Shown here: positions 1 to 64,000 of the stretch, in pieces | How the letters are laid out: every line of letters starts with the position of its first letter | Numbering within the stretch: position 1 is the first letter of the stretch | Assembly (NCBI GenBank): GCA_963169045.1 | Contig: CAUJDF010000069.1 | Span: forward strand, 62,001-126,000 | Length of the DNA: 64,000 nucleotides | Source of the DNA: Myxococcota bacterium | Lineage (GTDB): Bacteria; Myxococcota_A; Bradymonadia; UBA7976; UBA1532 | Direction: 5' to 3' | The notes under the pieces: model-generated | What the model was told of the DNA's origin: nothing | The model's database searches: none | Seen by the model: only the letters and a program-made list of their open reading frames with translations | Made by a program: the position numbers and the translations under genes

Positions 1-573
1 GCAGCGGCCGCAGTGGGCGGCGTCCGTCGCGAGGTCGAACGCCTCGTCGACGGCGCCGTCGCAGTCGTCATCGGCGTCGTTGCAGACCTCGGCGGGGCCG
101 ACGCAGGCCGACCAGTCGCCGTCGGCGCAACGCTGGGTGCCGTCGGCGCACGCGGGGTCGGGGCACGGCCGCGAGGCGCCCTCGGCGCAGCGTGGATCGC
201 CGCCGTCGGGCGGGGTCGCGCCGCCGTCGGGCGGGGGGGCGCCGCCGTCGGCGTCCGGATCGCAGGCGTCGCCGGCGCCGTCCCCGTCGTCGTCGGCCTG
301 GTCGAAGTTGGCCGCGCCGGGGCAGTTGTCGCAGGCGTCGCCGCGGCCGTCCTCGTCGGCGTCGGCCTGGTCGAAGTCGGCGACCTCGGGGCAGACGTCG
401 AGGTCGTCGGGGACGCCGTCGTCGTCGGCGTCGGGCGCCGGCGCGGCGTCCGGTGCGGCCTCCGCCGTCGCGTCGCCCGCCGCGCCGCCGTCCCCCGCGC
501 CGCCCCCGGCGCTCTCGCCGCCGCACGCCGCCAGCGCCAGCGCCAGCGCCACCACCCACCCCGATCGAGTCAT
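1..573 (-). CDS. Partial MopE-like repeat lipoprotein (C-terminus outside window)
   Basis: This is the first 191 codons of a secreted lipoprotein whose end lies beyond the left edge. An ATG opens a short signal peptide with a lipobox (LAAC, Cys17), followed by a Gly/Ala/Asp-rich linker. Next come acidic DxDxDG-type segments ([24 protein letters not shown]) like thrombospondin type 3 calcium-binding repeats. After these, [14 protein letters not shown] and AHCGRC match the MopE-type motifs common in myxobacterial surface proteins. Such proteins are anchored in the outer membrane and bind metal (calcium or copper); the precise role of this one is unknown. It is separated from the next gene by about 500 bases. 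The family type is clear, the function is not. Confidence 0.8.
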
Positions 574-630
574 GGCACGTCCCACCGCCGTTCCCCTCAG
601 CATGGGACAGACCGTCACGTCCGGCAACGC

Positions 631-647
631 CCGCCGTGAGACGGCGG
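631..647. other. Small perfect hairpin upstream of the lipoprotein gene
   Basis: CCGCCGT and ACGGCGG pair perfectly around a GAG loop. It lies about 60 bases upstream of the lipoprotein start and just outside the 661-840 inverted-repeat element. It has no T tract, so it is not a clear terminator. Confidence 0.35.
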
Positions 648-660
648 AATTCGACGTGTT

Positions 661-840
661 TCAGAGGGTGTTCCCATGAAAATGTCGCCGCGAGCGGACG
701 GATGGCCGAGCGAGCCCGTGGCGCCGACCGAGGACGGCCGCAGGCGTGCCCGAAGGCACGTCGAGGACCGGCCGACCGAGGCGCGGGCGCAGCCGGTCAG
801 CGGTTCGCGCAGCAGGCATTTCCGTGGGAACACCCTCTCA
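661..840. mobile_element. MITE-like element: 24-base terminal inverted repeats around 132 bases
   Basis: The 24 bases at 661-684 and the reverse complement of 817-840 differ at only 3 positions; both contain the core AGAGGGTGTTCCCA. The 180-base unit sits in an otherwise featureless gap of about 500 bases (574-1068) between the lipoprotein and apaH. Its internal reading frames resemble no known protein. No target-site duplication is obvious. A non-autonomous transposable element is one reading; two inverted copies of a regulatory site is another. Nothing else was recognised in the gap. Confidence 0.45.
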
Positions 841-1068
841 CAGCGGCGGGCGTTCAAGTCGACGAAGGAACGCGCCGGACGGTGAGGCGAGGCCCAGGCG
901 CGAAGCCGCAGTCATCGCCGAGCCCGAGCCGATGGCGAGGGGGGCGGAGCAGCGCGTCGCCCGCCTCCGCCCCGCGGGCGGCGCAGGGCAGGAGCCCGGC
1001 GAGCCGCAAGACGCCGGCATCGCGTCGCCGGACAAGCGAGGCGTCGCCAACTTGGGCGCCCGCCGCTG

Positions 1069-1884
1069 TCAGTCGGGGCGGCGCGCCTCGAGCGCCGGCT
1101 GCGCGAACACGGCGCCGTCGTCGAGGCGCACGGCGGTGAGACGGTCGCCCCAGACACAGCCCGTGTCGAGGCCCAGGAGGCCGGGCCGGCGCAGGAAGCC
1201 GAGCGCCGCCCAGTGACCGAAGAGCACGGTCACGTCGGCGCTGCGGCGGCCCGGCACGTCGAACCAGGGGAAGAGTCCGGGCGGGATGGCCTCGGGGCCC
1301 TCCTTGAAGTCGCGATCGGGCATGCCGTTCGCGTCGCAGACCCGGATCGTGGTCATCACCGCCGCGATGGCGGCGTGGCGATCACGGCCGCGCTGCGAGG
1401 GCGTCCACGGCGGCGCGCCGCCGAAGAGCGCGGCGACCTCGCGCGCCCAGTGGCGGCCGCGGAGCGCGTCCTCGACCTCCGCGGCGAGCGCCTGCGCGTC
1501 GTCGGCCGTCCAGTCGCGGTGCAGGCCGGCGTGCACCATCAGGCGGTCGCCCTCCCGGTGCACGAGCGGCCGCGAGCGCAGCCAGTCCAGCAGCGCCTCG
1601 GCGTCGGGCGCCCGCAACACGTCGTCGAGCGTGTCGCGGTGCTTCCGGCCGCGGGCGCCGGCGGCCACCGCCAGCAGGTGCAGGTCATGGTTGCCGAGGA
1701 CGGCGGTCACCGCGTCGCCGGCGTCTCGCGCCCAGCGCAGCACCTCGAGCGACTTCGGCCCGCGGTTGACGAGGTCGCCCGCCAGCCACAAGCGGTCGCG
1801 CCGCGGGTCGAACCGGATGCGCGCCAGCAGCGCCTCGAGCGTGTCGAAGCAGCCCTGGACGTCGCCGATGGCATAGGTGCTCAC
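1069..1884 (-). CDS. apaH: Symmetrical diadenosine tetraphosphatase ApaH
   Basis: Predicted 271 residues, close to the usual 280. ApaH hydrolyses Ap4A and related alarmones symmetrically to two ADP in the cytoplasm, and can also decap Np4-RNAs. Metallophosphatase blocks appear in order: GDVQGC (residues 7-12), GDLVNRGP, GNHDLHLL, VHAGLHRDW and FGHWAALG, with the ApaH-typical LDTGCVWGDRL near the end. The start is GTG, overlapping the stop of the upstream aminotransferase by four bases (GTGA), which implies translational coupling. It is the last gene of a minus-strand SDR-aminotransferase-apaH operon. Confidence 0.92.
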   Translation of the reverse strand: MSTYAIGDVQGCFDTLEALLARIRFDPRRDRLWLAGDLVNRGPKSLEVLRWARDAGDAVTAVLGNHDLHLLAVAAGARGRKHRDTLDDVLRAPDAEALLDWLRSRPLVHREGDRLMVHAGLHRDWTADDAQALAAEVEDALRGRHWAREVAALFGGAPPWTPSQRGRDRHAAIAAVMTTIRVCDANGMPDRDFKEGPEAIPPGLFPWFDVPGRRSADVTVLFGHWAALGFLRRPGLLGLDTGCVWGDRLTAVRLDDGAVFAQPALEARRPD

Positions 1885-3038
1885 CGTCCCATCAGCGCCG
1901 CGAGAACGTCCACGCCGCGCCGCACGACGTCGGGCGGGGCGCATGTGTAACAGAGGCGCACGTGGGTGGGGTAGGGGCCGCACGAGGTGCCCGGCGCCAC
2001 GAGGAGGCCGCGATCGGCGCAGCGCTCGAGGAAGCCGCCGAGGCCGCCCGCGTCGAGGTGGGCCGCCACGTCGAGGAAGAGGAAGGTGCCGCCCTGCGGC
2101 GCCTCGACCCCCAGCCGGGCGGCCGCCTCGCGCGCGATCGCCGCGTACTGGGGCCGCACCGCGTCGATCCACGCGTCGCCGGGGCCGCCGAGCGCCCGCG
2201 CCGCGGCGATCTGCGAGGCGGTCGGCGTCGAGTAGAACGTGTGCGTGCTGATCTTGCGCACCTGGGCGAGCGCCTCGGCGGGCCCGATCACGTAGCCGCA
2301 CCGGTTGCCGGCCATGCCATAGGCCTTGGAGAACGAGTACGACGAGAACGTGCGCTCCGGGGCCATCGGGCGCGTGTACACATGCTCGCCCTCGAACACA
2401 TAGTCCTCGTAGACCTCGTCGGAGAGGATCCACAGGTTCTCGCGCCGCGCCCAGGCCACCAGCGCCTCGACCTGGTCCCGCGGCATCACGCGCCCGCTCG
2501 GGTTGTTGGGCGTGTTCAGGTAGAGCGCGACGGTGCGGTCCGTCCGGGCGGCGGCGACGGCACGCACGGCCGACGCCGCGTCGGACACGTCGGCGCCCGC
2601 GAAGAACTTCACGGGCACCGGCGTGCCGTGGAACGAGCGCACGATGCCGGCGATGAGCGGCCAGTAGGGCGCGAGGATGAGCACCTCGTCGCCGGGCGCC
2701 ACGAGCGCGCCGACGATGGCGCCCAGGCCGCCTGTGGCGCCGGCGGTCATGAGCACCTCGGATCGCTCCGTGGCGTGGCCGGTGCGGGCGCGCGTGCGCT
2801 CGACGATGGCGTCGATGAGCGCGGGCAGGCCCTGCACGGGCGCGTAGCGGTGCAGCCCGGGGTGGTCGGCGACGCGCAGGTCCTCCATCCGACAGCCCTC
2901 GGCCGGCTCGAGCCACGTGTCGCCGACGTGCAGCGCGAACACTTCGGGCCCGCTCGCGGCGGCGCGTTCGGCGAGCGACGAGTAGACCGAGCCGCCCATG
3001 GCGGCGACGGCGGGGACGACCTCGGGATGGCGAGGCAT
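1881..3038 (-). CDS. Class I/II PLP-dependent aminotransferase
   Basis: Predicted 385 residues, fold type I aminotransferase (aspartate aminotransferase/AlaT/arginine-pyruvate type). Visible family landmarks are the N-terminal GDTWLEPAEG, the NTPNNPSG motif, the DEVYEDYVF motif that holds the pyridine-nitrogen aspartate, and SFSKAYGMAGNR with Lys238 as the PLP Schiff base. The ATG at 3038 is preferred because it lies two bases past the stop of the upstream SDR gene and the homologous protein begins there; a longer frame exists but is not conserved-looking. The amino donor and acceptor cannot be read from sequence. Confidence 0.88.
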   Translation of the reverse strand: MPRHPEVVPAVAAMGGSVYSSLAERAAASGPEVFALHVGDTWLEPAEGCRMEDLRVADHPGLHRYAPVQGLPALIDAIVERTRARTGHATERSEVLMTAGATGGLGAIVGALVAPGDEVLILAPYWPLIAGIVRSFHGTPVPVKFFAGADVSDAASAVRAVAAARTDRTVALYLNTPNNPSGRVMPRDQVEALVAWARRENLWILSDEVYEDYVFEGEHVYTRPMAPERTFSSYSFSKAYGMAGNRCGYVIGPAEALAQVRKISTHTFYSTPTASQIAAARALGGPGDAWIDAVRPQYAAIAREAAARLGVEAPQGGTFLFLDVAAHLDAGGLGGFLERCADRGLLVAPGTSCGPYPTHVRLCYTCAPPDVVRRGVDVLAALMGR

Positions 3039-3039
3039 G

Positions 3040-3855
3040 TCAGTTGTCCTTCTGGGGCTCGACGGCGAGGCGCATCGCGCGGTCGGCGATGGCGGGAATC
3101 CAGCGGCGCGGCACGAAGCGCAGGAGCCACATGCCGAGCGCATTCGAGAAGCCGGTGACGACGGTGCGGCGGCCGCCGAGCATCTTGTCGACGGCGATCT
3201 CGGCGCAGCGCGACGCGGGCATGAGCAGGGCGCCGCGCCCCGACTTGAGCTGCTGGCCCGCCTGGTCGAGGAAGCCGGTCGCGGTGCCGCCGGGGCACAC
3301 GCAGCAGGCGCGCACGCCCGTGCCCTGCAGCTCGTGGTCGAGCGCCTCGGTGAAGTTGCGCACGTAGGCCTTGCTCGCCGCGTACACCGCGAACCAGGGC
3401 GTCGGGGTGTAGGCGCCGATGGACGCGACGTTCATCACGTGCCCGCGCCGGCGCGCGATCATGCGCGGCACGAACAGGCGCGTGAGCTGCGTCAGCGCCG
3501 TGACGTTGACCTGGAGCAGGCTCGCGGTCGTCTCCCAGGGCGCGTCGGCGAAGGCCTTCCAGGCGCCGAGGCCGGCGTTGTTCACCAGGATGTCGACGGG
3601 CAGGCCCTCGCCCTCGGTGCGCGCGTAGAGCGCGACGGCGGCGTCGGGCGCGGCGAGGTCGGCGGGCACGACGCGCACGTCGACGCCGTGCTGCGCCCGG
3701 AGCTCGGCGGCGAGGGCGGACAGGCGGTCCTCGCGGCGTGCCGTGAGCACCAGGTCGGCGCCACGACGCGCGAGCTGGCGCGCGATCTCGAGCCCGATGC
3801 CGCTGCTGGCGCCGGTGACGAGGGCGCGGCGTCCCCTCAGCGTCCCTTCGGCCAT
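3040..3855 (-). CDS. Short-chain dehydrogenase/reductase (classical SDR)
   Basis: 271 residues. The TGASSGIG cofactor motif, NNAG, the catalytic Ser in NVASIGAY and YAASK (YxxxK) are all present, so this is an active classical NAD(P)-dependent oxidoreductase. The Arg-rich stretch TARRED after the second beta strand suggests NADP(H) preference. The C-terminal part (WLLRFVPRRWIPAIADRAMR) resembles membrane-associated SDRs of the DltE/YdfG-like group that act on lipid or fatty-acyl substrates. It is the first gene of the operon with the aminotransferase and apaH, and is divergent from the hydrolase across 135 bases. Substrate unknown. Confidence 0.88.
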   Translation of the reverse strand: MAEGTLRGRRALVTGASSGIGLEIARQLARRGADLVLTARREDRLSALAAELRAQHGVDVRVVPADLAAPDAAVALYARTEGEGLPVDILVNNAGLGAWKAFADAPWETTASLLQVNVTALTQLTRLFVPRMIARRRGHVMNVASIGAYTPTPWFAVYAASKAYVRNFTEALDHELQGTGVRACCVCPGGTATGFLDQAGQQLKSGRGALLMPASRCAEIAVDKMLGGRRTVVTGFSNALGMWLLRFVPRRWIPAIADRAMRLAVEPQKDN

Positions 3856-3990
3856 GTCCCCACTCCGACCCGTTCCGGTGGTGCGCCGGCGACGATGCCG
3901 TCATTTCGCGAGCGGGGCAATGGCCGCCCGCGGCGGTGGGCGTTGCGTCGGCGGGGAGGCTCGCCCATGCTGCGCCCAGGAGTGACGTCC

Positions 3991-4812
3991 ATGACCTTCG
4001 TCCCCGCGCACCTGACGGTGCAGGCCGACGGCGCGGCGCCGACGCGCACGGCGTTCGTGCTGCACGGCATCCTCGGCTCGGGCAAGAACTGGCGCACGTT
4101 CGCGCGGCGCATGGTCGAGCGGTGGCCCGACTGGCGGCTGGTGCTCGTCGACCTGCGCAACCACGGCGAGTCCCACGGCGCGCCGCCCCCGCACACGGTC
4201 TCCGCGTGCGCCCGCGATCTCGCCGCCCTGGCGGAGCGCCTGGGCGCGCCGCCCGAGGTGGTCGTCGGCCACTCCTTCGGCGGCAAGGTGGCGCTCGCCT
4301 ACGGGCGCGACGTCGCCTCGCCGGCCCTGCGCCGGATCTGGGTGCTCGACGCGGTGCCCGGCCCCGCCGGACCGGCCGTCGATCCGACCCACGAGGTCGC
4401 GCGCGTCATCGCCGACCTGCGCCGCCTGCCGCTGCCGATCGCCAGCCGCGACGCGCTCGTGGCGTCCATCAAGTCGAAGGGTTACAGCGACGAGCTCGCC
4501 GGCTGGATGACGACGAACCTCAAGCGTGTCGAGGGCGGCTTCGCCTGGCGCTTCGACCTCGACGCGATCGAGGCGCTGCTGGCCGACTACGGCCGCGAGG
4601 ACCTCTGGCCCTGGCTCGAGGGGCCGGGGCCGCGGGTGGACGTGGTGCGCGCCGGCCGCAGCGACCGCTGGACGCCCGAGGTCATGGCGCGCCTCGACGC
4701 GCTCGCCGGGGACCGCGTGCGGGTGCACGTGCTGCCCGCCGCGGGGCATTGGCTCCACATCGACGATCCGCAGGGGCTTCTCGACGTGCTGGTGCAGGGG
4801 TTCGGGTCATGA
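3991..4812 (+). CDS. Alpha/beta hydrolase (YbfF/ABHD11-like esterase)
   Basis: 273 residues. LHGILGSGKNW forms the oxyanion loop, DLRNHGES is the strand-4 motif, GHSFGGKVAL carries the nucleophile Ser, and GHWLHIDDP carries the catalytic His. This order matches YbfF/ABHD11-type serine esterases that act on acyl-CoA or short acyl esters. The ATG at 3991 has AGGAG eight bases upstream; an in-frame ATG at 3967 is possible but has a weaker site. The stop overlaps the next start as ATGA, so it forms an operon with the saccharopine-dehydrogenase-like enzyme. Confidence 0.85.
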   Translation: MTFVPAHLTVQADGAAPTRTAFVLHGILGSGKNWRTFARRMVERWPDWRLVLVDLRNHGESHGAPPPHTVSACARDLAALAERLGAPPEVVVGHSFGGKVALAYGRDVASPALRRIWVLDAVPGPAGPAVDPTHEVARVIADLRRLPLPIASRDALVASIKSKGYSDELAGWMTTNLKRVEGGFAWRFDLDAIEALLADYGREDLWPWLEGPGPRVDVVRAGRSDRWTPEVMARLDALAGDRVRVHVLPAAGHWLHIDDPQGLLDVLVQGFGS

Positions 4813-5858
4813 CGGTGCTGTTGTACGGGGCCTATGGGTACACGGGCGATCTCATCGCGCGGCGCGCGGCCGCGCAGGGGGCGACGCTGACGCTGGCGGG
4901 GCGGCGCGCCGAGGCGCTGAAGCCGCTGGCCTCGGCGACGGGGATGCCGACGCGCGCCTTCGGCCTCGACGATCCCGGCGCGCTCGACGCCGGCCTCGAG
5001 GGCGTGAAGGTCGTGCTGCACTGCGCGGGTCCCTTCGAGCAGACGTCGAGGCCGATGGCGGACGCGTGCCTGCGCCGCGGCGTGCACTACCTCGACATCA
5101 CCGGCGAGGCGACGGTGTTCTCGGCGCTCGGCGCGCGCGACGAGGAGGCGCGGCGCGCCGGCGTGATGTTGCTGCCGGGCGTCGGCTTCGACGTCGTCCC
5201 CACGGACTGCCTCGCGGCCCACCTCAAGTCGCGGTTGCCCGACGCGACGCGGCTGGCGCTGGCCTTCTACGGCACCGGCAGCCTCTCGCACGGCACCGCG
5301 ACGACCATGCTGCAGAGCGCCCACCGCGGCGGCCTCATCCGGCGCGGCGGCGATCTTCTGCCCGTGCCCGCCGGCTACGACGAGCGCGCGGTCGACTTCG
5401 GTCAGGGTCCGAAGAAGGTGGTGAGCATCCCCTGGGGCGACGTGGTCACCGCCTGGTACTCCACGGGCATCCCCGACATCACCGTGTACACGCTGATGCC
5501 CACGGTCGCGCGCCTCAGCCTGCGCCACGCCGGCGGGCTCGTGACGCGGCTCATGAGCTCCGACCGCGTACGCGCCCTGTTGCAGCGGCGCATCGACGCC
5601 GCGCCGGCTGGCCCCGACGAGGCCACGCGCGCTCGCGGCCGCTCGTTCCTCTGGGGCGAGGCGAGCGACGCCGACGGGCGGACGGTGACGGCGCGCCTCG
5701 AGGCGCCCGAGGGGTACTCCCTCACCGCGGACGCCGCGCTGCGCATCGCGCTCCGCGTGCTCGCCGGCGAGGCCGAGCCGGGCTTCCGCACGCCGTCGCG
5801 CGTCTTCGGCGCCGACTTCGTGCTCGAGCTCGACGGCGTGACGCGCATCGACGGCTGA
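4809..5858 (+). CDS. Saccharopine dehydrogenase-like / enoyl reductase-like NAD(P) protein
   Basis: 349 residues. The N-terminal Rossmann motif is LLYGAYGYTGDLIARR, followed by TLAGRR and VVLHCAGPFEQT. This matches the saccharopine-dehydrogenase-like family that includes mycobacterial trans-acting enoyl reductases, in which YGATGYTG is the usual form. The conserved CLRRGVHYLDITGE and GFDVVPTDCLA segments support that family. It is translationally coupled to the hydrolase. A role in lipid reduction is plausible, but the substrate cannot be read from sequence and true saccharopine dehydrogenase activity is unlikely. Confidence 0.8.
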   Translation: MTVLLYGAYGYTGDLIARRAAAQGATLTLAGRRAEALKPLASATGMPTRAFGLDDPGALDAGLEGVKVVLHCAGPFEQTSRPMADACLRRGVHYLDITGEATVFSALGARDEEARRAGVMLLPGVGFDVVPTDCLAAHLKSRLPDATRLALAFYGTGSLSHGTATTMLQSAHRGGLIRRGGDLLPVPAGYDERAVDFGQGPKKVVSIPWGDVVTAWYSTGIPDITVYTLMPTVARLSLRHAGGLVTRLMSSDRVRALLQRRIDAAPAGPDEATRARGRSFLWGEASDADGRTVTARLEAPEGYSLTADAALRIALRVLAGEAEPGFRTPSRVFGADFVLELDGVTRIDG

Positions 5859-5953
5859 GACGCTCGCAGGACGCCCGCCGCGGTGTTTCGCGTCGCCGGG
5901 CCGGAAGATCCCCGATGTTCGCCGGCGTTCGGCGCTGGTAGATTTATACACAT

Positions 5954-5969
5954 CCGCCGTCCGCGGCGG
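5954..5969. other. GC hairpin upstream of histidine kinase
   Basis: CCGCCG and CGGCGG flank a TCCG loop in the 155-base gap between the reductase-like gene and the kinase. An AT-rich patch (GATTTATACA, 5941-5950) lies just upstream and is the only promoter-like sequence in this gap. Confidence 0.3.
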
Positions 5970-6013
5970 CGTCCATCCGTGGGGAGGCGGTCAGTGCGCC
6001 AGCGGAGCAGCCG

Positions 6014-7162
6014 GTGACAGAGACGCCTGCCGGGAGCGGTCCCGCCCGGGACCGCGAACGGTGCGTCCGCATCCTCGTCGTCGACGGGGAGGCGTCGTTT
6101 CGCGGGGTTTGCGAGCTCTTCGCCGCCGATCCCGGCTTTCCCTGCACGCTCGACGCGCGCGGCGATCTCGACGGCGCGGTCGCCGCGCTGGCGTCGGGCG
6201 AGTACGACGCGGTCCTGCTCGACCTGCACCTGCCCGGGTGCGCCGAGCTCGAGGCGCTCGAGCGCCTGGCGGGGACGCGGCCCGCCGCCGCGTTCATCGT
6301 GATCACCGGCGCCGACGACCAGGCGCTGGCGACGCGCGCCGTCGGCGCCGGCGCCCAGGACCACCTCGCGCGCCACGAGCTCGACACACGCACGCTCGTG
6401 CGCGCCGTCCGCCACGCGCTCGAGCGCGCGCGCCTGCAGGAGCAGCTGCGGCGCTTCAACGAGGACCTCGAGCGCCGCGTGGCCGAGCGGACGCGGGAGC
6501 TCGAGATCTTCACGCACTCGCTGTCCCACGACCTGCGCTCGCCGCTGCAGATCATCGACGGCTACGCCCAGCTCTTGCGCGAGGACCTCGACCCGCACCT
6601 CGGCGACGAGCAGCTCGACTACTTCGAGCGGCTGCACGCGTCGGTCCGCCGCATGGCGCGCCTGCTCGACGGCCTGCTCCAGTTCTCGCGGGCGACGCGC
6701 TCGCAGATCCATCGGGAGCCGGTCGATCTGGGCCTCGCGGTGCGCAGCTTCGCCACCGCGCTGCGCCGCGAGGCGCCGCAGCGGCCCGTGCGCTTCGTCG
6801 TCGCCGACGGCCTGCACGTGCGCGGCGATCCGCATCTGCTGGCGTCGGTGCTCGAGAACCTCGTCGGCAACGCCTGGAAGTTCAGCCGCGCGCGCGAGCC
6901 GGCGATCATCGAGGTGGGCCGCGCCGATCGGGACGGCGAGCCGGTCTTCTTCGTGCGCGACAACGGCGTGGGCTTCGACGCGCGCGAGGCGGCGACGCTC
7001 TTCGAGCCGTTCCGGCGGCTCCCGGGCAGCGCCGGCGTCGAGGGGTCGGGCATCGGCCTCGCCGCGGCGCGCCTCGCCGTGGAGCGCCACGGCGGCCGCA
7101 TCTGGGCCGAGGGTCGGCCCGGCGAGGGCGCGACCTTCTACTTCACGCTGCCCGAGGCCTGA
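6014..7162 (+). CDS. Receiver-histidine kinase hybrid (soluble)
   Basis: 382 residues with no membrane segment. A receiver domain (about 19-135) has the phosphoacceptor-position Asp70 in LLDLHLP, but the acidic pair is reduced to VVDGE and the conserved Lys position reads DHLAR. A coiled coil (about 140-165) leads to HisKA with SHDLRSP (His172), then a HATPase domain with NLVGNAWKF, RDNGVGFD and GSGIGLAAARL. This order (REC-HisKA-HATPase) occurs in phytochrome-type and phosphorelay kinases. The GTG at 6014 is the likely start. The 3' end overlaps the convergent lipoprotein gene by 25 bases. Confidence 0.88.
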   Translation: MTETPAGSGPARDRERCVRILVVDGEASFRGVCELFAADPGFPCTLDARGDLDGAVAALASGEYDAVLLDLHLPGCAELEALERLAGTRPAAAFIVITGADDQALATRAVGAGAQDHLARHELDTRTLVRAVRHALERARLQEQLRRFNEDLERRVAERTRELEIFTHSLSHDLRSPLQIIDGYAQLLREDLDPHLGDEQLDYFERLHASVRRMARLLDGLLQFSRATRSQIHREPVDLGLAVRSFATALRREAPQRPVRFVVADGLHVRGDPHLLASVLENLVGNAWKFSRAREPAIIEVGRADRDGEPVFFVRDNGVGFDAREAATLFEPFRRLPGSAGVEGSGIGLAAARLAVERHGGRIWAEGRPGEGATFYFTLPEA

Positions 7163-7731
7163 GTCTCGGGCGCGAGCGCCCCGATGGTCGCCGCCAGGCG
7201 GTCCACCTCGGCGGCGTACAGCGGACCGAGCTTCGCCACCGCCTGCGCCAGATCGGATCCGTCGGCGGTGACCTCCGCGAGGACGCTGCGCGGCGCCGCC
7301 TCGTCGCCGGGGCGCACCTCGAACTCGACGGCGAGCCGCAGCCGGACGCGGCCCTCGGTGCGGTAGTCGGCCTCGAGCACGCGCACCGTTCCGCCGACCA
7401 GCACCTCCGCGGCCGCGGGCGCGTCGGGCGACGCGACCGCGGGGAAGTGGCGCTCGAGCCGACGCGCCGCCAGGCTCGCGAAGAGCCACCCGGGATCGGC
7501 GGCCCACTCGCGGTACGAGAAGCGCTGCAGCACCGCGGGCGCGCTGCGGAAGGTGACCTGCGTCGTGTCGTAGGCGGGCACCACGCGGAAGGCCTGCACC
7601 GACACCGACACGGCGGGCGTCGTCGGCGGCGCGTCGCCGGTCGCCTCGGGCAACGGCGGCAGGTAGTAGGTCGTCGTCTGCAGTCCCGCGCAACTCGTCG
7701 AGATCATGGCCAGGATCGCGAGCCGCCTCAC
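7138..7731 (-). CDS. ABC-type transport auxiliary lipoprotein (PqiC/YmbA type)
   Basis: 197 residues with a short signal peptide and a lipobox (STSC, Cys14). The body resembles the ABC_trans_aux/PqiC family: an early YYLPPLPEA segment, FRSAPAVLQRFSYREWAADP, then ARRLERHFPAV. These lipoproteins sit in the outer membrane and receive the tip of MCE-protein tunnels. It is the last gene of the mlaE-mlaF-mlaD operon, its ATG overlapping the MlaD stop (ATGA). It faces the kinase gene convergently. Confidence 0.82.
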   Translation of the reverse strand: MRRLAILAMISTSCAGLQTTTYYLPPLPEATGDAPPTTPAVSVSVQAFRVVPAYDTTQVTFRSAPAVLQRFSYREWAADPGWLFASLAARRLERHFPAVASPDAPAAAEVLVGGTVRVLEADYRTEGRVRLRLAVEFEVRPGDEAAPRSVLAEVTADGSDLAQAVAKLGPLYAAEVDRLAATIGALAPETQASGSVK

Positions 7732-8720
7732 GGCTTCACCTCCGGTCGCCCGCGCAGCAGCATCCCCGGCTGGCTGCGCACCTGCCGGAGCAGGAGCTCG
7801 AGCTCGCGGCTGGCGCGCTGCAGGGACGCGAGCAGCGTGAGCGACTCCTGCACGCCGCGCACCACGCCGGCGTCGGCGCGCTCCATCGTGCCCGCGAGAT
7901 CGGCGGCCGCGGCGGCGAGGGCGTCGCCGGCGCGCTCCAGGTCGGGGTCCGTGGCGATGCGCCGCAGGGCGGCCACCGTCTCGTCGAGGTTGCGCCCGAT
8001 GCGGGCGATGGGCACTTCGGTCACCGCCGCGTCGAGGTGCACGAGCAGGCGCTCCGCCCGCTGCGCGACGGGGATCGCCGCCTCGCCCAGCCGGCTCAGG
8101 GCCTCGAGGCTCGCGCCGGCGCTCGCGAGCAGCGCCTGGATGCCCTGGCGGTTGTCCTTCAGCAGGTCGCTCAGCGCGTTCAGCGATCCGGTGAGCGCGT
8201 CGATCAGCGCCGTGAGGCGGTCGCGGTTGGCGGGCCCGATCAGCGCATTGACGTTGGCGAGCAGCTGCTCGGCCTCCTTCACGACGCCCTCGAGGTCGCC
8301 GGAGATCGCCTCGAGCGCGCTCGCCCCCACGGGCAGCGTGGCGCCGGGCGGCAGGCGCGGCATCTTCGGGCTGCCGGGCGTGACCTCGACGTAGCGCAGG
8401 CCCGTGAGGCCGAGGAAGCCGAGGCGCGCCTCGGCGTCGGTGCGCAGCGGCGTGTCGGGATCGATCTCGATGACGGCGTGCACCCGCGCCCGCTCGGCGT
8501 CGACCTCGAGCCGCGCCACCGTGCCGCGCGAGACGCCGAGCACGCGCACCGACGCGCCGGGCTCGAGCCCCGAGACCGACTCCTCGAAGTACAGGTGGTA
8601 CTCGTCGCGCGCCGAGAAGAGCGTGGTGCCGGCGAGGACGCCGAGGCCGACGGCGAACACGGCGCCCGCGACCACGAGGAAGAGGCCCAGCCGCGCGTTC
8701 TGGGCGCGTGTGGTCTTCAT
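7728..8720 (-). CDS. MlaD-family MCE-domain protein
   Basis: 330 residues. One N-terminal membrane anchor (LGLFLVVAGAVFAVGLGVLA) is followed by an MCE domain (VSGLEPGASVRVLGVSRGTV, LGFLGLTGLRYVEV). A long helical C-terminus follows (about 145-310), expected to form the periplasmic coiled-coil tunnel. MCE proteins bind lipids and work with MlaE/MlaF in transport between inner and outer membrane. The ATG at 8720 overlaps the ATPase stop by four bases; longer upstream reading in this frame is the ATPase gene out of frame. Confidence 0.88.
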   Translation of the reverse strand: MKTTRAQNARLGLFLVVAGAVFAVGLGVLAGTTLFSARDEYHLYFEESVSGLEPGASVRVLGVSRGTVARLEVDAERARVHAVIEIDPDTPLRTDAEARLGFLGLTGLRYVEVTPGSPKMPRLPPGATLPVGASALEAISGDLEGVVKEAEQLLANVNALIGPANRDRLTALIDALTGSLNALSDLLKDNRQGIQALLASAGASLEALSRLGEAAIPVAQRAERLLVHLDAAVTEVPIARIGRNLDETVAALRRIATDPDLERAGDALAAAAADLAGTMERADAGVVRGVQESLTLLASLQRASRELELLLRQVRSQPGMLLRGRPEVKP

Positions 8721-9523
8721 CGGCGCGCGTCCCGAGGGCGCAGCTCGTCGAGGAGCGGCCGGCCGAGGCGCTCCGTCGGCGGCGGGCGGCGCTCGAAGAA
8801 CTCGCGAAGGCGGGGGTCGGGCGAGGCGCGGACCTCGTCCAGGGCGCCCTGGGCGATCACCTCGCCGCCGACGAGCATGACCACGCGATCGGCGATGCGC
8901 TCGACGCTGCTCAGCTCGTGGGTGATCGCGACCACCGACACGTGCAGCCGCCGGGCGAAGAAGACGAGCAGCTCGTCGATGCCGGCGGAGACGACGGGGT
9001 CGAGGCCCGCGGACGGCTCGTCGCAGAAGAGGACCTCGGGATCGAGGATCGACGCGCGGGCGAGCGCCGCGCGCTTCTGCATGCCGCCGGAGAGCTCCGA
9101 GGGGCGGCGATCGCGGGCGTCGGCGAGGCCCACCTGGGCCAGGCGGAGGTCGACCATGCGGTCCATGAGCGCCGGCGGCAGGCGCGTGTGCTGCTCGAGC
9201 GGCAGGCGCACGTTCTCGCCGACGGTCATCGACCCGAAGAGGGCACCCTGCTGGAAGAGCATGCCGACGCGCCGCAGCACGGCCTCGCGCTCGGCCGCCG
9301 GCGCCCGCACGATGTCCAGGCCGAGCAGGGCGGTCGAGCCGGCGGAGGGCGCGAGCAGGCCGACGAGGCACTTGAGCAGCGTCGTCTTGCCGGAGCCGGA
9401 TCCGCCGAGCACGCAGGTGATCGCCCCGCGCGGGAAGTCTGCGTCGACGCCCCGCAGCACGCGGCGCTCGCCGAAGGCCAGGTCGAGGCCGCGCGCCCAG
9501 GCCACGAGGTCTACGTCAGCCAT
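8717..9523 (-). CDS. MlaF-type lipid transport ABC ATPase
   Basis: 268 residues. Walker A GGSGSGKTT, Q-loop LFQQGALF, signature LSGGMQKRAALAR, Walker B LFCDEPSAGLDP and switch ITHE are all intact. LSGGM with the SAGLDPV motif is typical of MlaF. It should power the STAS-MlaE permease and MlaD from the cytoplasmic face. Its start lies 13 bases inside the end of the permease gene. Confidence 0.92.
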   Translation of the reverse strand: MADVDLVAWARGLDLAFGERRVLRGVDADFPRGAITCVLGGSGSGKTTLLKCLVGLLAPSAGSTALLGLDIVRAPAAEREAVLRRVGMLFQQGALFGSMTVGENVRLPLEQHTRLPPALMDRMVDLRLAQVGLADARDRRPSELSGGMQKRAALARASILDPEVLFCDEPSAGLDPVVSAGIDELLVFFARRLHVSVVAITHELSSVERIADRVVMLVGGEVIAQGALDEVRASPDPRLREFFERRPPPTERLGRPLLDELRPRDARR

Positions 9524-10605
9524 ATCGTGTGCAGCGTCGTCACCGTCGTGTCGACGAGGACGAGCAGGAAGATGGAGGTGACCACCGACGCGGTCGTGGC
9601 GCGGCCGACCGTGTCCGGGCCGGACTTCGGCGCGAGGCCGTAGGCGACCGCCACGAAGACGATCACCCACGCGAACAGCACGCTCTTGAAGAGGCCGATG
9701 AGCAGGTCGCCGGGGACGACGAAGCGCAGCGTCTGCTGCAGGTACGCCTGCGGCGCGATGTCGAGGTAGGTCACGCCGATCAGCAGCCCGCCCAGCAGGC
9801 CGGCGGCGTCGGCGAAGACCGTGAGCGCGGGGACGGCGATCGTCATCGCGTAGAGGCGTGGGACCACGAGGTACTGCACCGGGTCGATCCCCATCACCTC
9901 GAGGGCGTCGACCTCCTCGCGCACGACCATGGTGCCGAGCTCGGCGGCGATGGACGAGCCGCTGCGGCCGATCACGACGACGGCGGTCATCACCGGGCCG
10001 AGCTCGCGCAGCACCGAGAGGGCGACGAGGTTGGCGACGAAGATGGAGGCGCCGAACTGGCGGAGCTGGTAGGCGGCCTGGAAGGCCAGCGCGAGGCCGA
10101 GCAGCAGCGCGATGGTGACCACGACGGGGGCGCCGTCGCTGCCGAAGCGCACGAGGTGGCGCACGGTCTCGGCGAACCGGCCGCGCGGGCCCCGCCAGGC
10201 GCTGGCGATCGCCAGCCACGCGGCGCCGCCGGCGAGGCGGAGCGAGCGCGCGAGCGCGGCGCCGGCCCCGTGGGCGCCGGCGCCCAGGTGCTCGAGGAAG
10301 GGGGCGCGGCGCCGGTGCGGGCGGACGGGCGGCAGGACGACCTGCTCGAGCACCTCCTCGTGCTCGGGGCGGGGGCCGGCGACGACGACGCGGCCGCCCG
10401 CGGCGCGGGCGCGGGCGCTGCCCTCGGCGAGCGCGGCGGCGCCCGCGGTGCCGAGCCGCGAGACGCCGGAGAGGTCGACGGTGACGTCCCCACCCTCGGC
10501 CACGCGGGCCTCGAGCGCGCGCCACAGCGCGGCGGCGGTCTCGGCGGTCAGGGGTCCGCGCACCCGCAGGGTGTCGCCGTCGGTCTCGATGCGGAGCTGC
10601 TCCAT
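9511..10605 (-). CDS. STAS-MlaE fusion permease
   Basis: 364 residues. An N-terminal STAS/MlaB-like domain (about 1-85, VTVDLSGVSRLGTAGAAAL) is fused to an MlaE permease domain (about 140-364) with MlaE landmarks RQFGASIFVANLV, LRELGPVMTA, ELGTMVVREEVDALEVMG and VVPRLYAM. In E. coli the STAS protein is the separate MlaB; fusion to MlaE is common in other proteobacteria. It leads the minus-strand mla unit and starts 19 bases after the pncB stop, so pncB and mla may share a transcript. Confidence 0.92.
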   Translation of the reverse strand: MEQLRIETDGDTLRVRGPLTAETAAALWRALEARVAEGGDVTVDLSGVSRLGTAGAAALAEGSARARAAGGRVVVAGPRPEHEEVLEQVVLPPVRPHRRRAPFLEHLGAGAHGAGAALARSLRLAGGAAWLAIASAWRGPRGRFAETVRHLVRFGSDGAPVVVTIALLLGLALAFQAAYQLRQFGASIFVANLVALSVLRELGPVMTAVVVIGRSGSSIAAELGTMVVREEVDALEVMGIDPVQYLVVPRLYAMTIAVPALTVFADAAGLLGGLLIGVTYLDIAPQAYLQQTLRFVVPGDLLIGLFKSVLFAWVIVFVAVAYGLAPKSGPDTVGRATTASVVTSIFLLVLVDTTVTTLHTIWLT

Positions 10606-10624
10606 GCCCTCCGGGATCCGCCAG

Positions 10625-11959
10625 TCAACGCCGGCGACTCTCGATCAGGGACAGTCGATCGGCTTCGAGGGCTTCGCTCGGCAGGGCGGGGTAGGGCGGA
10701 TCGGCGGGGGCGAGCGCGCGCACGCGCGCCGGCAGGCGGTCGATCTCGCGGCGGGCGAGCGCGCGCGCCTCGTCGAGGGCGGGCGTCGCGAGGCGGCGAC
10801 CGCCGCACATCACCGGCGCCAGGAGCGGGCGACCTCCGGGCGCCTCGTCGGCGCGTCCGATCACGTCGCGGACGGCGCGCCCCCCGTCGAGGAAGCGGAA
10901 CACCTGCTTGCGACCCGGCCAGATCGGCTTGCCGGGCGAGAGCTTCGTGCGGCCGCGGCCGTCGTACTCGACCAGCTTGTAGGCGAGGTCCAGCGCGGGG
11001 GCGTCGGCGGAGACGATCATCGCGGTGCCGACGCAGAAGACGTCGATGGGCGCCCCGGCGGCCACGAGCGCGGCGACCGCCTCTTCGTCGAGGCCGCCGC
11101 TGGCGAAGATGGCCGTGTCGTGCAGTCCGCCGTCGTCGAGCAGCCGGCGCGCCCGCACGGCGAGGTCGCCCAGGTCGCCGGAGTCGAGCCGGATCGCGCG
11201 CGGCCGCAGGCCCTCGTCGCGGGCCAGCTCGACGATCCGCGCGACGGCGGCGAGCGTGTCGTAGGTGTCCACGAGCAGCACCGGGTCGGGATAGAGGGCC
11301 GCGAACGCCCGGAACGCCCCGGCTTCGTCCGCGTGGGCCTGGACGTAGGCGTGGGCCATCGTGCCCGCGACCGGGACGCCGTACGTGTAGCCGGCGAGGG
11401 TATCGCTCGTGCCGCCGACGCCGGCGACGTGGAAGGCGCGCGCCGACTTGAGCGCGGCGTCGGCGCCGTGCGCGCGGCGGATGCCGAAGTCGATGACCGG
11501 GCGTCCGGCGGCGGCCTCGACGACGCGCGCCGCCTTGCTCGCCAGCAGCGTCTGCAGGTGCAGCGTGTTCATCAGCAATGTCTCGACGAGCTGCGCCTCC
11601 GGCATCGGCGCCTCGACCTCGAGCAGCGGCTCGTTGCCGAACACCGGCGTGCCCTCGGCCACTGCGCGCACCTCGCCCGTGAAGCGCAGACGCGCGAGCC
11701 AATCGACGAATTCCTGAGAGAATTCGCGGCGTGACGCGAGGTAGTCGAGCGCGGGGCCGTCGAACGCGAACCGTTCGAGCGCCACGAGGGCGTCCTCGAG
11801 ACCGCAGGCGACGAGGTAGTTCCGCGTCGGCGGGAGGCGGCGCACGAGCAGGTCGAAGACGGCGGGGCGGTCCATGCCCTCGCGCCAGTACGCCTGCGCC
11901 ATGGTCAGCTCGTAGAGATCCACGAGCGAAGCGGCATTGCGGTCGTCGACCCAGGCCAT
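10625..11959 (-). CDS. pncB: Nicotinate phosphoribosyltransferase
   Basis: 444 residues. PncB makes nicotinate mononucleotide from nicotinate and PRPP in NAD salvage. Family segments include DLYELTMAQAYW near the N-terminus, FDLLVRRLP, DFGIRRAHG, GGTSDTLAGY, LLVDTYDT, IRLDSGDL and FASGGLDEE. The ATG at 11959 is set by AGGAGG five bases upstream; longer extensions in this frame are not conserved. A Nudix protein with an NrtR-like C-terminus is encoded at about 36 kb, and NrtR proteins regulate NAD genes, but no link is proven here. Confidence 0.93.
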   Translation of the reverse strand: MAWVDDRNAASLVDLYELTMAQAYWREGMDRPAVFDLLVRRLPPTRNYLVACGLEDALVALERFAFDGPALDYLASRREFSQEFVDWLARLRFTGEVRAVAEGTPVFGNEPLLEVEAPMPEAQLVETLLMNTLHLQTLLASKAARVVEAAAGRPVIDFGIRRAHGADAALKSARAFHVAGVGGTSDTLAGYTYGVPVAGTMAHAYVQAHADEAGAFRAFAALYPDPVLLVDTYDTLAAVARIVELARDEGLRPRAIRLDSGDLGDLAVRARRLLDDGGLHDTAIFASGGLDEEAVAALVAAGAPIDVFCVGTAMIVSADAPALDLAYKLVEYDGRGRTKLSPGKPIWPGRKQVFRFLDGGRAVRDVIGRADEAPGGRPLLAPVMCGGRRLATPALDEARALARREIDRLPARVRALAPADPPYPALPSEALEADRLSLIESRRR

Positions 11960-11964
11960 CGCGC

Positions 11965-11970
11965 CCTCCT
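11965..11970 (-). promoter_or_regulatory. Strong ribosome binding site of pncB
   Basis: AGGAGG, read on the minus strand, lies five bases before the ATG at 11959. It selects this start over upstream in-frame codons. Confidence 0.7.
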
Positions 11971-12070
11971 GTCCGAGCAACCGATGCCCGGCGGCCGCGC
12001 CGGGATGTGGGCGCCGCCGCGCCGTCACCACCCGGTGACCCGACCGTGTCGCACGCGGACCGTCTCCTCC

Positions 12071-12106
12071 ATGTGATCGGGCATGTGCTCGGGCATGTGC
12101 TCGGGG
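12071..12106. repeat. Three tandem 12-base units
   Basis: Three consecutive 12-base units (ATGTGATCGGGC, ATGTGCTCGGGC, ATGTGCTCGGGG) lie in the 187-base divergent region between pncB and the APC permease. They could be slippage or a binding site array. No clear promoter was identified in the gap. Confidence 0.5.
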
Positions 12107-12146
12107 GCCGCGGCCGCGGCACGGGAATCGCACTTCGACCCGTCGC

Positions 12147-13448
12147 ATGGACGCGCATCCCTCCGCGCCACCGGCCCTGCGGCGCGCCCTCGGCTGGCCC
12201 GCGCTGACCTTCGACGCCGTCGGGCTGATCCTCGGCGCCGGCATCTACTCGGTGATCGGCCTCGCCGCGGGCACGGCGGGCGAGGGGCTCTGGTGGAGCT
12301 TCGTCGTCGCGTCGGCGGCGGCGCTGCTCACGGGGCTGTCGTACGTGGAGCTGGCGACGATGCACCCCGTCGCGGGCGCCGAGTACGTGTACCTGCGCGA
12401 GGCGTTTCCCACCCGGCGCTGGGCGCCGCCGCTCGTCGGCTGGATGCTCGTCGCCTCGGGCGCCGCCACGGGCGCCGCCGTGGCGCTGGCCTTCGCCGAG
12501 ACGCTGCGGCTGTTCGTGGATTGGCCGCCGACGGCCGTCGCCGGCGCGCTGCTGCTCGCCGCCACCGCCATCAACCTGGTCGGGGTGCGCGAGTCGAGCC
12601 GCTTCAACGTGCTCTTCACGCTGGTCGAGGTGGGCGGGCTCGTGCTGTTCATCGCCCTCGGCGCGTCCGCCGAGGGCTTCGGCGACGCGCTCGCGGTGGC
12701 GCCCGGCGCCGGCCTGCTCCCCGCGGCGGCCCTCGTCTTCTTCGCCTACATGGGCTTCGAGGGGGTCGCCAACCTTGCCGAAGAGGCGCGGGACCCGGCG
12801 CGCGACCTGCCGCGGGCGGTGCTGCTGTCGCTGGCGATCACCACCGCGCTGTACGTGCTGGCGGCGCTGGCGGCGGTGGCGCTGCTGCCCGCGGCGACGC
12901 TGGCCGAGAGCCCCGCGCCGCTGGCCGATGCGGCGGCCCGCGCCACGCCCCGGGCCGCGGGCGTGCTGGCGGGCATCGGCCTGTTCGCCACCGCCAACAC
13001 CGCGCTCCTGCAGCTGCTGGTCTCGAGCCGCACGCTGCTGGCGATGGCCCGCGGCGGCGACGCGCCCCGCGCGCTGGCCCGCCTCTCGCCGGCACGGCGC
13101 ACGCCCACCGTGGCCTCGGTGGCGCTGCTCGGCGGCAGCCTCGTGCTCGTGCCGCTCGGCGACCTGCGCCTCGCCGCCGGGGTGGCCTCGTTGAGCGCCC
13201 TGGTCGCGTTCGGCGCCGTGCACGCCTCGCTCATCGCGCTGCGCTACCGCCGGCCGGACCTGCCGCGCCCGTTCCGCGTCGTGGGCAGCATCGGCCGCTT
13301 CCCGGTGCTGCCTGCGGTCGGCCTGGCGACGGTGCTCGTCCTCGTGGCGCAGCTCGAGGCGGCGGCGTGGGCGGTCGGCGGCGCCTGCGCGGCGGCGGCG
13401 CTGGTCCTCGGCGCGCGGCGAGGCGCGCGCGACCGGCGGGCGAACTGA
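12147..13448 (+). CDS. APC-superfamily amino acid permease
   Basis: 433 residues, about 12 hydrophobic segments. The N-terminal helix LILGAGIYSVIGLAAG with the GAGIY motif is the unwound substrate-binding region of APC transporters. YVYLREAFP and FAYMGFEGVANLAEEARDP are typical of the CAT/YfnA-like group. It should import amino acids or polyamines in exchange or with protons; specificity cannot be read. It stands alone on the plus strand, divergent from pncB, and ends nine bases from the convergent copZ-like gene. Confidence 0.9.
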   Translation: MDAHPSAPPALRRALGWPALTFDAVGLILGAGIYSVIGLAAGTAGEGLWWSFVVASAAALLTGLSYVELATMHPVAGAEYVYLREAFPTRRWAPPLVGWMLVASGAATGAAVALAFAETLRLFVDWPPTAVAGALLLAATAINLVGVRESSRFNVLFTLVEVGGLVLFIALGASAEGFGDALAVAPGAGLLPAAALVFFAYMGFEGVANLAEEARDPARDLPRAVLLSLAITTALYVLAALAAVALLPAATLAESPAPLADAAARATPRAAGVLAGIGLFATANTALLQLLVSSRTLLAMARGGDAPRALARLSPARRTPTVASVALLGGSLVLVPLGDLRLAAGVASLSALVAFGAVHASLIALRYRRPDLPRPFRVVGSIGRFPVLPAVGLATVLVLVAQLEAAAWAVGGACAAAALVLGARRGARDRRAN

Positions 13449-13457
13449 CGGGGCGGA

Positions 13458-13676
13458 TCAGGCGACGGTGGCGTCGTAGCCGGCGTCGTCGAGCGCGGCG
13501 AGGAGGGCGTCGGTCGTCGTGCCCGCGTCGTGCCGGACGAGCGCCTTGCCCTCCTGTAGACGGACGTCGACCTCGGCGACGCCGGCCACGCCGCGGAGCG
13601 CCTCGTCGACGTGGTGGACGCAGTTGCGGCAGGTCATGCCCTGCACGTTCAGGACGGTCTCTTTGCGGTTGCTCAT
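13458..13676 (-). CDS. copZ: CopZ-like heavy-metal-associated copper chaperone
   Basis: 72 residues, a single HMA domain. GMTCRNC supplies the CxxC copper-binding pair near residues 16-19, and the ferredoxin-like fold is apparent from VHHVDEALRGVAGVAEVDV and LLAALDDAGYDATVA. It should carry Cu(I) to the P-type ATPase encoded divergently 128 bases away. Start ATG at 13676 with GGAGG-type sequence upstream. Confidence 0.9.
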   Translation of the reverse strand: MSNRKETVLNVQGMTCRNCVHHVDEALRGVAGVAEVDVRLQEGKALVRHDAGTTTDALLAALDDAGYDATVA

Positions 13677-13718
13677 GGGTTGCCTCCTGTGCGACCGGGC
13701 TGACGCGGTCCGGCGTCG

Positions 13719-13762
13719 GGAATTACAGTGCGCCGCATCGTGGTCGGAAGCGTAATGCGACG
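13719..13762. promoter_or_regulatory. Imperfect direct repeat in copZ-copA divergent region
   Basis: Two 17-base copies, at 13719-13735 and 13746-13762, share GGAA....A.TGCG.CG and start 27 bases apart. They lie between the divergent copper genes. Each begins with GGAA, as ECF-type -35 elements do, and an ECF sigma factor is encoded after copA; this is a candidate site only. Confidence 0.3.
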
Positions 13763-13804
13763 TCGTGCCGTGCGTCTTCCCGGGCGAACCGAGAGGGGTG
13801 CACG

Positions 13805-16063
13805 ATGAATGACATTCAGCTGCCGGTGCGCGGCATGACCTGCGCGAGCTGCGTCCGGCGCGTCGAGCGCGCGCTGCAGAAGGTGGACGGCGTGGGCGAG
13901 GCGTCGGTGAACCTCGTCGCCGAGCGCGCGTCGGTGGCCTTCGACCCGGCGCGCACCTCCGTCGAGGCCATCGCCGAGGCGATCGAGCGGGCCGGCTACC
14001 AGGTCCCGCGGGAGGCGCCGCCCGCCGACGACGCGCCGGCCCCCGATGCGGCCCTGCGGGCGGGCGGGCGGGACGCGGCGGAGGAGGCGGACCGCCGCGC
14101 CCTGAAGCGCGACTTCCTCGTGGCCGCGGCGCTGACGGTGCCGCTGCTCGTCGTCGCGATGTCGCACGGCGCGATCCCCGGCACGGACGGCCCGGTCGGG
14201 CGCTGGCTGCAGTTCGCACTGGCGACGCCGGTGGTGCTCGGCCCCGGCCGGCGGTTCTTCCGGCTGGCGTGGACGGCCCTGCGCCACGGCACGGCGGAGA
14301 TGAACACGCTGGTGGCGCTCGGGACGGGCGCCGCGTGGAGCTACTCGACCGTCGCCGTGGCCTTCCCCGGCGCCTTCCCGCACACGGCGCACGGCGTCCT
14401 CCCCCACGTCTACTTCGAGGCCGGCGCCGCGATCATCACCTTCGTCCTGCTCGGCCGGCTGCTCGAGAGCCGCGCCCGCAAGCGCCTCGCCGACGCCGTG
14501 CGCGGCCTCGTCGCGCTCCAGCCGAAGACCGCGCGCCGGCTCGTCGGCGACCGCGAGGAGGACGTGCCCGTCGAGCGGCTGCGGCCCGGCGAGCTGGTCC
14601 TCGTGCGGCCCGGCGAGCGCGTCCCCACCGACGGCGAGGTCGTGCGCGGCGCGTCCGCGGTGGACGAGTCGATGCTGACCGGCGAGAGCATGACCGTCGA
14701 CAAGGCCGCCGGCGCGCGCGTCTTCGGCGGCACGCTCAACCGCAACGGCTCGCTCACGTTCCGCGTCACCCGCACGGGGCAGGGGACGGCGCTCGCCCGC
14801 ATCGTCGAGGCCGTCGAGCAGGCGCAGGGGTCGAAGGCCCCGATCGCGCGCCTCGCCGACGTCGTCGCCGGCTGGTTCGTGCCCGTCGTCGTCGGCATCG
14901 CGGTCGTCACGTTCGCCGTCTGGCTGGCGATCGATCCGAGCAGCGACGGCCTGGCGACGGCCATCGAGCGGTTCGTGGCGGTGCTCGTGATCGCGTGTCC
15001 CTGCGCGCTGGGCCTCGCCACGCCGGCCGCCGTGGCCGTGGGGACGGGCCGCGGCGCCGAGCTCGGCGTGCTCGTCAAGGGCGGCGCGGTGCTCGAGGCG
15101 GCGAGCCGCGTCGACACGGTCCTGCTCGACAAGACGGGCACGCTCACCGCCGGCGAGCCCACGCTCACCGACGTGGTGGCGCTCGAGGACGAGGCGGCGC
15201 TGCTGTCGCTCGTGGCCGCCATCGAGCGCGAGAGCGAGCACCCCGTGGCGCGCGCCATCGTCGAGGGCGCGCTCGCCCGCGGAGCACGGCCCGGTGCCGT
15301 GCACGCCTTCGGCAGCGCCGCCGGCCAGGGGGTCGAGGGTGTCGTCGACGGGCGCCGCGTCCGCGTCGGCACCGGCGCGTGGCTGGCGCTCGCCGGCGTC
15401 GACACCGCGGCGCTCGAGGCGCAGGCCGACGCGCTCGCCGGCCTCGGGCGGACGCCCGCTTTCGTCGCGGTGGACGGGCGCCTCGCCGGCCTTGTGGCGG
15501 TGGCGGACCGGCCGACCGCCGAGGCGCGGCGCGTGGTCGAGGCGCTGCGCGACCTCGGCGTCGAGGTGGCGATGGTCACCGGCGACCGGGAAGGCGTCGC
15601 TCGCGCCGTGGCGGCGGAGCTGGGCATCACGCGCGTCCATGCCGGCGTCCGCCCCGAAGACAAGGCCGCCGTCGTCGCCGCCGAGCGCGCGCGCGGCCGC
15701 ACGGTGGCCATGGTCGGCGACGGCGTGAACGACGCCCCGGCGCTCGCCGGCGCCGACGTCGGCGTGGCCGTGGGGACGGGCGCCGACATCGCGGTCGCCG
15801 CCGCCGACATCGCGCTCCTGCGCGGTGGCATCGCGTCGCTGCCCGCGGCGCTGCGCCTCGCCCGCGCGACCCTGCGCAACATCCGCCAGAACCTCTTCTG
15901 GGCCTTCGTCTACAACGTCGTCGGCATCCCGATCGCCGCCGGCGCCCTCTACGTCTGGACGGGCTGGCTGCTGTCGCCGGTGCTCGCGAGCGCGGCCATG
16001 TCCCTGTCGAGCGTGTCCGTCCTGCTGAACGCCCTGCGCCTGCGCCGTTTCGGAGACGCCTGA
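13805..16063 (+). CDS. copA: Copper-exporting P1B-type ATPase
   Basis: 752 residues. The order is one N-terminal HMA domain with GMTCASC (Cys13/Cys16), membrane helices, an actuator domain with TGES, the transport motif CPC at 398-400, the phosphorylation motif DKTGTLT starting at Asp442, the SEHPVA His-Pro of the N domain, and GDGVND at 638-643. This is the CopA signature set for Cu(I) export across the inner membrane. The CorE-like sigma gene follows after three bases, and the copZ-like gene is divergent, so the three form a copper-detoxification unit. Confidence 0.95.
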   Translation: MNDIQLPVRGMTCASCVRRVERALQKVDGVGEASVNLVAERASVAFDPARTSVEAIAEAIERAGYQVPREAPPADDAPAPDAALRAGGRDAAEEADRRALKRDFLVAAALTVPLLVVAMSHGAIPGTDGPVGRWLQFALATPVVLGPGRRFFRLAWTALRHGTAEMNTLVALGTGAAWSYSTVAVAFPGAFPHTAHGVLPHVYFEAGAAIITFVLLGRLLESRARKRLADAVRGLVALQPKTARRLVGDREEDVPVERLRPGELVLVRPGERVPTDGEVVRGASAVDESMLTGESMTVDKAAGARVFGGTLNRNGSLTFRVTRTGQGTALARIVEAVEQAQGSKAPIARLADVVAGWFVPVVVGIAVVTFAVWLAIDPSSDGLATAIERFVAVLVIACPCALGLATPAAVAVGTGRGAELGVLVKGGAVLEAASRVDTVLLDKTGTLTAGEPTLTDVVALEDEAALLSLVAAIERESEHPVARAIVEGALARGARPGAVHAFGSAAGQGVEGVVDGRRVRVGTGAWLALAGVDTAALEAQADALAGLGRTPAFVAVDGRLAGLVAVADRPTAEARRVVEALRDLGVEVAMVTGDREGVARAVAAELGITRVHAGVRPEDKAAVVAAERARGRTVAMVGDGVNDAPALAGADVGVAVGTGADIAVAAADIALLRGGIASLPAALRLARATLRNIRQNLFWAFVYNVVGIPIAAGALYVWTGWLLSPVLASAAMSLSSVSVLLNALRLRRFGDA

Positions 16064-16066
16064 CCC

Positions 16067-16636
16067 ATGCGCGACCACGCCGCCGACGATCCCGCCCTCG
16101 AGACGACCCCCGCGGTGGCGCGGGCGCTCGTCGACAACCACCGCCAGTTCCTGGCCTTCGTCGAGCGCCGCGTCGGCGACCGCGCGCTGGCCGAGGACAT
16201 CCTGCAGGACGCCTTCGTCCGCTCTCTCGACAAGCTCGGGACGCTGCGCGACGACGAGTCGGCGGTCGCCTGGTTCTATCGCAGCCTGCGCAACGCGGTG
16301 ATCGACCACTTCCGCCGCCGCGGCACGGCGCAGCGCGGCCTCTCGGCCTTCGCCGAGGAGCTCCTGGCCGCGGAGGCGCCCGGCGACGAGGTGCGTGGCG
16401 TCGTGTGCCGCTGCGTCGCGCAGCTCGCCGCCACGCTCAAGCCCGAGTACGCCGACGCCCTCCGGCGGATCGAGCTCGACGGCGTCGCGGTGAAGGACTT
16501 CGCCGACGAGGCGGGCATCACGAGCAACAACGCCGCGGTGCGGGTCTTCCGCGCCCGCGACGCGCTCCGCAAGCAGGTGGCGCGCGCGTGCGGCACCTGC
16601 GCCACCCACGGGTGCGTCGACTGCACCTGTCGCTGA
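16067..16636 (+). CDS. corE: CorE-like ECF sigma factor with C-terminal Cys-rich domain
   Basis: 189 residues. Sigma region 2 (about 20-85, VGDRALAEDILQDAF) and region 4 (about 125-170, with IELDGVAVKDFADEAG) are separated by a linker carrying CRC (Cys114/Cys116). The tail CGTCATHGCVDCTCR holds five Cys (175, 178, 183, 186, 188) and one His. This layout matches the CorE/ECF44 group described in Myxococcus xanthus, where the Cys-rich tail binds copper directly and switches the sigma factor without an anti-sigma factor. No anti-sigma gene is adjacent. It follows copA by three bases. Confidence 0.88.
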   Translation: MRDHAADDPALETTPAVARALVDNHRQFLAFVERRVGDRALAEDILQDAFVRSLDKLGTLRDDESAVAWFYRSLRNAVIDHFRRRGTAQRGLSAFAEELLAAEAPGDEVRGVVCRCVAQLAATLKPEYADALRRIELDGVAVKDFADEAGITSNNAAVRVFRARDALRKQVARACGTCATHGCVDCTCR

Positions 16637-16658
16637 AGTCGCCGCCGCGCTTGCCTCG

Positions 16659-17789
16659 GTGGGTCGTCTGCGGCGAAAGTTCAGCGCTCCGGTCGTTCAG
16701 GTCGATAATCACGGCACCGTGGCGGATTCTGCATCGCTGAGAGCCTCGGAGGGGGACGACGCCGCGCTCGCGCCGGCGCCGGCCGACACGCAGGCGCCAG
16801 GCGCCGCGCCCCAAGACGCGCGGCGGCGCTGGCGCGCGCTGGCGGCGACCGTCCTGGCCGCCGTGGCGACGATCGCGCTCGCCGACCTCGCCCTGCAGCG
16901 CGTGCGGCCGCTCTTCCCGCCCGTGCGCCACGTGCACGAGGGCGTCGCCGACCTCGCGGCGGGCGATCCGACGGTCCTCGTGCTCGGCTCCAGCCACGCG
17001 CGATCCTTCGACGCGGTGAAGGCGGCGGTGGAGTCGAGGACGTCGGGGCGCCAGCGCCTCGTGACGGTGCCCGTCGAGATGGGCGGCTTCACCTCGTATC
17101 TCTGGGTGCTCGAGCACCGCGTCGCCCCGCTGCTCGTCGCGCGGCGCGCGAGCCTGCGGCACCTCATGCTCGTCACCACGTTCTACGACGCCTGCTCGAC
17201 CGAGGTGAGCCGCAGCGACCTGAACGTGCCCGCCCGCGCCTGGACGATCGGCCACTACCTGCAGGACGTGCGCGAAGGCGGCCTGAGCGACTTCAACCGC
17301 AACTACGTCCGCGAGCGCGCGAAAGGCCTGGCGCCGTGGTCGGTCCTCGTCCAGGACCGCGGCGCCGGCAACATCGCCCACGCGCTCCGCCAGCTCGTGC
17401 AGCCGGAGACGAAGGGCGAGATCGTCGCCGAGGCGCGCGCCATCCTCGAGGCGCAGCACGCCGGCTGCCAGGACGAGCGCGAGCTGGTCTCCCTCGCGCG
17501 CATCGCCGACTTCGCCGCCGCCCGGGGGCTCGCGCTCACCGTCGTGCTCTTTCCGCTCGTGCCCGACATCGTCAGCGAGCAGGCGCGGCGCACCACGCTC
17601 GCCTGGTACGACGAGCGCGCCCGCAACCTCTCGATCGAGAAGGACTTTCGCGTCGTCGACCTCACGACGTCGACGCCGCTCGTCCTCGGGGACTTCGCGC
17701 CGGACCTCGACCACGTCACCGCCGCGGGCAACGCCCGGTTCGCGGCCTGGGTGCTCGACCACGACCTGCGCTGGCTGCTCGATCCATGA
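16659..17789 (+). CDS. SGNH/DltD-like membrane-anchored protein
   Basis: Up to 376 residues. One N-terminal membrane segment (about 60-80) precedes a domain with VLVLGSSHARSF (Ser111/112, block I) and a C-terminal DLDH (Asp349, His352), which match the Ser and DxxH catalytic elements of SGNH/DltD/AlgX-type O-acyl enzymes. The start is uncertain: GTG at 16659 (22 bases after corE) or the in-frame GTG at 16719 near GATAATC. The MBOAT gene overlaps its stop (ATGA). Together with MBOAT and an acyl carrier protein this suggests acyl transfer to an exported polymer. Confidence 0.72.
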   Translation: MGRLRRKFSAPVVQVDNHGTVADSASLRASEGDDAALAPAPADTQAPGAAPQDARRRWRALAATVLAAVATIALADLALQRVRPLFPPVRHVHEGVADLAAGDPTVLVLGSSHARSFDAVKAAVESRTSGRQRLVTVPVEMGGFTSYLWVLEHRVAPLLVARRASLRHLMLVTTFYDACSTEVSRSDLNVPARAWTIGHYLQDVREGGLSDFNRNYVRERAKGLAPWSVLVQDRGAGNIAHALRQLVQPETKGEIVAEARAILEAQHAGCQDERELVSLARIADFAAARGLALTVVLFPLVPDIVSEQARRTTLAWYDERARNLSIEKDFRVVDLTTSTPLVLGDFAPDLDHVTAAGNARFAAWVLDHDLRWLLDP

Positions 17790-19276
17790 CCTTCGAGTCG
17801 CTCGAGTTCGCCTTCTTCCTGCCGGTGGTGTTCGTCGTCTACTGGGCGCTGCCGGCGCGCGCCGCGCTCCAGAACGCCTTCCTCGTGCTCGCCGGCGTGG
17901 CCTTCTACGCCTCGTGGAGCTTCGGCCTGCTGTGGGTCTTCGCGCTCGCGGCCACCGTCGACTACGCGATCGCCCGCTACCTCGAGGCGGTGCGGCCCCC
18001 GCCGGGTGCGGCCGACGCCGCGGCGAAGCGCCGCATGCGCCTCGCGCTCGGCGCGAGCGTCGTCTACAACGTCGGCCAGCTCTGCTGGTTCAAGTACGTC
18101 GGCTTCTTCGCCGACTCGGCGAACGTCTTGATGCACCGGCTCGGCCTGCCGGCGGACCTGCCGGTCCTGCGGCTGGCGCTGCCCATCGGCCTGTCGTACT
18201 GGACGCTCCAGAAGCTCGCCTACGTGCTCGACGTGTACTACGGGCGCGTCCCGGCCTGCCGCTCACCGCTCACGTTCGCCGCCTTCGTCACGTTCTTTCC
18301 GCAGCTCGTCGCCGGCCCCATCGTGCGCGGCAGCGAGATGCTCCCCCAGCTCGAGCGGCCCCGCCGCCTCGATCCGGACCGCCTCGCCGCGGGCGGCGGC
18401 GCCTTCCTGCTGGGCTTCGCGATGAAGGCGTTCGTGGCCGACTTCCTCGGCCAGAAGGTGGTCGATCCGGTCTTCGCCGATCCCGCCGTCTGGTCCGCCG
18501 CGGGCCACTGGATGGGCCTGTTCGGCTACGCGGCGCAGGTCTTCTGCGACTTCGCCGGCTACAGCCTCATGGCCATCGGCGTGGGGCGCCTGTTCGGGTT
18601 CGAGCTGCCGGTGAACTTCGACTACCCGTTCTTCAGCACCAACCTCATGGAGTTCTGGCGGCGCTGGCACATCACGCTGAACCGCTGGTTGTTCGACCAT
18701 CTCTACGCGCCCCTCGTGGCGGGGAACGGCTGGTTCAAGGGCCGCTTCGACAGCGGCCTGTTGCTCGTCTTCGGCGTGTCGGGGCTGTGGCACGGCGCCA
18801 CGTGGGGCTTCGTGCTCTGGGGGGCGATGCACGGCGTGGGACTGGTCGTCCAGCGGCGCTTCGGCGACTACTACAAGACGCTGTGCCGCAAGGACCGCGT
18901 GTGGGTGCAGCGGCGCAAGTCCACGGGCTACAAGGCCGTCGCCTGGCTGCTCACGATCGGCTTCTTCGTGCTGACGCTGGTGCCGTTCCGGGCCGGTGGG
19001 CTCGACGCGACGCTCTCGTTCGCGCGGGGGCTCTTCACCAGCCCGGGGACGCTGCTGCCGGCGGTCGATTCGGCCATGTCGCTGCACAACCTGGCCTGGT
19101 CGGTGCTGTTCCTGGCCGGCTACCACGCTTTCGGGACGACCGCCGGCCGCCGCTGGCGCGCGCAGCTCGCCGCGTTGCCGCCGGTGGCCCGCGGGGTGGC
19201 CTACGGGGCGATGATCGTGTTCCTCTTCGTCTTCATGCCGACCTCCGGGTCGACCTTCGTCTACGCGAACTTCTAG
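17786..19276 (+). CDS. MBOAT-family O-acyltransferase (AlgI/DltB-like)
   Basis: 496 residues, multi-pass. MBOAT landmarks are PIGLSYWTLQKLAYVLDVYYG, FFPQLVAGPIVR, FCDFAGYSLMAIG, LPVNFDYPFFSTN, EFWRRWHITLNRW and the catalytic-His motif SGLWHGATW (His336). Proteins of this type move acyl groups from a cytoplasmic donor to a periplasmic acceptor with an SGNH partner (AlgI-AlgX, DltB-DltD). The upstream SGNH gene and downstream acyl carrier protein supply partner and probable donor. Confidence 0.92.
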   Translation: MTFESLEFAFFLPVVFVVYWALPARAALQNAFLVLAGVAFYASWSFGLLWVFALAATVDYAIARYLEAVRPPPGAADAAAKRRMRLALGASVVYNVGQLCWFKYVGFFADSANVLMHRLGLPADLPVLRLALPIGLSYWTLQKLAYVLDVYYGRVPACRSPLTFAAFVTFFPQLVAGPIVRGSEMLPQLERPRRLDPDRLAAGGGAFLLGFAMKAFVADFLGQKVVDPVFADPAVWSAAGHWMGLFGYAAQVFCDFAGYSLMAIGVGRLFGFELPVNFDYPFFSTNLMEFWRRWHITLNRWLFDHLYAPLVAGNGWFKGRFDSGLLLVFGVSGLWHGATWGFVLWGAMHGVGLVVQRRFGDYYKTLCRKDRVWVQRRKSTGYKAVAWLLTIGFFVLTLVPFRAGGLDATLSFARGLFTSPGTLLPAVDSAMSLHNLAWSVLFLAGYHAFGTTAGRRWRAQLAALPPVARGVAYGAMIVFLFVFMPTSGSTFVYANF

Positions 19277-19287
19277 AGGGAGGCCCG

Positions 19288-19554
19288 ATGCAGCAGGGGG
19301 AGCTCCGCCAGCTGATCGTCGACTGGCTCGACGACAACTACCACTTCGGCGACGCCGCCTCGTTGATCCGCGACGACGCGATGTCGTTCCTCGAGAACGG
19401 CGTGCTCGACAGCCTGGGCTTCTTGCAGCTCGTCCTCTTCCTCGAAGGGCGGCTGGGCCTGCGCATCGACCGCCAGAAGCTCACCCGCGAGAACTTCGAC
19501 GGCATGGGCAAGATTCTGCGCTACGTCACCACGCACCCCGACTGGCGGGGCTGA
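19288..19554 (+). CDS. Acyl carrier protein (DltC-like)
   Basis: 88 residues, acidic and helical. DSLGFLQLVLF contains Ser42 as the phosphopantetheine attachment site. GAGGGAGG lies five bases before the ATG. Its place directly behind an MBOAT gene recalls DltC, which hands D-alanine to DltB; however, no DltA-like adenylating ligase is present in the window, so what is loaded onto it is unknown. Confidence 0.88.
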   Translation: MQQGELRQLIVDWLDDNYHFGDAASLIRDDAMSFLENGVLDSLGFLQLVLFLEGRLGLRIDRQKLTRENFDGMGKILRYVTTHPDWRG

Positions 19555-19567
19555 GCCCGCTCGATCG

Positions 19568-19579
19568 TTCGCATGCGAA
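19568..19579. promoter_or_regulatory. 12-base perfect palindrome between ACP and kamA-like gene
   Basis: TTCGCATGCGAA lies 14 bases after the ACP stop, in the 273-base gap before the radical SAM gene. It may be an operator or part of a terminator; there is no T tract. The rest of the gap holds an A-rich run (GACAAAAATCG near 19706) but no convincing promoter. Confidence 0.35.
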
Positions 19580-19816
19580 GGGGCCGGGGCGGTTTCGAGT
19601 CGACAGGCCTCGCCTGACGCGGCTATGGTCGATCCCGGCGCTTCCGCGCTCCGGCGTGTCCCTTCCGTCCTCCGGTACACGCGCCTGCGGATTCCTCGCG
19701 CCGACGACAAAAATCGTGGAGCGGTCCGACCGGCCTCGCGGCTGGCCAGGACCTCGGTGTCGCGCTGCGCTCGCCTCGTCGGGCGCCGGTGGCCGGACGG
19801 TCGCTCCCTCGCATCC

Positions 19817-19823
19817 GGAGGAG
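19817..19823 (+). promoter_or_regulatory. Ribosome binding site deciding the GTG start of the KamA-like gene
   Basis: GGAGGAG ends four bases before the GTG at 19828. This favours GTG over the in-frame ATG at 19789. Confidence 0.65.
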
Positions 19824-19827
19824 AGAC

Positions 19828-21192
19828 GTGCGCCCACTCATCGAGCCCCGCCCGTTCCGGCCGTACCACCAGCGCGATCTCGACAAGATCCCCCAGTTCC
19901 AGAAGCTGTCGCCCGAACGCCGTCTCGCCGTGCGCGCCGTCGCGTCCGTCCTGCCGTTCCGCGTCAACGCCTATGTCGTCGACGAGCTGATCGACTGGGA
20001 CCGCGTCCCCGACGATCCCATGTTCCAGCTGACCTTCCCGCAGCCCGACATGCTCGAGCCCGATGATCTCGAGCGCATGGTCGCCCTGATCGCCCGCGAC
20101 GCGCCGCAGGCGGAGATCGCGGCGGCGGCGCGCGCGATCCAGGGGCGCCTCAACCCGCACCCGGCCGGGCAGCGCGACCTCAACGTCCCGCGGCTCGACG
20201 GCATGACGCTGCCGGGCATGCAGCACAAGTACCGGGAGACCGTGCTGTTCTTCCCGCAGCAGGGACAGACGTGCCACAGCTACTGCACGTACTGCTTCCG
20301 CTGGGCGCAGTTCGTGGGGCTCGAGGAGCTCAAGTTCGCGAGCAGCCAGGCGGAGATGCTCGTCGAGTACCTGCGGCGCCACCCCTGCGTGACGGACGTG
20401 CTGTTCACCGGGGGCGATCCGCTGGTGATGCGCACCGAGGTCCTCGCGCGCTACGTCGAGCCGCTGCTGGCGCCCGAGCTCGAGCACGTGTCGCACATCC
20501 GCCTCGGCACGAAGGCGCCGGCCTACTGGCCGCATCGGTTCGTCACCGATCGCGACGCCGACGACCTCTTGCGGCTGTTCGAGCGCGTCGTCGCGGCGGG
20601 GCGCCACCTCGCGGTCATGGCCCACTTCAGCCACCCGGTCGAGCTGTCGACGCCCGCCGCCGAGGAGGCCATCCGCCGCATCCGCTCGACGGGCGCCGAG
20701 GTGCGCTGCCAGGCGCCGCTCATCCGCCACGTCAACGACGATCCGCGCGCGTGGGCCGAGATGTGGCGGCGGCAGGTCCGGCTCGGCGCCATCCCGTACT
20801 ACTTCTTCGTCGAGCGCGACACGGGCCCGAAGCGGTACTTCGAGGTGCCGCTGGCGCGCGGCCTCGAGATCTACCAGCAGGCCTACCGGCAGGTGTCCGG
20901 CCTCTGCCGGACGGTGCGCGGCCCGTCGATGTCGGCCACGCCGGGCAAGGTGCAGGTCGTCGGCACCACGTTCCTCGGTTCGCAGGAGGTCTTCGTCCTG
21001 CGCTTCCTGCAGGCGCGCGACCCGGCGTGGGTGAACCGGCTGTTCTTCGCGAAGATGGACCGCCGCGCGAGCTGGCTCGACGACCTGCGGCCCTTCGGCG
21101 CCCCGGAGTTCTTCTTCGAGCGCCGCATGCGCGAGCTGAAGGCCGGCGCGCGCTCGCCGGCGATGTGGGCCGGCGAGGCGGAGGTGGCGTGA
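19828..21192 (+). CDS. KamA-family radical SAM aminomutase-like protein
   Basis: 454 residues. CHSYCTYCF (Cys149, Cys153, Cys156) binds the 4Fe-4S cluster and SAM, and LFTGGDPLV follows as in lysine 2,3-aminomutase. A probable PLP lysine is Lys374 in MSATPGKVQVVG; clostridial lysine 2,3-aminomutase has DAPGGGGK there, so the Asp that reads the substrate amine is not evident and the substrate may not be lysine. The C-terminus (after about 385) has an unusual basic, aromatic tail (DDLRPFGAPEFFFERRMREL). An aminotransferase gene begins within its stop codon. Confidence 0.85.
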   Translation: MRPLIEPRPFRPYHQRDLDKIPQFQKLSPERRLAVRAVASVLPFRVNAYVVDELIDWDRVPDDPMFQLTFPQPDMLEPDDLERMVALIARDAPQAEIAAAARAIQGRLNPHPAGQRDLNVPRLDGMTLPGMQHKYRETVLFFPQQGQTCHSYCTYCFRWAQFVGLEELKFASSQAEMLVEYLRRHPCVTDVLFTGGDPLVMRTEVLARYVEPLLAPELEHVSHIRLGTKAPAYWPHRFVTDRDADDLLRLFERVVAAGRHLAVMAHFSHPVELSTPAAEEAIRRIRSTGAEVRCQAPLIRHVNDDPRAWAEMWRRQVRLGAIPYYFFVERDTGPKRYFEVPLARGLEIYQQAYRQVSGLCRTVRGPSMSATPGKVQVVGTTFLGSQEVFVLRFLQARDPAWVNRLFFAKMDRRASWLDDLRPFGAPEFFFERRMRELKAGARSPAMWAGEAEVA

Positions 21193-22490
21193 TGGGCGGG
21201 CGCGGCCCCGAGGAGAACCTGCACCCGATCGTGCGCGGGCTCCGCCCGTCGGCGACGCTCGCGATCAACGAGCGCTGCCGCGAGCTCGAGCGCGACGGCC
21301 GCCAGGTGTTCCGCCTCGGCCTCGGGCAGTCGCCGTTCCCGGTGCCGCGCACGGTGGTCGAGGCGCTGCGCGCCCACGCGTCGCAGAAGGACTACCTGCC
21401 GGTGCGCGGCCTCGAGGCGCTGCGCGACGCGGTGGCCCGGTACCACGCGCGGCGACAGGGCATCCCGTGCACCGGCGACGACGTGATCATCGGGCCCGGC
21501 TCGAAGGAGCTGATGTTCCTGCTGCAGCTCGCCTACGACGGCGAGCTGGTCATCCCGACGCCGTCGTGGGTGTCGTACGAGCCCCAGGCGCGCATCCTCG
21601 GGCGGCCGGTGCGGTGGGTGCCGACGCGCGCCGAGGAGGGCTGGCGCCTGCTGCCCGGCGCGCTCGAGCGGCTGTGCGCGGCGGAGCCCGGACGGCCGCG
21701 CATCCTCATCCTGAACTACCCGGCCAATCCGCACGGCGGGTCGTATACGTCCGACGAGCTCGCGGCGCTGGCGGAGACGGCGCGGCGGCTGCGCATCGTC
21801 GTGCTCTCCGACGAGATCTACGGGGAGCTGCACTACGAGGGCGCGCACCAGTCGATCGCGCGGCACTACCCCGAGGGCACGATCGTCAGCGGCGGCCTCA
21901 GCAAGTGGTGCGGCGCCGGCGGGTGGCGCCTCGGGACGTTCACCTTCCCGCGCTCGATGCGCTGGCTGCTGCAAGCGATGGCGGCGGTGGCCAGCGAGAC
22001 GTACACCTCGACGAGCGCGCCCATCCAGTTCGCGGCGGTGCGCGCGTTCGAGGGCGGCACCGAGATCGAGCGCTACCTGTGGCGCAGCCGGCGCGTGCTC
22101 GGCGCGCTCGCGAGGGCGCTGACGGCGCGGCTGCGCGCGGCGGGCGCGCGGGTGGTCGATCCGGCGGGCGCCTTCTACCTGTTCCCGGACTTCGGCGACC
22201 TGCGCGAGCCGCTGCGGGCCCGCGGCATCGAGGGCAGCGCGGCGCTGTGCGAGCGCCTGCTCGAGGAGACGGGCGTGGCGATGCTCCCGGGCCGCGACTT
22301 CGGGCGCCCCCCCGAGGAGCTGACGGCGCGCATCGCCTTCGTCGACTTCGACGGGGCGCGCGCGCTCGAGGCGCTGGCGGCCGCGCCGACCGACTTCGTC
22401 CCCGAGGCCGCCTTCGTCGAGTCGCTGGCCCCGAACCTCTTCCGCGCCTTCGACCGCCTCGCCGCGTGGCTCGGCGCCGTCGACCGGTGA
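21192..22490 (+). CDS. Class I/II aminotransferase partnered with the KamA-like enzyme
   Basis: 432 residues, fold type I PLP enzyme. GLGQSPFPVP, ILNYPANPHGG, LSDEIYGELHYEG and SGGLSKWCGAGGWRLG (Lys238 as PLP lysine) are visible. It is distinct in sequence from the aminotransferase at 1.9-3.0 kb. It starts one base inside the stop of the radical SAM gene (TGATG), so the two are translationally coupled and probably act in sequence, for example isomerising an amino acid to a beta-amino acid and then transaminating, or the reverse. The extra C-terminal 40 residues (FVPEAAFVESLAPNLFRAF) are unusual. Confidence 0.86.
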   Translation: MGGRGPEENLHPIVRGLRPSATLAINERCRELERDGRQVFRLGLGQSPFPVPRTVVEALRAHASQKDYLPVRGLEALRDAVARYHARRQGIPCTGDDVIIGPGSKELMFLLQLAYDGELVIPTPSWVSYEPQARILGRPVRWVPTRAEEGWRLLPGALERLCAAEPGRPRILILNYPANPHGGSYTSDELAALAETARRLRIVVLSDEIYGELHYEGAHQSIARHYPEGTIVSGGLSKWCGAGGWRLGTFTFPRSMRWLLQAMAAVASETYTSTSAPIQFAAVRAFEGGTEIERYLWRSRRVLGALARALTARLRAAGARVVDPAGAFYLFPDFGDLREPLRARGIEGSAALCERLLEETGVAMLPGRDFGRPPEELTARIAFVDFDGARALEALAAAPTDFVPEAAFVESLAPNLFRAFDRLAAWLGAVDR

Positions 22491-22515
22491 GCGCAGGGCA
22501 CCGTCCCTGACGCTC
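22489..22515. terminator. Bidirectional hairpin between aminotransferase and ppsA
   Basis: GAGCG-CAGGG pairs with CCCTG-A-CGCTC around a six-base loop, giving a ten-pair stem with one bulged A. It lies between two convergent genes and overlaps the aminotransferase stop codon. A T tract is weak on both sides. Confidence 0.5.
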
Positions 22516-22517
22516 GC

Positions 22518-24911
22518 CTACGGCTGCCGCCCGGCCCTGGCCTCCGCCGCGGCGACGTGCCGCTTCACCGCGACGAAGCTGTCGGGCGTCACCGAGAGGG
22601 AGTCGATGCCGGCGCCGACCAAGAAGCCGGCGTAGGGCGGGCGGTTGCTCGGCGCCTGCCCGCAGAAGCCCACCTTGCGGCCGGCGGCGTGGGCGCGGGC
22701 GACCACCTGCTCGATCAGCATCGTCACCGCGGCGTCCGACTCGTCGACGAGCCCGGCCAGGCGGGCCGAGTCGCGGTCGACGCCCAGCGTGAGCTGCGTC
22801 AGGTCGTTGCTGCCGATCGAGAACCCGTCGAAGCGTTCCGCGAACCGCTCGGCGAGGATCACGTTCGACGGGATCTCGCACATGACGTAGACCTCGAGCC
22901 CGTCCCGTCCGCGCTCGAGGCCGTTCTCCGCCATGACGGCGAGCACGCGGTCCGCCTCCTCGGGCGAGCGGCAGAAGGGGATCATGACCACCACGTTGCG
23001 CAGGCCCATCTCTTCGCGGACCTTGCGCAGCGCGGCGCACTCGAGCGCGAAGCCCTCGCGGTCGCCCTCGTCGTAGTAGCGGCTCGCCCCGCGCCAGCCG
23101 AGCATCGGGTTCTCCTCGTGGGGCTCGAACGCCCGCCCGCCGACGAGGTTCGCGTACTCGTTGGTCTTGAAGTCGCTCGTGCGCACGACGACGGGGCGCG
23201 GGCACCAGGCCGCGGCGATGCGTCCGATGCCGTACGCCAGCCGGTCGACGAAGTACTGGCGGCGGTCCTCGTAACCCCGCGTGATCTCTTCGATCTCGGC
23301 GCGGGCCTCCCGGTCGGTCACCCGGTCGGTGTGCACGAGCGCCATCGGGTGGACCTTGATCAGGGTGCCGACGATGAACTCCATGCGCGCGAGGCCGACG
23401 CCGTCGGCGGGCAGCCGCCACCACCGGAACGCGGCCACCGGGTTCGCGACGTTCAGCATCACCTTCGTCGCGGTCGCGGGGATGTCCTCGAGGCGCAGGT
23501 CGTGGGACTCGTACTCCGCGGCGCCGTCGTAGACGTGGCCCTCGTCGCCCTCGACGCACGAGACGGTGACCTCCTGGCCGTCGCGCAGCACGCGCATGGC
23601 GTCGCCGGTGCCGACGATCGCCGGGAGGCCGAGCTCGCGGCTGACGATCGCGGCGTGGGAGGTGCGCCCGCCGTGCTCGGTCACGATGGCCGCCGCCCTC
23701 TTCATCACCGGGACCCAGTCGGGATCGGTGATGCGCGTCACGAGGATCGCGCCCTCGGGGAAGAGGTCGCTCTCGCCGGGGTTGTCGAGGCGGCGCACCC
23801 GCCCCACGGCGAGCCCGCAGCCGACGGCGAGGCCCCTCGCGAGGCGCGGGCCCGTCTTCGTCAGGCGCCACGTCTTGATACCGCCGGCCTCGCGGCGCGA
23901 CTCGACCGTCTCCGGCCGCGCCTGCACGATGGCGAGCTCACCCGTCACGCCGTCCTTGGCCCACTCGATGTCCATCGCGCGCCCGTAGTGCCGCTCGATG
24001 GCGACCGCCCACCGCGCGAGCTGCAGAATCTCGGCGTCCGACAGGGCCGGGCGGCGGCGCTCGTCGTCGCTCGTGGGCACGGTGCGCGTGCGCCCGCCCT
24101 CCGCGTAGACGACCTTCTCCTCTTTGCGGCCGAGCGTCTTGTCGACGATGGGGACCCGCGCCGGATCGCCGAGCGCCGGCTTGTGCACCAGGTACTCGTC
24201 GGGATCGACCGTGCCCTGGACCACGGACTCGCCCAGACCCCACGCGGCGTTGATCAGCACCACGTCGGGGAAGCCGGACTCGGTGTCCAGGGTGAACATC
24301 ACGCCGGCGGCGCCGCGATCGGCGCGCACCATCCGCTGCACGCCCACCGAGAGGGCCACCTGGAGGTGGTCGAAGCCGTGGCGCTCGCGGTAGGCGATGG
24401 CGCGGTCGGTGTAGAGGGAGGCGAAGCAGAGGCGGCAGGCCTCGAGCAGCGCCTCCTCGCCGCGCACGTTGAGGAAGGACTCCTGTTGGCCGGCGAAGCT
24501 GGCGTCGGGCAGGTCCTCGGCGGTGGCGCTGCTGCGCACGGCGACCGGCGTGTCCGCGCCGCCCGCGCGGTCGCACAGCGCGCGGTAGGCCGCGCGGATG
24601 GCCGCCGCCGCCGGCGCCGGGAACCGGCCGCCGCCGATCAGGGCGCGGACGTCGCGGCCGACCGCCTCGAGCGGGGCCTCGCGACGTCGCAGCGCCTCGA
24701 GGCGTTCGGCGATGCGCGCGTCGAGCCCGTTGGCGGTCAGGAACTCGCGGAAGGTCGCCGCCGTCGTCGCGAAGCCCTCGGGGACGCGGACGCCGGCCGC
24801 CCCGAGGTGCCGCAGCAGCTCGCCCAGGGACGCGTTCTTGCCGCCCACCGTCGGGACGTCGCCCATGCCGAGATCGCGAAACCACAACACGGTCGACGTC
24901 CGCTCGCTCAT
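22518..24911 (-). CDS. ppsA: Phosphoenolpyruvate synthase
   Basis: 797 residues, full length. It converts pyruvate, ATP and water to PEP, AMP and phosphate for gluconeogenesis. The N-terminal nucleotide-binding part has VGGKNASLGE and VRSSATAEDLPDASFAGQQ. The swivel domain has TEHGGRTSHAA with phospho-His at His419. The PEP/pyruvate barrel has SIGSNDLTQLTLGVDRD and GFCGQAPSN with Cys750. These match E. coli PpsA (His421, Cys751). It faces the KamA-aminotransferase pair convergently. Confidence 0.96.
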   Translation of the reverse strand: MSERTSTVLWFRDLGMGDVPTVGGKNASLGELLRHLGAAGVRVPEGFATTAATFREFLTANGLDARIAERLEALRRREAPLEAVGRDVRALIGGGRFPAPAAAAIRAAYRALCDRAGGADTPVAVRSSATAEDLPDASFAGQQESFLNVRGEEALLEACRLCFASLYTDRAIAYRERHGFDHLQVALSVGVQRMVRADRGAAGVMFTLDTESGFPDVVLINAAWGLGESVVQGTVDPDEYLVHKPALGDPARVPIVDKTLGRKEEKVVYAEGGRTRTVPTSDDERRRPALSDAEILQLARWAVAIERHYGRAMDIEWAKDGVTGELAIVQARPETVESRREAGGIKTWRLTKTGPRLARGLAVGCGLAVGRVRRLDNPGESDLFPEGAILVTRITDPDWVPVMKRAAAIVTEHGGRTSHAAIVSRELGLPAIVGTGDAMRVLRDGQEVTVSCVEGDEGHVYDGAAEYESHDLRLEDIPATATKVMLNVANPVAAFRWWRLPADGVGLARMEFIVGTLIKVHPMALVHTDRVTDREARAEIEEITRGYEDRRQYFVDRLAYGIGRIAAAWCPRPVVVRTSDFKTNEYANLVGGRAFEPHEENPMLGWRGASRYYDEGDREGFALECAALRKVREEMGLRNVVVMIPFCRSPEEADRVLAVMAENGLERGRDGLEVYVMCEIPSNVILAERFAERFDGFSIGSNDLTQLTLGVDRDSARLAGLVDESDAAVTMLIEQVVARAHAAGRKVGFCGQAPSNRPPYAGFLVGAGIDSLSVTPDSFVAVKRHVAAAEARAGRQP

Positions 24912-24959
24912 GGGTCGCCTCCACTCCGTCAGTCAGAGGCGCGCCCGTTCCGACGCGTC

Positions 24960-24981
24960 GCGCCCGCCCGTGCGCGGGCGC
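24960..24981. terminator. GC hairpin after rlmI, before ppsA
   Basis: GCGCCCG and CGGGCGC pair around an eight-base loop in the 106-base gap between the rlmI-like stop and the ppsA start, both on the minus strand. It probably separates the two transcripts; no T tract is visible. Confidence 0.4.
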
Positions 24982-25017
24982 CGCGCACCGGACATCAGGT
25001 CGAGGAACCCCGCGGAG

Positions 25018-26166
25018 TCACTGGACTTCGACGAACAGGCACTTGAGGTAGTCGGTCTCGGGGGCGGTGAGCAGCGAGGGGTGATCGGGGGCCGGACCGC
25101 GGCGCTCGATGACCCGCGCCCAGCGTCGCGCGTCGCCGGCGGCGTCGGCGACGGTCGCCTCGAAGGTGGCGCGGTCCATGTTGGCGCTGCACGAGCACGT
25201 GACCAGGAGGCCGCCGGGCCGCAGCAGCTTGAGCGCGCGCAGGTTGATCTCCTTGTAGGCGCGCCGGCCGGCCTCGAGGGCCGAGCGCGACTTCACGAAG
25301 GCCGGCGGGTCGAGCACGACGGTGTCGAACTGCCGACCGTCGCGCTCGTAGGCACGCAGCAGCTCGAACACATTGTCGCAGACCGTCTCGAGGGCGATGG
25401 CGTTGCGGTCGGCGTGGCGGCGCAGACGGCTGAGCGCCGGCTCGCTGCTGTCGACGGCGGTGACGTGGCAGCCCGCCCGCGCCATGCGGAGCGCGAAGCC
25501 GCCCTCGTAGCTGAAGCAGTCGAGGGCCTCGCCGCGGGCGCGCGCCGCGGCGGCGACGTGGTTGTCGACCTGGTCGAGGAAGGTGCCCGTCTTCTGGCCC
25601 TCCCACAGGTCGACGGCCCAGCGCAGGCCGGCGAGATCCACTTCGATCTCGGTAGGGCCCTCGCCGCGCACGATGGCCTTCTCCCGCGGGAGCCCCTCGT
25701 AGTCGCGGACCTTCGGCTCGTTGCGCGCGACGACCAGCCGCGCGCCGGTGAGCTGCGCGAGCCGGTCGGCGGTGCCCTCCAACCGGCGCGCGGCGGCCTG
25801 GGTGAGCGTCTGCAGGCCGAGGGCGTCGCCGTAGCGGTCGACGATCAGGCCGGGCAGGCCGTCGGCGTCACCGTTGACGAGGCGCGTGACCGGGGGCCGC
25901 CCCGCGCGGCGGGCGACCGAGGCCTCGAGGAGGCGGAGCCAGCCGGCCTCGGCGTCCATGCCCGGCGTGAGCGGGGTCAGGCGCAGCGCGATCTGCGACT
26001 GGTCGGACCACGCGCCCACCCCGACCACCAGGCCGTCGGGGCCCGCCACTTCGACGAGATCGCCGCCCCGGGCGTCGGCCGCGTTCTCGACATCGCTGCG
26101 GTAGATCCAGGGGTGGCCGCCGCGCAGGCGGCGCGCGCCCTTGCGCGTCAACCGGACGATGGCCAC
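25018..26166 (-). CDS. rlmI: Class I SAM-dependent rRNA cytosine methyltransferase, RlmI-like
   Basis: 382 residues. An N-terminal PUA-like domain (LRGGHPWIYRSDVEN) is followed by a central RlmI segment (LVNGDADGLPGLIVDRYG), then a Rossmann methyltransferase domain with DCFSYEGGFALRMA, VDSSEPAL, the VVLDPPAFVKS motif and TCSCS. RlmI methylates C1962 of 23S rRNA in E. coli. The start is GTG, four bases after the end of the repeat-rich KOW gene, so the two belong to one transcript. Confidence 0.9.
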   Translation of the reverse strand: MAIVRLTRKGARRLRGGHPWIYRSDVENAADARGGDLVEVAGPDGLVVGVGAWSDQSQIALRLTPLTPGMDAEAGWLRLLEASVARRAGRPPVTRLVNGDADGLPGLIVDRYGDALGLQTLTQAAARRLEGTADRLAQLTGARLVVARNEPKVRDYEGLPREKAIVRGEGPTEIEVDLAGLRWAVDLWEGQKTGTFLDQVDNHVAAAARARGEALDCFSYEGGFALRMARAGCHVTAVDSSEPALSRLRRHADRNAIALETVCDNVFELLRAYERDGRQFDTVVLDPPAFVKSRSALEAGRRAYKEINLRALKLLRPGGLLVTCSCSANMDRATFEATVADAAGDARRWARVIERRGPAPDHPSLLTAPETDYLKCLFVEVQ

Positions 26167-26169
26167 GGC

Positions 26170-27816
26170 TCAGCCGGGCCGACGCAGGTCGGCGGGGGCC
26201 ACGCGGACCTCGAGGTTGCCCACCTTGACCTTGTAATCGCCCTTCGGATCGCGGGCCGTGACGACGCCCTCCTTGCCGGCGAACAGGCCGCGCGTCAGGA
26301 GGCACGCGTCGCCGGCGGCGAAGTCCTCGATCGGGCGCGGCTTCTCGGTCGGCCGCGGCGCATCGGTCTCGCGCCGCGCCGCCTCCGTGTCACGTGGGCT
26401 CGCGCTCGGCCGCGCGCTGCGCGTCGGCGGCTCGCCGGCAGGCCACGGCGCGCGCTGCGGCCGTTCGCCTTCGGGGCGGGGACCGCGCTGCGGCCGGTCG
26501 CCTTCGGGGCGGGGACCGCGCTGCGGCCGTTCGCCTTCGGGGCGGGGACCGCGCTGCGGCCGTTCGCCTTCGGGGCGGGGACCGCGCTGCGGCCGTTCGG
26601 GACCGCCGCCGCGCCGCTCCGGACCACCGGCGGGGCGGTCGGGACCCCCTCGGCGCCGGTCCGAATCACCGGGAAGGCGGTCGGGACCTCCTCGGCGCCG
26701 GTCCGAATCACCGGGAAGGCGGTCGGGACCGCCGCCGCGCCGCTCGGCAGGCGCTTCGCCGGCGGGCCGCCGGTTGCCGCGGTCGTCGTCGGCTTCGGGT
26801 CGCGGGGCCTCGCCCGTCCACCGGTTGCCGCGATCTTCGTCGGCCGGCGCCTCGGGCGTCGGCGCCGGGCCCTCCCCGGGCGCCGCGGGGCCTTCGCCGG
26901 ACGGCGCGGGCCGACGGGACGGCGCGCTCTCCTCGAACGCCCGCGCGCGCCGCTGCGCCTGCAGCCGGCGCCATTCGTCGCGCTCCGCCTGCTGCGCCGC
27001 CGCGCGCTCCCGCGCCTCGCGCTCGCGAGCGTCGCGCTCGCGCTGCGCCTCCGCCTCGCGCTGCCGCGCCGAGGCGAGCTCGTCGAGCCGCCGGCCGACC
27101 CCCACGTAGTCGTTGTCGGGCCGCCACGCCACGAACCGGAACAACGGCAGCAACGCCTCGGCCACCGTCGCCGCCACGGCGCCGAGGCCCGCGGCGAGAC
27201 CGATCGCCGCGGCGCGGTCGAGCCGGCGTCCGAGCGACAGCCACTCCGCCTCGCCGGCGAGCGTCGACCGCGCCGCCGCCAGCAGCGCGTCGGCCGTGGC
27301 CCTGCGCCCGTCGAGCCGCACGTCGTCGGGCAGCGCCGCCAGCAGCGCCTCGAGCGCGCTCGGCTCCTGGGCGGCGCGCCCGACCAGGTTCGCGAGGTCG
27401 ACGCGCGCCAGCCGGTGCGCCCGCAGGCCGAGCTCGACGCCGTCGTGGTCGAGCCGCACGCAGAGCAGGAGGTGGCGGTGGTGCGGCGCCGCGTCGTGCA
27501 CCTTCGTCGCCAGGTCGAGGTCGGCGGCCACCAGCGTCTCGACCGTCTTGCGGTCGTCGGCCTCGCGCAGCAGGTACGCCCACTGGTCGCGCACCTGGCG
27601 GTTGTTCCAGATCCCCGGCGTCTCCTGCGAGGCGTCGAGGCCCAGGCGCAGGTCCGAGGCGGCCTCGCGCATCCGGCGCGCGAGGACGAGCACCCGCTCC
27701 TTGGTGCGCATACGGTCGAGGTTGTGGACGTTGCTCGACCAGCGGGACTCCGCGTACACGTCGAAGTCCTTCGCGGTCAGGCCCTCGAACTCGCCCACCA
27801 GGATGCCGCCGACCAT
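26170..27816 (-). CDS. KOW-domain protein with Arg/Gly/Pro-rich tandem repeats
   Basis: 548 residues, not a recognised named protein. Residues 1-245 are mostly helical and unrecognised, with GIWNNRQVRDQW and a hydrophobic patch (AAIGLAAGLGAVAATVAEALL). Residues 245-285 are a charged coiled coil (REAEAQRERDAREREARER). Residues 290-490 are disordered, with two copies of GGPDRLPGDSDRRR and four of RPQRGPRPEGE. The C-terminus (about 500-548) is a KOW-type motif (GDACLLTRGLFAGKEGVV), as in NusG and ribosomal proteins L24/L26. RGG-like repeats plus KOW suggest RNA or ribosome binding, supported by coupling to rlmI. A TTGTGG/TATAAC promoter lies upstream. Confidence 0.75.
   Translation of the reverse strand: MVGGILVGEFEGLTAKDFDVYAESRWSSNVHNLDRMRTKERVLVLARRMREAASDLRLGLDASQETPGIWNNRQVRDQWAYLLREADDRKTVETLVAADLDLATKVHDAAPHHRHLLLCVRLDHDGVELGLRAHRLARVDLANLVGRAAQEPSALEALLAALPDDVRLDGRRATADALLAAARSTLAGEAEWLSLGRRLDRAAAIGLAAGLGAVAATVAEALLPLFRFVAWRPDNDYVGVGRRLDELASARQREAEAQRERDAREREARERAAAQQAERDEWRRLQAQRRARAFEESAPSRRPAPSGEGPAAPGEGPAPTPEAPADEDRGNRWTGEAPRPEADDDRGNRRPAGEAPAERRGGGPDRLPGDSDRRRGGPDRLPGDSDRRRGGPDRPAGGPERRGGGPERPQRGPRPEGERPQRGPRPEGERPQRGPRPEGDRPQRGPRPEGERPQRAPWPAGEPPTRSARPSASPRDTEAARRETDAPRPTEKPRPIEDFAAGDACLLTRGLFAGKEGVVTARDPKGDYKVKVGNLEVRVAPADLRRPG
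26451..26600 (-). repeat. 33-base in-frame tandem repeat
   Basis: Four units of 33 bases at 26451-26483, 26484-26516, 26517-26549 and 26550-26582, plus a partial fifth, are nearly identical in DNA as well as protein. They encode an 11-residue unit (RPQRGPRPEGE). The near-identity at third positions points to recent expansion or gene conversion. Confidence 0.85.
26641..26724 (-). repeat. 42-base in-frame tandem duplication
   Basis: Two 42-base units (26641-26682, 26683-26724) encode the 14-residue GGPDRLPGDSDRRR. They differ by about one base, so the duplication looks recent. A degenerate third unit may precede them. Confidence 0.8.
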
Positions 27817-27839
27817 GCGCTTCCTCCTACGAAGCGCGC

Positions 27840-27869
27840 GTTATACCTGCCGGGGGCACCGCGCCACAA
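27840..27869 (-). promoter_or_regulatory. Sigma-70-like promoter for the KOW-rlmI transcript
   Basis: Read on the minus strand, TTGTGG (27864-27869) and TATAAC (27840-27845) are 18 bases apart. AGGAGG then lies six bases before the ATG at 27816. The TATAAC is conspicuous in this GC-rich window. The site lies just after the fabF-like stop. Confidence 0.5.
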
Positions 27870-27889
27870 CCCGGCGCGTCGGCGGCGGG

Positions 27890-29134
27890 TCAGGCGCTGC
27901 GCAGCACGAGGGCCGCGTTGTGACCGCCGAAGCCGAACGAAGGGCACAACGCCAGCTTCACCGCGTGCGCCCGGGCCGTGTGCGGCACGTAGTCGAGGTC
28001 GCAGGCCGGATCGGGCTCGTTCAGGTGGAGGGTGGGGTGGATCTGGCCGGCCCGCATGCACAGCAGGGTCGCGGCGACCTCGATGGCGGCGGACGCGCCC
28101 AGGCTGTGGCCGGTCATCGACTTGGTGGCGCTCACCGGCACGGCGTCGGCGCGCGGGCCGAGCAGCGCCCGCAGGATGCGCGTCTCGCTGGCGTCGTTCA
28201 GGGGCGTGCCCGTGCCGTGGGCGTTCACCCAGTCGACGTCGGCCACGCCGGCGTCGGCGTCGCGCAGGGCCGCTTCGAGCGCGCGCCGCTGCGGCGCGCC
28301 CGTCGGATCGGGCACGGTCATGTGGTGCGCGTCGCAGGTGGCGCCATAACCGGCGAGCTCGCCGTAGACGCGCGCCCCGCGCGCCCGCGCATCGCCCTCG
28401 CGCTCGAGGACCATCAGCGCCGCGCCCTCGCCCATCACGAAGCCGTCGCGGTCGGCCGAGAAGGGGCGCGATGCCGTCTCCGGCGCGTCGTTGCGCTCCG
28501 AGAGCGCCCGCGCCTGGCCGAACGCGATCATCGCCGAGGGGACGACGGGCGCCTCGACCCCGCCGGCGACGACGCGATCGCAGCGCCCCGCCCGCAACAG
28601 CAGCAGCGCGTAACCGAGCGCGTCGGCGCTCGAGGAGCACGCCGTCGAGACGGTCACGCACGGGCCCTGCGCGCCGACCTCGATCGCCACCTGGGCCGCC
28701 GCGGCGTCGGCGAAGGTCGCGAGCACCGTCGTGGGCGGCACGGCGCGCGGTCCCCGGGTGAAGCACGCCTCGTGCGCGATCCAGACCCAGTCCATCGGCG
28801 CGCAGGTGCCGGTGACGACGGCGGTGCGCGCCCGCGCCTCGTCGTCGAGCGCGGCCGGATCGAGACCCGCGTCGGCCATCGCCAGGCGCGCCGCGACCAC
28901 GCCGAGCTGGCCCGTCCGGTCCATCCGCCGGATCTGCCGCGGCGACAGCCAGCGCTCGGGCCGGAAGTCCCGGATCCGACAAGCGATCGTGCTGCGCCAC
29001 CCCGCGGTGTCCCAGTCGTCGATGGCGACGCCGCCGCTCCGGCCGGCGAGCAGGCCGGCGGTGAACGCGTCGACGCCGATGCCGATGGGCGTGAGCACGC
29101 CGAGGCCGGTGACCACGACGCGCGGGCCGGCCAT
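27890..29134 (-). CDS. Beta-ketoacyl-ACP synthase II (FabF-like)
   Basis: 414 residues, thiolase fold condensing enzyme. STACSSS holds the active Cys166, NAHGTGTPLND the His306, KSMTGHSLGASAA the Lys338 and His343, and FGFGGHNA closes the active site. The Cys-His-His triad is complete, so it should condense malonyl-ACP with acyl-ACP. No other fatty acid synthesis gene is adjacent. Its start shares one base with the stop of the giant TPR gene (TGATG), an odd coupling; it may be a specialised rather than housekeeping FabF. Confidence 0.9.
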   Translation of the reverse strand: MAGPRVVVTGLGVLTPIGIGVDAFTAGLLAGRSGGVAIDDWDTAGWRSTIACRIRDFRPERWLSPRQIRRMDRTGQLGVVAARLAMADAGLDPAALDDEARARTAVVTGTCAPMDWVWIAHEACFTRGPRAVPPTTVLATFADAAAAQVAIEVGAQGPCVTVSTACSSSADALGYALLLLRAGRCDRVVAGGVEAPVVPSAMIAFGQARALSERNDAPETASRPFSADRDGFVMGEGAALMVLEREGDARARGARVYGELAGYGATCDAHHMTVPDPTGAPQRRALEAALRDADAGVADVDWVNAHGTGTPLNDASETRILRALLGPRADAVPVSATKSMTGHSLGASAAIEVAATLLCMRAGQIHPTLHLNEPDPACDLDYVPHTARAHAVKLALCPSFGFGGHNAALVLRSA

Positions 29135-32100
29135 CAGCGGCGGTCCAGGAGGCGGCGGGCCCGCAAGCCCCAGCGCCCCTCGGGGTCGAGCTGGGTCGCC
29201 TTCCGCAGCGCCGTCGCGCCCTCGTCGCGGCCGCGCGACGTCTCGCGCAGCACGCGGCCGAGCCAGTAGAACCCCTCGGGATCATTGGGGGAGACGGTGG
29301 TCGCCCGCGTGTAGTGCGCCACCGCGTCGTCGGTGTGGCCCTCGACCTCGGCCAGCTGGCCGAGGGCGACGAGCGTCGCCGGCAGGTCCACCTCGATGCG
29401 CTGGGCGCGGTCGAGGAGCGACGCCGCCCGGGGCGCCCCGCCGCCGCCGGACTGCAGCCACGCGCGCGCCTGGCTCGCCAGCGCCTCGGCGCGCAGGCGG
29501 CGGTGGGCCAGCCCCTGCTTCGCCAGGCGTTCGGCCTCCTCGGCGGCGGTGAGCGCGTCCTTCCACTCGCCTTGCAGCAGCCACGCCTGGGCGGCGCCGA
29601 GGGCCGCCCGGGCGCCGGCCCCGACCTTGAGCGCGCGCCGGTAGAAGCCGCCGGCCTGGTCCGACTTGCCCGCCTTCATCAGCGCGTCGGCGTGCGCGAG
29701 CTGCGCCCAGGGATCGTCGCCGAGCTCGTCGGCCACGCCGTTCAGCAGGGGGAGCGCCGCGCCGATGCTGCCGCGCTGGGCGGCCACGAGGCCGCGGATG
29801 TAGCGCTTCGTCGGGTCGTCGACCCCCGCGGCCTCGCCTTCGGCCAGCGCCGTCGCGTCGTCGGTGCGGCCGAGCGCGACGTAGGCCCGCGCGAGGCGCC
29901 GCACGAGCGCCGGCGGCTCCGGCTTCTTGCGCAGGATCGGCTCGAGCGCCGCCGCCACCGCGCCGGCGTCCTCCTGCGCCTCGGCGACGGTCGAGAGCAG
30001 CTCCGCCGCGGGGACGAAGTGCGGGTTCACGCCGAGCGCGTCGCGGCAGCGCTTGAGCGCGTCGCGGGCCTCGAGCCGGTCGGCGTCGAGGCGGCAGAGG
30101 CCGAAGTGGGCGAGGAAGTCGGCGTGGCTGACGTCGACGGCGCGCTGGTACTCGCCGGCGGCGGCGCGGGCGTCGCCGTCGCGGGCCAGCGCGTCGCCGT
30201 ACGCGCGGAAGGGCAGGGTGCGGTCCTCGAGGCGCTGTTCGCCGCTGGCCTGGCTCGACCGGTGCGCCTGCAGCTGCCCGAGCGCCAGGCCGCGCCGACC
30301 CTGCACGAACGCGGCGAGGCTCAGGTAGATGCGCGCGTCGAGCAGACCCGCGTCGAGGCGCAGCGCCTCGTTGAGCGCCTCCTCGGCACCGCGGGCGTTG
30401 TCGGTCGCGAGGAGCGCCCGCCCCCGCAGCAGCAGCGCGTCGGCGTCGGGCTGGCGCACCTTCTCGAGGTGGGCGAGCGCGCCCTTCGCGTCCCCGCGCA
30501 GCAGCCGCACGCGCGCCAGGTCGACGTGGTGCCGCTCGACGCTGCGGTCGAGCGCCGCCGCGCGCGTCAGCCGCTCCTCGGCCTCGTCGAGCTTGAACTC
30601 GCGGATGTCGAGGCGGGCGAGGCCGGTGGAGAAGCGCGGATCGTCGGGCGCCGCCTCGAGCGCGGCGGCGTATGCGGTGCGCGCCGAGGTGAAATCGCCC
30701 TGGTTCGAGTAGAAGAGGCCGATGCCGTCGTGGATCAGCGCCTTCTGGGCGTCGCTGACCTTCCAGGCGTCGGGATCGAGCAGCTCCTTGAGGTGGGCGA
30801 CCGCCTCCTGCTCCCGCTTGGGAATGAGGATCTGCAGGCGCGCGCGGGCGATGCGCGTGTCGACGTGGTCGGGGCGCAGCGACTCGAGGATCTGGTCGTA
30901 GCCCTCGAGCGCGCCGAGGTAGTCGCCGCGGCCGGCCTTGAGGTCGGCGAGCAGCTTGCGCGCGCCGACGTGGCGCGGATCGCGGTCGGCGGCGGTGCGC
31001 GCGCGGTCGACCGCGGCCTCGCGGCGGCCGTCGGCCTGGGCGACGAGGGCCTGCACGTACAGGACGTCGGCGCCCTGCTCCCCGACGGCGACCGCGAGCC
31101 GCGCCTCGGCGTCGGCGAGGCGGCCCTCGTGGAGCGCGAGCAGCGCCGACGCGATCGCGGCGTCCGCCGGCAGGTCGCCGTCGCCGTCGCCGGCCCGCGT
31201 GAGCGCGCTCTTCGCTGCCTCGGCGCGGGCCGGCTCGCCGAACAGGGCCACGCGCTCCGCCTCGACGCGGGCCTTCATCGCCGCCGCGGCGCGGTGCCGC
31301 CCGGCGAGGCCGCCCTGGCCGACGGCGCGCGCGGCGACGTCGCCGAGGCGGGCGAACGGATCGACGTCGAGCGTGGCGCCGAGGCGCTCGGAGGCGACGA
31401 GGCGGCTGCCGTAGTTGCCGTCGGCCAGGCCGTCGCGGGTGTCGGTCATCAGCCGGTCCACCTCGGACGCGGCGCCGCGGTAGCGCCAGATCGAGGTGAC
31501 GGCGAGGAGGAGCACGAGCACCGAGACGCCGAGCAGCGCGAGGCGGACGGCGCCGCGCACGCCGCGCCGGCCGACGACGATGGGGGCCGGCATCGTGGGC
31601 GGGGCGGCGGCCCGCGGCGAGGCGGCGGGCGCACGCTCCTCGACGAGCGCGCCGAGCTCGTCGGTGATCTCCTTGACCTCCGAGTCGCGGGCGTCGAAGT
31701 AGCTCGCGTAGTCCGTGCTGTAGTCGGGGGACGGCTCGCCGGCGGCGGTCGGGGAGGGTCGCACGGGGGCAGGCCGCTCCGCCGGCTCGGCCCTGCGGGC
31801 AGGCTCGGGCCGCGCGGCCGGCTCGGCCAGGCCGCGCGCGCGCGCCGGCTTCGCGGCGGGGCGGCGGGTGGCCCCCTCGGAGGGGTCGGCCGGGCGGCGG
31901 GCGGCGCCCTCGGATGCCTCCGCGGGGCGGCGGGCGGCGGGCCGGGCCACGGCTTCGGGGGGCTCGGCCGCGCGTGGGGCGACGGCCTTCGCCGGCGCGC
32001 CGGCGCGCGGCGACACGCCGCTGGGATCGGGACCGGGCAGCCGGTCGAGATCCGCGGGCGCCTCGTGCGCCGCCGGCGCGGACGGCGCGGGCGGCATGTC

Positions 32101-34272
32101 GGCGAACTCCGCGGGATCGAGAGGGATCTCGAGGAGGTCCGCCGCGGCCGGGCGCGCCTTCGGGATCGGCGGCGGCGCCGGCGGACGGCGGGGCGCGACC
32201 CGCGGCGCATCCGGCAGCGCCGCTTCGGACCGGGGCGGCGGCGGCACGCGCACGCCGGAGTCGGAGGCGGCGCGCGCCACGGGGCGCCGCGTCGACGCCT
32301 CCACCGACGGGATGGCGACGGCGGGATCGGAGCGCACGGAGCGCACGGCCGGCGTCTCGACCGACGGGATGGCGACCGCCGGATCGGAGTCGGCGGCCAG
32401 TCGCGGACCGGGGATCGGCGTCTCCGCGGTCGCCGGCTCGTCGCGCAGCAGGGCGGACGCGCGGTCGGGCCGCTCGTCGCTCGTCGGCCGGGCGCGCGAC
32501 GCGCCGGCGGCGGGCACGGAGCGGCTCTCGGCGCCGAACGGACGGCGGCGCGAGAGCGGGACGGTGCTCGACCGCGGCTCCTCGAGGTGGGCGGCGTCGA
32601 GGCCCGGGTCGAGGATCGAGTCGCGCTCGACGAGGGCCGCGGCGGAAGGGAGGGCCGTCGTCGGCTCCTCCCACGAGAAGCGGGGAAGGTCGAGCGCGCG
32701 CCCCGGGGGCACCGCGGGCGCGGGCGCCGCGGGGTCGCCGACGGGCACGGCCGTGGGCTCGTCGCCGAACGTCGCCGGCTCGCCGGCGGCCTCGCGCGGC
32801 GCCGGGTCGGGCAGCTCGACCTCGACCGAGAGCCAGTCCGCGTCGAGCCCGGTCGGCGCAGCGGGTGGCTCGATGACCGGCCGCGGCGCGGGCTCCGCGA
32901 ACGGCCGCGCCGGGAGGGTCGGCTGGGCGACGGGCCGGGGCGCGGCGACCGCGGAGGCGTCGCGCGGGCGGAGGGCGGGCTCGGCGATCGGCCGCGCCTC
33001 GACGGATGCCGGGCCGGCGGGCTCGGACGCGTCATGCGGGCGGAGGACGGGCTCGGCGATCGGAGGCGCCTCGATGGAAGCCGGGCCGGCGGGCTCGGAC
33101 GCGTCGTGCGGGTGGAGGGAGGGCTCGGCGAACGGCCGCGCGGGGGCCTCCGTGAACGGCGCGGCGATCGGGGGCACGGAGGCGTCGCGCGGGCGGAGCG
33201 AGGGCGCCGCGACCGGCGCGGCGCCCCGCGGGCGGAGGGCCGGCTCGTCGTGGGCGAGCGCGTCCTCGGGGGCGGGCGGCGGCGACGTCGTCGTGGGCCC
33301 CGTCGGATCGAAGCCCTCGTCGGCGGGCGCCTCGCCGGCGGCCGCCTCGTCGGCGTCGGGCAGGAGGAAGCCCGGCGAGGACATCTCCCGCGTCGCCTCT
33401 TCGTCGTCGTCGTCCTCGTCGAACGAGAAGGCGCCGCCGGCCGCCAGCGGGTCCGCCGCGAGGCCGGGCGACAGCGACTCGCGCGTGCAGCCGCCGGTGG
33501 CGGGGTGGGGCGGCTCGCCCTCGGCCGTCGGCTCCTCGTCGCTCGAGTCGTCGACGAACGCGAAGCGGGCCTTCGGCGCGGCGGGCGGCGGGGGCGCCGG
33601 CGGGCGCGGCAGCGGCTCGACCGGGCCGAGCGCGATGTCGTTGGCGTCGAGCTCGTTGCGGTACGCGTCGTCGATGATGACGCCGCTGGCCCCGTCGGCG
33701 GGCGCCGCCGGCGCCGCGACCGCCCGGATGTACCGCGTGCAGGTGCCGGGCCGGTCCGTGGCCGGCTCCGGCTCGAGGTCGGTGATGCTGCCGTCCGGCT
33801 CGCGGACGTGGATCGGCTCGTCGGTCGCCTCGCGCCGGTGCAGGAGCGCCGTCTCGGCGCGGGCGAGCTCGGTGCGGACCTCGCCGTCGGCGGGGGCCTC
33901 CTCGCGCGCCCGGCGCAGCACGACCCAGGCCTCCTCGGCGTGGCCGTCGGCGAGCAGCGCGCGGCCGAGCAGCTTCATCGCGCGGACCTCGCCGGCGTCG
34001 GCGGCCAGCACCCGTGCCGCTTCGCGCGTGCAGGCGCGCGTCCGGCCCAGCGCGAGCAGCGCCTCGGCCAGCAGCAGCCGGCCCTCGACGTGGTCGGGGC
34101 GCACGGCGAGCCCGACCGACGCCACCTCCTGGGCCCGGCGGGCGCGCCCGAGGTCGAGCAGGGCGCGCGCGAGGTCGACGAAGGCCTCCGACGCGGGATC
34201 GTCGCCGAAGGTGCGCTCCAGCGCGGCGATGTGCTCCACCGGGCTCGCCGGATCGGCGATGCGGTCGCTCAA
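29134..34272 (-). CDS. 1712-residue membrane TPR scaffold protein
   Basis: The N-terminal 160 residues form TPR-like helical repeats (ALLDLGRARRAQEVASVGLAVRP). Residues about 160-905 are low complexity and acidic or Pro/Ala-rich, with repeated LRPRDAS/LHPHDASEPAGPAS-type units and two DPAVAIPSVE. One membrane segment lies at about 910-930 (LALLGVSVLVLLLAV). Residues 935-1712 hold many TPRs, probably periplasmic. The likely start is TTG at 34272, overlapping a short upstream ATG reading frame that ends in TGA at the same place. TPRs mediate protein assembly; partners are unknown. FabF is translationally coupled downstream. Confidence 0.8.
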   Translation of the reverse strand: MSDRIADPASPVEHIAALERTFGDDPASEAFVDLARALLDLGRARRAQEVASVGLAVRPDHVEGRLLLAEALLALGRTRACTREAARVLAADAGEVRAMKLLGRALLADGHAEEAWVVLRRAREEAPADGEVRTELARAETALLHRREATDEPIHVREPDGSITDLEPEPATDRPGTCTRYIRAVAAPAAPADGASGVIIDDAYRNELDANDIALGPVEPLPRPPAPPPPAAPKARFAFVDDSSDEEPTAEGEPPHPATGGCTRESLSPGLAADPLAAGGAFSFDEDDDDEEATREMSSPGFLLPDADEAAAGEAPADEGFDPTGPTTTSPPPAPEDALAHDEPALRPRGAAPVAAPSLRPRDASVPPIAAPFTEAPARPFAEPSLHPHDASEPAGPASIEAPPIAEPVLRPHDASEPAGPASVEARPIAEPALRPRDASAVAAPRPVAQPTLPARPFAEPAPRPVIEPPAAPTGLDADWLSVEVELPDPAPREAAGEPATFGDEPTAVPVGDPAAPAPAVPPGRALDLPRFSWEEPTTALPSAAALVERDSILDPGLDAAHLEEPRSSTVPLSRRRPFGAESRSVPAAGASRARPTSDERPDRASALLRDEPATAETPIPGPRLAADSDPAVAIPSVETPAVRSVRSDPAVAIPSVEASTRRPVARAASDSGVRVPPPPRSEAALPDAPRVAPRRPPAPPPIPKARPAAADLLEIPLDPAEFADMPPAPSAPAAHEAPADLDRLPGPDPSGVSPRAGAPAKAVAPRAAEPPEAVARPAARRPAEASEGAARRPADPSEGATRRPAAKPARARGLAEPAARPEPARRAEPAERPAPVRPSPTAAGEPSPDYSTDYASYFDARDSEVKEITDELGALVEERAPAASPRAAAPPTMPAPIVVGRRGVRGAVRLALLGVSVLVLLLAVTSIWRYRGAASEVDRLMTDTRDGLADGNYGSRLVASERLGATLDVDPFARLGDVAARAVGQGGLAGRHRAAAAMKARVEAERVALFGEPARAEAAKSALTRAGDGDGDLPADAAIASALLALHEGRLADAEARLAVAVGEQGADVLYVQALVAQADGRREAAVDRARTAADRDPRHVGARKLLADLKAGRGDYLGALEGYDQILESLRPDHVDTRIARARLQILIPKREQEAVAHLKELLDPDAWKVSDAQKALIHDGIGLFYSNQGDFTSARTAYAAALEAAPDDPRFSTGLARLDIREFKLDEAEERLTRAAALDRSVERHHVDLARVRLLRGDAKGALAHLEKVRQPDADALLLRGRALLATDNARGAEEALNEALRLDAGLLDARIYLSLAAFVQGRRGLALGQLQAHRSSQASGEQRLEDRTLPFRAYGDALARDGDARAAAGEYQRAVDVSHADFLAHFGLCRLDADRLEARDALKRCRDALGVNPHFVPAAELLSTVAEAQEDAGAVAAALEPILRKKPEPPALVRRLARAYVALGRTDDATALAEGEAAGVDDPTKRYIRGLVAAQRGSIGAALPLLNGVADELGDDPWAQLAHADALMKAGKSDQAGGFYRRALKVGAGARAALGAAQAWLLQGEWKDALTAAEEAERLAKQGLAHRRLRAEALASQARAWLQSGGGGAPRAASLLDRAQRIEVDLPATLVALGQLAEVEGHTDDAVAHYTRATTVSPNDPEGFYWLGRVLRETSRGRDEGATALRKATQLDPEGRWGLRARRLLDRR

Positions 34273-34349
34273 CCCTGCTCCATCGTCATGGGCCGCGAGG
34301 CCACCAGCCGGGCAAGCCTAACTCATCGAAAGTCTGGGGGCCACGCCGC

Positions 34350-35855
34350 TCACCGCGCGACGCGCACCCGGCCGACCTCCACCTCGACGGCGCGCGCGCC
34401 GCCGGGGTGCACGAGCGTCACCTCCTCGGCGCGCCGTCCGGAGAACGAGACGAGCGGCACCTCGACCGGACCGGCGCCGGCGGGCGGCGGCTGGTGGTCG
34501 TGCAGGCGCGCGCCGTCCTCGAAGACCAGGTCGACCCAGGCCGACGCGTCCGACCGCTCGTAGGCGAGCTTCGCGCCCCCGGGCACCACGAAGGGGCGCC
34601 CGTCGAGCAGGACCTCGTAGCGTTCGGTGGGCCCCGTCAGCGCCAGGCGCACGCTATCGGCCGTGCGCTCGAGGCGGCGCACGACGGTGCGGTCTCCGCG
34701 GACGAGCTCGAGCAGCGCCGGCGGCGCGGCGAGGTCGTCGGGGGGCGCGCCGGCGGGCCGCGCGAGGACGGCGACCACGGCCTCGACCCGTCCCGCGCCG
34801 TAGGCCGCGTAGCTCAGGCCGGAGGTGAGCGCCGCCGGCGAAGCCGTCGTCCGGCCGGACACCGGATCCAGCTGCGTGTCGTCGCGCCACCCGCCGATCG
34901 CGTCGACGACCACCCACGGCGCCGCGGGATCCACAGCGCGCCGCGCCAGGAGGAGCGAGCGTGTCATCGCGCCCTCGTCGGGCGCCTCGACCGCGCCGGC
35001 GGCGTCCGCGCGCCGCGGGTTGCGTGGCGGTCGCGCTCGCGGCAGCCACGTCGCCCCGGCCTCGAGCGTCGCCGCGCGCCACCGCTCGAGCTGCAGCCCG
35101 TCGACCGCCGCCTCCACCGCTCGGTCGCCGACGATGGCGTAACCGTACGCGCCCGACGGCAGCACGGCGACGACGCCCTCCGGCACCGCCGGCTCGGCGG
35201 CGAGGTCAGCCTCCAAGAGCCAGGCGAACCCGCCGGGCAGCGCCTCGAGCCGCGCCCGCGCCGCGCGCCACGCCGCCGCCTCTTCGGGACCGAAGGCCAC
35301 GCCCAACACAGGGCGTCCCTCGTGCTGCCAGACGGCGGGCGCCGTCCCCACGTGCGCCGCCAGCCAGCTCGCGTCGGCGACCGCCAGCGCGGCCAGGTCC
35401 TCGCCGGGACGCGCGGCGCGCCGGGCCCGCAGGTCATACAACACCGTGAAGGTGCGCGCGCTTTCGGACGCGAGCGCCGCGATGCGCGCCGTCGTCGGCG
35501 CGTCGGGGCCCGCCCAGCGCACGAGCACCGCGGCCCCGGGCAGCGCCTCCAGCGCGTCGTCGCCGTCGGGCGTCTGCGCCGGCTCGAGGCGCGCGCGCAG
35601 GCCGTCTCGCCACGCCTCGTCGCGGACGGTCACCAGCACCCGCCGCCGCGTCGCGCGGGGTGGCGGCGCGGCGTCCGGCGGCGCGGCGTCCGGCGGCGCG
35701 GCGTCGGGCGCCGCCGCGTCCGCGGGCGGGAGGAAGACGGCGTCGGCCGGATCGTGCCCCGGCCGCACCGGCCGCCGCGCGGGGGCGTCCTCGCCGGCGC
35801 AGGCGAGCAGGGCGAGGGCGAGCAGGGCGGCGACGCTGGACGCAGGAGACGGCAC
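34350..35855 (-). CDS. Lipoprotein with a GH71/99-like domain
   Basis: About 501 residues from a GTG. A signal peptide with lipobox LLAC (Cys19) is followed by a linker of three PDAAP units (15-base DNA repeats) and a probable TIM-barrel domain. PWVVVDAIGGWRDDTQLDPV and LTSGLSYAAYG resemble the end of GH71/GH99-like and DUF5010 proteins, where WNEWGEGTEIEP is the usual form; the catalytic Glu pair is not evident here. The C-terminal 120 residues look like a beta-rich carbohydrate-binding type domain. It would be anchored to the cell envelope. Family assignment is moderate; enzymatic activity is doubtful. Confidence 0.6.
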   Translation of the reverse strand: MPSPASSVAALLALALLACAGEDAPARRPVRPGHDPADAVFLPPADAAAPDAAPPDAAPPDAAPPPRATRRRVLVTVRDEAWRDGLRARLEPAQTPDGDDALEALPGAAVLVRWAGPDAPTTARIAALASESARTFTVLYDLRARRAARPGEDLAALAVADASWLAAHVGTAPAVWQHEGRPVLGVAFGPEEAAAWRAARARLEALPGGFAWLLEADLAAEPAVPEGVVAVLPSGAYGYAIVGDRAVEAAVDGLQLERWRAATLEAGATWLPRARPPRNPRRADAAGAVEAPDEGAMTRSLLLARRAVDPAAPWVVVDAIGGWRDDTQLDPVSGRTTASPAALTSGLSYAAYGAGRVEAVVAVLARPAGAPPDDLAAPPALLELVRGDRTVVRRLERTADSVRLALTGPTERYEVLLDGRPFVVPGGAKLAYERSDASAWVDLVFEDGARLHDHQPPPAGAGPVEVPLVSFSGRRAEEVTLVHPGGARAVEVEVGRVRVAR

Positions 35856-35927
35856 GGCGGAGACGAACGTAACACGGGCGGGGGGACGGGGTTCCGACCT
35901 CGTGGGCCTTCGGGTATGGTGCGCCGC

Positions 35928-36557
35928 ATGTCCGACACCCCCGCCCGCCCGCTGTTCACCGTCGACGTCGTGGCGCTGCGCTTCCGTGGCCGCCTCGAGG
36001 TCCTGCTCATCCAGCGGCGGCACCCGCCGTTCGAAGGCCGGTGGGCGCTGCCCGGCGGCTTCGTCGACGCCGGCGAGGACCCGGCGCGGGCTGCGGCCCG
36101 CGAGCTCGAGGAAGAGACGAGCGTCACGGGCCTCGACCTGGTCCCGGTCGGCGTCTTCGGCGCCCCCGGGCGCGATCCGCGCGGCTGGACGGTGAGCGCC
36201 GCGTGGCTCGCCCTCGCGCCGCAAGACACGCGCGCCGCCGCCGGCGACGACGCGGCCGACGCCCGTTGGCACCCGCTCGCGGCGCTGCCGCCGCTCGCCT
36301 TCGACCACGCCGACATCCTCGCCGCGGCCCGCGGCCGCCTGCGCGAGATCTGCCAGGTCGACACGCGCGCGCTGACGCTGCTCCCGGCGCCGTTCCGCAC
36401 GAGGCAGGCCCGCCTGCTCTACGCCGAGATCCTCGGCGAGCCCGTCCGCCCCGCGCCGTTCAAGGCGTGGCTCCGGCGCCGCCAGGCGGTCGAGCGCGTC
36501 GGCCCCGCCCGCTTCCGCGCCACCGCCGGCCTCACCCCCGACTGGCTGCGCCGCTGA
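35928..36557 (+). CDS. Nudix protein with NrtR-like winged-helix C-terminus
   Basis: 209 residues from ATG 35928; an in-frame ATG at 35916 is also possible. The Nudix box starts at Gly44 (GFVDAGEDPARAAARELEEE), with the REUxEE core intact and the late Gly replaced by Ser. The second half (LAFDHADILAAARGRLRE, FRTRQARLLYAEILGEPV) matches the C-terminal DNA-binding domain of NrtR-type regulators, which sense ADP-ribose and control NAD genes. It could be a regulator, an ADP-ribose hydrolase, or both. It is divergent from the lipoprotein across 72 bases. Confidence 0.82.
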   Translation: MSDTPARPLFTVDVVALRFRGRLEVLLIQRRHPPFEGRWALPGGFVDAGEDPARAAARELEEETSVTGLDLVPVGVFGAPGRDPRGWTVSAAWLALAPQDTRAAAGDDAADARWHPLAALPPLAFDHADILAAARGRLREICQVDTRALTLLPAPFRTRQARLLYAEILGEPVRPAPFKAWLRRRQAVERVGPARFRATAGLTPDWLRR

Positions 36558-36569
36558 TCGGGGAGGGCC

Positions 36570-36587
36570 GCCGGCGAGCGGGCCGGC
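36570..36587. terminator. GC hairpin between convergent Nudix and SDR genes
   Basis: GCCGGC pairs with GCCGGC (self-complementary) around a six-base loop in the 34-base gap between convergent stops. No T tract; a bidirectional terminator is likely by position. Confidence 0.4.
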
Positions 36588-36591
36588 GCCG

Positions 36592-37353
36592 TCAGTCCTT
36601 CTCGGCGCGCTGCTTCGCGAGCGCCCGGTCGTACAGCGAATTCGGGAAGACGCGGCCCGCCTTCACGATCGACGCGAGCTGCCAGGGGAACGCGTACTCG
36701 CTCGCCTTGTCGCGGATGGCCTTGCGCATGTGCCGCGCGGCCTCGTCCGCGTCGATGATGAACGGCATGGGGTGCTTGTTCTTCGCCGTCATCGGCGTCT
36801 TCACGAAGCCGGGCTCGATGGTGGTGACGTCGATGCCGTGCTGGTGGGCCTCGATGCGCAGGCTCTCCATGAGCACCTTGAGGGCGGCCTTGCTGCCGGC
36901 GTAGGCGCCGTTGGCCGGCAGGCCGCGGTAGCCGGCGAGGCTGGCGACCCCGACGAGGTGGCCGGACCGGCGCGCGATCATCTGCGGCAGCACCGCCTCG
37001 AAGCAGTACACCGGCCCGAAGAGGTTGGCGCGGAACACGGCCTCGACCGCCGACGCCTCGAACTTGGTGATCGGCGTGATGCCGCCGACGCCGGCGTTGG
37101 CGATCATCACGTCGATGGGGCCCACCTCCCGCTCGACCTTCGCCACCGCGGCGTGGACGGCGTCGCGGTCGGTCACGTCGAGCGACAGCGCGACGGCGCG
37201 GTGGCCCTCGGCGCGGATTTTGGCCGCCACCTCCTCGAGCGCGGCGGCGCGCCGCGCGGTCAGCACCACCGTGTCGCCGTCGGCCGCCAGCAGCGGCGCC
37301 AGCGCCGCCCCCAGCCCCGACGACGCGCCGGTCATGAACACGATCTGGCCCAT
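36592..37353 (-). CDS. Short-chain dehydrogenase/reductase
   Basis: 253 residues, classical SDR. TGASSGLG, IANAG, the catalytic Ser in GVASLAGY and YAGSK are present; TARRAAA after strand 2 suggests NADP(H). The C-terminal AFPWQLASIVKAGRVFPNSLYD resembles SDRs annotated as DltE-like or acyl-reducing. GGAGG lies six bases before the ATG. It stands alone, divergent from the acyltransferase across 224 bases in which no clear promoter was seen. Substrate unknown. Confidence 0.88.
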   Translation of the reverse strand: MGQIVFMTGASSGLGAALAPLLAADGDTVVLTARRAAALEEVAAKIRAEGHRAVALSLDVTDRDAVHAAVAKVEREVGPIDVMIANAGVGGITPITKFEASAVEAVFRANLFGPVYCFEAVLPQMIARRSGHLVGVASLAGYRGLPANGAYAGSKAALKVLMESLRIEAHQHGIDVTTIEPGFVKTPMTAKNKHPMPFIIDADEAARHMRKAIRDKASEYAFPWQLASIVKAGRVFPNSLYDRALAKQRAEKD

Positions 37354-37577
37354 GCTCTCCTCCGGATGCGACGAAGCGATTCGAGACGGGCCGTGAGTAC
37401 CACCTGTGGCGCGCGGCGTCAGCCGCCTTCGACGCCAGCAACCGACGCATCACCCCTCCCGCGTCCGGTCCGCCCCCCCGCGACGTAGCAAGCCCCGCGC
37501 CGCGACGGTGGAGACGTCTCGCGCGCAGAAGAGCGGTGGAGTATGGTCCGGCCGTCGCGAATACGGAGGGGGGGGGC

Positions 37578-38414
37578 ATGCTGGACCGCCTGGTCGACGA
37601 CGAGGTGCGAGCGCGGCTCGAACGGGTCGAGCTCCCGTTCAACCGCTACGGTCTCGACGAGTTCGGCCTCTCGAAGGACCACCTCGCCTGGTTCTACACG
37701 CTGCTCGGCCGCCTGTATCACCAGTACTTCCGCGTGCGCACGTTCGGCATCGAGCACGTGCCCGCCCGCGGCCGATTCATGGTGATCGGCAACCACTCCG
37801 GCGGCCTCCCGGTCGACGGCGGCATGGTGCTGGCCTCGTGCTTCTTCGAGATGGAGCCGCCGCGCATCGTGCACGGCATGGTCGAGAAGTTCGCGCAGTA
37901 CCTGCCGATCATCTCGCAGCTCTTCAGCCGCTGGGGGCAGCTGCCCGGCCTGCCGGAGCACGCCGTGCGCCTGCTCGAGGCGGACCGCCCGCTGATGGTG
38001 TTCCCCGAGGGCGCCCGCGGCACCGGCAAGCTGTACCGTGATCGTTACAAGCTCGTGCGCTTCGGGACCGGCTTCGTGCGCATCGCGATGCAGACGCGCA
38101 CGCCGATCGTGCCGTTCGCGTTCATCGGCGGGGAGGAGGCCCTCCCGGTCGTGTACCACTCGCAGGTGCTGGCGAAGGTGTTCCACGCGCCGTACTTCCC
38201 GGTGACGCCGTACGGCCTGCCGGTGCCGCTCCCGTTCCCGTGCCAGCTCTACTACTCGGAGCCGATGACCTTCGAGGGCACGGGCACCGAGAGCGACGAG
38301 GAGGTCGAGCAGCACGTGGAGAAGGTGCGCGACCGCATCGCCGCGCTGATCGAGCAGGGCCGGGTCCGTCGCCGCCAGGAGCGCGCGGCCGCCGGGCAGG
38401 GGAGAGCGCGATGA
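37578..38414 (+). CDS. PlsC-like phospholipid/glycerol acyltransferase
   Basis: 278 residues. GNHSGGLPVDGG contains the catalytic His and Asp, with six intervening residues instead of the four of classical PlsC; the FPEGARGTGK motif and PIVPFAFIGGEE follow. This spacing is seen in the MGAT/DGAT-like branch of lysophospholipid acyltransferases. Probably membrane-associated, acylating a lipid alcohol. GGAGGGGGGG lies close to the ATG. Its stop overlaps the next start (ATGA). Confidence 0.87.
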   Translation: MLDRLVDDEVRARLERVELPFNRYGLDEFGLSKDHLAWFYTLLGRLYHQYFRVRTFGIEHVPARGRFMVIGNHSGGLPVDGGMVLASCFFEMEPPRIVHGMVEKFAQYLPIISQLFSRWGQLPGLPEHAVRLLEADRPLMVFPEGARGTGKLYRDRYKLVRFGTGFVRIAMQTRTPIVPFAFIGGEEALPVVYHSQVLAKVFHAPYFPVTPYGLPVPLPFPCQLYYSEPMTFEGTGTESDEEVEQHVEKVRDRIAALIEQGRVRRRQERAAAGQGRAR

Positions 38415-39322
38415 GGGTCGTCGTCACCGGCATCTCCGGGGCGCTGGCGCGCATGGTCGCGCAGCGCCTCGTCGCGCGCGGGCACGAGGTGCTCGGCATC
38501 GACCGGCGGCCCTGGCCCGACGCGCCGAAGGGCGTGACGATGGCGCACGCCGACATCCGCAAGCGCCCGGCGGAGGACGTCTTCCGCAAGCACCACCCCG
38601 ACGCGCTCGTCCACATGGCCACCGTGACGCACTTCAGCGTCGGCCGCGAGGAGCGCTACCGCATCAATCTGGGCGGCACGAAGGCGGTCTTCGAGTACTG
38701 CCACGCCCACGGCGTGAAGGCCGCGGTCTTCGTCGGGCGGCACACGATCTACGGCGCGGCGCCCGACGCGCCGCTCTACCGCAACGAGCTCGAGCCGCCG
38801 CTGGCGGTCGCCACGTTCCCCGACCTGGCCGACCTCGTCGCCGCCGACCTCTTCGCGGGCTCCGCGCTCTGGCGCTGGCCCGAGATCGACACCTCGGTGC
38901 TGCGCGTCGTCTACACGCTGGGCCCGTCGCGGCGCGGCACGCTCGCCAACTACCTCGGCGGGCCGCGCGTCCCCACCGTCCTCGGCTTCGACCCGCTCTA
39001 TCACTTCATGCACGAGTACGACGCCGCCGAGGCGATCGTGCTGGCGCTCGAGAAGCGGCTGCGCGGCATCTACAACGTCGCCGGCGCCGCGCCCGCGCCG
39101 CTCTCGCTGCTCTGCCGGGCCACCGGGCGCCTGGCGGTGCCGATCCCCGAGCCGATCATGCCGTACGTGTTCGGGCGCTTCGGCTTCGCGCGGCTGCCGC
39201 CGGAGTCGATCGAGCACCTCAAGTACCCCATCGTCGTCGACGGCCGCAGCTTCCAGCAGGCCACGGGCTTTCGGCCCCAGTTCGACGAGGTGCAGACGAT
39301 GGACGCCTTCCGCTGGGCCTGA
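38411..39322 (+). CDS. Atypical NAD-dependent epimerase/dehydratase-like protein
   Basis: 303 residues, extended SDR fold. The N-terminal glycine motif is VVVTGISGALARM, followed by DRRPWPD and ALVHMATVTHF. The usual Tyr-x-x-x-Lys is missing: the equivalent stretch reads TFPDLADLVAADLFAG. The C-terminal half (GIYNVAGAAPAPLS) is as in sugar epimerases. It may bind NAD without catalysing epimerisation, or use other residues. Translationally coupled to the acyltransferase, which suggests lipid or glycolipid metabolism. Confidence 0.78.
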   Translation: MRVVVTGISGALARMVAQRLVARGHEVLGIDRRPWPDAPKGVTMAHADIRKRPAEDVFRKHHPDALVHMATVTHFSVGREERYRINLGGTKAVFEYCHAHGVKAAVFVGRHTIYGAAPDAPLYRNELEPPLAVATFPDLADLVAADLFAGSALWRWPEIDTSVLRVVYTLGPSRRGTLANYLGGPRVPTVLGFDPLYHFMHEYDAAEAIVLALEKRLRGIYNVAGAAPAPLSLLCRATGRLAVPIPEPIMPYVFGRFGFARLPPESIEHLKYPIVVDGRSFQQATGFRPQFDEVQTMDAFRWA

Positions 39323-39340
39323 GGTAGAGTCCGCGCCCGC

Positions 39341-41101
39341 ATGCAACGGCTCACGCGCTTCTGGAGGGAGTACGCCGCCCGCTACCGGTGGCAGTACCTG
39401 TGGGGCGTCGTCTTCCTCGTCCTCACCAACTGGCTGACGGTCGAGATCCCGGGCTTCGTCCAGGCCGCCGTCGACGCGCTCGAGGCCGGCGGCGGGGAGC
39501 GCGCCGCCGTCCGTTGGGCCTGGGCGGTGCTCGCCGCCGGCGTCGGCATCATCATCGTCCGCGTGCTCAGCCGGGTGCTGTTCTTCAACCCGGGCCGCAC
39601 CGTCGAATTCCGCATCAAGAACGACATGTTCGACCGACTGATGGCCCTGCCGCGCCGGTTCTTCGACCACATGCGGCCCGGCGAGATCATCAGCCGCGGC
39701 ACCAACGACACGAGTGCCCTGCGCGCGCTCATCGGCTTCGCCGCCCTGCAGCTCTTCAACGTGGTCTTCACGCTCGTCCTGACGCTCGGGAAGATGTTCT
39801 GGGCCCAGCCGACGCTCACGCTGCTCTGCCTCGTGCCGCTCGCGATCGCGACGCTCATCCTGCGGTCGGCGGTCAAGGTCATGTTCCGCCTCACGATCGA
39901 GATGCAGGCCCACGTGGCCACGCTGAGCGAGCGCATCCTCGAGTCGTACAACGGCGTGGGTGTCCTGCAGTCGTTCAACGCGCTCTCGGGGGTCGACGCG
40001 CGCTTCGAGCAGGCCAACGACCGGTTCCTGAGGACGTCGCTGGCGCTGGTCAACATCCGGACGTGGCTGCTGCCGATCGTGTCGGTCGTCGGCAACGTGT
40101 GCCTCGTCATCCTGCTGTACGCGGGCGGGCGGCGCGTGGTGGCGGGGACGCTGACCCTCGGCGAGCTGGCGGCGTTCACGGTCTACGTGAACATCCTGGT
40201 CAACGGGCTGACGAACATGGGCTGGCTGGTCAACGCGGCGCAGCGCGGGTACGTGTCGCTCGGCCGCGTCTACGAGGTGGTCGACGCGCCGATCGAGCGG
40301 CCGCCGGCGACGGCGCCGCTGCCCGAACCGGGATCCCGCGGGTTCGGCCTCGAGGTGCGCGACCTGCGGTTCTCGCACGAGAGCGCGCCGGACGTGCTGA
40401 ACGGGGTGACCTTCCGCGTGGCGCCGGGGGAGACGCTCGGCGTCTTCGGCCTCACCGGCGCCGGCAAGAGCACGCTGCTCGACCTCGTGGCGCGCGTGCG
40501 CGAGCCGCCGCCGGGGACCGTCTTCCTCGACGGCACGGACGCGCGCGACGTGCCCGTCCGCGAGTACTGGCGGCGCCTCGCGTACGTGCCCCAGGAGCCC
40601 TTCCTGTTCAGCCGCTCCATCGCCGAGAACGTGGCGCTCGCCGACGATGCGGTCGACGAGGGGCGCCTGCGGTCCGCGGTGGCCGACGCCGCGCTCGAGA
40701 CCGACGTCGGCGCCTTCCCCGACGGCCTCGACACGGTGGTCGGCGAGCGCGGCATCACGCTCTCGGGCGGCCAGCGGCAGCGCACGGCGCTCGCCCGCGC
40801 CTTCTATCGCGACTTCGATCTGCTGCTGCTCGACGACGTGCTCTCCGCCGTCGACCACGCGACCGAGAAGCGGCTCATCGACGCCATCTACCGGCGCGGC
40901 GCGCGCACCGCGCTCATCGTGTCGCACCGCATCAGCGCGCTCGCCCGCGCCGACCGCGTCGTCGTGCTCGAGGGCGGCCGCGTCGTCGCCGAGGGCCGCC
41001 ACGCCGACCTGCTGACGCAGGGCGGCGCCTACGCGCAAGCCTGGAAGATGCAGCAGGCGGCGGACGCCCTCGAGGCGTCGGAGGCGAAGGTCGATGCCTG
41101 A
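39341..41101 (+). CDS. ABC exporter half-transporter A (degenerate catalytic residue)
   Basis: 586 residues: six membrane helices (about 20-310) then an ATPase domain. Walker A GLTGAGKST begins at Gly370, the signature LSGGQ at 474-478 is canonical, and Walker B reads LLLLDDVLSAVD, with Asp499 where catalytic Glu is expected. The partner gene overlaps by eight bases. Similar MdlA/MdlB or TM287/288-type heterodimers export lipids, peptides or drugs; the cargo is unknown. Upstream lies the acyltransferase-epimerase pair, 18 bases away. Confidence 0.9.
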   Translation: MQRLTRFWREYAARYRWQYLWGVVFLVLTNWLTVEIPGFVQAAVDALEAGGGERAAVRWAWAVLAAGVGIIIVRVLSRVLFFNPGRTVEFRIKNDMFDRLMALPRRFFDHMRPGEIISRGTNDTSALRALIGFAALQLFNVVFTLVLTLGKMFWAQPTLTLLCLVPLAIATLILRSAVKVMFRLTIEMQAHVATLSERILESYNGVGVLQSFNALSGVDARFEQANDRFLRTSLALVNIRTWLLPIVSVVGNVCLVILLYAGGRRVVAGTLTLGELAAFTVYVNILVNGLTNMGWLVNAAQRGYVSLGRVYEVVDAPIERPPATAPLPEPGSRGFGLEVRDLRFSHESAPDVLNGVTFRVAPGETLGVFGLTGAGKSTLLDLVARVREPPPGTVFLDGTDARDVPVREYWRRLAYVPQEPFLFSRSIAENVALADDAVDEGRLRSAVADAALETDVGAFPDGLDTVVGERGITLSGGQRQRTALARAFYRDFDLLLLDDVLSAVDHATEKRLIDAIYRRGARTALIVSHRISALARADRVVVLEGGRVVAEGRHADLLTQGGAYAQAWKMQQAADALEASEAKVDA

Positions 41102-42839
41102 GCGGCAGGGCGACTGGGCGCTCCTGCGCCGCCTGTGGCGGTACCTGCGCCACCACCGGCGCTGGCTGTGGATCGTCGTCGTCACCACGCCGCTCGGCGT
41201 GCTCGGCGGCCTGCTGCAGCCGGTGCTCCTCAAGCAGGGCATCGATCACTCGATCGCTGCGGGCACGCTCGACGGCCTCGGCCTGATCTCGCTGGCCTTC
41301 CTCGGGGTGGTGGCGGCGGGCTTCGTCGCGCGCACGCTGGGCAGCGTCGGCCTGCAGGTGATGGGGCTGCACGCGCTGGCGGACCTGCGCCGCGACATCT
41401 TCCGGCACGTCACGCGCCAGTCGCAGCGCTTCTTCGACACGCGCACCACGGGCGCGCTCATGACGCGCACGGTCAACGACGTGGAGGCGCTCTACGAGAG
41501 CCTGGCCTTCGGCGCCGTCGGCCTCGTCACCGACGCGCTGACCATCGTCGGCACGCTCGTGGCCATGCTGCTGCTCGACTGGCGGCTGACGCTCGTCTCG
41601 TTCGCCATCGGCCCGGTGCTGGTGGTCGTCGTCGACGTCTTCCGCCGCAAGCTGCGCGTCTACTCGACGGAGATCCGCAAGGCGCTGTCGGCGCTGAACG
41701 GCTACTTCGCGGAGCAGATCTACGGCATGACCGTGATCCAGCTCTACGGGGCCGAGCCGCGCACGCGCAAGGAGTTCCGCGGCCGCTCGTACGCCTACCT
41801 CGACGCCTACCGCCGGAGCAACTGGTGGGACGCCGGCCTGTACGCGATCATGGACGGCATGAGCGCCCTCGCCGTGGGCCTCATGCTCTGGTACGGCGCC
41901 GTCCGCTTCGGCGCCCCGGAGTCGGGCGTCACGCTCGGCCTGCTCGTCGCCTTCATCGACTACCTCAACAAGGTCTTCGTCCCCATCCGCGAGTTCTCGG
42001 GCCGCTTCGCGACGCTCCAGCAGTCGGTCGCCGCGCTCGAGCGCGTGTTCGGCCTGCTCGACACCGAGGACCGCATCGCCGAGGGCGCCCGGCCGCTCTC
42101 GGGCGCCCGCGGCGAGGTGCGCTTCGAGCGCGTCAGCTTCGCCTACGGACCGGACCGGCCGCCGGTCCTGCAGGACGTGACCTTCTCGGTGCGGTCGTGC
42201 GAGGTCGTCGCGCTCGTCGGCGCCACCGGCTCCGGGAAGACGACCATCGGCAAGCTCCTGACGCGCACCTATGACGGCTACACCGGGTCGATCACGCTCG
42301 ACGGCGAGGAGCTGCGCGCGCTGCGCGTCGCCGACGTGCGCGACAACGTGACCGTCGTGCACCAGGACCCGCACCTGTTCGACGGCACCGTCGCCGAGAA
42401 CATCGCGCTGTGGAGCCCGCGCGTCGACGAGGAGCGCGTGCGCGCGGCGGCGCGGCAGGCGCGGGCCGACACGTTCGTCTCGGCCTTCCCCGACGGCTAC
42501 GCGCACCACGTCAGCGAGCGCGGCGCCAACCTCTCGACCGGCCAGAAGCAGCTGCTGGCGATGGCGCGCGCGATGGCGCGGGAGGCGCCGGTGGTGATCC
42601 TCGACGAGGCGACGGCGAGCGTCGACTCGATGACGGAGCGCCTCGTCGACGAGGCCGTGGCGGAGCTGTTCGCGCGCAAGACGGTCCTCGTGATCGCGCA
42701 CCGCCTGTCGACGATCGTGAAGGCGGATCGCATTCTCGTCCTGCACCACGGGCGCATCGTCGAGGAGGGGACGCACGAGCAGCTGCTGGCGCAGGGGGGG
42801 CGCTACAAGCTGCTCGTCGAGTCCGGCTTCGCACGGTGA
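41094..42839 (+). CDS. ABC exporter half-transporter B (canonical catalytic site)
   Basis: 581 residues, six membrane helices then an ATPase domain. Walker A is GATGSGKTT, Walker B VVILDEATASVD with catalytic Glu505, and the H-loop is VIAHRLS. The signature reads LSTGQ (480-484) instead of LSGGQ. In a heterodimer this signature faces the degenerate Asp499 site of partner A, so both deviations fall in the same composite ATP site, leaving one fully catalytic site. Export cargo unknown. Confidence 0.91.
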   Translation: MPERQGDWALLRRLWRYLRHHRRWLWIVVVTTPLGVLGGLLQPVLLKQGIDHSIAAGTLDGLGLISLAFLGVVAAGFVARTLGSVGLQVMGLHALADLRRDIFRHVTRQSQRFFDTRTTGALMTRTVNDVEALYESLAFGAVGLVTDALTIVGTLVAMLLLDWRLTLVSFAIGPVLVVVVDVFRRKLRVYSTEIRKALSALNGYFAEQIYGMTVIQLYGAEPRTRKEFRGRSYAYLDAYRRSNWWDAGLYAIMDGMSALAVGLMLWYGAVRFGAPESGVTLGLLVAFIDYLNKVFVPIREFSGRFATLQQSVAALERVFGLLDTEDRIAEGARPLSGARGEVRFERVSFAYGPDRPPVLQDVTFSVRSCEVVALVGATGSGKTTIGKLLTRTYDGYTGSITLDGEELRALRVADVRDNVTVVHQDPHLFDGTVAENIALWSPRVDEERVRAAARQARADTFVSAFPDGYAHHVSERGANLSTGQKQLLAMARAMAREAPVVILDEATASVDSMTERLVDEAVAELFARKTVLVIAHRLSTIVKADRILVLHHGRIVEEGTHEQLLAQGGRYKLLVESGFAR

Positions 42840-42882
42840 GCACGGTGGTGTATCAGAGGGCGAACGCACGGGGAGACAGGCG

Positions 42883-43785
42883 ATGCGGCTGACGTTCCTG
42901 CTCGCGACGATGCTGGTGTGCGCCGTGACCGCGGCGGGCTGCGGGTCCGACGAGGGCGACGACGACGGTGGCGGCGGTGCCGGCGGCAGCGCCGGTGGCG
43001 CGGGTGGCGGTGCCGGCGGCGCGGGCGGCGCCGGCGGTCAGGGCGGTCAGGGCGGCGCCGGCGGACAGGGCGGCGCGGGCGGCGCCGGCGGCGCCGGCGG
43101 TCAGGGCGGCGCGGGCGGAGGTGGCGGCGCGGCGGGCGAGGTCAACTTCTGCCAGGAGGCCTGTACGCAGGACGCCGACTGCCTCATGGGCTTCTCGTGC
43201 CGCGAGGCGCGCTGCTGGCCGACGGCCGCGGCGCCCGCCTGCGACGACGACGCCGCGTGCCTGCCCGCGATGAGCGGCTGGACGCAGGCCTGCGCGGGCG
43301 ACGCCGACTGCCCGGGCGCCGCCAACGGCACCCAGGCCTGCATCCGGGCCGGCGAAGGCGGTCTGTGCGCGGCGACGCCGGGCCAGTTCTTCCAGTGCGC
43401 CACCCTCGGCATGGTCGACCGCGCCATGCCCCGCGCCGGCGCCGACGGGGAGGTCACGGTCTGCGCCCAGGACCGCGCCCGCTGCACCGCCGAGCGCACC
43501 TGCACCGTCGTGTGCCTCGAGGACGCCAACTGCAGCGGCGAGTACCCGCGCTGCGACGTGGCGTCGGGCCGGTGCACCTGCACCGAGGGCTCCTGCATGA
43601 CCAACGCGTCGGTCTGCGGCGCCGACGGCATCTGCCACTGCGCGCAGGACGCGGACTGCAACGTCCAGGGCTTCGACAAGTGCTTCGACGGCACGTGCGG
43701 CTGCTCCGGCGTCGCGGTCTGCCCGGCGACGGGCCTCCACCCGAACACGGAGCCCGTGTGCGGGCCCTTCCGGCTGCCGCAATGA
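42883..43785 (+). CDS. Gly/Ala-linker Cys-rich lipoprotein
   Basis: 300 residues. A signal peptide ends in a lipobox (TAAGC, Cys20). It is followed by an acidic patch and about 60 residues of GGAGGAGGQ-type linker, then a Cys-rich domain (about 85-290) with CTQDADCLMGFSCREARC, CAQDADCNVQGFDKC and similar CxxDxxC units. Comparable lipoproteins are frequent in myxobacteria; function unknown, presumably surface-exposed. It begins 43 bases after the ABC exporter. Confidence 0.85.
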   Translation: MRLTFLLATMLVCAVTAAGCGSDEGDDDGGGGAGGSAGGAGGGAGGAGGAGGQGGQGGAGGQGGAGGAGGAGGQGGAGGGGGAAGEVNFCQEACTQDADCLMGFSCREARCWPTAAAPACDDDAACLPAMSGWTQACAGDADCPGAANGTQACIRAGEGGLCAATPGQFFQCATLGMVDRAMPRAGADGEVTVCAQDRARCTAERTCTVVCLEDANCSGEYPRCDVASGRCTCTEGSCMTNASVCGADGICHCAQDADCNVQGFDKCFDGTCGCSGVAVCPATGLHPNTEPVCGPFRLPQ

Positions 43786-43798
43786 CGGGCGCGCCGCC

Positions 43799-44917
43799 GT
43801 GACCGGCTTCGCCGCGCTCCTCGCGCTGGGCATCGACGCCTGCCTCTCCACGCAGGCACAGCCGCTCCGCGAGCGGCCCGACGCCGCCTCGCGGGCGACC
43901 GCCGCTGCCCGCGCCGGTGAGGCGCTCGCGGTCGAGGCCGCCTTGGACGGTTGGTACCGCGTCCGCAGCGCCGACGGGCGCCGCCGTGGTCACCTGCCTG
44001 CCCCGGCCTGCCTCCTGAGCGTCCACAGCCGCTTCGCCGCGGCGGAGGCCGCAGGCTTCGCCGCGGACGTCCGCTTCGATTTCGACGGCGACCGCCGCCC
44101 CGACACGCTCGGGGTCGCGCTGGCCGGCGTCCGCCCCACGCTCGTGCTCGCCACCGCCGCCGGCCGCCGCTGGTCGCTCGACCCCGCCGCCGCCGAGCCG
44201 CTTTTGATCGGCGACCGCAACGGCCTGGAGCTGCAGGCCGTCGAGGCGCGCGAGGTCGTCGGCGGCGCGCCGAAGGAGCTCGTGGTGACCGGCGGCTTCC
44301 CCGTGGAGGGCGGCTCGCGCTCGAACACCACCGTGTACCGCGTCGCCGGCGACCGTCTCGCGCCGGTCTTCGACGCCGAGGTGCACGCGGTCTACATGTA
44401 CGCGGGTTACGCGACGTGCGCGTCGCTGCGCTTCGGCGGGGGCGCCGTCGAGGTCCGTTCGCTCGTCTTCGAGGGCGAGGAGGTGCCCGACTTCGTCGAC
44501 CAGCGCCTCTCGGCGCGCACCGACCGCCACCCCTGGGACGCGAAGGCCCGCCGCTTCACCGCCGCGCCGGCATCGACGGTCCGCGGTCCGGTGACCGCGC
44601 GCACCCGCCACGCCGTCGCCCTGCGCGCCGGCCCCGAGAGCAGCGATCCGCACGCCCTGCTCGAGCCGCCGGACGCGCCGCAGCCGCCGGCGCCCCCCGT
44701 CCTCGGGCCGGCGTCCACCTTCGCGCGCCTGCCCGCCGGCGCCCCCGTCGAGGTCCTGCGCTGGCGCACGACCGACGTCCTCGAGACGGTCGTCTGGGAC
44801 CGCCGCACCGGCCTGCCCCTCGAGGTCCGCGGTCCCGGCGGCGTCACCGGCTGGCTGCTCACCGCCGACGTCACGCCCGACGATCCCGCGCTCTGCCCGG
44901 AGCTCTTCGCCGACTGA
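43799..44917 (+). CDS. Secreted protein with SH3-like ends
   Basis: 372 residues from a GTG. The first 20 residues are a weak signal peptide (FAALLALGIDACLSTQAQ). Residues about 35-70 (GEALAVEAALDGWYRVRSAD) and about 310-360 (VEVLRWRTTDVLETVVW, GGVTGWLLTADV) look like bacterial SH3 folds. The middle contains DFDGDRRPDTLGVAL, an FG-GAP-like calcium motif. Enzymatic role not recognised; cell-wall or glycan binding is a guess. It starts 13 bases after the Cys-rich lipoprotein gene. Confidence 0.65.
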   Translation: MTGFAALLALGIDACLSTQAQPLRERPDAASRATAAARAGEALAVEAALDGWYRVRSADGRRRGHLPAPACLLSVHSRFAAAEAAGFAADVRFDFDGDRRPDTLGVALAGVRPTLVLATAAGRRWSLDPAAAEPLLIGDRNGLELQAVEAREVVGGAPKELVVTGGFPVEGGSRSNTTVYRVAGDRLAPVFDAEVHAVYMYAGYATCASLRFGGGAVEVRSLVFEGEEVPDFVDQRLSARTDRHPWDAKARRFTAAPASTVRGPVTARTRHAVALRAGPESSDPHALLEPPDAPQPPAPPVLGPASTFARLPAGAPVEVLRWRTTDVLETVVWDRRTGLPLEVRGPGGVTGWLLTADVTPDDPALCPELFAD

Positions 44918-44998
44918 CGAGGTCGACGCGGCGGGCGCGCGGTCGCACAATGCGCCCATGCCGCCCTCCGCCGCCGGCCCCTCGATGCGAGCGCCGCC

Positions 44999-45442
44999 AT
45001 GCCCGCGGTGACCTGGCGCTGGGCCTCGTTCGCCGACCTGACCGCCGCCGAGCTCTACGCCGTGCTCGCCGCGCGCGCGGCGGTCTTCGTCGTCGAGCAG
45101 CGGTGCGCCTACCTCGATCCGGACGGCCTCGACCGCGGAGCGCTCCACCTGCTCGGGTGGGACGGCGACGTCCTGGCCGCCTACCTGCGCGTGCTGCCGC
45201 CGGGCGCGCGCTTCCCGGAGGCGGCGATCGGGCGTGTCCTGACGGCGCCGGCGTACCGCGGGTGTGGCTTCGGACGCGCGCTGGTGGCCGAGGCGGTGCG
45301 CGGGCTCGGTGCGCAGCCGCTCGCGCTCTCGGCGCAGGCGCACCTCGAGGGGTTCTACGCGTCGTTCGGGTTCGTGCGCGCCGGTCCGGCGCACGACGAG
45401 GACGGCATCCCGCACGTGCCGATGCGGCGCGACGGCGCGTAG
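44999..45442 (+). CDS. GNAT-family N-acetyltransferase (ElaA-like)
   Basis: 147 residues. FVVEQRCAYLDPDGLD near the N-terminus is the ElaA-type segment, and RVLTAPAYRGCGFGRALV contains the acetyl-CoA pyrophosphate-binding motif (RGCGFG). FYASFGFVRAG follows. It acetylates an unknown amine. It is followed by a non-coding tandem repeat array. Confidence 0.85.
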   Translation: MPAVTWRWASFADLTAAELYAVLAARAAVFVVEQRCAYLDPDGLDRGALHLLGWDGDVLAAYLRVLPPGARFPEAAIGRVLTAPAYRGCGFGRALVAEAVRGLGAQPLALSAQAHLEGFYASFGFVRAGPAHDEDGIPHVPMRRDGA

Positions 45443-45447
45443 CCGGC

Positions 45448-45647
45448 GACGTCCCCGGCGCCATCCGTGTCGGCGCCGCGCGGACGGCGCGCTTGGCCGG
45501 CGCGGCGCACCGTCGACGTCCCCGGCGCCATCCGTGTCGGCGCCGCTGGCCGGCGCGCTTGGCCGGCGCGGCGCACCGTCGACGTCCCCGGCGCCATCCG
45601 TGCCGGCGCCGCGCGGACGGCGCGCTTGGCCGGCGCGGCGCACCGTC
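45448..45647. repeat. Three tandem 66-67-base non-coding repeats
   Basis: Units at 45448-45514 (67), 45515-45580 (66) and 45581-45647 (67) begin GACGTCCCCGGCGCCATCCG and include CGCTTGGCCGGCGCGGCGCA. A partial fourth unit follows. Because 67 and 66 are not both multiples of three, no single frame reads the repeat as protein. They fill most of the 264 bases between the GNAT and orphan genes. Several self-complementary stretches (GGCGCC, GGCCGGCGC) could form hairpins. Confidence 0.85.
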
Positions 45648-45706
45648 GACGTCGTTCTCGGCGCCCGGGCGTTGACGCGCCCCGCGGCGCGTGCGAGCAA
45701 CGGCGC

Positions 45707-46595
45707 ATGGCGAACTGCGAGATCGTCCGCGTCGGCGCCGAGCTGCACGCCGCGCCCCCCCACGAGCCGCTCGCGAGCTGCGCCTTCGCCTGGCCCGAGG
45801 GCTGGGCGGCGCGAGGTTTCCCGTGGGCGCCGCCGCCGCTCTTCGTGCCGGCGCCGCTCCTGCGCCTCGAGCGCGACGGCGGCGCGCTCGACGTGTACGT
45901 GGCGCGCTTCGGCTGCGAGGTCGACGGCCTGGCGTTCCTCGAGACGTGGCACGGCGGCCCGCTCGACCGCCGCGGATGGAACGGCATCGCCGTCGCCCGC
46001 GGCGCGCGCGACGACGTCGAGTGGCGCGTGGTGCACTCCGGCCCGGCGCTCCACCTGCTCGCCGCGCAGGGCGAGGCGCGCGCCCACGTCGACGCGGCGG
46101 CCCTGTCGCTGCGCAGCGAGAGCGGCCTGGGTCCCGAGGCGGAGCCCGTGCGGCCGATCGACATCGGCCCGCTGCGCTGCCTGCGCCTGTCGGCGTGGAC
46201 GCCCGAGCCGGGCCGCGGTCTGCCCCACGGGCACCACCGCGTCCACCTGCGCCTGCTCGACCCGCGGTCCGAGGCGCCGATGGCCTACCTGCGCCTGCAC
46301 GTCGTCGACCGACGCGTCCACGTCGGCTTCGACCCGCGCGCGCTGCTCGCCGCGGCCGACGCCGACGAGCGCGCGTCGGGCCTGACGGACTTCGGCGCCG
46401 CCGCGGCGGATCCCGGTGCGGGCGGTCCGGCCGAGACGCGGACGGCGAGACTCGACGGCGTCGCCGTCGAGGTGCGGCGGGCGCTGCGCCAGATCGGCGC
46501 GGGGCTGGCGGTGGTGACGGGGGTCTGGCCGACGGCGGGGCACGCGCCGGTGGCGTGGCTCAACGGGCGGCGCCACTTCGACGTGGCGCTCGCGA

Positions 46596-46615
<20 letters not shown>
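45707..46615 (+). CDS. Conserved-looking protein of unknown function
   Basis: 302 residues, no family recognised. There is no signal peptide or membrane segment. Notable segments are LASCAFAWPEGWAARGFPW, LRLSAWTPEPGRG and PHGHHRVHLRLLD; the protein is rich in Trp, Arg and His. Codon use is like its neighbours, so it appears to be a real gene. It starts 60 bases after the repeat array and overlaps the convergent glutaredoxin gene by 20 bases. Confidence 0.6.
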
Positions 46616-46916
<301 letters not shown>

Positions 46917-46923
46917 TTCGGGG

Positions 46924-47172
46924 CTACTCCGTGCGGCCGGCCTGGGCCGGGGTCAGGGTGCGGACGGTGAAGGCGTGGATGGGCCCGTGCATCAGCTCGC
47001 CGAGGGCCTCGAAGACGGCGCGCTGGCGCAGCAGCGTCGTCTGACCCTCGAACGTCGACGAGACGATCACCGCCTGCCAGTGGTCGCCGCCACCGGTCAT
47101 GTCGTTCAGCTCGATCCGCGCATCGGGCAGCCTGGCGCGGATGCGGCGCTCCATCTCGTCACGCAGCGACAT
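46924..47172 (-). CDS. bolA: BolA-like protein
   Basis: 82 residues. IELNDMTGGGDHWQAVIV carries the His/Cys-region ligand, and FEGQTTLLRQRAVFEALG and IHAFTVRTL complete the BolA fold. It pairs with Grx4 as a 2Fe-2S chaperone. GAGGAG lies eight bases before the ATG at 47172, which favours this start over an upstream in-frame ATG at 47232. Confidence 0.9.
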   Translation of the reverse strand: MSLRDEMERRIRARLPDARIELNDMTGGGDHWQAVIVSSTFEGQTTLLRQRAVFEALGELMHGPIHAFTVRTLTPAQAGRTE

Positions 47173-47224
47173 CGGGCACTCCTCGGGTTCGGGGACCCGG
47201 GAGAGATGCCCCGAACGGCCCGTT

Positions 47225-47234
47225 GGTTGCAACC
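47225..47234. promoter_or_regulatory. Palindrome between bolA and the RpoH-like sigma gene
   Basis: GGTTGCAACC is a perfect ten-base palindrome in the 114-base divergent gap. A second GCAACC follows at 47239. It could be an operator for either gene. No convincing promoter hexamers were found. Confidence 0.3.
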
Positions 47235-47286
47235 GTCCGCAACCACCCGGAGCGGCCGGGCATCCCGTTGACGGGTATCAGACAAC

Positions 47287-48276
47287 ATGATAGCTGCCCG
47301 AGAGACCGTGTCCGAGCCGACCCCCGAACAACCCGACGTCCTGGCGGCGTCCGACGAGGAGCGCGACGAGCCGCTCGAGAGCCCGCTGCCTTTCGTCAGC
47401 GGCGACGAGCTCCTGCGCGCCGACCCGCTCACCCGTTACCTCGCCGAGATCCGGCGTTACCCGCTGCTGACGCGCGAGCAGGAGGCGCGGTACGCCGAGG
47501 CCTTCTACGAGCGGGGCGACGTCGAGGCGGCCAAGAAGCTGGTCACCGGGAACGTGCGCCTGGTCGTCAAGCTCGCCATGGAGTACCGCCGCGCCTGGTC
47601 CAACGTGATGGACCTCATCCAAGAGGGCAACATCGGACTGGCCGAGGCGGTCAAGCGCTACGACCCGTACCGCGGCGTGCGCTTCTCGAGCTTCGCCCGG
47701 TACTGGATCCGGGCGATGATCCTCCAATACATCCTGAAGAACTTCCGGCTCGTCTCGTTCGCCAACACGCGGGCGGGCCGCAAGCTCTTCTTCCGCCTCG
47801 AGAAGGAGCGGGCCCGCCTGATGAACGAGGTGGGCGAGGCGACGCCGAGGCTGCTGGCCGAGTCGCTCGACGTCTCCGAGGCCGACATCGTCGCCGCCCA
47901 GTCCGCGCGGATGCCGGCGTTGTCGCTCAGCGCGCCGCGCTCCGCCGGCGACGACGAGTCGCGCTCCTTCGGCGACACGCTCGCCAGCGACGCGCCCGAC
48001 GTCGACGACGAGGTCGCCCGCTCCGAGCTGATGGCGACCGTCGACGAGAAGATGAAGGCGTTCTACGAGACGCTCACCGACGAGCGCGAGCGCGCCATCT
48101 GGCAGGAGCGCCTCGTCGCCGACGACCCGAAGGCCCTCGCCGATCTCGGCGACCGCTTCGGCGTGTCCCGCGAGCGCATCCGCCAGATCGAGGCGCGCCT
48201 CAAGAACCGCCTGAAGGACCACCTGACCCGCGAGCTGGGCGCCGACATCCGCCTCGACTTCGGCGCCACGGAGTGA
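47287..48276 (+). CDS. RpoH-like (sigma-32 family) sigma factor
   Basis: 329 residues. YPLLTREQEARYAEAF, DLIQEGNIGLAEAVKRYDP, SFARYWIRAMILQYILKNFR and RAGRKLFFRL match RpoH regions 1.2-2.4; FGVSRERIRQIEARL is the region 4.2 helix-turn-helix. M. xanthus has several such sigma-32 paralogues (SigB, SigC) acting in development rather than only heat shock, so rpoH itself is not certain. It is followed six bases later by a YqeY-like gene. Confidence 0.88.
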   Translation: MIAARETVSEPTPEQPDVLAASDEERDEPLESPLPFVSGDELLRADPLTRYLAEIRRYPLLTREQEARYAEAFYERGDVEAAKKLVTGNVRLVVKLAMEYRRAWSNVMDLIQEGNIGLAEAVKRYDPYRGVRFSSFARYWIRAMILQYILKNFRLVSFANTRAGRKLFFRLEKERARLMNEVGEATPRLLAESLDVSEADIVAAQSARMPALSLSAPRSAGDDESRSFGDTLASDAPDVDDEVARSELMATVDEKMKAFYETLTDERERAIWQERLVADDPKALADLGDRFGVSRERIRQIEARLKNRLKDHLTRELGADIRLDFGATE

Positions 48277-48281
48277 CCCCG

Positions 48282-48746
48282 ATGAGCAGCCTCGAGCAGC
48301 GGCTCGACGAGAAGATGAAGACGGCCATGCGCGCCCGCGACGGCAAGACGGCGGACCTCGTGCGCATGGTCAAGGCGAAGATGACCGAGAAGGTGAAGTC
48401 CAAGGGCTTCAGCGGCGAGGTGAACGACGCCCTCTGGCAGGAGGTCATCACCGCCTACGTGAAGACCCTCGAGAAGGGCATCACCGAGTTCGAGAAGGCG
48501 AACAGCGACGCGGCGCGCGCCCAGATCGCCGACCTGCGCTGGGAGATCGACCAGCTGCAGGAGTTCCTGCCGCAGAAGGCCGACGAGGCCCAGACGCGCG
48601 CCTGGGTCGAGGAGGCCGTCGCCGGCCTCGGCGGCAAGGCCAACGCGAAGATCGGCGCGGTGCTCGGCGCCGTCATGAAGGCCCACAAGAACGACGTCGA
48701 CCCCGCCCTCGTCCGCAAGGTCGCCGAGGGCGTCCTCGCCGGCTGA
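48282..48746 (+). CDS. yqeY: GatB/YqeY-domain protein
   Basis: 154 residues. LEQRLDEKMKTAMRARD and LWQEVITAYVKTLEKGI, with QLQEFLPQKADEAQTRAWVEEAV, match the YqeY family, a helical domain related to the tail of GatB. It is thought to have a tRNA-linked role; the true function is uncertain. Usually found near dnaG-rpoD; here it follows another sigma-70-family gene. Confidence 0.88.
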   Translation: MSSLEQRLDEKMKTAMRARDGKTADLVRMVKAKMTEKVKSKGFSGEVNDALWQEVITAYVKTLEKGITEFEKANSDAARAQIADLRWEIDQLQEFLPQKADEAQTRAWVEEAVAGLGGKANAKIGAVLGAVMKAHKNDVDPALVRKVAEGVLAG

Positions 48747-48754
48747 GCACGCGC

Positions 48755-48883
48755 GTTCGCGCCCCTGGCCACTCGTCGAGCGGCCGACCCCGCGAACGTT
48801 CGCGCCCCTCGCCACGCGTCGACTGACCGACCCCGCGAACGTTCGCGCCCCTCGCCACGCGTCGGGTGATCGACCCCGCGAAC
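48755..48883. repeat. Three 43-base tandem repeats joined by 14-base palindromes
   Basis: Units at 48755-48797, 48798-48840 and 48841-48883 start with GTTCGCGCCCCT. At each internal junction the sequence is CGCGAACGTTCGCG (48791-48804 and 48834-48847), a perfect palindrome repeated 43 bases apart. Since 43 is not a multiple of three, the array is not a protein repeat. Half palindromes border both ends. Confidence 0.85.
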
Positions 48884-49102
48884 GCATCGCCGCGCCTCGC
48901 GGCCCGCTCGACCGCCTTCTCCGGCTCGATGTCGACGCCCAGGTCGCGAAGCAGGGCGAAAGCAGGGCCGGCGTCGCTCGCCTCGCCGCCGATGGCGTCT
49001 CCACCGCTTCCGTCGATCGGGGCGCCTGCGCGACCCGCAGCCGCGGCCCGATCGGCGAGCCGGCGTCCTCCCACAAGGACGCGATAGGCATCGGCGAGGG
49101 CC
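48884..49102 (-). other. Possible gene remnant between repeat array and ABC operon
   Basis: On the minus strand one frame reads protein-like text (LLRDLGVDIEPEKAVERAAR), but it lacks a good start and runs into the repeat array. It may be a decayed gene or spacer; no family recognised. Otherwise the interval has no gene. Confidence 0.25.
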
Positions 49103-49726
49103 TCAGGCGTAGACGAGGCCGACGACCCACAGCGCGAAGCAGGCGGCGGTGAAGCCGGCCCAGCGCGCGAAGGGGCGGCGCACGACCTTCGCCTCGCGAT
49201 CGAGGCCGCGCCAGATCGTGGCGAAGCCCCCGGCCACCCAGCCGGCGAAGCCGAGGACGACGGCCAGCGACCAGCCCACGGGCGGCGTCGGGTCGAGGGC
49301 GAGGAGCGAGGCGTGCCAGCGCTCGAGCTCGTCGACGGAGCGCCCCTCGGCCGAGGGCTGCCCCGCGTGCGCCTCGGCCATGAGGCGGGCGATGGCGCGG
49401 TCCGTGGGCGCGGCCCAGCGCGCGAACGGCGTCCACAGGTGCCGAGTGGCCCGCACGCCGCCGCGCAGCGCCTGGAGCGCCGACAGCGCGGTGTCGCGGT
49501 CCTTCGCCGACGACGCGATGCCCCAGAGGGCCTCCGCCGCCTCGCGGGGGGCGCCGGCGCCGGGTGTGTACCAGCGCATCGCATACTGGTAGTGGGTGAC
49601 GGCGCGCGCGGTGTCGCCGGCGTCGACGGCGGCGCGCGCGACGGCCAGCTCGGCGCGCGCGCTCACGTAGACCCGCGCCCACACCGCGCCCAGCACGACG
49701 GCGACGGCCAGCGCGAACCAGCGCAT
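49103..49726 (-). CDS. Membrane protein linked to ABC-2 exporter
   Basis: 207 residues. An N-terminal membrane helix (FALAVAVVLGAVWARVYV) is followed by a helical periplasmic-type region (about 25-145, AVDAGDTARAVTHYQYAMRW, TPR-like) and two C-terminal helices (WSLAVVLGFAGWVAGGFA, FTAACFALWVVGLVYA). No family name recognised. Its start shares one base with the permease stop, so it should be part of the exporter complex or its assembly. Confidence 0.75.
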   Translation of the reverse strand: MRWFALAVAVVLGAVWARVYVSARAELAVARAAVDAGDTARAVTHYQYAMRWYTPGAGAPREAAEALWGIASSAKDRDTALSALQALRGGVRATRHLWTPFARWAAPTDRAIARLMAEAHAGQPSAEGRSVDELERWHASLLALDPTPPVGWSLAVVLGFAGWVAGGFATIWRGLDREAKVVRRPFARWAGFTAACFALWVVGLVYA

Positions 49727-50510
49727 CAGACGAAGTCGCGGCGGCTGAAGAAGAAGGAGGCGACGGCCAGGCAGACGGCCATGTACGTCAGGCCGTAGCC
49801 GGTGGCCTGCGCGACGTAGCTCCATTCGATGACCTTGTCGTACACGACGTAGGTCGTCGTGTTGTAGAGCGACAGGTCGGGCAGGATGTGGGCCACGCCG
49901 CGCATGAGCGCGCTCACCTGGTCGAGCTCCGGCGTGCGATCGCCCCCGCCGGTCTTGAGGCGCAGGTCGACCAGGCGGTCGACGAAGCGCCCCACGGCGA
50001 ACACGCCCAGCGTGAGCATCCCCGAGAGGAAGGGGGTCGAGAAGCTCGAGAACAGGAGCGCCACACCCACGATCACCAGCACCTCGATGTAGACGAGGAA
50101 CAGCGCCTGCACCATCTCGAGGCCGAAGCGCGCGTCGACCACGAGGAACTGCAGGCGCAGCACCACCGCCATCACCAGGACCTGGACCAGCATCGTCAGC
50201 GACAGGCCCAGCGCTTTTCCGATGAGGAACTGAAAGCGGAAGATCGGCTTCGGGATGAGCGTGAAGATCGTCTTGCGGTCGATCTCCTTGTAGACGAGGT
50301 TCACGCCCACGAACACGGCGATCAACACCGAGAACGTGGAGGTCAAGAAGAGCCCCACGTCCTTCAAGAGGCGCTCTTCTTCGTGCAGCGAGGCGGAGCT
50401 GATCGCCAGCGTCATCAGCATGAGCGCCATGGCGAACATGATGAGGCTGGCGAAGACGCGATTGCGGATGGCCTCGCGGAAGGTGTTCAGCCCGATCGCC
50501 CAGATCTGCC

Positions 50511-50514
<4 letters not shown>
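49726..50514 (-). CDS. ABC-2 type permease
   Basis: 262 residues, about six membrane helices (LIMFAMALMLMTLAIS, FLTSTFSVLIAVFVGVNLV, and more). VYKEIDRKTIFTLIPKPI is the conserved ABC-2/GldF-NosY-like cytoplasmic segment. GTG start overlaps the ATPase stop as GTGA. Works with the ATPase and the small membrane protein; substrate unknown. Confidence 0.9.
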
Positions 50515-51503
<989 letters not shown>

Positions 51504-51562
51504 GGCTTGCGGTGGAATCAAGCATAGGCGGTGCGGGGAGGCAAGGGGGCGCGGCCCGGCGT

Positions 51563-51591
51563 TTGACGCGCCACACCGCACGGTGTAGACC
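51563..51591 (+). promoter_or_regulatory. Promoter with overlapping inverted repeat for the ATP-grasp operon
   Basis: TTGACG (51563-51568) and TAGACC (51586-51591) are spaced by 17 bases, and the ATG at 51598 follows almost at once without a Shine-Dalgarno, which would suit a leaderless transcript. The inverted repeat ACACCG-CA-CGGTGT (51573-51586) lies in the spacer and would be a natural repressor site. Confidence 0.4.
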
Positions 51592-51597
51592 CGTTTC

Positions 51598-52830
51598 ATG
51601 TCGCCATCCAGCGCCGACGGGCCCGGCGCCGCCCGCGTCCTGGTGGCGGGGGGCGGCCCGTTCCAGCTCGACATCATCCGCGCCGTGCGCCGCCTCGGCG
51701 CCGAGTCGGTCGTGGTCGATCGCGATCCCTGCGCGCCGGGCATGGCCCTCGCCGACCACGGCGAAGCGGTGGACACGACCGACGTCGACGCGGTGGTCGG
51801 TGTCGCGCGCCGGTACGCGGTCGACGCCGCGGTGACGGCGGCCTCCGACGCGGCGGTCTATGCGGTGGCCGCCGTCATCGAGGACCGCGGGCTCGTGGGG
51901 CTGCCGACGGCGGTGGCGCGCACGTGCCGCGACAAGCTCGCGACCTTCACCTGCGTGCGCGCCGCTGGCCTCGCGGCCCCGGAGACGCGCCTCGCGCGCG
52001 ACGCCGCCGAGGCCGCGACGCTGGCCTCGGCCATCGGCGGCTACCCGCTCGTCGTGAAGCCGCGGTCCAGCGCCGGCGGCCGCGGCGTGTCGATCGTGCG
52101 CAGCCCGTCGGAGCTGGCGGAGGCCGTCGCGCGCGCCACGGGGTACGCGGCGAGCGGCGACGGCGTGCTCGTGCAGGCGTTCGTCGGCGGCATCTCCGCC
52201 GGCGTCGAGGCCTTCTTCTGGCGCGGCGCGCTCCACCGCGCCTTCGTGCTCAACGACCAGTACCGCGACGGGTTCGTGTCGCCGGTGGGGCACTCGCTGC
52301 CGTCGAGCCTCGAGCCCGCAGCCCGGCAGGCGGTGGTCGACGCGGCGGCGCGGTTCGCGGCGGCCTGCGGCGTCACCGACGGTCCGGCCAACTTCGACCT
52401 GCGCCTGGTCGAGGGCGAGACGGTCCTCATCGAGATCAACCCGCGGCTCGGCGGCAGCTCGATCACCGAGCTCGTCCGCACCTGCTACGGCGCCGACCTG
52501 TCGGCGGCCACGGTGATGGCGGCGCTCGGCCGCTCGCCCGACGGGCCGCTCGCGCTCGGCGAGGCCCGCCCCGTGGCCGCGCGGCTGCTCGTCGGGCGCG
52601 GGCGCGGTCCGCTGCGCCTCGTCGGCGAGCCCGCCGCGCCCTTCGCCGGTCGCGACGACGTCCTCTCGCTGGTGGTCAACGCGGCCGACGGCGCGCCGGC
52701 GCGCCTCGCGGTGGACGACTGGTCCCTGTTCGGCAGCTGCCTCGTGCGCGGCGCGACGCTCGAGGCCGCCGAGGCGCTCGCCGCGCGTGTCGCCGGCGAC
52801 GTCGAGGCGGCGATCACGGTGATGCCTTGA
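51598..52830 (+). CDS. ATP-grasp carboxylate ligase
   Basis: 410 residues. LVAGGGPFQLDIIRAV is the pre-ATP-grasp Rossmann part; YPLVVKPRSSAGGRGVSIV binds ATP; NFDLRLVEGETVLIEINPRLGGSS holds the Mg-binding residues. This resembles CarB-like and PylC-type ligases that join a carboxylate to an amine. Here it leads an operon with a methyltransferase-glycosyltransferase fusion and a membrane glycosyltransferase, so attachment of an amino acid to a sugar or lipid carrier is possible. Substrate unknown. Confidence 0.85.
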   Translation: MSPSSADGPGAARVLVAGGGPFQLDIIRAVRRLGAESVVVDRDPCAPGMALADHGEAVDTTDVDAVVGVARRYAVDAAVTAASDAAVYAVAAVIEDRGLVGLPTAVARTCRDKLATFTCVRAAGLAAPETRLARDAAEAATLASAIGGYPLVVKPRSSAGGRGVSIVRSPSELAEAVARATGYAASGDGVLVQAFVGGISAGVEAFFWRGALHRAFVLNDQYRDGFVSPVGHSLPSSLEPAARQAVVDAAARFAAACGVTDGPANFDLRLVEGETVLIEINPRLGGSSITELVRTCYGADLSAATVMAALGRSPDGPLALGEARPVAARLLVGRGRGPLRLVGEPAAPFAGRDDVLSLVVNAADGAPARLAVDDWSLFGSCLVRGATLEAAEALAARVAGDVEAAITVMP

Positions 52831-54350
52831 GCGAGAACGCCCGCGCCGCCGGCGCCTTCTGGGACGCGGACACCCGTGGCAAGGGCGAGGCGCCCGACCT
52901 CTCATTGTACGGCACCGTCACGCCGCAGTCCGACGTGGTCCGCCTGCGGGACCGCCTCGAGCAGGCGCACCTGCGCCGCGCGGTGCAGCCGCAGCCCCAC
53001 ATGCGCGTGCTCGACCTCGGCGGCGGCGCCGGGCGCCTCGCGCTCGCGCTGGCGCCCGAGGTTCGCGAGGTGACGCTGGTCGACGCGAGCGCCGAGCTGC
53101 TCGACGTGGCGCGCCGCGAGGCCGAGCGGCGCGGCATCCGCAACCTCTCGATCCGGCAGGGATCCGCGCTCGACGAGGCACCCGAGGGGCCGTTCGACCT
53201 CATCCTGGTGTTCGGCGTCGCCGCGCACCTCACCGACGACGAGCTCGACCGCCTCGCCGCACGCTGCGCCCGCTCGCTCTCGCCCGGCGGCCGCCTCGTC
53301 CTCAAGGAGCCGGTGACGACCGACGGCGTGGCCCGCGACGACGTGCGGGGCGACACGTACCGCGTGCGCTTCCGCCCGCGGGAGCTCTACGCCGCCGTGT
53401 TCGGCCGCCACCTGCGCCCGCTCTACCAGCGCGCCACCTGCGCCCACCTCATCCCGCGCTTCGTCGGCGGCACCGAGGGCGCGGTGACGGCGACGCGGGG
53501 CGGCGCGCTGCTCGACGGCCCGCTCGGCGACGCGCTCGTGCGCTTCGACCCGCTGCTGCAGCACCTCGAGGAGCGCCTGCGGGCCCACCCCGCCGGCGAG
53601 AAGCTCCTGGCGCCGGTCCCCGTCCTGCAGGACCTGTACGTCTTCGCGCCGCGCCCGGCCGGCGGCGCGGACCACGCCCCCGACCTCTCGGTCGTCGTCA
53701 TCGCCTTCAACGAGCAGGATTGCCTCGTGCCGGTGGTGCGGGAGCTCGTGGCGCACCTCGACGGCGCGGCGATCGACTTCGAGGTGGTCATCGTCGACGA
53801 CGGCAGCAGCGACGCCACGCCCGCGCTCGCCGACGGCCTCGCCGCCGACGACCCGCGCGTGCGCGTCTGCCACCAGCCCAACCGCGGCATCGGCGGCGCC
53901 CTGCGCACCGGCTTCGACGCCGCCCGCGGCGCGTTCGTGACCTGGGTGCCCGCCGACGGCCAGATCGGCCCGGACGTCGTCGCCGATCTCTACGGTCGTC
54001 GCCACGAGGCGCCGATGTTGACCACGGTCTACCGCACCCGCGACGACCCGTGGTACCGCACGGCCATCTCCCAGACGCTCAACACGATGATCAAGCTGAA
54101 GACCGGCCAGGTGGCGAAGAGCGGCGGCAACTACCTGTTTCGTCGCGAGACCTGGACGCGGCACGGCCCGCGCGAGGACGACTCGATGATGATCAGCACG
54201 GCGTTCCGCGGGCGCCTGCGCGCCGCCGGCGAGCCGATCGTCGAGGTGGAGATCGACTGCCGCGCGCGGGTGGCCGGGCACTCCAAGGTCTTGAATCCCA
54301 AAGCGATCGGCCGCACGCTTCGCGCGCTGTTCGCCATGCGCGGTGGCTGA
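52827..54350 (+). CDS. Methyltransferase-GT2 glycosyltransferase fusion
   Basis: 507 residues. Residues about 30-230 are a class I SAM methyltransferase (MRVLDLGGGAGRLALALAP, VTLVDAS). Residues about 286-500 are a GT2 glycosyltransferase (SVVVIAFNEQDCLVPVV, VVIVDDGSSDATP, WVPADGQIGPDVVADL) of the type that makes polyprenyl-phosphate sugars (DPM1/GtrB). The start is TTG, overlapping the ATP-grasp stop (TTGA). Natural fusions of these two domains are uncommon; the methylated substrate could be the sugar nucleotide or the product. The DUF2723 gene starts inside its 3' end. Confidence 0.85.
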   Translation: MSENARAAGAFWDADTRGKGEAPDLSLYGTVTPQSDVVRLRDRLEQAHLRRAVQPQPHMRVLDLGGGAGRLALALAPEVREVTLVDASAELLDVARREAERRGIRNLSIRQGSALDEAPEGPFDLILVFGVAAHLTDDELDRLAARCARSLSPGGRLVLKEPVTTDGVARDDVRGDTYRVRFRPRELYAAVFGRHLRPLYQRATCAHLIPRFVGGTEGAVTATRGGALLDGPLGDALVRFDPLLQHLEERLRAHPAGEKLLAPVPVLQDLYVFAPRPAGGADHAPDLSVVVIAFNEQDCLVPVVRELVAHLDGAAIDFEVVIVDDGSSDATPALADGLAADDPRVRVCHQPNRGIGGALRTGFDAARGAFVTWVPADGQIGPDVVADLYGRRHEAPMLTTVYRTRDDPWYRTAISQTLNTMIKLKTGQVAKSGGNYLFRRETWTRHGPREDDSMMISTAFRGRLRAAGEPIVEVEIDCRARVAGHSKVLNPKAIGRTLRALFAMRGG

Positions 54351-56136
54351 GGGCCGCCGCGCCGGCCCGATCGCCGCCGGCCTCCTGCTGCTCTGGTACG
54401 CGGCGACCATGGCCCGTGGCCTCGAGTGGTTCGACTCGGCGGAGCTGGCCCTCGTCGGCCGCCAGCTCGGCCTCGGCCACCCGCCCGGTCAACCGCTCTA
54501 CACCTGGCTCGCCGGCCTCTTCTCGAGGCTGCCCGGCCTCGACCCGCTCGTCGGCCTGAACCTGTTGTCGGCGCTGCCGGCGGCCCTCTGCGCGCTGCCC
54601 GCCGACGCGATCCTGCGCCGCGCCACGTCGCTCGGCACCCCGACGCGCGTCCTCGTGCTCGTCGCGTCGGGCGCCGCCGTCCCCGTGTGGGACCAGGCGA
54701 CGCGCATCGAGCTCTACGCGCTGTCGACGCTGCTGTTCCTCGGCGTCCTCGCCGCCGGGCAGCGCGCCGAGAGCCCGCGGAGCTGGGCCCTCGCCGGCCT
54801 GCTCGTCGGCCTGCTCGCCGCCGTCAATCCGGTCTTCGCCATCGGCGCCGCCGCCGGGGCCGGCCTGTACGGGCTGCCCGGCCTCGTCCGCCGCAAGGCG
54901 CTGCTCCGCTCGACGGGGGCCGCGTTCGTCGGCGCCGTCGTCGGACTCGTTCCCTACGTGCACCTGCTGCTCGTGCGCGACGCGCCGGACCGCCTCGTCT
55001 GGGGCGAGCTCTCCGACCCGGCCGGCTTGCTCAAGTACCTCGCCGGGGCCGACTACGCGATGACCGAGCACGCCGCGTTCGGCAGCGTCGCCGGCCACGT
55101 CGCCACCTGGCTCGCGTGGATGCTGGGGCAGGGGGCGGTCGCCCCGCTCGTCGGCGCTCTCGGCTGGCTCGCCGCGCCCGGTCTGCGCCGCCGCTCCGCC
55201 CTGCTCGCCGCCGCCGCCGTCGTGGGCTTCGGCTTCACGATGACCTACGGCGTCTACTTCCCCGAGATCCCCGATTTCAACGGTTACCTGACGCCGGCGC
55301 TCTGGCTCGCCGCGCTCGGGATCGGCGGCCTCGTCGAAGGCCGCCGCCTGGCCGTCCCCGCCGTGGCCGGCCTCCTCGCGGTCACGCTCTGCGCCGGCGA
55401 GCAGCCCCTCTGGAGCCGCTCCCGCGCCGACATCACGCTGCCGCGCGAGCTGGCGCGGCGCCACCTCGACGCCGCCGAGCCGAACGCCCTGCTGCTCGTC
55501 GAGTCGGACCACCTCTTCTTCCCGCTGCTGTACCTGCAGGAGATCGAGGGCGCGCGGCCGGACGTCGCGGTCATCAACGTCGGCTGGTCGGCGAGCTCGT
55601 GGTATTGGCGCTTCCTGTACCGCCGCCACCCGGACCTGCCGCCGCTCGAGCCGGCGCCCTCGCGCGAGATCCGCTTGCGCTCCCTGGTGGTGCGCGTCCC
55701 GGTCGCCCGGGTCGAGACCCACGGCCTCGCGGCGCGGCTCGGCGTCCGGCCGTGTCCTGCCACGTGGGGCTTCGCGCTCGGCCCGGCGTGCGCAGAGGCG
55801 CGGGATGACGAGGCCGCGTTCACCGCGACGCTGGCGAGCTGGTGGTCCGCCGGGCCCGACCCGATGACCACGCGGGTCATCGCGGCCGTCGCCAACGCGC
55901 GCGCCGAGGGCCTGTGGGCGCTCGGCGATGCCACGGGGGCGCTGCGGGCGTGGCGCGCCGGCGTCGACCCGAGCCTGCCGGTGCCCGAGCGCCTGCCGCC
56001 GGGCCCGCGCCGGCCCGTCCCCCTCGATGTGCCCGAGCTCATCGGCAGCCCGGACCGCAACCGCGCGCTCGGCGCCGCCGCCCTGATCGTCGAAGGCCAC
56101 CCCGAGCTCGCCGAGGCCTGGCTGCGAGCCGAATGA
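54343..56136 (+). CDS. DUF2723-family membrane glycosyltransferase (GT-C-like)
   Basis: 597 residues, about nine membrane helices in the first 360, then a soluble C-terminal region. EWFDSAELALVGRQLGLGHP with GQPLYTWLAGLFSRLP is the DUF2723 signature (DSAE acidic motif and GHPPGQPLY). Such proteins are predicted to use polyprenyl-phosphate sugars to glycosylate proteins or glycans at the periplasmic face, like PMT/POMT enzymes. Start GTG overlaps the fusion gene by eight bases. Acceptor unknown. Confidence 0.85.
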   Translation: MAEGRRAGPIAAGLLLLWYAATMARGLEWFDSAELALVGRQLGLGHPPGQPLYTWLAGLFSRLPGLDPLVGLNLLSALPAALCALPADAILRRATSLGTPTRVLVLVASGAAVPVWDQATRIELYALSTLLFLGVLAAGQRAESPRSWALAGLLVGLLAAVNPVFAIGAAAGAGLYGLPGLVRRKALLRSTGAAFVGAVVGLVPYVHLLLVRDAPDRLVWGELSDPAGLLKYLAGADYAMTEHAAFGSVAGHVATWLAWMLGQGAVAPLVGALGWLAAPGLRRRSALLAAAAVVGFGFTMTYGVYFPEIPDFNGYLTPALWLAALGIGGLVEGRRLAVPAVAGLLAVTLCAGEQPLWSRSRADITLPRELARRHLDAAEPNALLLVESDHLFFPLLYLQEIEGARPDVAVINVGWSASSWYWRFLYRRHPDLPPLEPAPSREIRLRSLVVRVPVARVETHGLAARLGVRPCPATWGFALGPACAEARDDEAAFTATLASWWSAGPDPMTTRVIAAVANARAEGLWALGDATGALRAWRAGVDPSLPVPERLPPGPRRPVPLDVPELIGSPDRNRALGAAALIVEGHPELAEAWLRAE

Positions 56137-56139
56137 CGA

Positions 56140-56712
56140 TTACGGGCGCATCCGCAGCACCCGCGCGGGGTTGCCGGCGACGACCGCGTAGGGCGGCACG
56201 TCGCGGGTGACGACGGCCCCGGCGCCCACCTGCGCCCCGCGGCCCACGCGCACGCCCGGCAGCAGCAGGGCGCCCACGCCGAGATCGCAGTCGTCCTCGA
56301 CGACCACCGCCTCGAACGTCAGCGGCGACTCCAGGATCGGCACGTCGCGCCCCGCCTCGTCGTGAAAAGAGGTCAGGATCTTCACGTGCGGCCCCACACC
56401 GACCCGGCGCCCGATCGTGACGCCGCCCGCGGAGTGAAAGAACACCCCCTGGCCGATCCACGTGTCGTCGCCGATGACCATGCGGTTCTTGTAGTAGCCC
56501 TTCAGCATCGCGTCGTGGCCCACGTACACGTTGTCGCCGATCACGATGTTCTCGGGATGCCACACACGCACCCCGTCTTCGAACACCACGTGCTCGCCGA
56601 TCGACGCGAACTGGTCGCGCGTGAACCGTCCGTCTCCGTGACTGCTGAACCGTCGCACGGCGCCGATGCTGACACGCGCCGCCCACCCCGGCAAGGCGCC
56701 CCGCACTTGCAT
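56140..56712 (-). CDS. Left-handed beta-helix O-acetyltransferase
   Basis: 190 residues. Hexapeptide-repeat turns (NIVIGDNVYVGHDA, VIGDDTWIG, VTIGRRVGVG, VVVEDDCDLGVGA, VRVGRGAQVGAGAVVT) and the terminal PPYAVVAGNPARVL are typical of WbbJ/NodL-type acetyltransferases. FHDEAGRD lies near the usual catalytic His loop. It probably acetylates a sugar of the local glycan. It sits on the minus strand, three bases from the end of DUF2723, and is divergent from the TMTC gene with only 29 bases between starts. Confidence 0.88.
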   Translation of the reverse strand: MQVRGALPGWAARVSIGAVRRFSSHGDGRFTRDQFASIGEHVVFEDGVRVWHPENIVIGDNVYVGHDAMLKGYYKNRMVIGDDTWIGQGVFFHSAGGVTIGRRVGVGPHVKILTSFHDEAGRDVPILESPLTFEAVVVEDDCDLGVGALLLPGVRVGRGAQVGAGAVVTRDVPPYAVVAGNPARVLRMRP

Positions 56713-56741
56713 TCGGGCCGCCGCCGCCGCACATTGCCGCC

Positions 56742-58385
56742 GTGCAGGACACCCGCAAGCTGGGCGCGCTGCTGTTCGCGCTCGTCATCGTGATGTGGCT
56801 GCCGGCCCTCATGGGCGGCTTCGTGTGGGACGACATCAACAACCTCGTCACCACCGACCGCCTGCGGCACTGGAGCAGCCTGGTCGAGTCCTTCAAGCAC
56901 AACGCGATGTGGTCCGCCGAGCGCGACCAGCCGGTCATCGGCACCTATCGTCCGCTCTCGCTCGCCACGTTCGTCATCGACTTCCAGCTCTACGGGCGCA
57001 ACGCCACCGGCTTCCACTTCAGCAGTCTCGTCCTCCACGCCACCGCGACGCTGGCGCTCTTCGGCCTCCTGCTGCGGTGGGTGGCGACGCCGCTGACGGC
57101 GGCCGCCATCGCGTTCCTGTGGGCGGTGCACCCGGTCGACGTCGAGGCGGTGGCGTGGATCAACGGCCGCTCCGAGATCCTGGCGCTGCTGTTCGGCGTG
57201 CTCGCGCTCCGCGTGGTCTCGGTCGAGCGCCTCGGCGCCGGGCGGGTCCTCGGCGCGGGCGCGCTCTTGCTCCTCGCCATGCTCGGCAAGGAGAGCGGCA
57301 TCACCTTCGCGCCGCTCGCGGTGATGTTCGCCGGCGAGGCGACCGGCATCGCCGCCCCGGGGCGCGCCCCCTGGCGCCGACTGCACTGGCCGGTGCTCGG
57401 CGCCGCCGTCGCCGCCATCCTCGCGTACGGCCTGATGCGCGGTGCGGCGCTCGAGGGCGGGGTGGCCGCCGGCGTGGGGCACGAGATGAGCGGCGCCCTG
57501 CGCGCCCTGCCCGCGGTCTGGCTGCGCTCCATCCAGACGGTGGCGCTGCCGATCGAGCGCGGCGTCCAGAACCTGCACCTGTGGCTGCGCGACCTGCCGG
57601 CGGTCGAGCTCGGCGCGTACGTCGGCGCGTCGGTGGCGCTGATCGCGGTCGCGTGCTGGCTGTGGTGGCGCGGGCGCCGCGTCGCCGTCTACGGCCTGCT
57701 CTGGTGGCTCGGCTCGCTCACGCCCATCGCGCTCATCGCGGTGCGCGACTGGCCCGGCTTCTATCGGTGGCTGTACATCGGCCTGCCGGGCTTCTTCCTC
57801 TTCCTGCACCTCGGCTTCCTGGCGCACGTCCGCCTGCGCGCCCGCCAGATCACCTTCGCCGCGGCGCTCCTGCCGGCGTTGGCGCTGACGTGGCGCGGCA
57901 TCCCCGCGTGGTGGAACGACGGCAACCTCTTCCAGGCGATGATCGACGAGAACCCGAAGGAGCCGTTCGGCTACTCGGGCTACGGCGCGTGGCTGCTGCG
58001 TGAGGGCCGCTACGACGAGGCGGCGGGCGTGCTCGAGGAGTCGATCAAGCTCGGCGGCACACGGCCCGACAACTACTTCTTCCTCGGCATGGCCCACACC
58101 GAGCGCGGCCGCTGCGAGGAGGGCCTGCGTCTGGCGTACGACCACGTGCAGGCCGACGACGCGCCCGCGTGGTTCCTGCTGTCCGCCGCGGGCTGCTTCG
58201 TGAAGAAGGGCGAGGCGGAGCGGGCCCGCCCGCTGTACACGGCCTGTGCCGCCGACCACCCGAGCTGCGCCAGCGCGCTGGCCGGGCTGCCGAGCGGCGC
58301 TGCGTCCGACGCGGCCCCGGCGTCGCAGCCCCCGCCCGCGACGTCGGAGGCGGCGCCCGCCGTCTCCGAAGCGGCGGGGCCGTGA
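56742..58385 (+). CDS. TMTC-like (DUF1736) membrane O-glycosyltransferase with TPR tail
   Basis: 547 residues. The N-terminal helix is followed by GGFVWDDINNL (acidic DD motif), YRPLSLATFVIDFQLYG and HPVDVEAVAWINGRSEILAL; these match the GT-C TMTC/DUF1736 family, whose eukaryotic members O-mannosylate proteins. Helices continue to about 390. The C-terminus (about 395-500) is TPR-like (YGAWLLREGRYDEAAGVLEE) and ends in a Pro/Ala tail. It should act in the inner membrane with the catalytic loop in the periplasm. Start GTG. Coupled to a GT2 and flippase. Confidence 0.88.
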   Translation: MQDTRKLGALLFALVIVMWLPALMGGFVWDDINNLVTTDRLRHWSSLVESFKHNAMWSAERDQPVIGTYRPLSLATFVIDFQLYGRNATGFHFSSLVLHATATLALFGLLLRWVATPLTAAAIAFLWAVHPVDVEAVAWINGRSEILALLFGVLALRVVSVERLGAGRVLGAGALLLLAMLGKESGITFAPLAVMFAGEATGIAAPGRAPWRRLHWPVLGAAVAAILAYGLMRGAALEGGVAAGVGHEMSGALRALPAVWLRSIQTVALPIERGVQNLHLWLRDLPAVELGAYVGASVALIAVACWLWWRGRRVAVYGLLWWLGSLTPIALIAVRDWPGFYRWLYIGLPGFFLFLHLGFLAHVRLRARQITFAAALLPALALTWRGIPAWWNDGNLFQAMIDENPKEPFGYSGYGAWLLREGRYDEAAGVLEESIKLGGTRPDNYFFLGMAHTERGRCEEGLRLAYDHVQADDAPAWFLLSAAGCFVKKGEAERARPLYTACAADHPSCASALAGLPSGAASDAAPASQPPPATSEAAPAVSEAAGP

Positions 58386-59107
58386 TGCCCGTCGGCAGCC
58401 TGTCGATCGTCATGGCCGCCTACAACGAGGAGGCGGCCCTCCCGGCCTGCGCCGACCGCGCGCTGCAGTTCCTGCGCGAGCACGTCCCCGACGGCGAGCT
58501 GATCATCGCCGACGACGGCTCCCGCGACGGGACGGCGGCGATCATCGACCGCCTCGCCGTCGCGCACCCGGGCCTCGTCCGTGGCGTGCACCTCGAGCGC
58601 AACAGTGGCATGGGCGCGGCCCTCCTCGGCGGCTTCGCCGTCGCGACGAAGGAGTGGGTGACGATCCTGCCCGCCGACGGCCAGCTCGACCCGTACGACC
58701 TGCTCGGCTTCTTCGCCGTCGCCGAAGACGCGGACCTCGTCACCTCGCTCTACCGCAACCGCCGGTACCCGCTCGGTCGAAAGGTCCTCTCGCTCGGCCT
58801 GCGGGCCCTCACCGCGACCGTCGTCGGGACGCGCGCGCGCACCGAGGGCACGTACCTGGTCCGCCGCGCCGTGCTCGAGCGGCTCGGGGCGCGCTCCCAC
58901 AGCTTCCTCCTGAACCTCGAGATCCCGATCCGCGCGAAACACAAGGGATTCCGGGTGCGCACGGTCTACATGAACGTGCACGACCGCATCGCCGGCGAGT
59001 CCAAGGCCACGAGCGCGGCGCGCATCCGGCAGACCTTCGTCGAGCTGTTCCGGCTCCGGGTGGCCCTCGAGCGCGAGCGCCTCGCGGCGCGCGGGCGGCG
59101 GCGTTGA
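58385..59107 (+). CDS. GT2 polyprenyl-phosphate sugar synthase-like
   Basis: 240 residues. SIVMAAYNEEAALP, LIIADDGSRDGTAAI and TILPADGQLDPYDL are the DPM1/GtrB-type GT2 motifs; no membrane helices follow. It should transfer a sugar from a nucleotide to polyprenyl phosphate, supplying the donor for the coupled TMTC-like enzyme. It shares the PADGQ motif with the GT2 domain of the fusion at 52.8-54.4 kb. Start shares one base with the TMTC stop (TGATG). Confidence 0.88.
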   Translation: MPVGSLSIVMAAYNEEAALPACADRALQFLREHVPDGELIIADDGSRDGTAAIIDRLAVAHPGLVRGVHLERNSGMGAALLGGFAVATKEWVTILPADGQLDPYDLLGFFAVAEDADLVTSLYRNRRYPLGRKVLSLGLRALTATVVGTRARTEGTYLVRRAVLERLGARSHSFLLNLEIPIRAKHKGFRVRTVYMNVHDRIAGESKATSAARIRQTFVELFRLRVALERERLAARGRRR

Positions 59108-60029
59108 CGACGGCGGCGACGACGGCGCCGGCCTGGCGCCGCTGGCTCCCGCTGGCGGCGCGGATCCTGGTGCCGGCCCTCTTCGCCGTCTGGTGGTTCA
59201 AGTTCGCGGATCGACAGGCGTTTCTGGACGCCATGCGCCACATCCCGCCCACGGCGCTGCTGCCGGCCTTCGCGCTCGCCCTCGGCAACATGCTGATCGG
59301 CGCCGTCCGCTGGCGCCTCTTGATGCGCGCCCTCGGCGCCCGCGAGCTGCCCTCGCTCGTCACCGCGACGCGCGTCCTCTTCGTGGGCCTCTTCTACAAC
59401 ACGTTCGTGCCCGGCTCCGTCGGCGGCGACGTCGTGCGCGGCGTCGTCTCGCGCCGCAACTTCGACAACCCGCTCGCCAGCTACGTGGTGGTGGTGCTCG
59501 AGCGCCTCATCGGCCTCTCGGCGCTCGGCGTGGTCTTCTTCGTCGGCGTCGCCTGGGGCCCGCCGCTCGTCGACGTGCGCGCGCTGCTTCCGTGGATCGG
59601 CGGCCTCGTGGCCCTCGGCGTCGTCATCGCCATCGTCGCCGTCGCCAGCGGCCGCCTCGGCCGCCTCTGGCGCCAGATCCCACGCTTTCACCGACCCGCG
59701 GATCTCATCGCGATCTTCGCGATCAGCTTCGTCGGCCACGGCCTCACCATCGGCATGTTCTACCTGCTCGCGCGAGGCATGGACCTGCCCCTCGCGCTGG
59801 CCGATCTGGCCTTCGTCGTGCCGCTGGGCATCGTGGCGGGCGTGCTGCCGGTGGCGATCGCCGGCGTGGGGCCGCGCGAAGCCGCGCTGGTGGCGCTGCT
59901 GCGCCTGCTCGACATCCCGTCGGCGCGCGGCCTGGCGCTTTCGCTGGCGTTCTGGGCGCTGGGGCTCGTGCTGGCGCTGATCGGCGGCGTGATCCAGCTC
60001 GTCTCCCGTCGGATCACGACGGCGAGCGA

Positions 60030-60045
<16 letters not shown>
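59104..60045 (+). CDS. Flippase-like integral membrane protein (LPG_synthase_TM/AglD type)
   Basis: 313 residues, about eight membrane helices. FVGLFYNTFVPGSVGGDVVRG and GVLPVAIAGVGPREAALVAL are the hallmark motifs of the PF03706 (lysylphosphatidylglycerol synthase TM/AglD) family, which includes putative polyprenyl-phosphate-sugar flippases. Start is TTG overlapping the GT2 stop. A role in moving lipid-linked sugar to the periplasm fits its neighbours. It overlaps the convergent epimerase by 16 bases. Confidence 0.87.
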
Positions 60046-60985
<940 letters not shown>

Positions 60986-60989
<4 letters not shown>

Positions 60990-61975
60990 CGCGGCGCCTC
61001 CGCGCGCTGCGCCCGGGCCGCGTCGTCGGCGCCGGGGGTGGGGGACGGCGCGCCGCCGTCGTCGGCTGGGCCGGCGCGCTGCGCCTCGGCCTCGAAGATG
61101 GGGAGCAGGGATCGCCACGAGACGTCGGGCACTGCGTCGCCGTCGGGCCGGTCCACGAGCAGGAACAGGCCGCGCGGCGCGTAGGGGAACGTCCGCTTGT
61201 GGCGCTTGTCGTCCGCGGCGGCCGCCGCGGCGATGGCGTCGGCGTCGACCGCGCCCCCGAGCTGCGCCATGCGCTCGCGCAGGGCCTCCCGCTTCGCGGG
61301 GTCGTCGGTCTCGGCCATGAGCTCGATGTAGTACTGCAGCGCGACCTCGTCCTTGCCCAGGTTGCGGTAGAGCGAGGCCACGAGCCGCCCCAGGAAGTCC
61401 GGGGCGTTCGGCATGTTGGCCGCCATCTCGAGGTACTGCACGCCGGTCTCGCGGAAGCGGGCCCGCTCGTCCGGGTCGGGCGACGTCATCTCGACGTAGT
61501 AGTTCATGCCGAGGCGGTACGGCGCCTCCCAGTCCGTCGGGAACTGCTCGAGCGCCTTGAGGTAGTAGCGGTTCGAGAGCTCGACGTTCGCGTTCGTGAA
61601 CCGCCGGCCGTAGAGCACGTTCGTGCCCGCCCAGTGGTAGACGCGGCGGAAGCGCGGGTCGAGCTCGAGGATGAGGTCGACGAAGTGCTCGAGCCACGCG
61701 TACTGGCGGTCGCCGATGAAGTGGCGCCCGAAGTACTCGGTGGTGCGCAGCCAGGTGATGTCGGCGGCCGCCTGGTCGTACCCGAGGAACAGCGCGCTCG
61801 TCATCTCCTTGCGCGGCACGTACAGCAGCTCGGCCGTCTCGATGACCACGCTGTTGCTGCGCTCCACGCGGGCGGAGACCAGCGCCAGCCGGTTGTGCAC
61901 CAGCAGCGTGGCGAACGCGAGCGCCCCGAGCGCGTACCGCGCGACGTGCGGCAGGCCGGTCAGATACGAAAGCAT
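60986..61975 (-). CDS. Membrane-anchored TPR-like protein
   Basis: 329 residues. An N-terminal membrane segment (YALGALAFATLLVHNRLALV) is followed by helical, TPR-like repeats (FLGYDQAAADITWLRTTEYF, RVYHWAGTNVLYGRRF, YYLKALEQFPTDWEAPYRLG). An Ala/Pro/Asp-rich tail ends the protein. No enzymatic motif. Its position between pilin genes and the epimerase suggests a role in assembly or glycosylation of an envelope structure. Confidence 0.75.
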
Positions 61976-61991
61976 GTCCCCTGAATACGAC

Positions 61992-62025
61992 GAAGGGGGC
62001 GCGCCCGCAAGGAGCGGCCCCCTTC
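61992..62025 (-). terminator. Rho-independent-like terminator after the second pilin
   Basis: GAAGGGGGC pairs with GCCCCCTTC over nine bases around a 16-base loop, 23 bases after the pilin stop (62049) on the minus strand. It is followed by GTCGTATTC, so the T tract is weak. Confidence 0.6.
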
Positions 62026-62048
62026 AGTGGCCGAGGAGACCGGTCGGC

Positions 62049-62606
62049 CTACTCGAGCTCGTCCTTGGTAAAGAGGCCCGCGCCACCGTTGACGTTGTTG
62101 TTGACGTCGACGGTGCCGGAACGCTCGAAGGTCGAGTCGGTGCCGTTGCAGTCGAGATCGCCGTTGGCCTTCGCCGTGAACCACGCAGCCGCGCCGATGC
62201 CGCCGGACTCGTAGCCGTACATGTAGTAGTGAGGGTCATCGACCGAGAAGTTCAGCGCCTGCCACGTGGGCGTCCTCCAGACGGCGGCGTCGGGGGCGGC
62301 CTTCTTGCTGTTGCCCGCATCGCACGCCTCGTCCGACGGATCCCCGGGCGTGAGGCCCTGCGTGACCGGGAACTGCCGAGCAAGGATGGCGCCGGCTCGA
62401 TCCGCGTGCTCCTCCTGATAGTACGAGACCGAGCTGTCGAACAGCTTGCGGACGTTCATCGTCGCCTCGGAGGTCTTCGACCGGCGGATGTACTTCATGA
62501 ACGCCGGGATCGCGACCGCCGCGAGGATGCCGATGATCGCCACGACGATCATCAGCTCGATCAGCGTGAAGCCCTTGCGGTTCCGCTTCGCCATCATGCT
62601 TCGCAT
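62049..62606 (-). CDS. pilA: Type IV pilin PilA-like (185 residues)
   Basis: The prepilin leader (12 residues, ending in RKG) is followed by [18 protein letters not shown], with Glu5 of the mature protein conserved and cleavage by PilD after Gly. The C-terminal domain has two Cys (DEACDAG and DLDCNG) that could form the disulphide loop. Start ATG 62606 has GAGGAAG nearby; two further in-frame ATGs lie just inside. It is preceded 122 bases upstream by another pilin gene and a hairpin. Confidence 0.9.
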
Positions 62607-62695
62607 TCTGCTTCCTCTGTGCACGTGGGGAGAAATTCCGTCTTCTGGAGGTTGGTGGGCTCTCCCCTTGAACCCCACCTCGCCCGTCTTGAACA

Positions 62696-62714
62696 GGAGC
62701 GCATCGGACGCTCC
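62696..62714 (-). terminator. Hairpin between the two pilin genes
   Basis: GGAGCG pairs with CGCTCC around a seven-base loop, 15 bases after the stop of the first pilin on the minus strand. It lacks a T tract and may attenuate read-through to the second pilin. Confidence 0.4.
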
Positions 62715-62728
62715 CGAATCTTGCGAAA

Positions 62729-63247
62729 TCACTGGTTCGGCGTATCGGGCCGCTGACCTTCGAACACCTCGGTCGTCGGCGAGATGACCTCGAAGTAGGT
62801 CTCCGTCGGCCCGCCGTGGAAGTTGTTCTCGGCCCACGCCTTGTACCAGGGGCCGCGGTTGCGGATGTTCCCCGGCCACTCCGCCGGCTCGGCGCCCGAG
62901 GCGCCTGCCGCGACGAAGTACTGGAACCACACCTGGCCCGTCGGCCGGATGCCGAGCTGCGCCCACGCATTGCCCGCCGGGGGCTGCCCCCAGGGGGCCT
63001 TCTCCTGCGCAGGGCGCACCGCCGGCCACGCCGTCGGATTCGCCAGGCCGCAGTACTGCCCATACGCCTGGAAGTACGTCTCCTGCGCCGCGCGGATCAT
63101 GCCGAGCTGTGTCGCCGCCTCCGCATTGCGCGCCGCGATCACGTGCTTGCGCCAGCCGCTGACGGCGATCACCGACAGAATCCCGACGATCACCACCACG
63201 ATCATCAGCTCGATGAGGGTGAACCCTCGTTCGCGTCGCTGTGTCAT
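62729..63247 (-). CDS. Type IV pilin-like protein (172 residues)
   Basis: The leader MTQRRERG precedes [21 protein letters not shown], a classical class III signal with Glu5. The globular part is unlike the other pilin ([28 protein letters not shown]). It may be a major or minor pilin. It follows the sigma-54-like promoter at 63279-63294 and AAAGGA, eight bases before ATG 63247. Possible acceptor of the adjacent glycosylation enzymes. Confidence 0.88.
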
Positions 63248-63278
63248 GGCCGGCGTCCTTTCCCCGATGTGCTTCATC

Positions 63279-63294
63279 TTCAAGCACCGTGCCA
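63279..63294 (-). promoter_or_regulatory. Sigma-54 promoter of the first pilin gene
   Basis: Read on the minus strand, TGGCACGGTGCTTGAA fits TGGCACG-N4-TTGCW, with GG then ten bases then GA (GC expected). The implied start site near 63267 gives a 20-base leader with AAAGGA. A PilR-like activator is encoded upstream. Confidence 0.7.
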
Positions 63295-63381
63295 GCGACG
63301 AATTCCCATCGGTCAGATCGCAGTCTTCTATGAGTGTCGCGGGTGCGCAAGTTTCCCTACATCGTGGTCGCTCCTGTCCGC

Positions 63382-63438
63382 TGACACGTTTCGTCACTGC
63401 GGACTGCCGTTTTTTGGCACTGGTGACAATTTTTGTCA
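63382..63438. promoter_or_regulatory. Two TGAC-N7-GTCA dyads upstream of the sigma-54 pilin promoter
   Basis: TGAC-N7-GTCA occurs at 63382-63396 and 63424-63438, exactly 42 bases apart (about four helical turns), roughly 115-170 bases upstream of the predicted pilin start site. The second copy is part of GGTGACA-ATTTT-TGTCACC (63422-63440) and overlaps the pilR-like stop. Further GTGTC/CTGTC boxes occur at 63334-63338 and 63374-63378. PilR of Pseudomonas binds (C/G)TGTC boxes, so these are good candidate activator sites. Confidence 0.5.
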
Positions 63439-64000
63439 CCGGTCGTCGTCGGGGCCCTCGATGTTGAGCTTGTCGATCTTGTAGCGGAGCTGGCGGAAGG
63501 ACATGCCGAGCAGGCGGGCCGCCTCCTTCTTGAGGCCGCCGGTGCGCGCGAGCGCTTGCGCGATGAGGTTTCTCTCGAAGTCGTCGACGAGGGCCTCGAG
63601 GTCGAGGCCGCCTTCGGGCAGGGCGGGGGGGCCGCTGGCGGCCGGGGCCGTCGCCTCCTGGCGCTGTAGCGAGGGCGGCAGCTCGTGGACGGTGACCCGC
63701 TCGTGGTCCGCCAGCGCGACGGCGCGCTCGACCACGTTCTCGAGCTCGCGCACGTTGCCGGGGAAGCGATGCTGCAGCAGCCGGTCCATCGCCTCGGGCT
63801 CGAAGCCCTCCATCGGCTTGCCCAGCTCGATCGCGTACTTGCGCAGGAAGTGGTGCGCCAGGAGCGCCACGTCGCCCGCGCGGTCGCGCAGCGGCGGCAG
63901 CTCGACGCAGATCACGTTGAGGCGGAAGTAGAGGTCCTCGCGGAAGCGCCCCGCCCGCACCTCGGCCTCGAGGCGGCGGTTCGTCGCGGCGATCACACGC
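63436..64000 (-). CDS. pilR: PilR-like sigma-54-dependent activator (N-terminus outside window)
   Basis: The last 187 codons of an NtrC-family regulator whose start lies beyond the right edge. VIAATNRRLEAEVRAGRFRE, DLYFRLNVICVELPPLRDR and FPGNVRELENVVERAV are the end of the AAA+ sigma-54 activation domain (sensor II arginine region included). A linker leads to a Fis-type helix-turn-helix, LIAQALARTGGLKKEAARLL then FRQLRYKIDKL, most like PilR. It should activate the sigma-54 pilin promoter immediately downstream. Confidence 0.85.
   Translation of the reverse strand, partial: RVIAATNRRLEAEVRAGRFREDLYFRLNVICVELPPLRDRAGDVALLAHHFLRKYAIELGKPMEGFEPEAMDRLLQHRFPGNVRELENVVERAVALADHERVTVHELPPSLQRQEATAPAASGPPALPEGGLDLEALVDDFERNLIAQALARTGGLKKEAARLLGMSFRQLRYKIDKLNIEGPDDDR

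Follow-up and report, generated by a model that had tools for sequence, protein, structure and literature searches.

The window, a 64,000-nucleotide stretch of DNA (G000:C69:62001-126000), comes from a Myxococcota genome of 9.0 Mb in 109 contigs that is 95% complete. Three plus-strand open reading frames (ORFs) encoding an SGNH protein, an MBOAT, and an acyl carrier protein (ACP) were found at the coordinates below, each separated from the next by an overlap or by 11 bases. These genes, their neighbors, and one gene on another contig are as follows:

16067..16636, plus strand: ECF sigma factor, SigZ-like, listed as context; its end is 22 bases upstream of the SGNH start as called
16659..17789 (start could be 16719), plus strand: SGNH acyltransferase/esterase-fold protein (ORF, model, fold match, and catalytic motifs)
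17786..19276, plus strand: MBOAT (Pfam and PDB matches, model, and FxYxxF motif)
19288..19554, plus strand: dedicated acyl carrier protein of 88 amino acids with Ser42 (weak DltC and peptidyl-carrier matches; carrier in 18 of 377 genomes)
19828-21192, plus strand: KamA-like radical SAM gene, 274 bases downstream of the ACP gene
21192-22490, plus strand: aminotransferase gene, downstream of the KamA-like gene
G000:C24:59645-61543, on a different contig from the window: cassette-type ligase of the acetoacetyl-CoA synthetase family

Rfam gave no match in the window. The start codon of the SGNH gene is uncertain (GTG at 16659 or GTG at 16719); as called, the gene encodes 376 amino acids with one N-terminal membrane helix, and its end overlaps the MBOAT start in an ATGA (17786 versus 17789). 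The protein matched neither Pfam nor NCBIfam. Its AlphaFold model (pLDDT of 84) has an SGNH fold (best Foldseek E of 2e-5) and resembles both PatB (Foldseek E of 8e-4) and DltD (1.5e-3), with VIA-align Z scores of about 14-15. A GSSH motif and a DxxH motif (D349..H352) were conserved in all 15 aligned SGNH sequences. The SGNH gene adjoins the MBOAT gene in the window and in 16 of 18 genomes; at the level of the individual locus, no SGNH gene lies beside the MBOAT gene in G106 or G288.

The MBOAT (496 amino acids) carries His295, His336 within a WHG motif, and a C-terminal FVYANF that includes Tyr493. It matched Pfam PF03062 (E of 1e-29). DltB was its best match in the PDB (E of 7e-31), and DltB proteins were its only solved relatives at an E of 0.01; DltB was likewise the top match of the predicted model (Foldseek E of 1e-12). 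The FxYxxF motif was present in all 18 full-length cassette MBOATs (from 17 genomes and L057). Features of a PatA/AlgI-type MBOAT found here are a catalytic His with a C-terminal FxYxxF (His336 and FVYANF, the pattern also seen in the 18 cassette MBOATs) and, by prediction, a pair of additional C-terminal helices that precede the motif. The model places helices at 430-448, 452-462, and 466-483 and gives the motif itself low confidence. Five MBOATs are encoded in the source genome in total. G081 and G108 each have a second SGNH-MBOAT pair from this clade (L238:8729-11034 and L239:8180-10728); these second-copy MBOATs have no carrier or ligase gene beside them and end in PIYGRF rather than FxYxxF.

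The carrier ORF is directly preceded by the stretch GAGGGAGG. Its product had no Pfam match, and its matches to DltC and to peptidyl carriers were weak. Ser42 lies within GVLDSLGF, and this serine was invariant in 19 of 19 aligned carriers; the preceding Asp was replaced in 4 of the 19 (by K, K, T, or S, in L092, L093, L168, and L169). The carrier adjoining the window MBOAT is the only one of its kind in the source genome. The initial annotation had called an SGNH protein, an MBOAT, and an ACP with Ser42, and the ORFs, the Pfam and PDB matches, the SGNH-fold model, and the serine in GVLDSLGF all bear this out. A genome-wide search for a 4'-phosphopantetheinyl transferase, which it had proposed, returned a single AcpS-family member on contig C29.

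No adenylating ligase was found in the 64-kb window by tblastn with acetoacetyl-CoA-synthetase-type and FadD-like queries (best E of 0.18), and a ligase remnant within the window was rejected. The claim that DltA is missing held across the source genome, where the best score against TIGR01734 was 91.9 bits for a cut-off of 559.85. The top DltA-like match, on contig C93, was rejected as FadD-like.

We then read the cassette in related genomes, with gene starts taken from our own codon-usage gene caller. Among 57 relatives, MBOATs of at least about 50% identity occurred in five other genomes, and a sixth (G011) has a fragment at a contig edge; three named contigs also encoded MBOATs at this level, and a scan of named contigs yielded 37 loci, 3 of which had the carrier gene by tblastn (L055, L056, and L057). 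In G053, G056, L057, and L056, the product of the gene directly 3' of the carrier gene is a ligase about 650 residues long; three of these four ligases were scored, and all exceeded the acetoacetate-CoA ligase cut-off. The carrier (at least 56% identity) and the ligase were found in the identical 7 of the 57 genomes and in no others.

This pattern extended to 377 genomes, which we searched with profiles (A1, A2, and A4) that include sequences of the window or its relatives, which match by construction. The carrier profile gave 18 genomes at 112 bits or more and the rest at 50 or less. The MBOAT profile gave 17 genomes at 573 bits or more (the next scored 389), all among the 18 with the carrier; in the remaining carrier genome, G011, the MBOAT copy is broken at a contig edge. 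The ligase profile gave 18 genomes at 808 bits or more and the others at 735 or less; these 18 were 17 of the carrier genomes together with G294. The ligase of G330 is cut by a contig end and scored 508 bits. When the eight seed genomes were left out, carrier and MBOAT agreed in 10 of 10 genomes, and the ligase agreed in 9 of 10 (the tenth being G330), with G294 in addition. The 18 carrier genomes represent seven families, and shared descent inflates the co-occurrence; hypergeometric figures ignore this kinship.

The source genome is the exception among the 18 carrier genomes: in the other 17, the ligase gene starts within about 25 bp of the carrier gene. The cassette was laid out in four ways:

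All four genes contiguous: 9 genomes (G053, G056, G065, G081, G088, G108, G175, G212, and G220)
MBOAT-carrier-ligase: 2 genomes (G106 and G288)
SGNH-MBOAT apart from carrier-ligase: 6 genomes (G002, G005, G009, G011, G224, and G330)
SGNH-MBOAT-carrier, with the ligase apart: 1 genome (that of the window)

The association thus holds where the genes are apart, as in the six genomes in which SGNH-MBOAT lies away from ACP-ligase, and these counts leave the position of the ligase as the sole oddity of the window. Next to the carrier-ligase pair of G005 are a gene resembling beta-lysine N-acetyltransferase (just below the cut-off) and a histone-deacetylase-family gene (L132:6162-8220 and L133:3276-4829); genes like these two are also found in G011.

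The source genome does encode a ligase of this family, on contig C24. It is 58% identical to a cassette ligase and scored 627.3 bits against TIGR01217, the acetoacetate-CoA ligase equivalog (cut-off of 520.9); the closest solved structure is an acetoacetyl-CoA synthetase from Streptomyces (4wd1). The start of its gene shares 4 bases with the 3' end of a gene for a serine/threonine protein kinase (L106:8028-11071). A maximum-likelihood tree (32 rows) had a branch with support of 100/100 that separated 18 cassette ligases, including that of C24, from 12 other acetoacetyl-CoA synthetases; this is an unrooted split rather than a rooted clade. The 12 are those with loci among about 80 other ligases, and the tree includes the L057 ligase and omits the truncated one of G330. 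The ligase of G294 (L235:582-3797) falls on the cassette side; it continues in frame into about 410 additional residues, and that genome lacks the carrier. The cassette ligases and the other acetoacetyl-CoA synthetases have GWMMW and SGGTD in common, in what we take to be the acyl-pocket region. The differences between the two groups include GTSP-a-YLQ versus GTSAKFID and RIGPAEIY versus RIGTaEIY, the latter being presumably the hinge that meets the thiol acceptor. Among the 57 relatives, ligases of this family were detected at an E of 1e-80 in only the 7 carrier genomes, which argues that the family is not a housekeeping gene in this group. That the C24 ligase is a housekeeping enzyme was rejected on this distribution, with 50 of the 57 relatives lacking the family, and on its placement in the tree. 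The putative link of this ligase to the window cassette is one of orthology and co-occurrence. The initial annotation had described a reduced cassette without a ligase and had offered fatty acid synthesis or an unlinked ligase as the acyl source. The first description fails because 17 of 18 genomes have the ligase gene next to the carrier gene and the source genome has an orthologue; of the two sources, the unlinked ligase is the one favored, with an orthologue on another contig that groups with the cassette ligases.

Collectively, these data lead us to propose, with a probability of roughly three in four, that the three window genes supply the export and carrier functions of an envelope acylation system with four genes (SGNH-MBOAT-ACP-ligase), the ligase gene being on another contig. 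The computed evidence for this proposal is that the four genes are associated and co-occur almost exactly, that the ligases form a separate clade, that the catalytic motifs are intact, and that the MBOAT carries FxYxxF at its C terminus. Counting against it are the two cassettes with no SGNH gene next to the MBOAT gene (G106 and G288), the cassette-type ligase of G294 in a genome that lacks the carrier, the four carriers in which the Asp is replaced, and the part of the co-occurrence that is due to shared descent. In such a system, the substrate adenylated by the ligase would be a small acid of the 3-oxo (or 3-hydroxy) type, with acetoacetate the most likely, and the ligase would load it onto the phosphopantetheine on Ser42 of the ACP, for which the AcpS-family transferase encoded on C29 is the likely activator. 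Acetoacetate is a candidate because of the family to which the ligase belongs, and the acyl group is likely to be acetoacetyl or a close 3-oxo or 3-hydroxy acid, as judged from sequence. The MBOAT, with His336, would transfer the acyl group from the carrier to its own Tyr493 in FVYANF; the acyl-Tyr would pass it to the Ser of the GSSH motif in the periplasmic SGNH protein, and this protein would esterify an envelope polymer, perhaps a polysaccharide. A 2025 study (PMC12148441) describes PatA as auto-acetylating the Tyr of its C-terminal FxYxxF, with the acetylated motif peptide feeding PatB. Together with the FVYANF seen here, this chemistry suggests the path from carrier Ser42 to Tyr493, to the SGNH Ser, and on to the polymer.

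In another reading, the ligase could make a short acyl-CoA that serves the MBOAT as direct donor, in the manner of PatA and acetyl-CoA, with the carrier serving another task. This ligase family normally yields CoA thioesters, and MBOATs with a Pat-type C terminus such as this one use acyl-CoA, according to PMC12148441. Against this, the carrier gene neighbors the ligase gene in 17 of 18 genomes, no genome has the carrier but lacks the MBOAT clade, and the cassette ligases depart from the other synthetases at fixed sites (RIGPAEIY rather than RIGTaEIY); we therefore consider direct use of acyl-CoA unlikely. It is less probable still that the carrier is charged from fatty acid synthesis without any ligase and that the C24 enzyme is a housekeeping acetoacetyl-CoA synthetase. 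The window does lack a ligase, and the C24 protein does exceed the acetoacetate-CoA ligase cut-off, but the ligase adjoins the carrier in 17 of 18 genomes, the C24 ligase groups with the cassette ligases and not with the 12 other synthetases of the phylum, and the family is absent at an E of 1e-80 from 50 of 57 relatives.

A split canonical Dlt system adding D-alanine, the case that the initial annotation had set against its own reading, has very little left in its favor. The MBOAT is nearest to DltB in the PDB and the carrier is weakly DltC-like, but the scores fell well below the cut-offs not only for DltA (91.9 of 559.85 bits) but also for DltB (TIGR04091, 167.8 of 375 bits) and DltC (NF003464, 27.8 of 68 bits; TIGR01688, 21.9 of 52.35 bits), the shuttle motif is on the MBOAT itself rather than on DltX, and the ligase comes from a different family.

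Flanking genes were also considered as parts of the system. The ECF sigma factor gene is probably not one of them; it was rejected because the other loci read have no such gene next to the cassette. A KamA-like gene as a fifth part was rejected as well, since a relative occurs in only 3 of 57 genomes. We give hardly any credence to a beta-amino acid acyl group produced by this enzyme: the KamA-like and aminotransferase genes begin 274 bases downstream on the same strand and a beta-lysine N-acetyltransferase-like gene lies near the ligase in G005, but the three KamA relatives are split between 2 of the 7 genomes with the cassette and 1 without it, none adjoins the cassette in the other loci read, and the KamA-like gene has a strong ribosome-binding site of its own.

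Returning to the proposed four-gene acylation system, its neighbors elsewhere bear on the acceptor. Polysaccharide genes (flippase and deacetylase) surround the set in G288, and both pieces of the split set in G330 are near hexapeptide-transferase and glycosyltransferase genes. These neighborhoods suggest that the acceptor may be a polysaccharide. In G106, the MBOAT-carrier-ligase set is overlapped at its start by a PKS/NRPS gene that includes a class-III aminotransferase domain (L056:1996-9757, on the same contig as L165), and no SGNH gene lies between the two; with this neighbor, other acceptors are possible.

Comparison with known systems places the set between two of them. It resembles Dlt (DltA, DltB, DltC, DltD, and DltX) in four roles, those of ligase, carrier, MBOAT, and SGNH protein, whereas the shuttle motif is on DltX in Dlt and at the end of the MBOAT (FVYANF) here, and the Dlt ligase is DltA whereas this one belongs to the acetoacetyl-CoA synthetase family. 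Compared with acetoacetyl-CoA synthetase 4wd1, a member of the same family, the cassette ligases form a separate group and adjoin a carrier gene. The window MBOAT resembles those of PatA/PatB and AlgI/AlgJ in its C-terminal FxYxxF and its SGNH partner, going by the motif description in PMC12148441; by the same account, the PatA and AlgI pathways use acyl-CoA without a carrier, whereas here all 18 genomes have a carrier and its ligase as part of the set. A Dlt-like function in a Gram-negative bacterium, that of the Bordetella dra locus, adds D-alanine as described in PMC4448142. The system looks like a hybrid, in which a Pat-type export pair is combined with a dedicated carrier as in Dlt, this carrier being charged by a relative of acetoacetate ligases.

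A search of open-licence papers, in which absence is weak evidence, returned no relevant paper on a set of this kind, and the papers listed for acetoacetylated polysaccharide, 3-hydroxybutyrate substituents, or acetoacetyl O-antigen were not to the point, again a weak absence. The set combines Pat and Dlt features in what appears to be a new form of MBOAT-SGNH acylation. PMC12148441 divides these pathways into Dlt, with a carrier and a separate DltX, and the others, which use acyl-CoA and no carrier. The window set combines a carrier with a built-in motif, so this dividing line may not hold, and the text of that study covered here does not name the ligase family. Tentatively, and at somewhat less than even odds, the set may represent a third kind of MBOAT-SGNH acylation, in which a Pat-type MBOAT with its own shuttle Tyr receives the acyl group from a dedicated carrier charged by a relative of acetoacetate ligases, and a surface polymer is decorated with a reactive ketone in the form of an acetoacetyl (or similar 3-oxo) ester. 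The work also indicates that a gene missing from a cassette can be traced through the position of its orthologue in related genomes. For MBOAT-SGNH systems, the finding suggests a route for acyl groups beyond acetyl and D-alanyl.

Follow-up and report, generated by a model that had tools for sequence, protein, structure and literature searches.

A Myxococcota protein family that pairs a predicted DUF1054/YktB-like domain with a C-terminal KOW domain

The DUF1054/YktB proteins (PF06335) have solved structures, those of B. subtilis YktB (2a8e) and a Leptospirillum DUF1054 protein (3mqz) among them, and the literature that we found reports a function for no DUF1054 protein. KOW domains are present in uL24, NusG and Spt5, and the KOW of NusG is the end of that protein that faces the ribosome or Rho. 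The KOWs of B. subtilis MutS2 and NusG bind the ribosomal protein uS10, and in MutS2 the residues of the uS10-contact loop are Q668, I671, L672 and K673 (PMC10897456). Here we describe a gene from a Myxococcota bacterium, located in a window of 64,000 nt (the whole stretch of DNA that was analysed), whose product joins a domain of the first kind to one of the second. The architecture is new, while its parts were already known.

The N-terminal domain has the same predicted fold as the DUF1054/YktB proteins over nearly the whole chain. It differs from them in that the identity is 10–15%, the Pfam model misses the domain, a helix and a loop are inserted between the second and third strands, the RRxVNPP...W...RGYK stretch common to 2a8e and 3mqz is absent from the family alignment, and the domain is fused to a KOW. 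DUF2461 (PF09365) aligns by profile with the C-terminal half of this domain, but it carries no KOW and its sequence motifs are different. The C-terminal domain shares the KOW motif and its invariant glycines with uL24, NusG and Spt5, and its terminal position with NusG. However, the protein gave no Pfam match to the NGN domain that would precede a KOW and has no ribosomal-protein context, the barrel is divergent in its second half, and the SIFG stretch of E. coli NusG (F165) is absent. With MutS2 (KOW-SMR) and the MSSS domain the family KOW shares the loop length V-x-V-G-x-L, whereas Pfam found neither an ABC ATPase nor an SMR domain in the window protein, and the uS10-contact residues are mostly missing.

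The gene and its two folded ends

The open reading frame is intact and starts with ATG, and homologues that keep both end domains in frame show it to be a real gene. It belongs to a same-strand run consisting of a TPR protein gene (29134-34272), a fabF-like gene, the KOW gene, an rlmI-like gene and a gene for a PEP-utilising enzyme (22518-24911) (Table 1). The KOW gene has its stop at 26170 and the rlmI-like gene its start at 26166, which leaves the gap of three bases described in the earlier note. An Rfam search across the whole window gave no match. The TPR protein has 1712 aa, a long low-complexity middle and tandem repeats of its own (31854-31938 and 32952-33141); five further loci of the same GTDB family also have a TPR relative upstream of their copy of the KOW gene.

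Table 1. Features of the KOW gene and its immediate neighbours in the window
Feature	Coordinates	Strand	Basis
Whole gene: DUF1054-like domain, charged helix, Arg/Pro/Gly-rich linker, KOW; 548 aa	26170..27816	-	ORF and family homologues
Predicted N-terminal DUF1054/YktB-fold domain, residues 10-238	27103..27789	-	AlphaFold2 pLDDT 84.5; 2a8e Z 17.7, 3mqz Z 15.1; Foldseek E 1.1e-4
Charged, predicted-helical stretch, about residues 245-297	26926..27084	-	Helix inferred from sequence
Arg/Pro/Gly/Glu-rich low-complexity linker, about residues 298-498	26323..26925	-	Composition; length variable in family
Three 14-aa repeats, GGPDRLPGDSDRRR type, residues 362-403	26608..26733	-	Tandem Repeats Finder and sequence
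Five 11-aa repeats, RPQRGPRPEGE type, residues 408-462, nearly identical DNA	26431..26595	-	Tandem Repeats Finder and sequence
C-terminal KOW domain, residues 499-548	26173..26322	-	Pfam KOW 23.7 bits isolated; family KOW profile
rlmI-like 23S rRNA m5C methyltransferase, downstream neighbour	25018..26166	-	Pfam PUA_3 and Methyltrans_SAM; NCBIfam below cut-off
fabF-like beta-ketoacyl-ACP synthase, upstream neighbour	27890..29134	-	Pfam/NCBIfam; upstream in L023 and L025 too

The N-terminus had been described as helical and unrecognised. The latter holds for profile libraries: none of Pfam, NCBIfam and PHROGs identifies the N-domain, and the last two gave no match anywhere in the window protein. 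PF06335 did not match the window protein at E up to 10 (the Pfam cut-off is 27 bits), and it matched 1 of 50 family members at E 0.12, short of the curated score; DUF2461 was absent from the Pfam matches of all 50 and thus did not reach its curated score. When the N-domain profile was run by hmmsearch against the PDB sequences, chance matches only were returned, and structure was therefore needed to recognise homology.

We modelled residues 1-238 of the window protein with AlphaFold2, using an alignment with nine relatives, and obtained a model with a pLDDT of 84.5 and a pTM of 0.82. It is an alpha/beta fold, not simply a helical one. A Foldseek search with this model returned 2a8e at the top and 3mqz next, and no match among the viral models. 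In VIA-align, the model superposed on 2a8e with Z 17.7 and rmsd 2.8 (195/210 residues aligned) and on 3mqz with Z 15.1 and rmsd 3.4 (184/205 residues aligned); the next unrelated chain reached Z 3.7. A second AlphaFold2 model, made for a short-linker relative (L094), again had 2a8e as its best match (E 1.4e-5). The possibility raised at the outset that the N-terminus would match a known unrelated enzyme did not materialise.

Profile comparison gave results in the same direction. Against a profile of 2a8e plus a portion of 3mqz, the family profile aligned end to end over 199 columns with a score of 26.3, where the highest of 150 shuffles reached 21.3. With DUF2461, the alignment covered the C-terminal half of the N-domain over 112 columns and scored 34.1, compared with at most 25.1 in 150 shuffles. 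The hhalign probabilities are low, 11% for DUF1054 and 46% for DUF2461, so the sequence comparison backs the structure and is insufficient by itself for a claim of fold. A Pfam DUF1054 scan gave a match in none of 188 genomes of the phylum, while the B. subtilis and L. lactis controls were positive, which makes the N-domain a diverged relative lying outside the Pfam family as defined. From the predicted structure, backed by the profile comparison, we conclude that the fold of the first ~230 residues is that of DUF1054/YktB. Within it R35, R84, A137 and D140 are invariant, and S28, P67, N71, V75 and W231 nearly so. The genome itself also carries a separate, ordinary DUF2461 gene (G000:C75:131417-132046, L087).

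At the other end, the last ~50 residues form a KOW SH3-like barrel, in agreement with the terminal KOW proposed earlier. PF00467 gives 23.7 bits with the isolated 50 residues against a cut-off of 22.3, and 18.9 in the full-length protein; it also matches the C-termini in 22 of 23 members, and across the 23 two glycines of the motif are invariant and four nearly invariant. Searched against the PDB, the family KOW profile found uL24 (E 1.5e-6), Spt5 (5.3e-6) and NusG (9.2e-6). The AlphaFold2 confidence over the KOW is modest (pLDDT about 58-74). The MutS2/Smr SH3 model MSSS (PF20297) weakly matches 16 of the 23 KOWs, and the window KOW scores 22.7 bits with it, under the curated 26.8. When the MutS2 contact loop was compared with the family, a hydrophobic residue at the position of L672 alone was kept; the window protein has K, N and E at the others, with E in place of K673. 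As the contact residues are mostly unmatched, docking on uS10 in the manner of MutS2 lacks residue support. Thus the KOW could dock on the ribosome, but its residues do not demonstrate MutS2-style docking.

Distribution of the family and variability of the linker

Family searches were run within Myxococcota genomes. The profile search with the N-terminus that had been suggested earlier did find relatives: with the N-terminal 239 residues as query, they were detected in 15 of 57 near genomes, a set that includes 11 of the 13 belonging to the same GTDB family. A 50-row profile of the N-domain detected the family in 106 genomes out of a phylum-wide sample of 378, essentially always as one gene per genome. 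A tblastn search of plasmids with the family gave no match. We extracted the gene from 55 loci, nine of which were cut by a contig end, and all 46 uncut members have the KOW domain at the terminus. These data show an unnamed, single-copy Myxococcota family with two conserved folded ends and a variable tether, and a mostly vertical descent.

In this genome, the tether between the folded ends is ~260 residues long, Arg-rich and repeat-bearing. It opens with the charged, predicted-helical stretch that had been put forward as a charged coiled coil; the charge and the predicted helix stand. The repeats claimed for the linker that follows are also present, as five 11-aa and three 14-aa copies, and Tandem Repeats Finder gives the two arrays scores of 291 and 207, which rank near the top for the window. 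Copies 1, 2 and 4 of the 11-aa repeat are identical in all 33 nt, silent positions included, indicating a recent expansion. Elsewhere in the window, tandem arrays occur at 45443-45653 (period 67 bp, 3.2 copies, 94%) and 48754-48900 (period 43 bp, 3.4 copies, 88%), and neither period is divisible by three.

The repeats had been called RGG-like, a description that the composition does not bear out. Residues 301-500 contain 42 R, 1 K, 22 E, 16 D, 43 P and 31 G, with 4 RGG and 3 aromatics, and thus do not show the clustered RGG with aromatics of an RGG/RG box. The stretch carries a net charge of +0.025 per residue, with positive and negative residues segregated no more than in shuffles. Judged by its composition, the linker is a mixed-charge, extended polyampholyte rather than an RGG box, and offers no particular reason to expect condensates.

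Across the family, the inter-domain linker ranges from about 20 to 300 residues; linkers above 100 aa in other members are Arg- or Lys-rich and net positive, and in one half of the complete members the linker is short. On the N-domain tree, the state changed between long and short at least six times. Since the length varies and has changed so often, we consider the repeats a local expansion. The member at locus L025, from the same GTDB family, has a linker of only ~30 residues and yet keeps the KOW, fabF and rlmI, which argues that the repeats do not belong to the core of the protein. They are a species-level decoration, not its heart.

Genomic neighbours in different lineages

The coupling to rlmI inferred from this single locus did not extend to the family. 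Among eight genomes of the same GTDB family that offered enough sequence, six have rlmI beginning 3-54 nt after the stop of the family gene; it does not adjoin the gene in L020 or L021, which belong to that GTDB family too, and none was found in the fetched flanks of loci from other GTDB families. We therefore rejected rlmI as a universal partner, the linkage being confined to one GTDB family. L020 and L021, which lack the adjoining rlmI, represent one genus and have NFACT/RqcH-like ORFs 2-2.8 kb downstream (552 and 492 aa, respectively; 45% identical), which we identified by eye. In B. subtilis, RqcH acts in ribosome quality control alongside MutS2. NFACT/RqcH was rejected as a general partner, being present in L020 and L021 only.

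Other lineages have other neighbours. A PSP1-domain gene (PSP1 is the RicT/YaaT domain) lies directly upstream in another GTDB family (L026:6415-7863, L029:888-2462 and also L027), where it follows a DNA polymerase III delta-prime-like ORF. Seven loci drawn from three GTDB families, L052:5691-7346 and L056:8940-10433 among them, have a ChaN/Tiki-like gene (PF04187) or a homologue immediately upstream, a linkage that spans more GTDB families than that of rlmI. In further lineages, the directly upstream gene is a class IV aminotransferase. Each of these three neighbours keeps to its own lineages. No single pathway emerges from the gene context, and the neighbours are not consistently translational.

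Possible roles of the family and what they would mean

Because the KOW is universal at the C-terminus, association with the ribosome, RNA or a transcription complex is the leading idea. The suggestion in the earlier note of a new ribosome- or RNA-associated factor thus keeps its place, now for an unnamed family. We propose a housekeeping protein in which a flexible tether connects a DUF1054-like effector domain to a KOW that serves as docking module; it would most likely act on ribosomes or transcription complexes. We judge the chances of this proposal to be evenly balanced. Through its KOW end the protein would attach to a ribonucleoprotein machine, for which the ribosome is the most likely candidate and RNA polymerase or rRNA are less likely ones. 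The flexible tether would then let the DUF1054-like domain act near the docking site, its few invariant residues probably being the working or structural core, and the repeats may tune the length of the tether and add diffuse charge without being the active part. A more specific version, modelled on the uS10 binding of MutS2 and NusG, would have the KOW dock on the small subunit and deliver the DUF1054-like domain there, as a phylum-specific ribosome-associated factor; we consider it rather unlikely.

The KOW might instead bind RNA polymerase or nucleic acid rather than the ribosome, in a transcription-associated factor resembling NusG or Spt5. Both of these proteins are among the top PDB matches of the KOW profile, weak matches to the UpxY antiterminator model occur in 18 of 34 members and to NusG in 6, and a single member resembles, again weakly, a phage antiterminator family. 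However, these KOW matches mostly span the shared first 26-36 positions, the place of an NGN domain is taken by one with the predicted DUF1054 fold, and in NusG itself the KOW faces the ribosome or Rho; on balance we find this reading rather improbable. We hold it to be similarly doubtful that the DUF1054-like domain has a small-molecule or enzyme function unrelated to RNA, with the KOW serving just as a protein-protein adaptor. DUF1054 proteins elsewhere do without a KOW (the 2a8e and 3mqz chains have 220 and 215 aa), and the upstream genes in several lineages, class IV aminotransferase and ChaN-like, are metabolic, whereas the retention of the KOW in every complete member argues that docking matters phylum-wide.

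A dedicated partner of RlmI, which would assist 50S assembly or the 23S rRNA methyltransferase and grip the rRNA with its Arg-rich tail, is less probable still. It would account for the directly downstream rlmI in the same GTDB family and for the similarity of the KOW to uL24, but not for L020, L021 or the fetched loci of other families, where rlmI is not adjacent, nor for L025, which has rlmI and a short linker. Least probable is a condensate-forming protein of the RGG type, whose main function would be phase separation with RNA. The R/G/P-rich low-complexity linker of this genome and the long R-rich linkers in other families would fit such a function; its charges are well mixed, however, RGG and aromatic residues are few, and the short-linkered half of the complete members, L025 with its KOW and rlmI included, speaks against the earlier idea of phase separation as a property of the family.

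For a superfamily with solved structures and no function reported in the literature that we found, the phylum-wide fusion of a DUF1054-like fold to a KOW is a clue that at least one branch works on ribosomes or transcription complexes. Annotation based on Pfam misses the DUF1054-like fold in the whole phylum, with matches in 0 of 188 genomes compared with a hidden relative in 106 of 378. If the ribosome-factor reading is true, the DUF1054/YktB superfamily, whose structure was released in 2005, would for the first time be given a part in translation or ribosome quality control.
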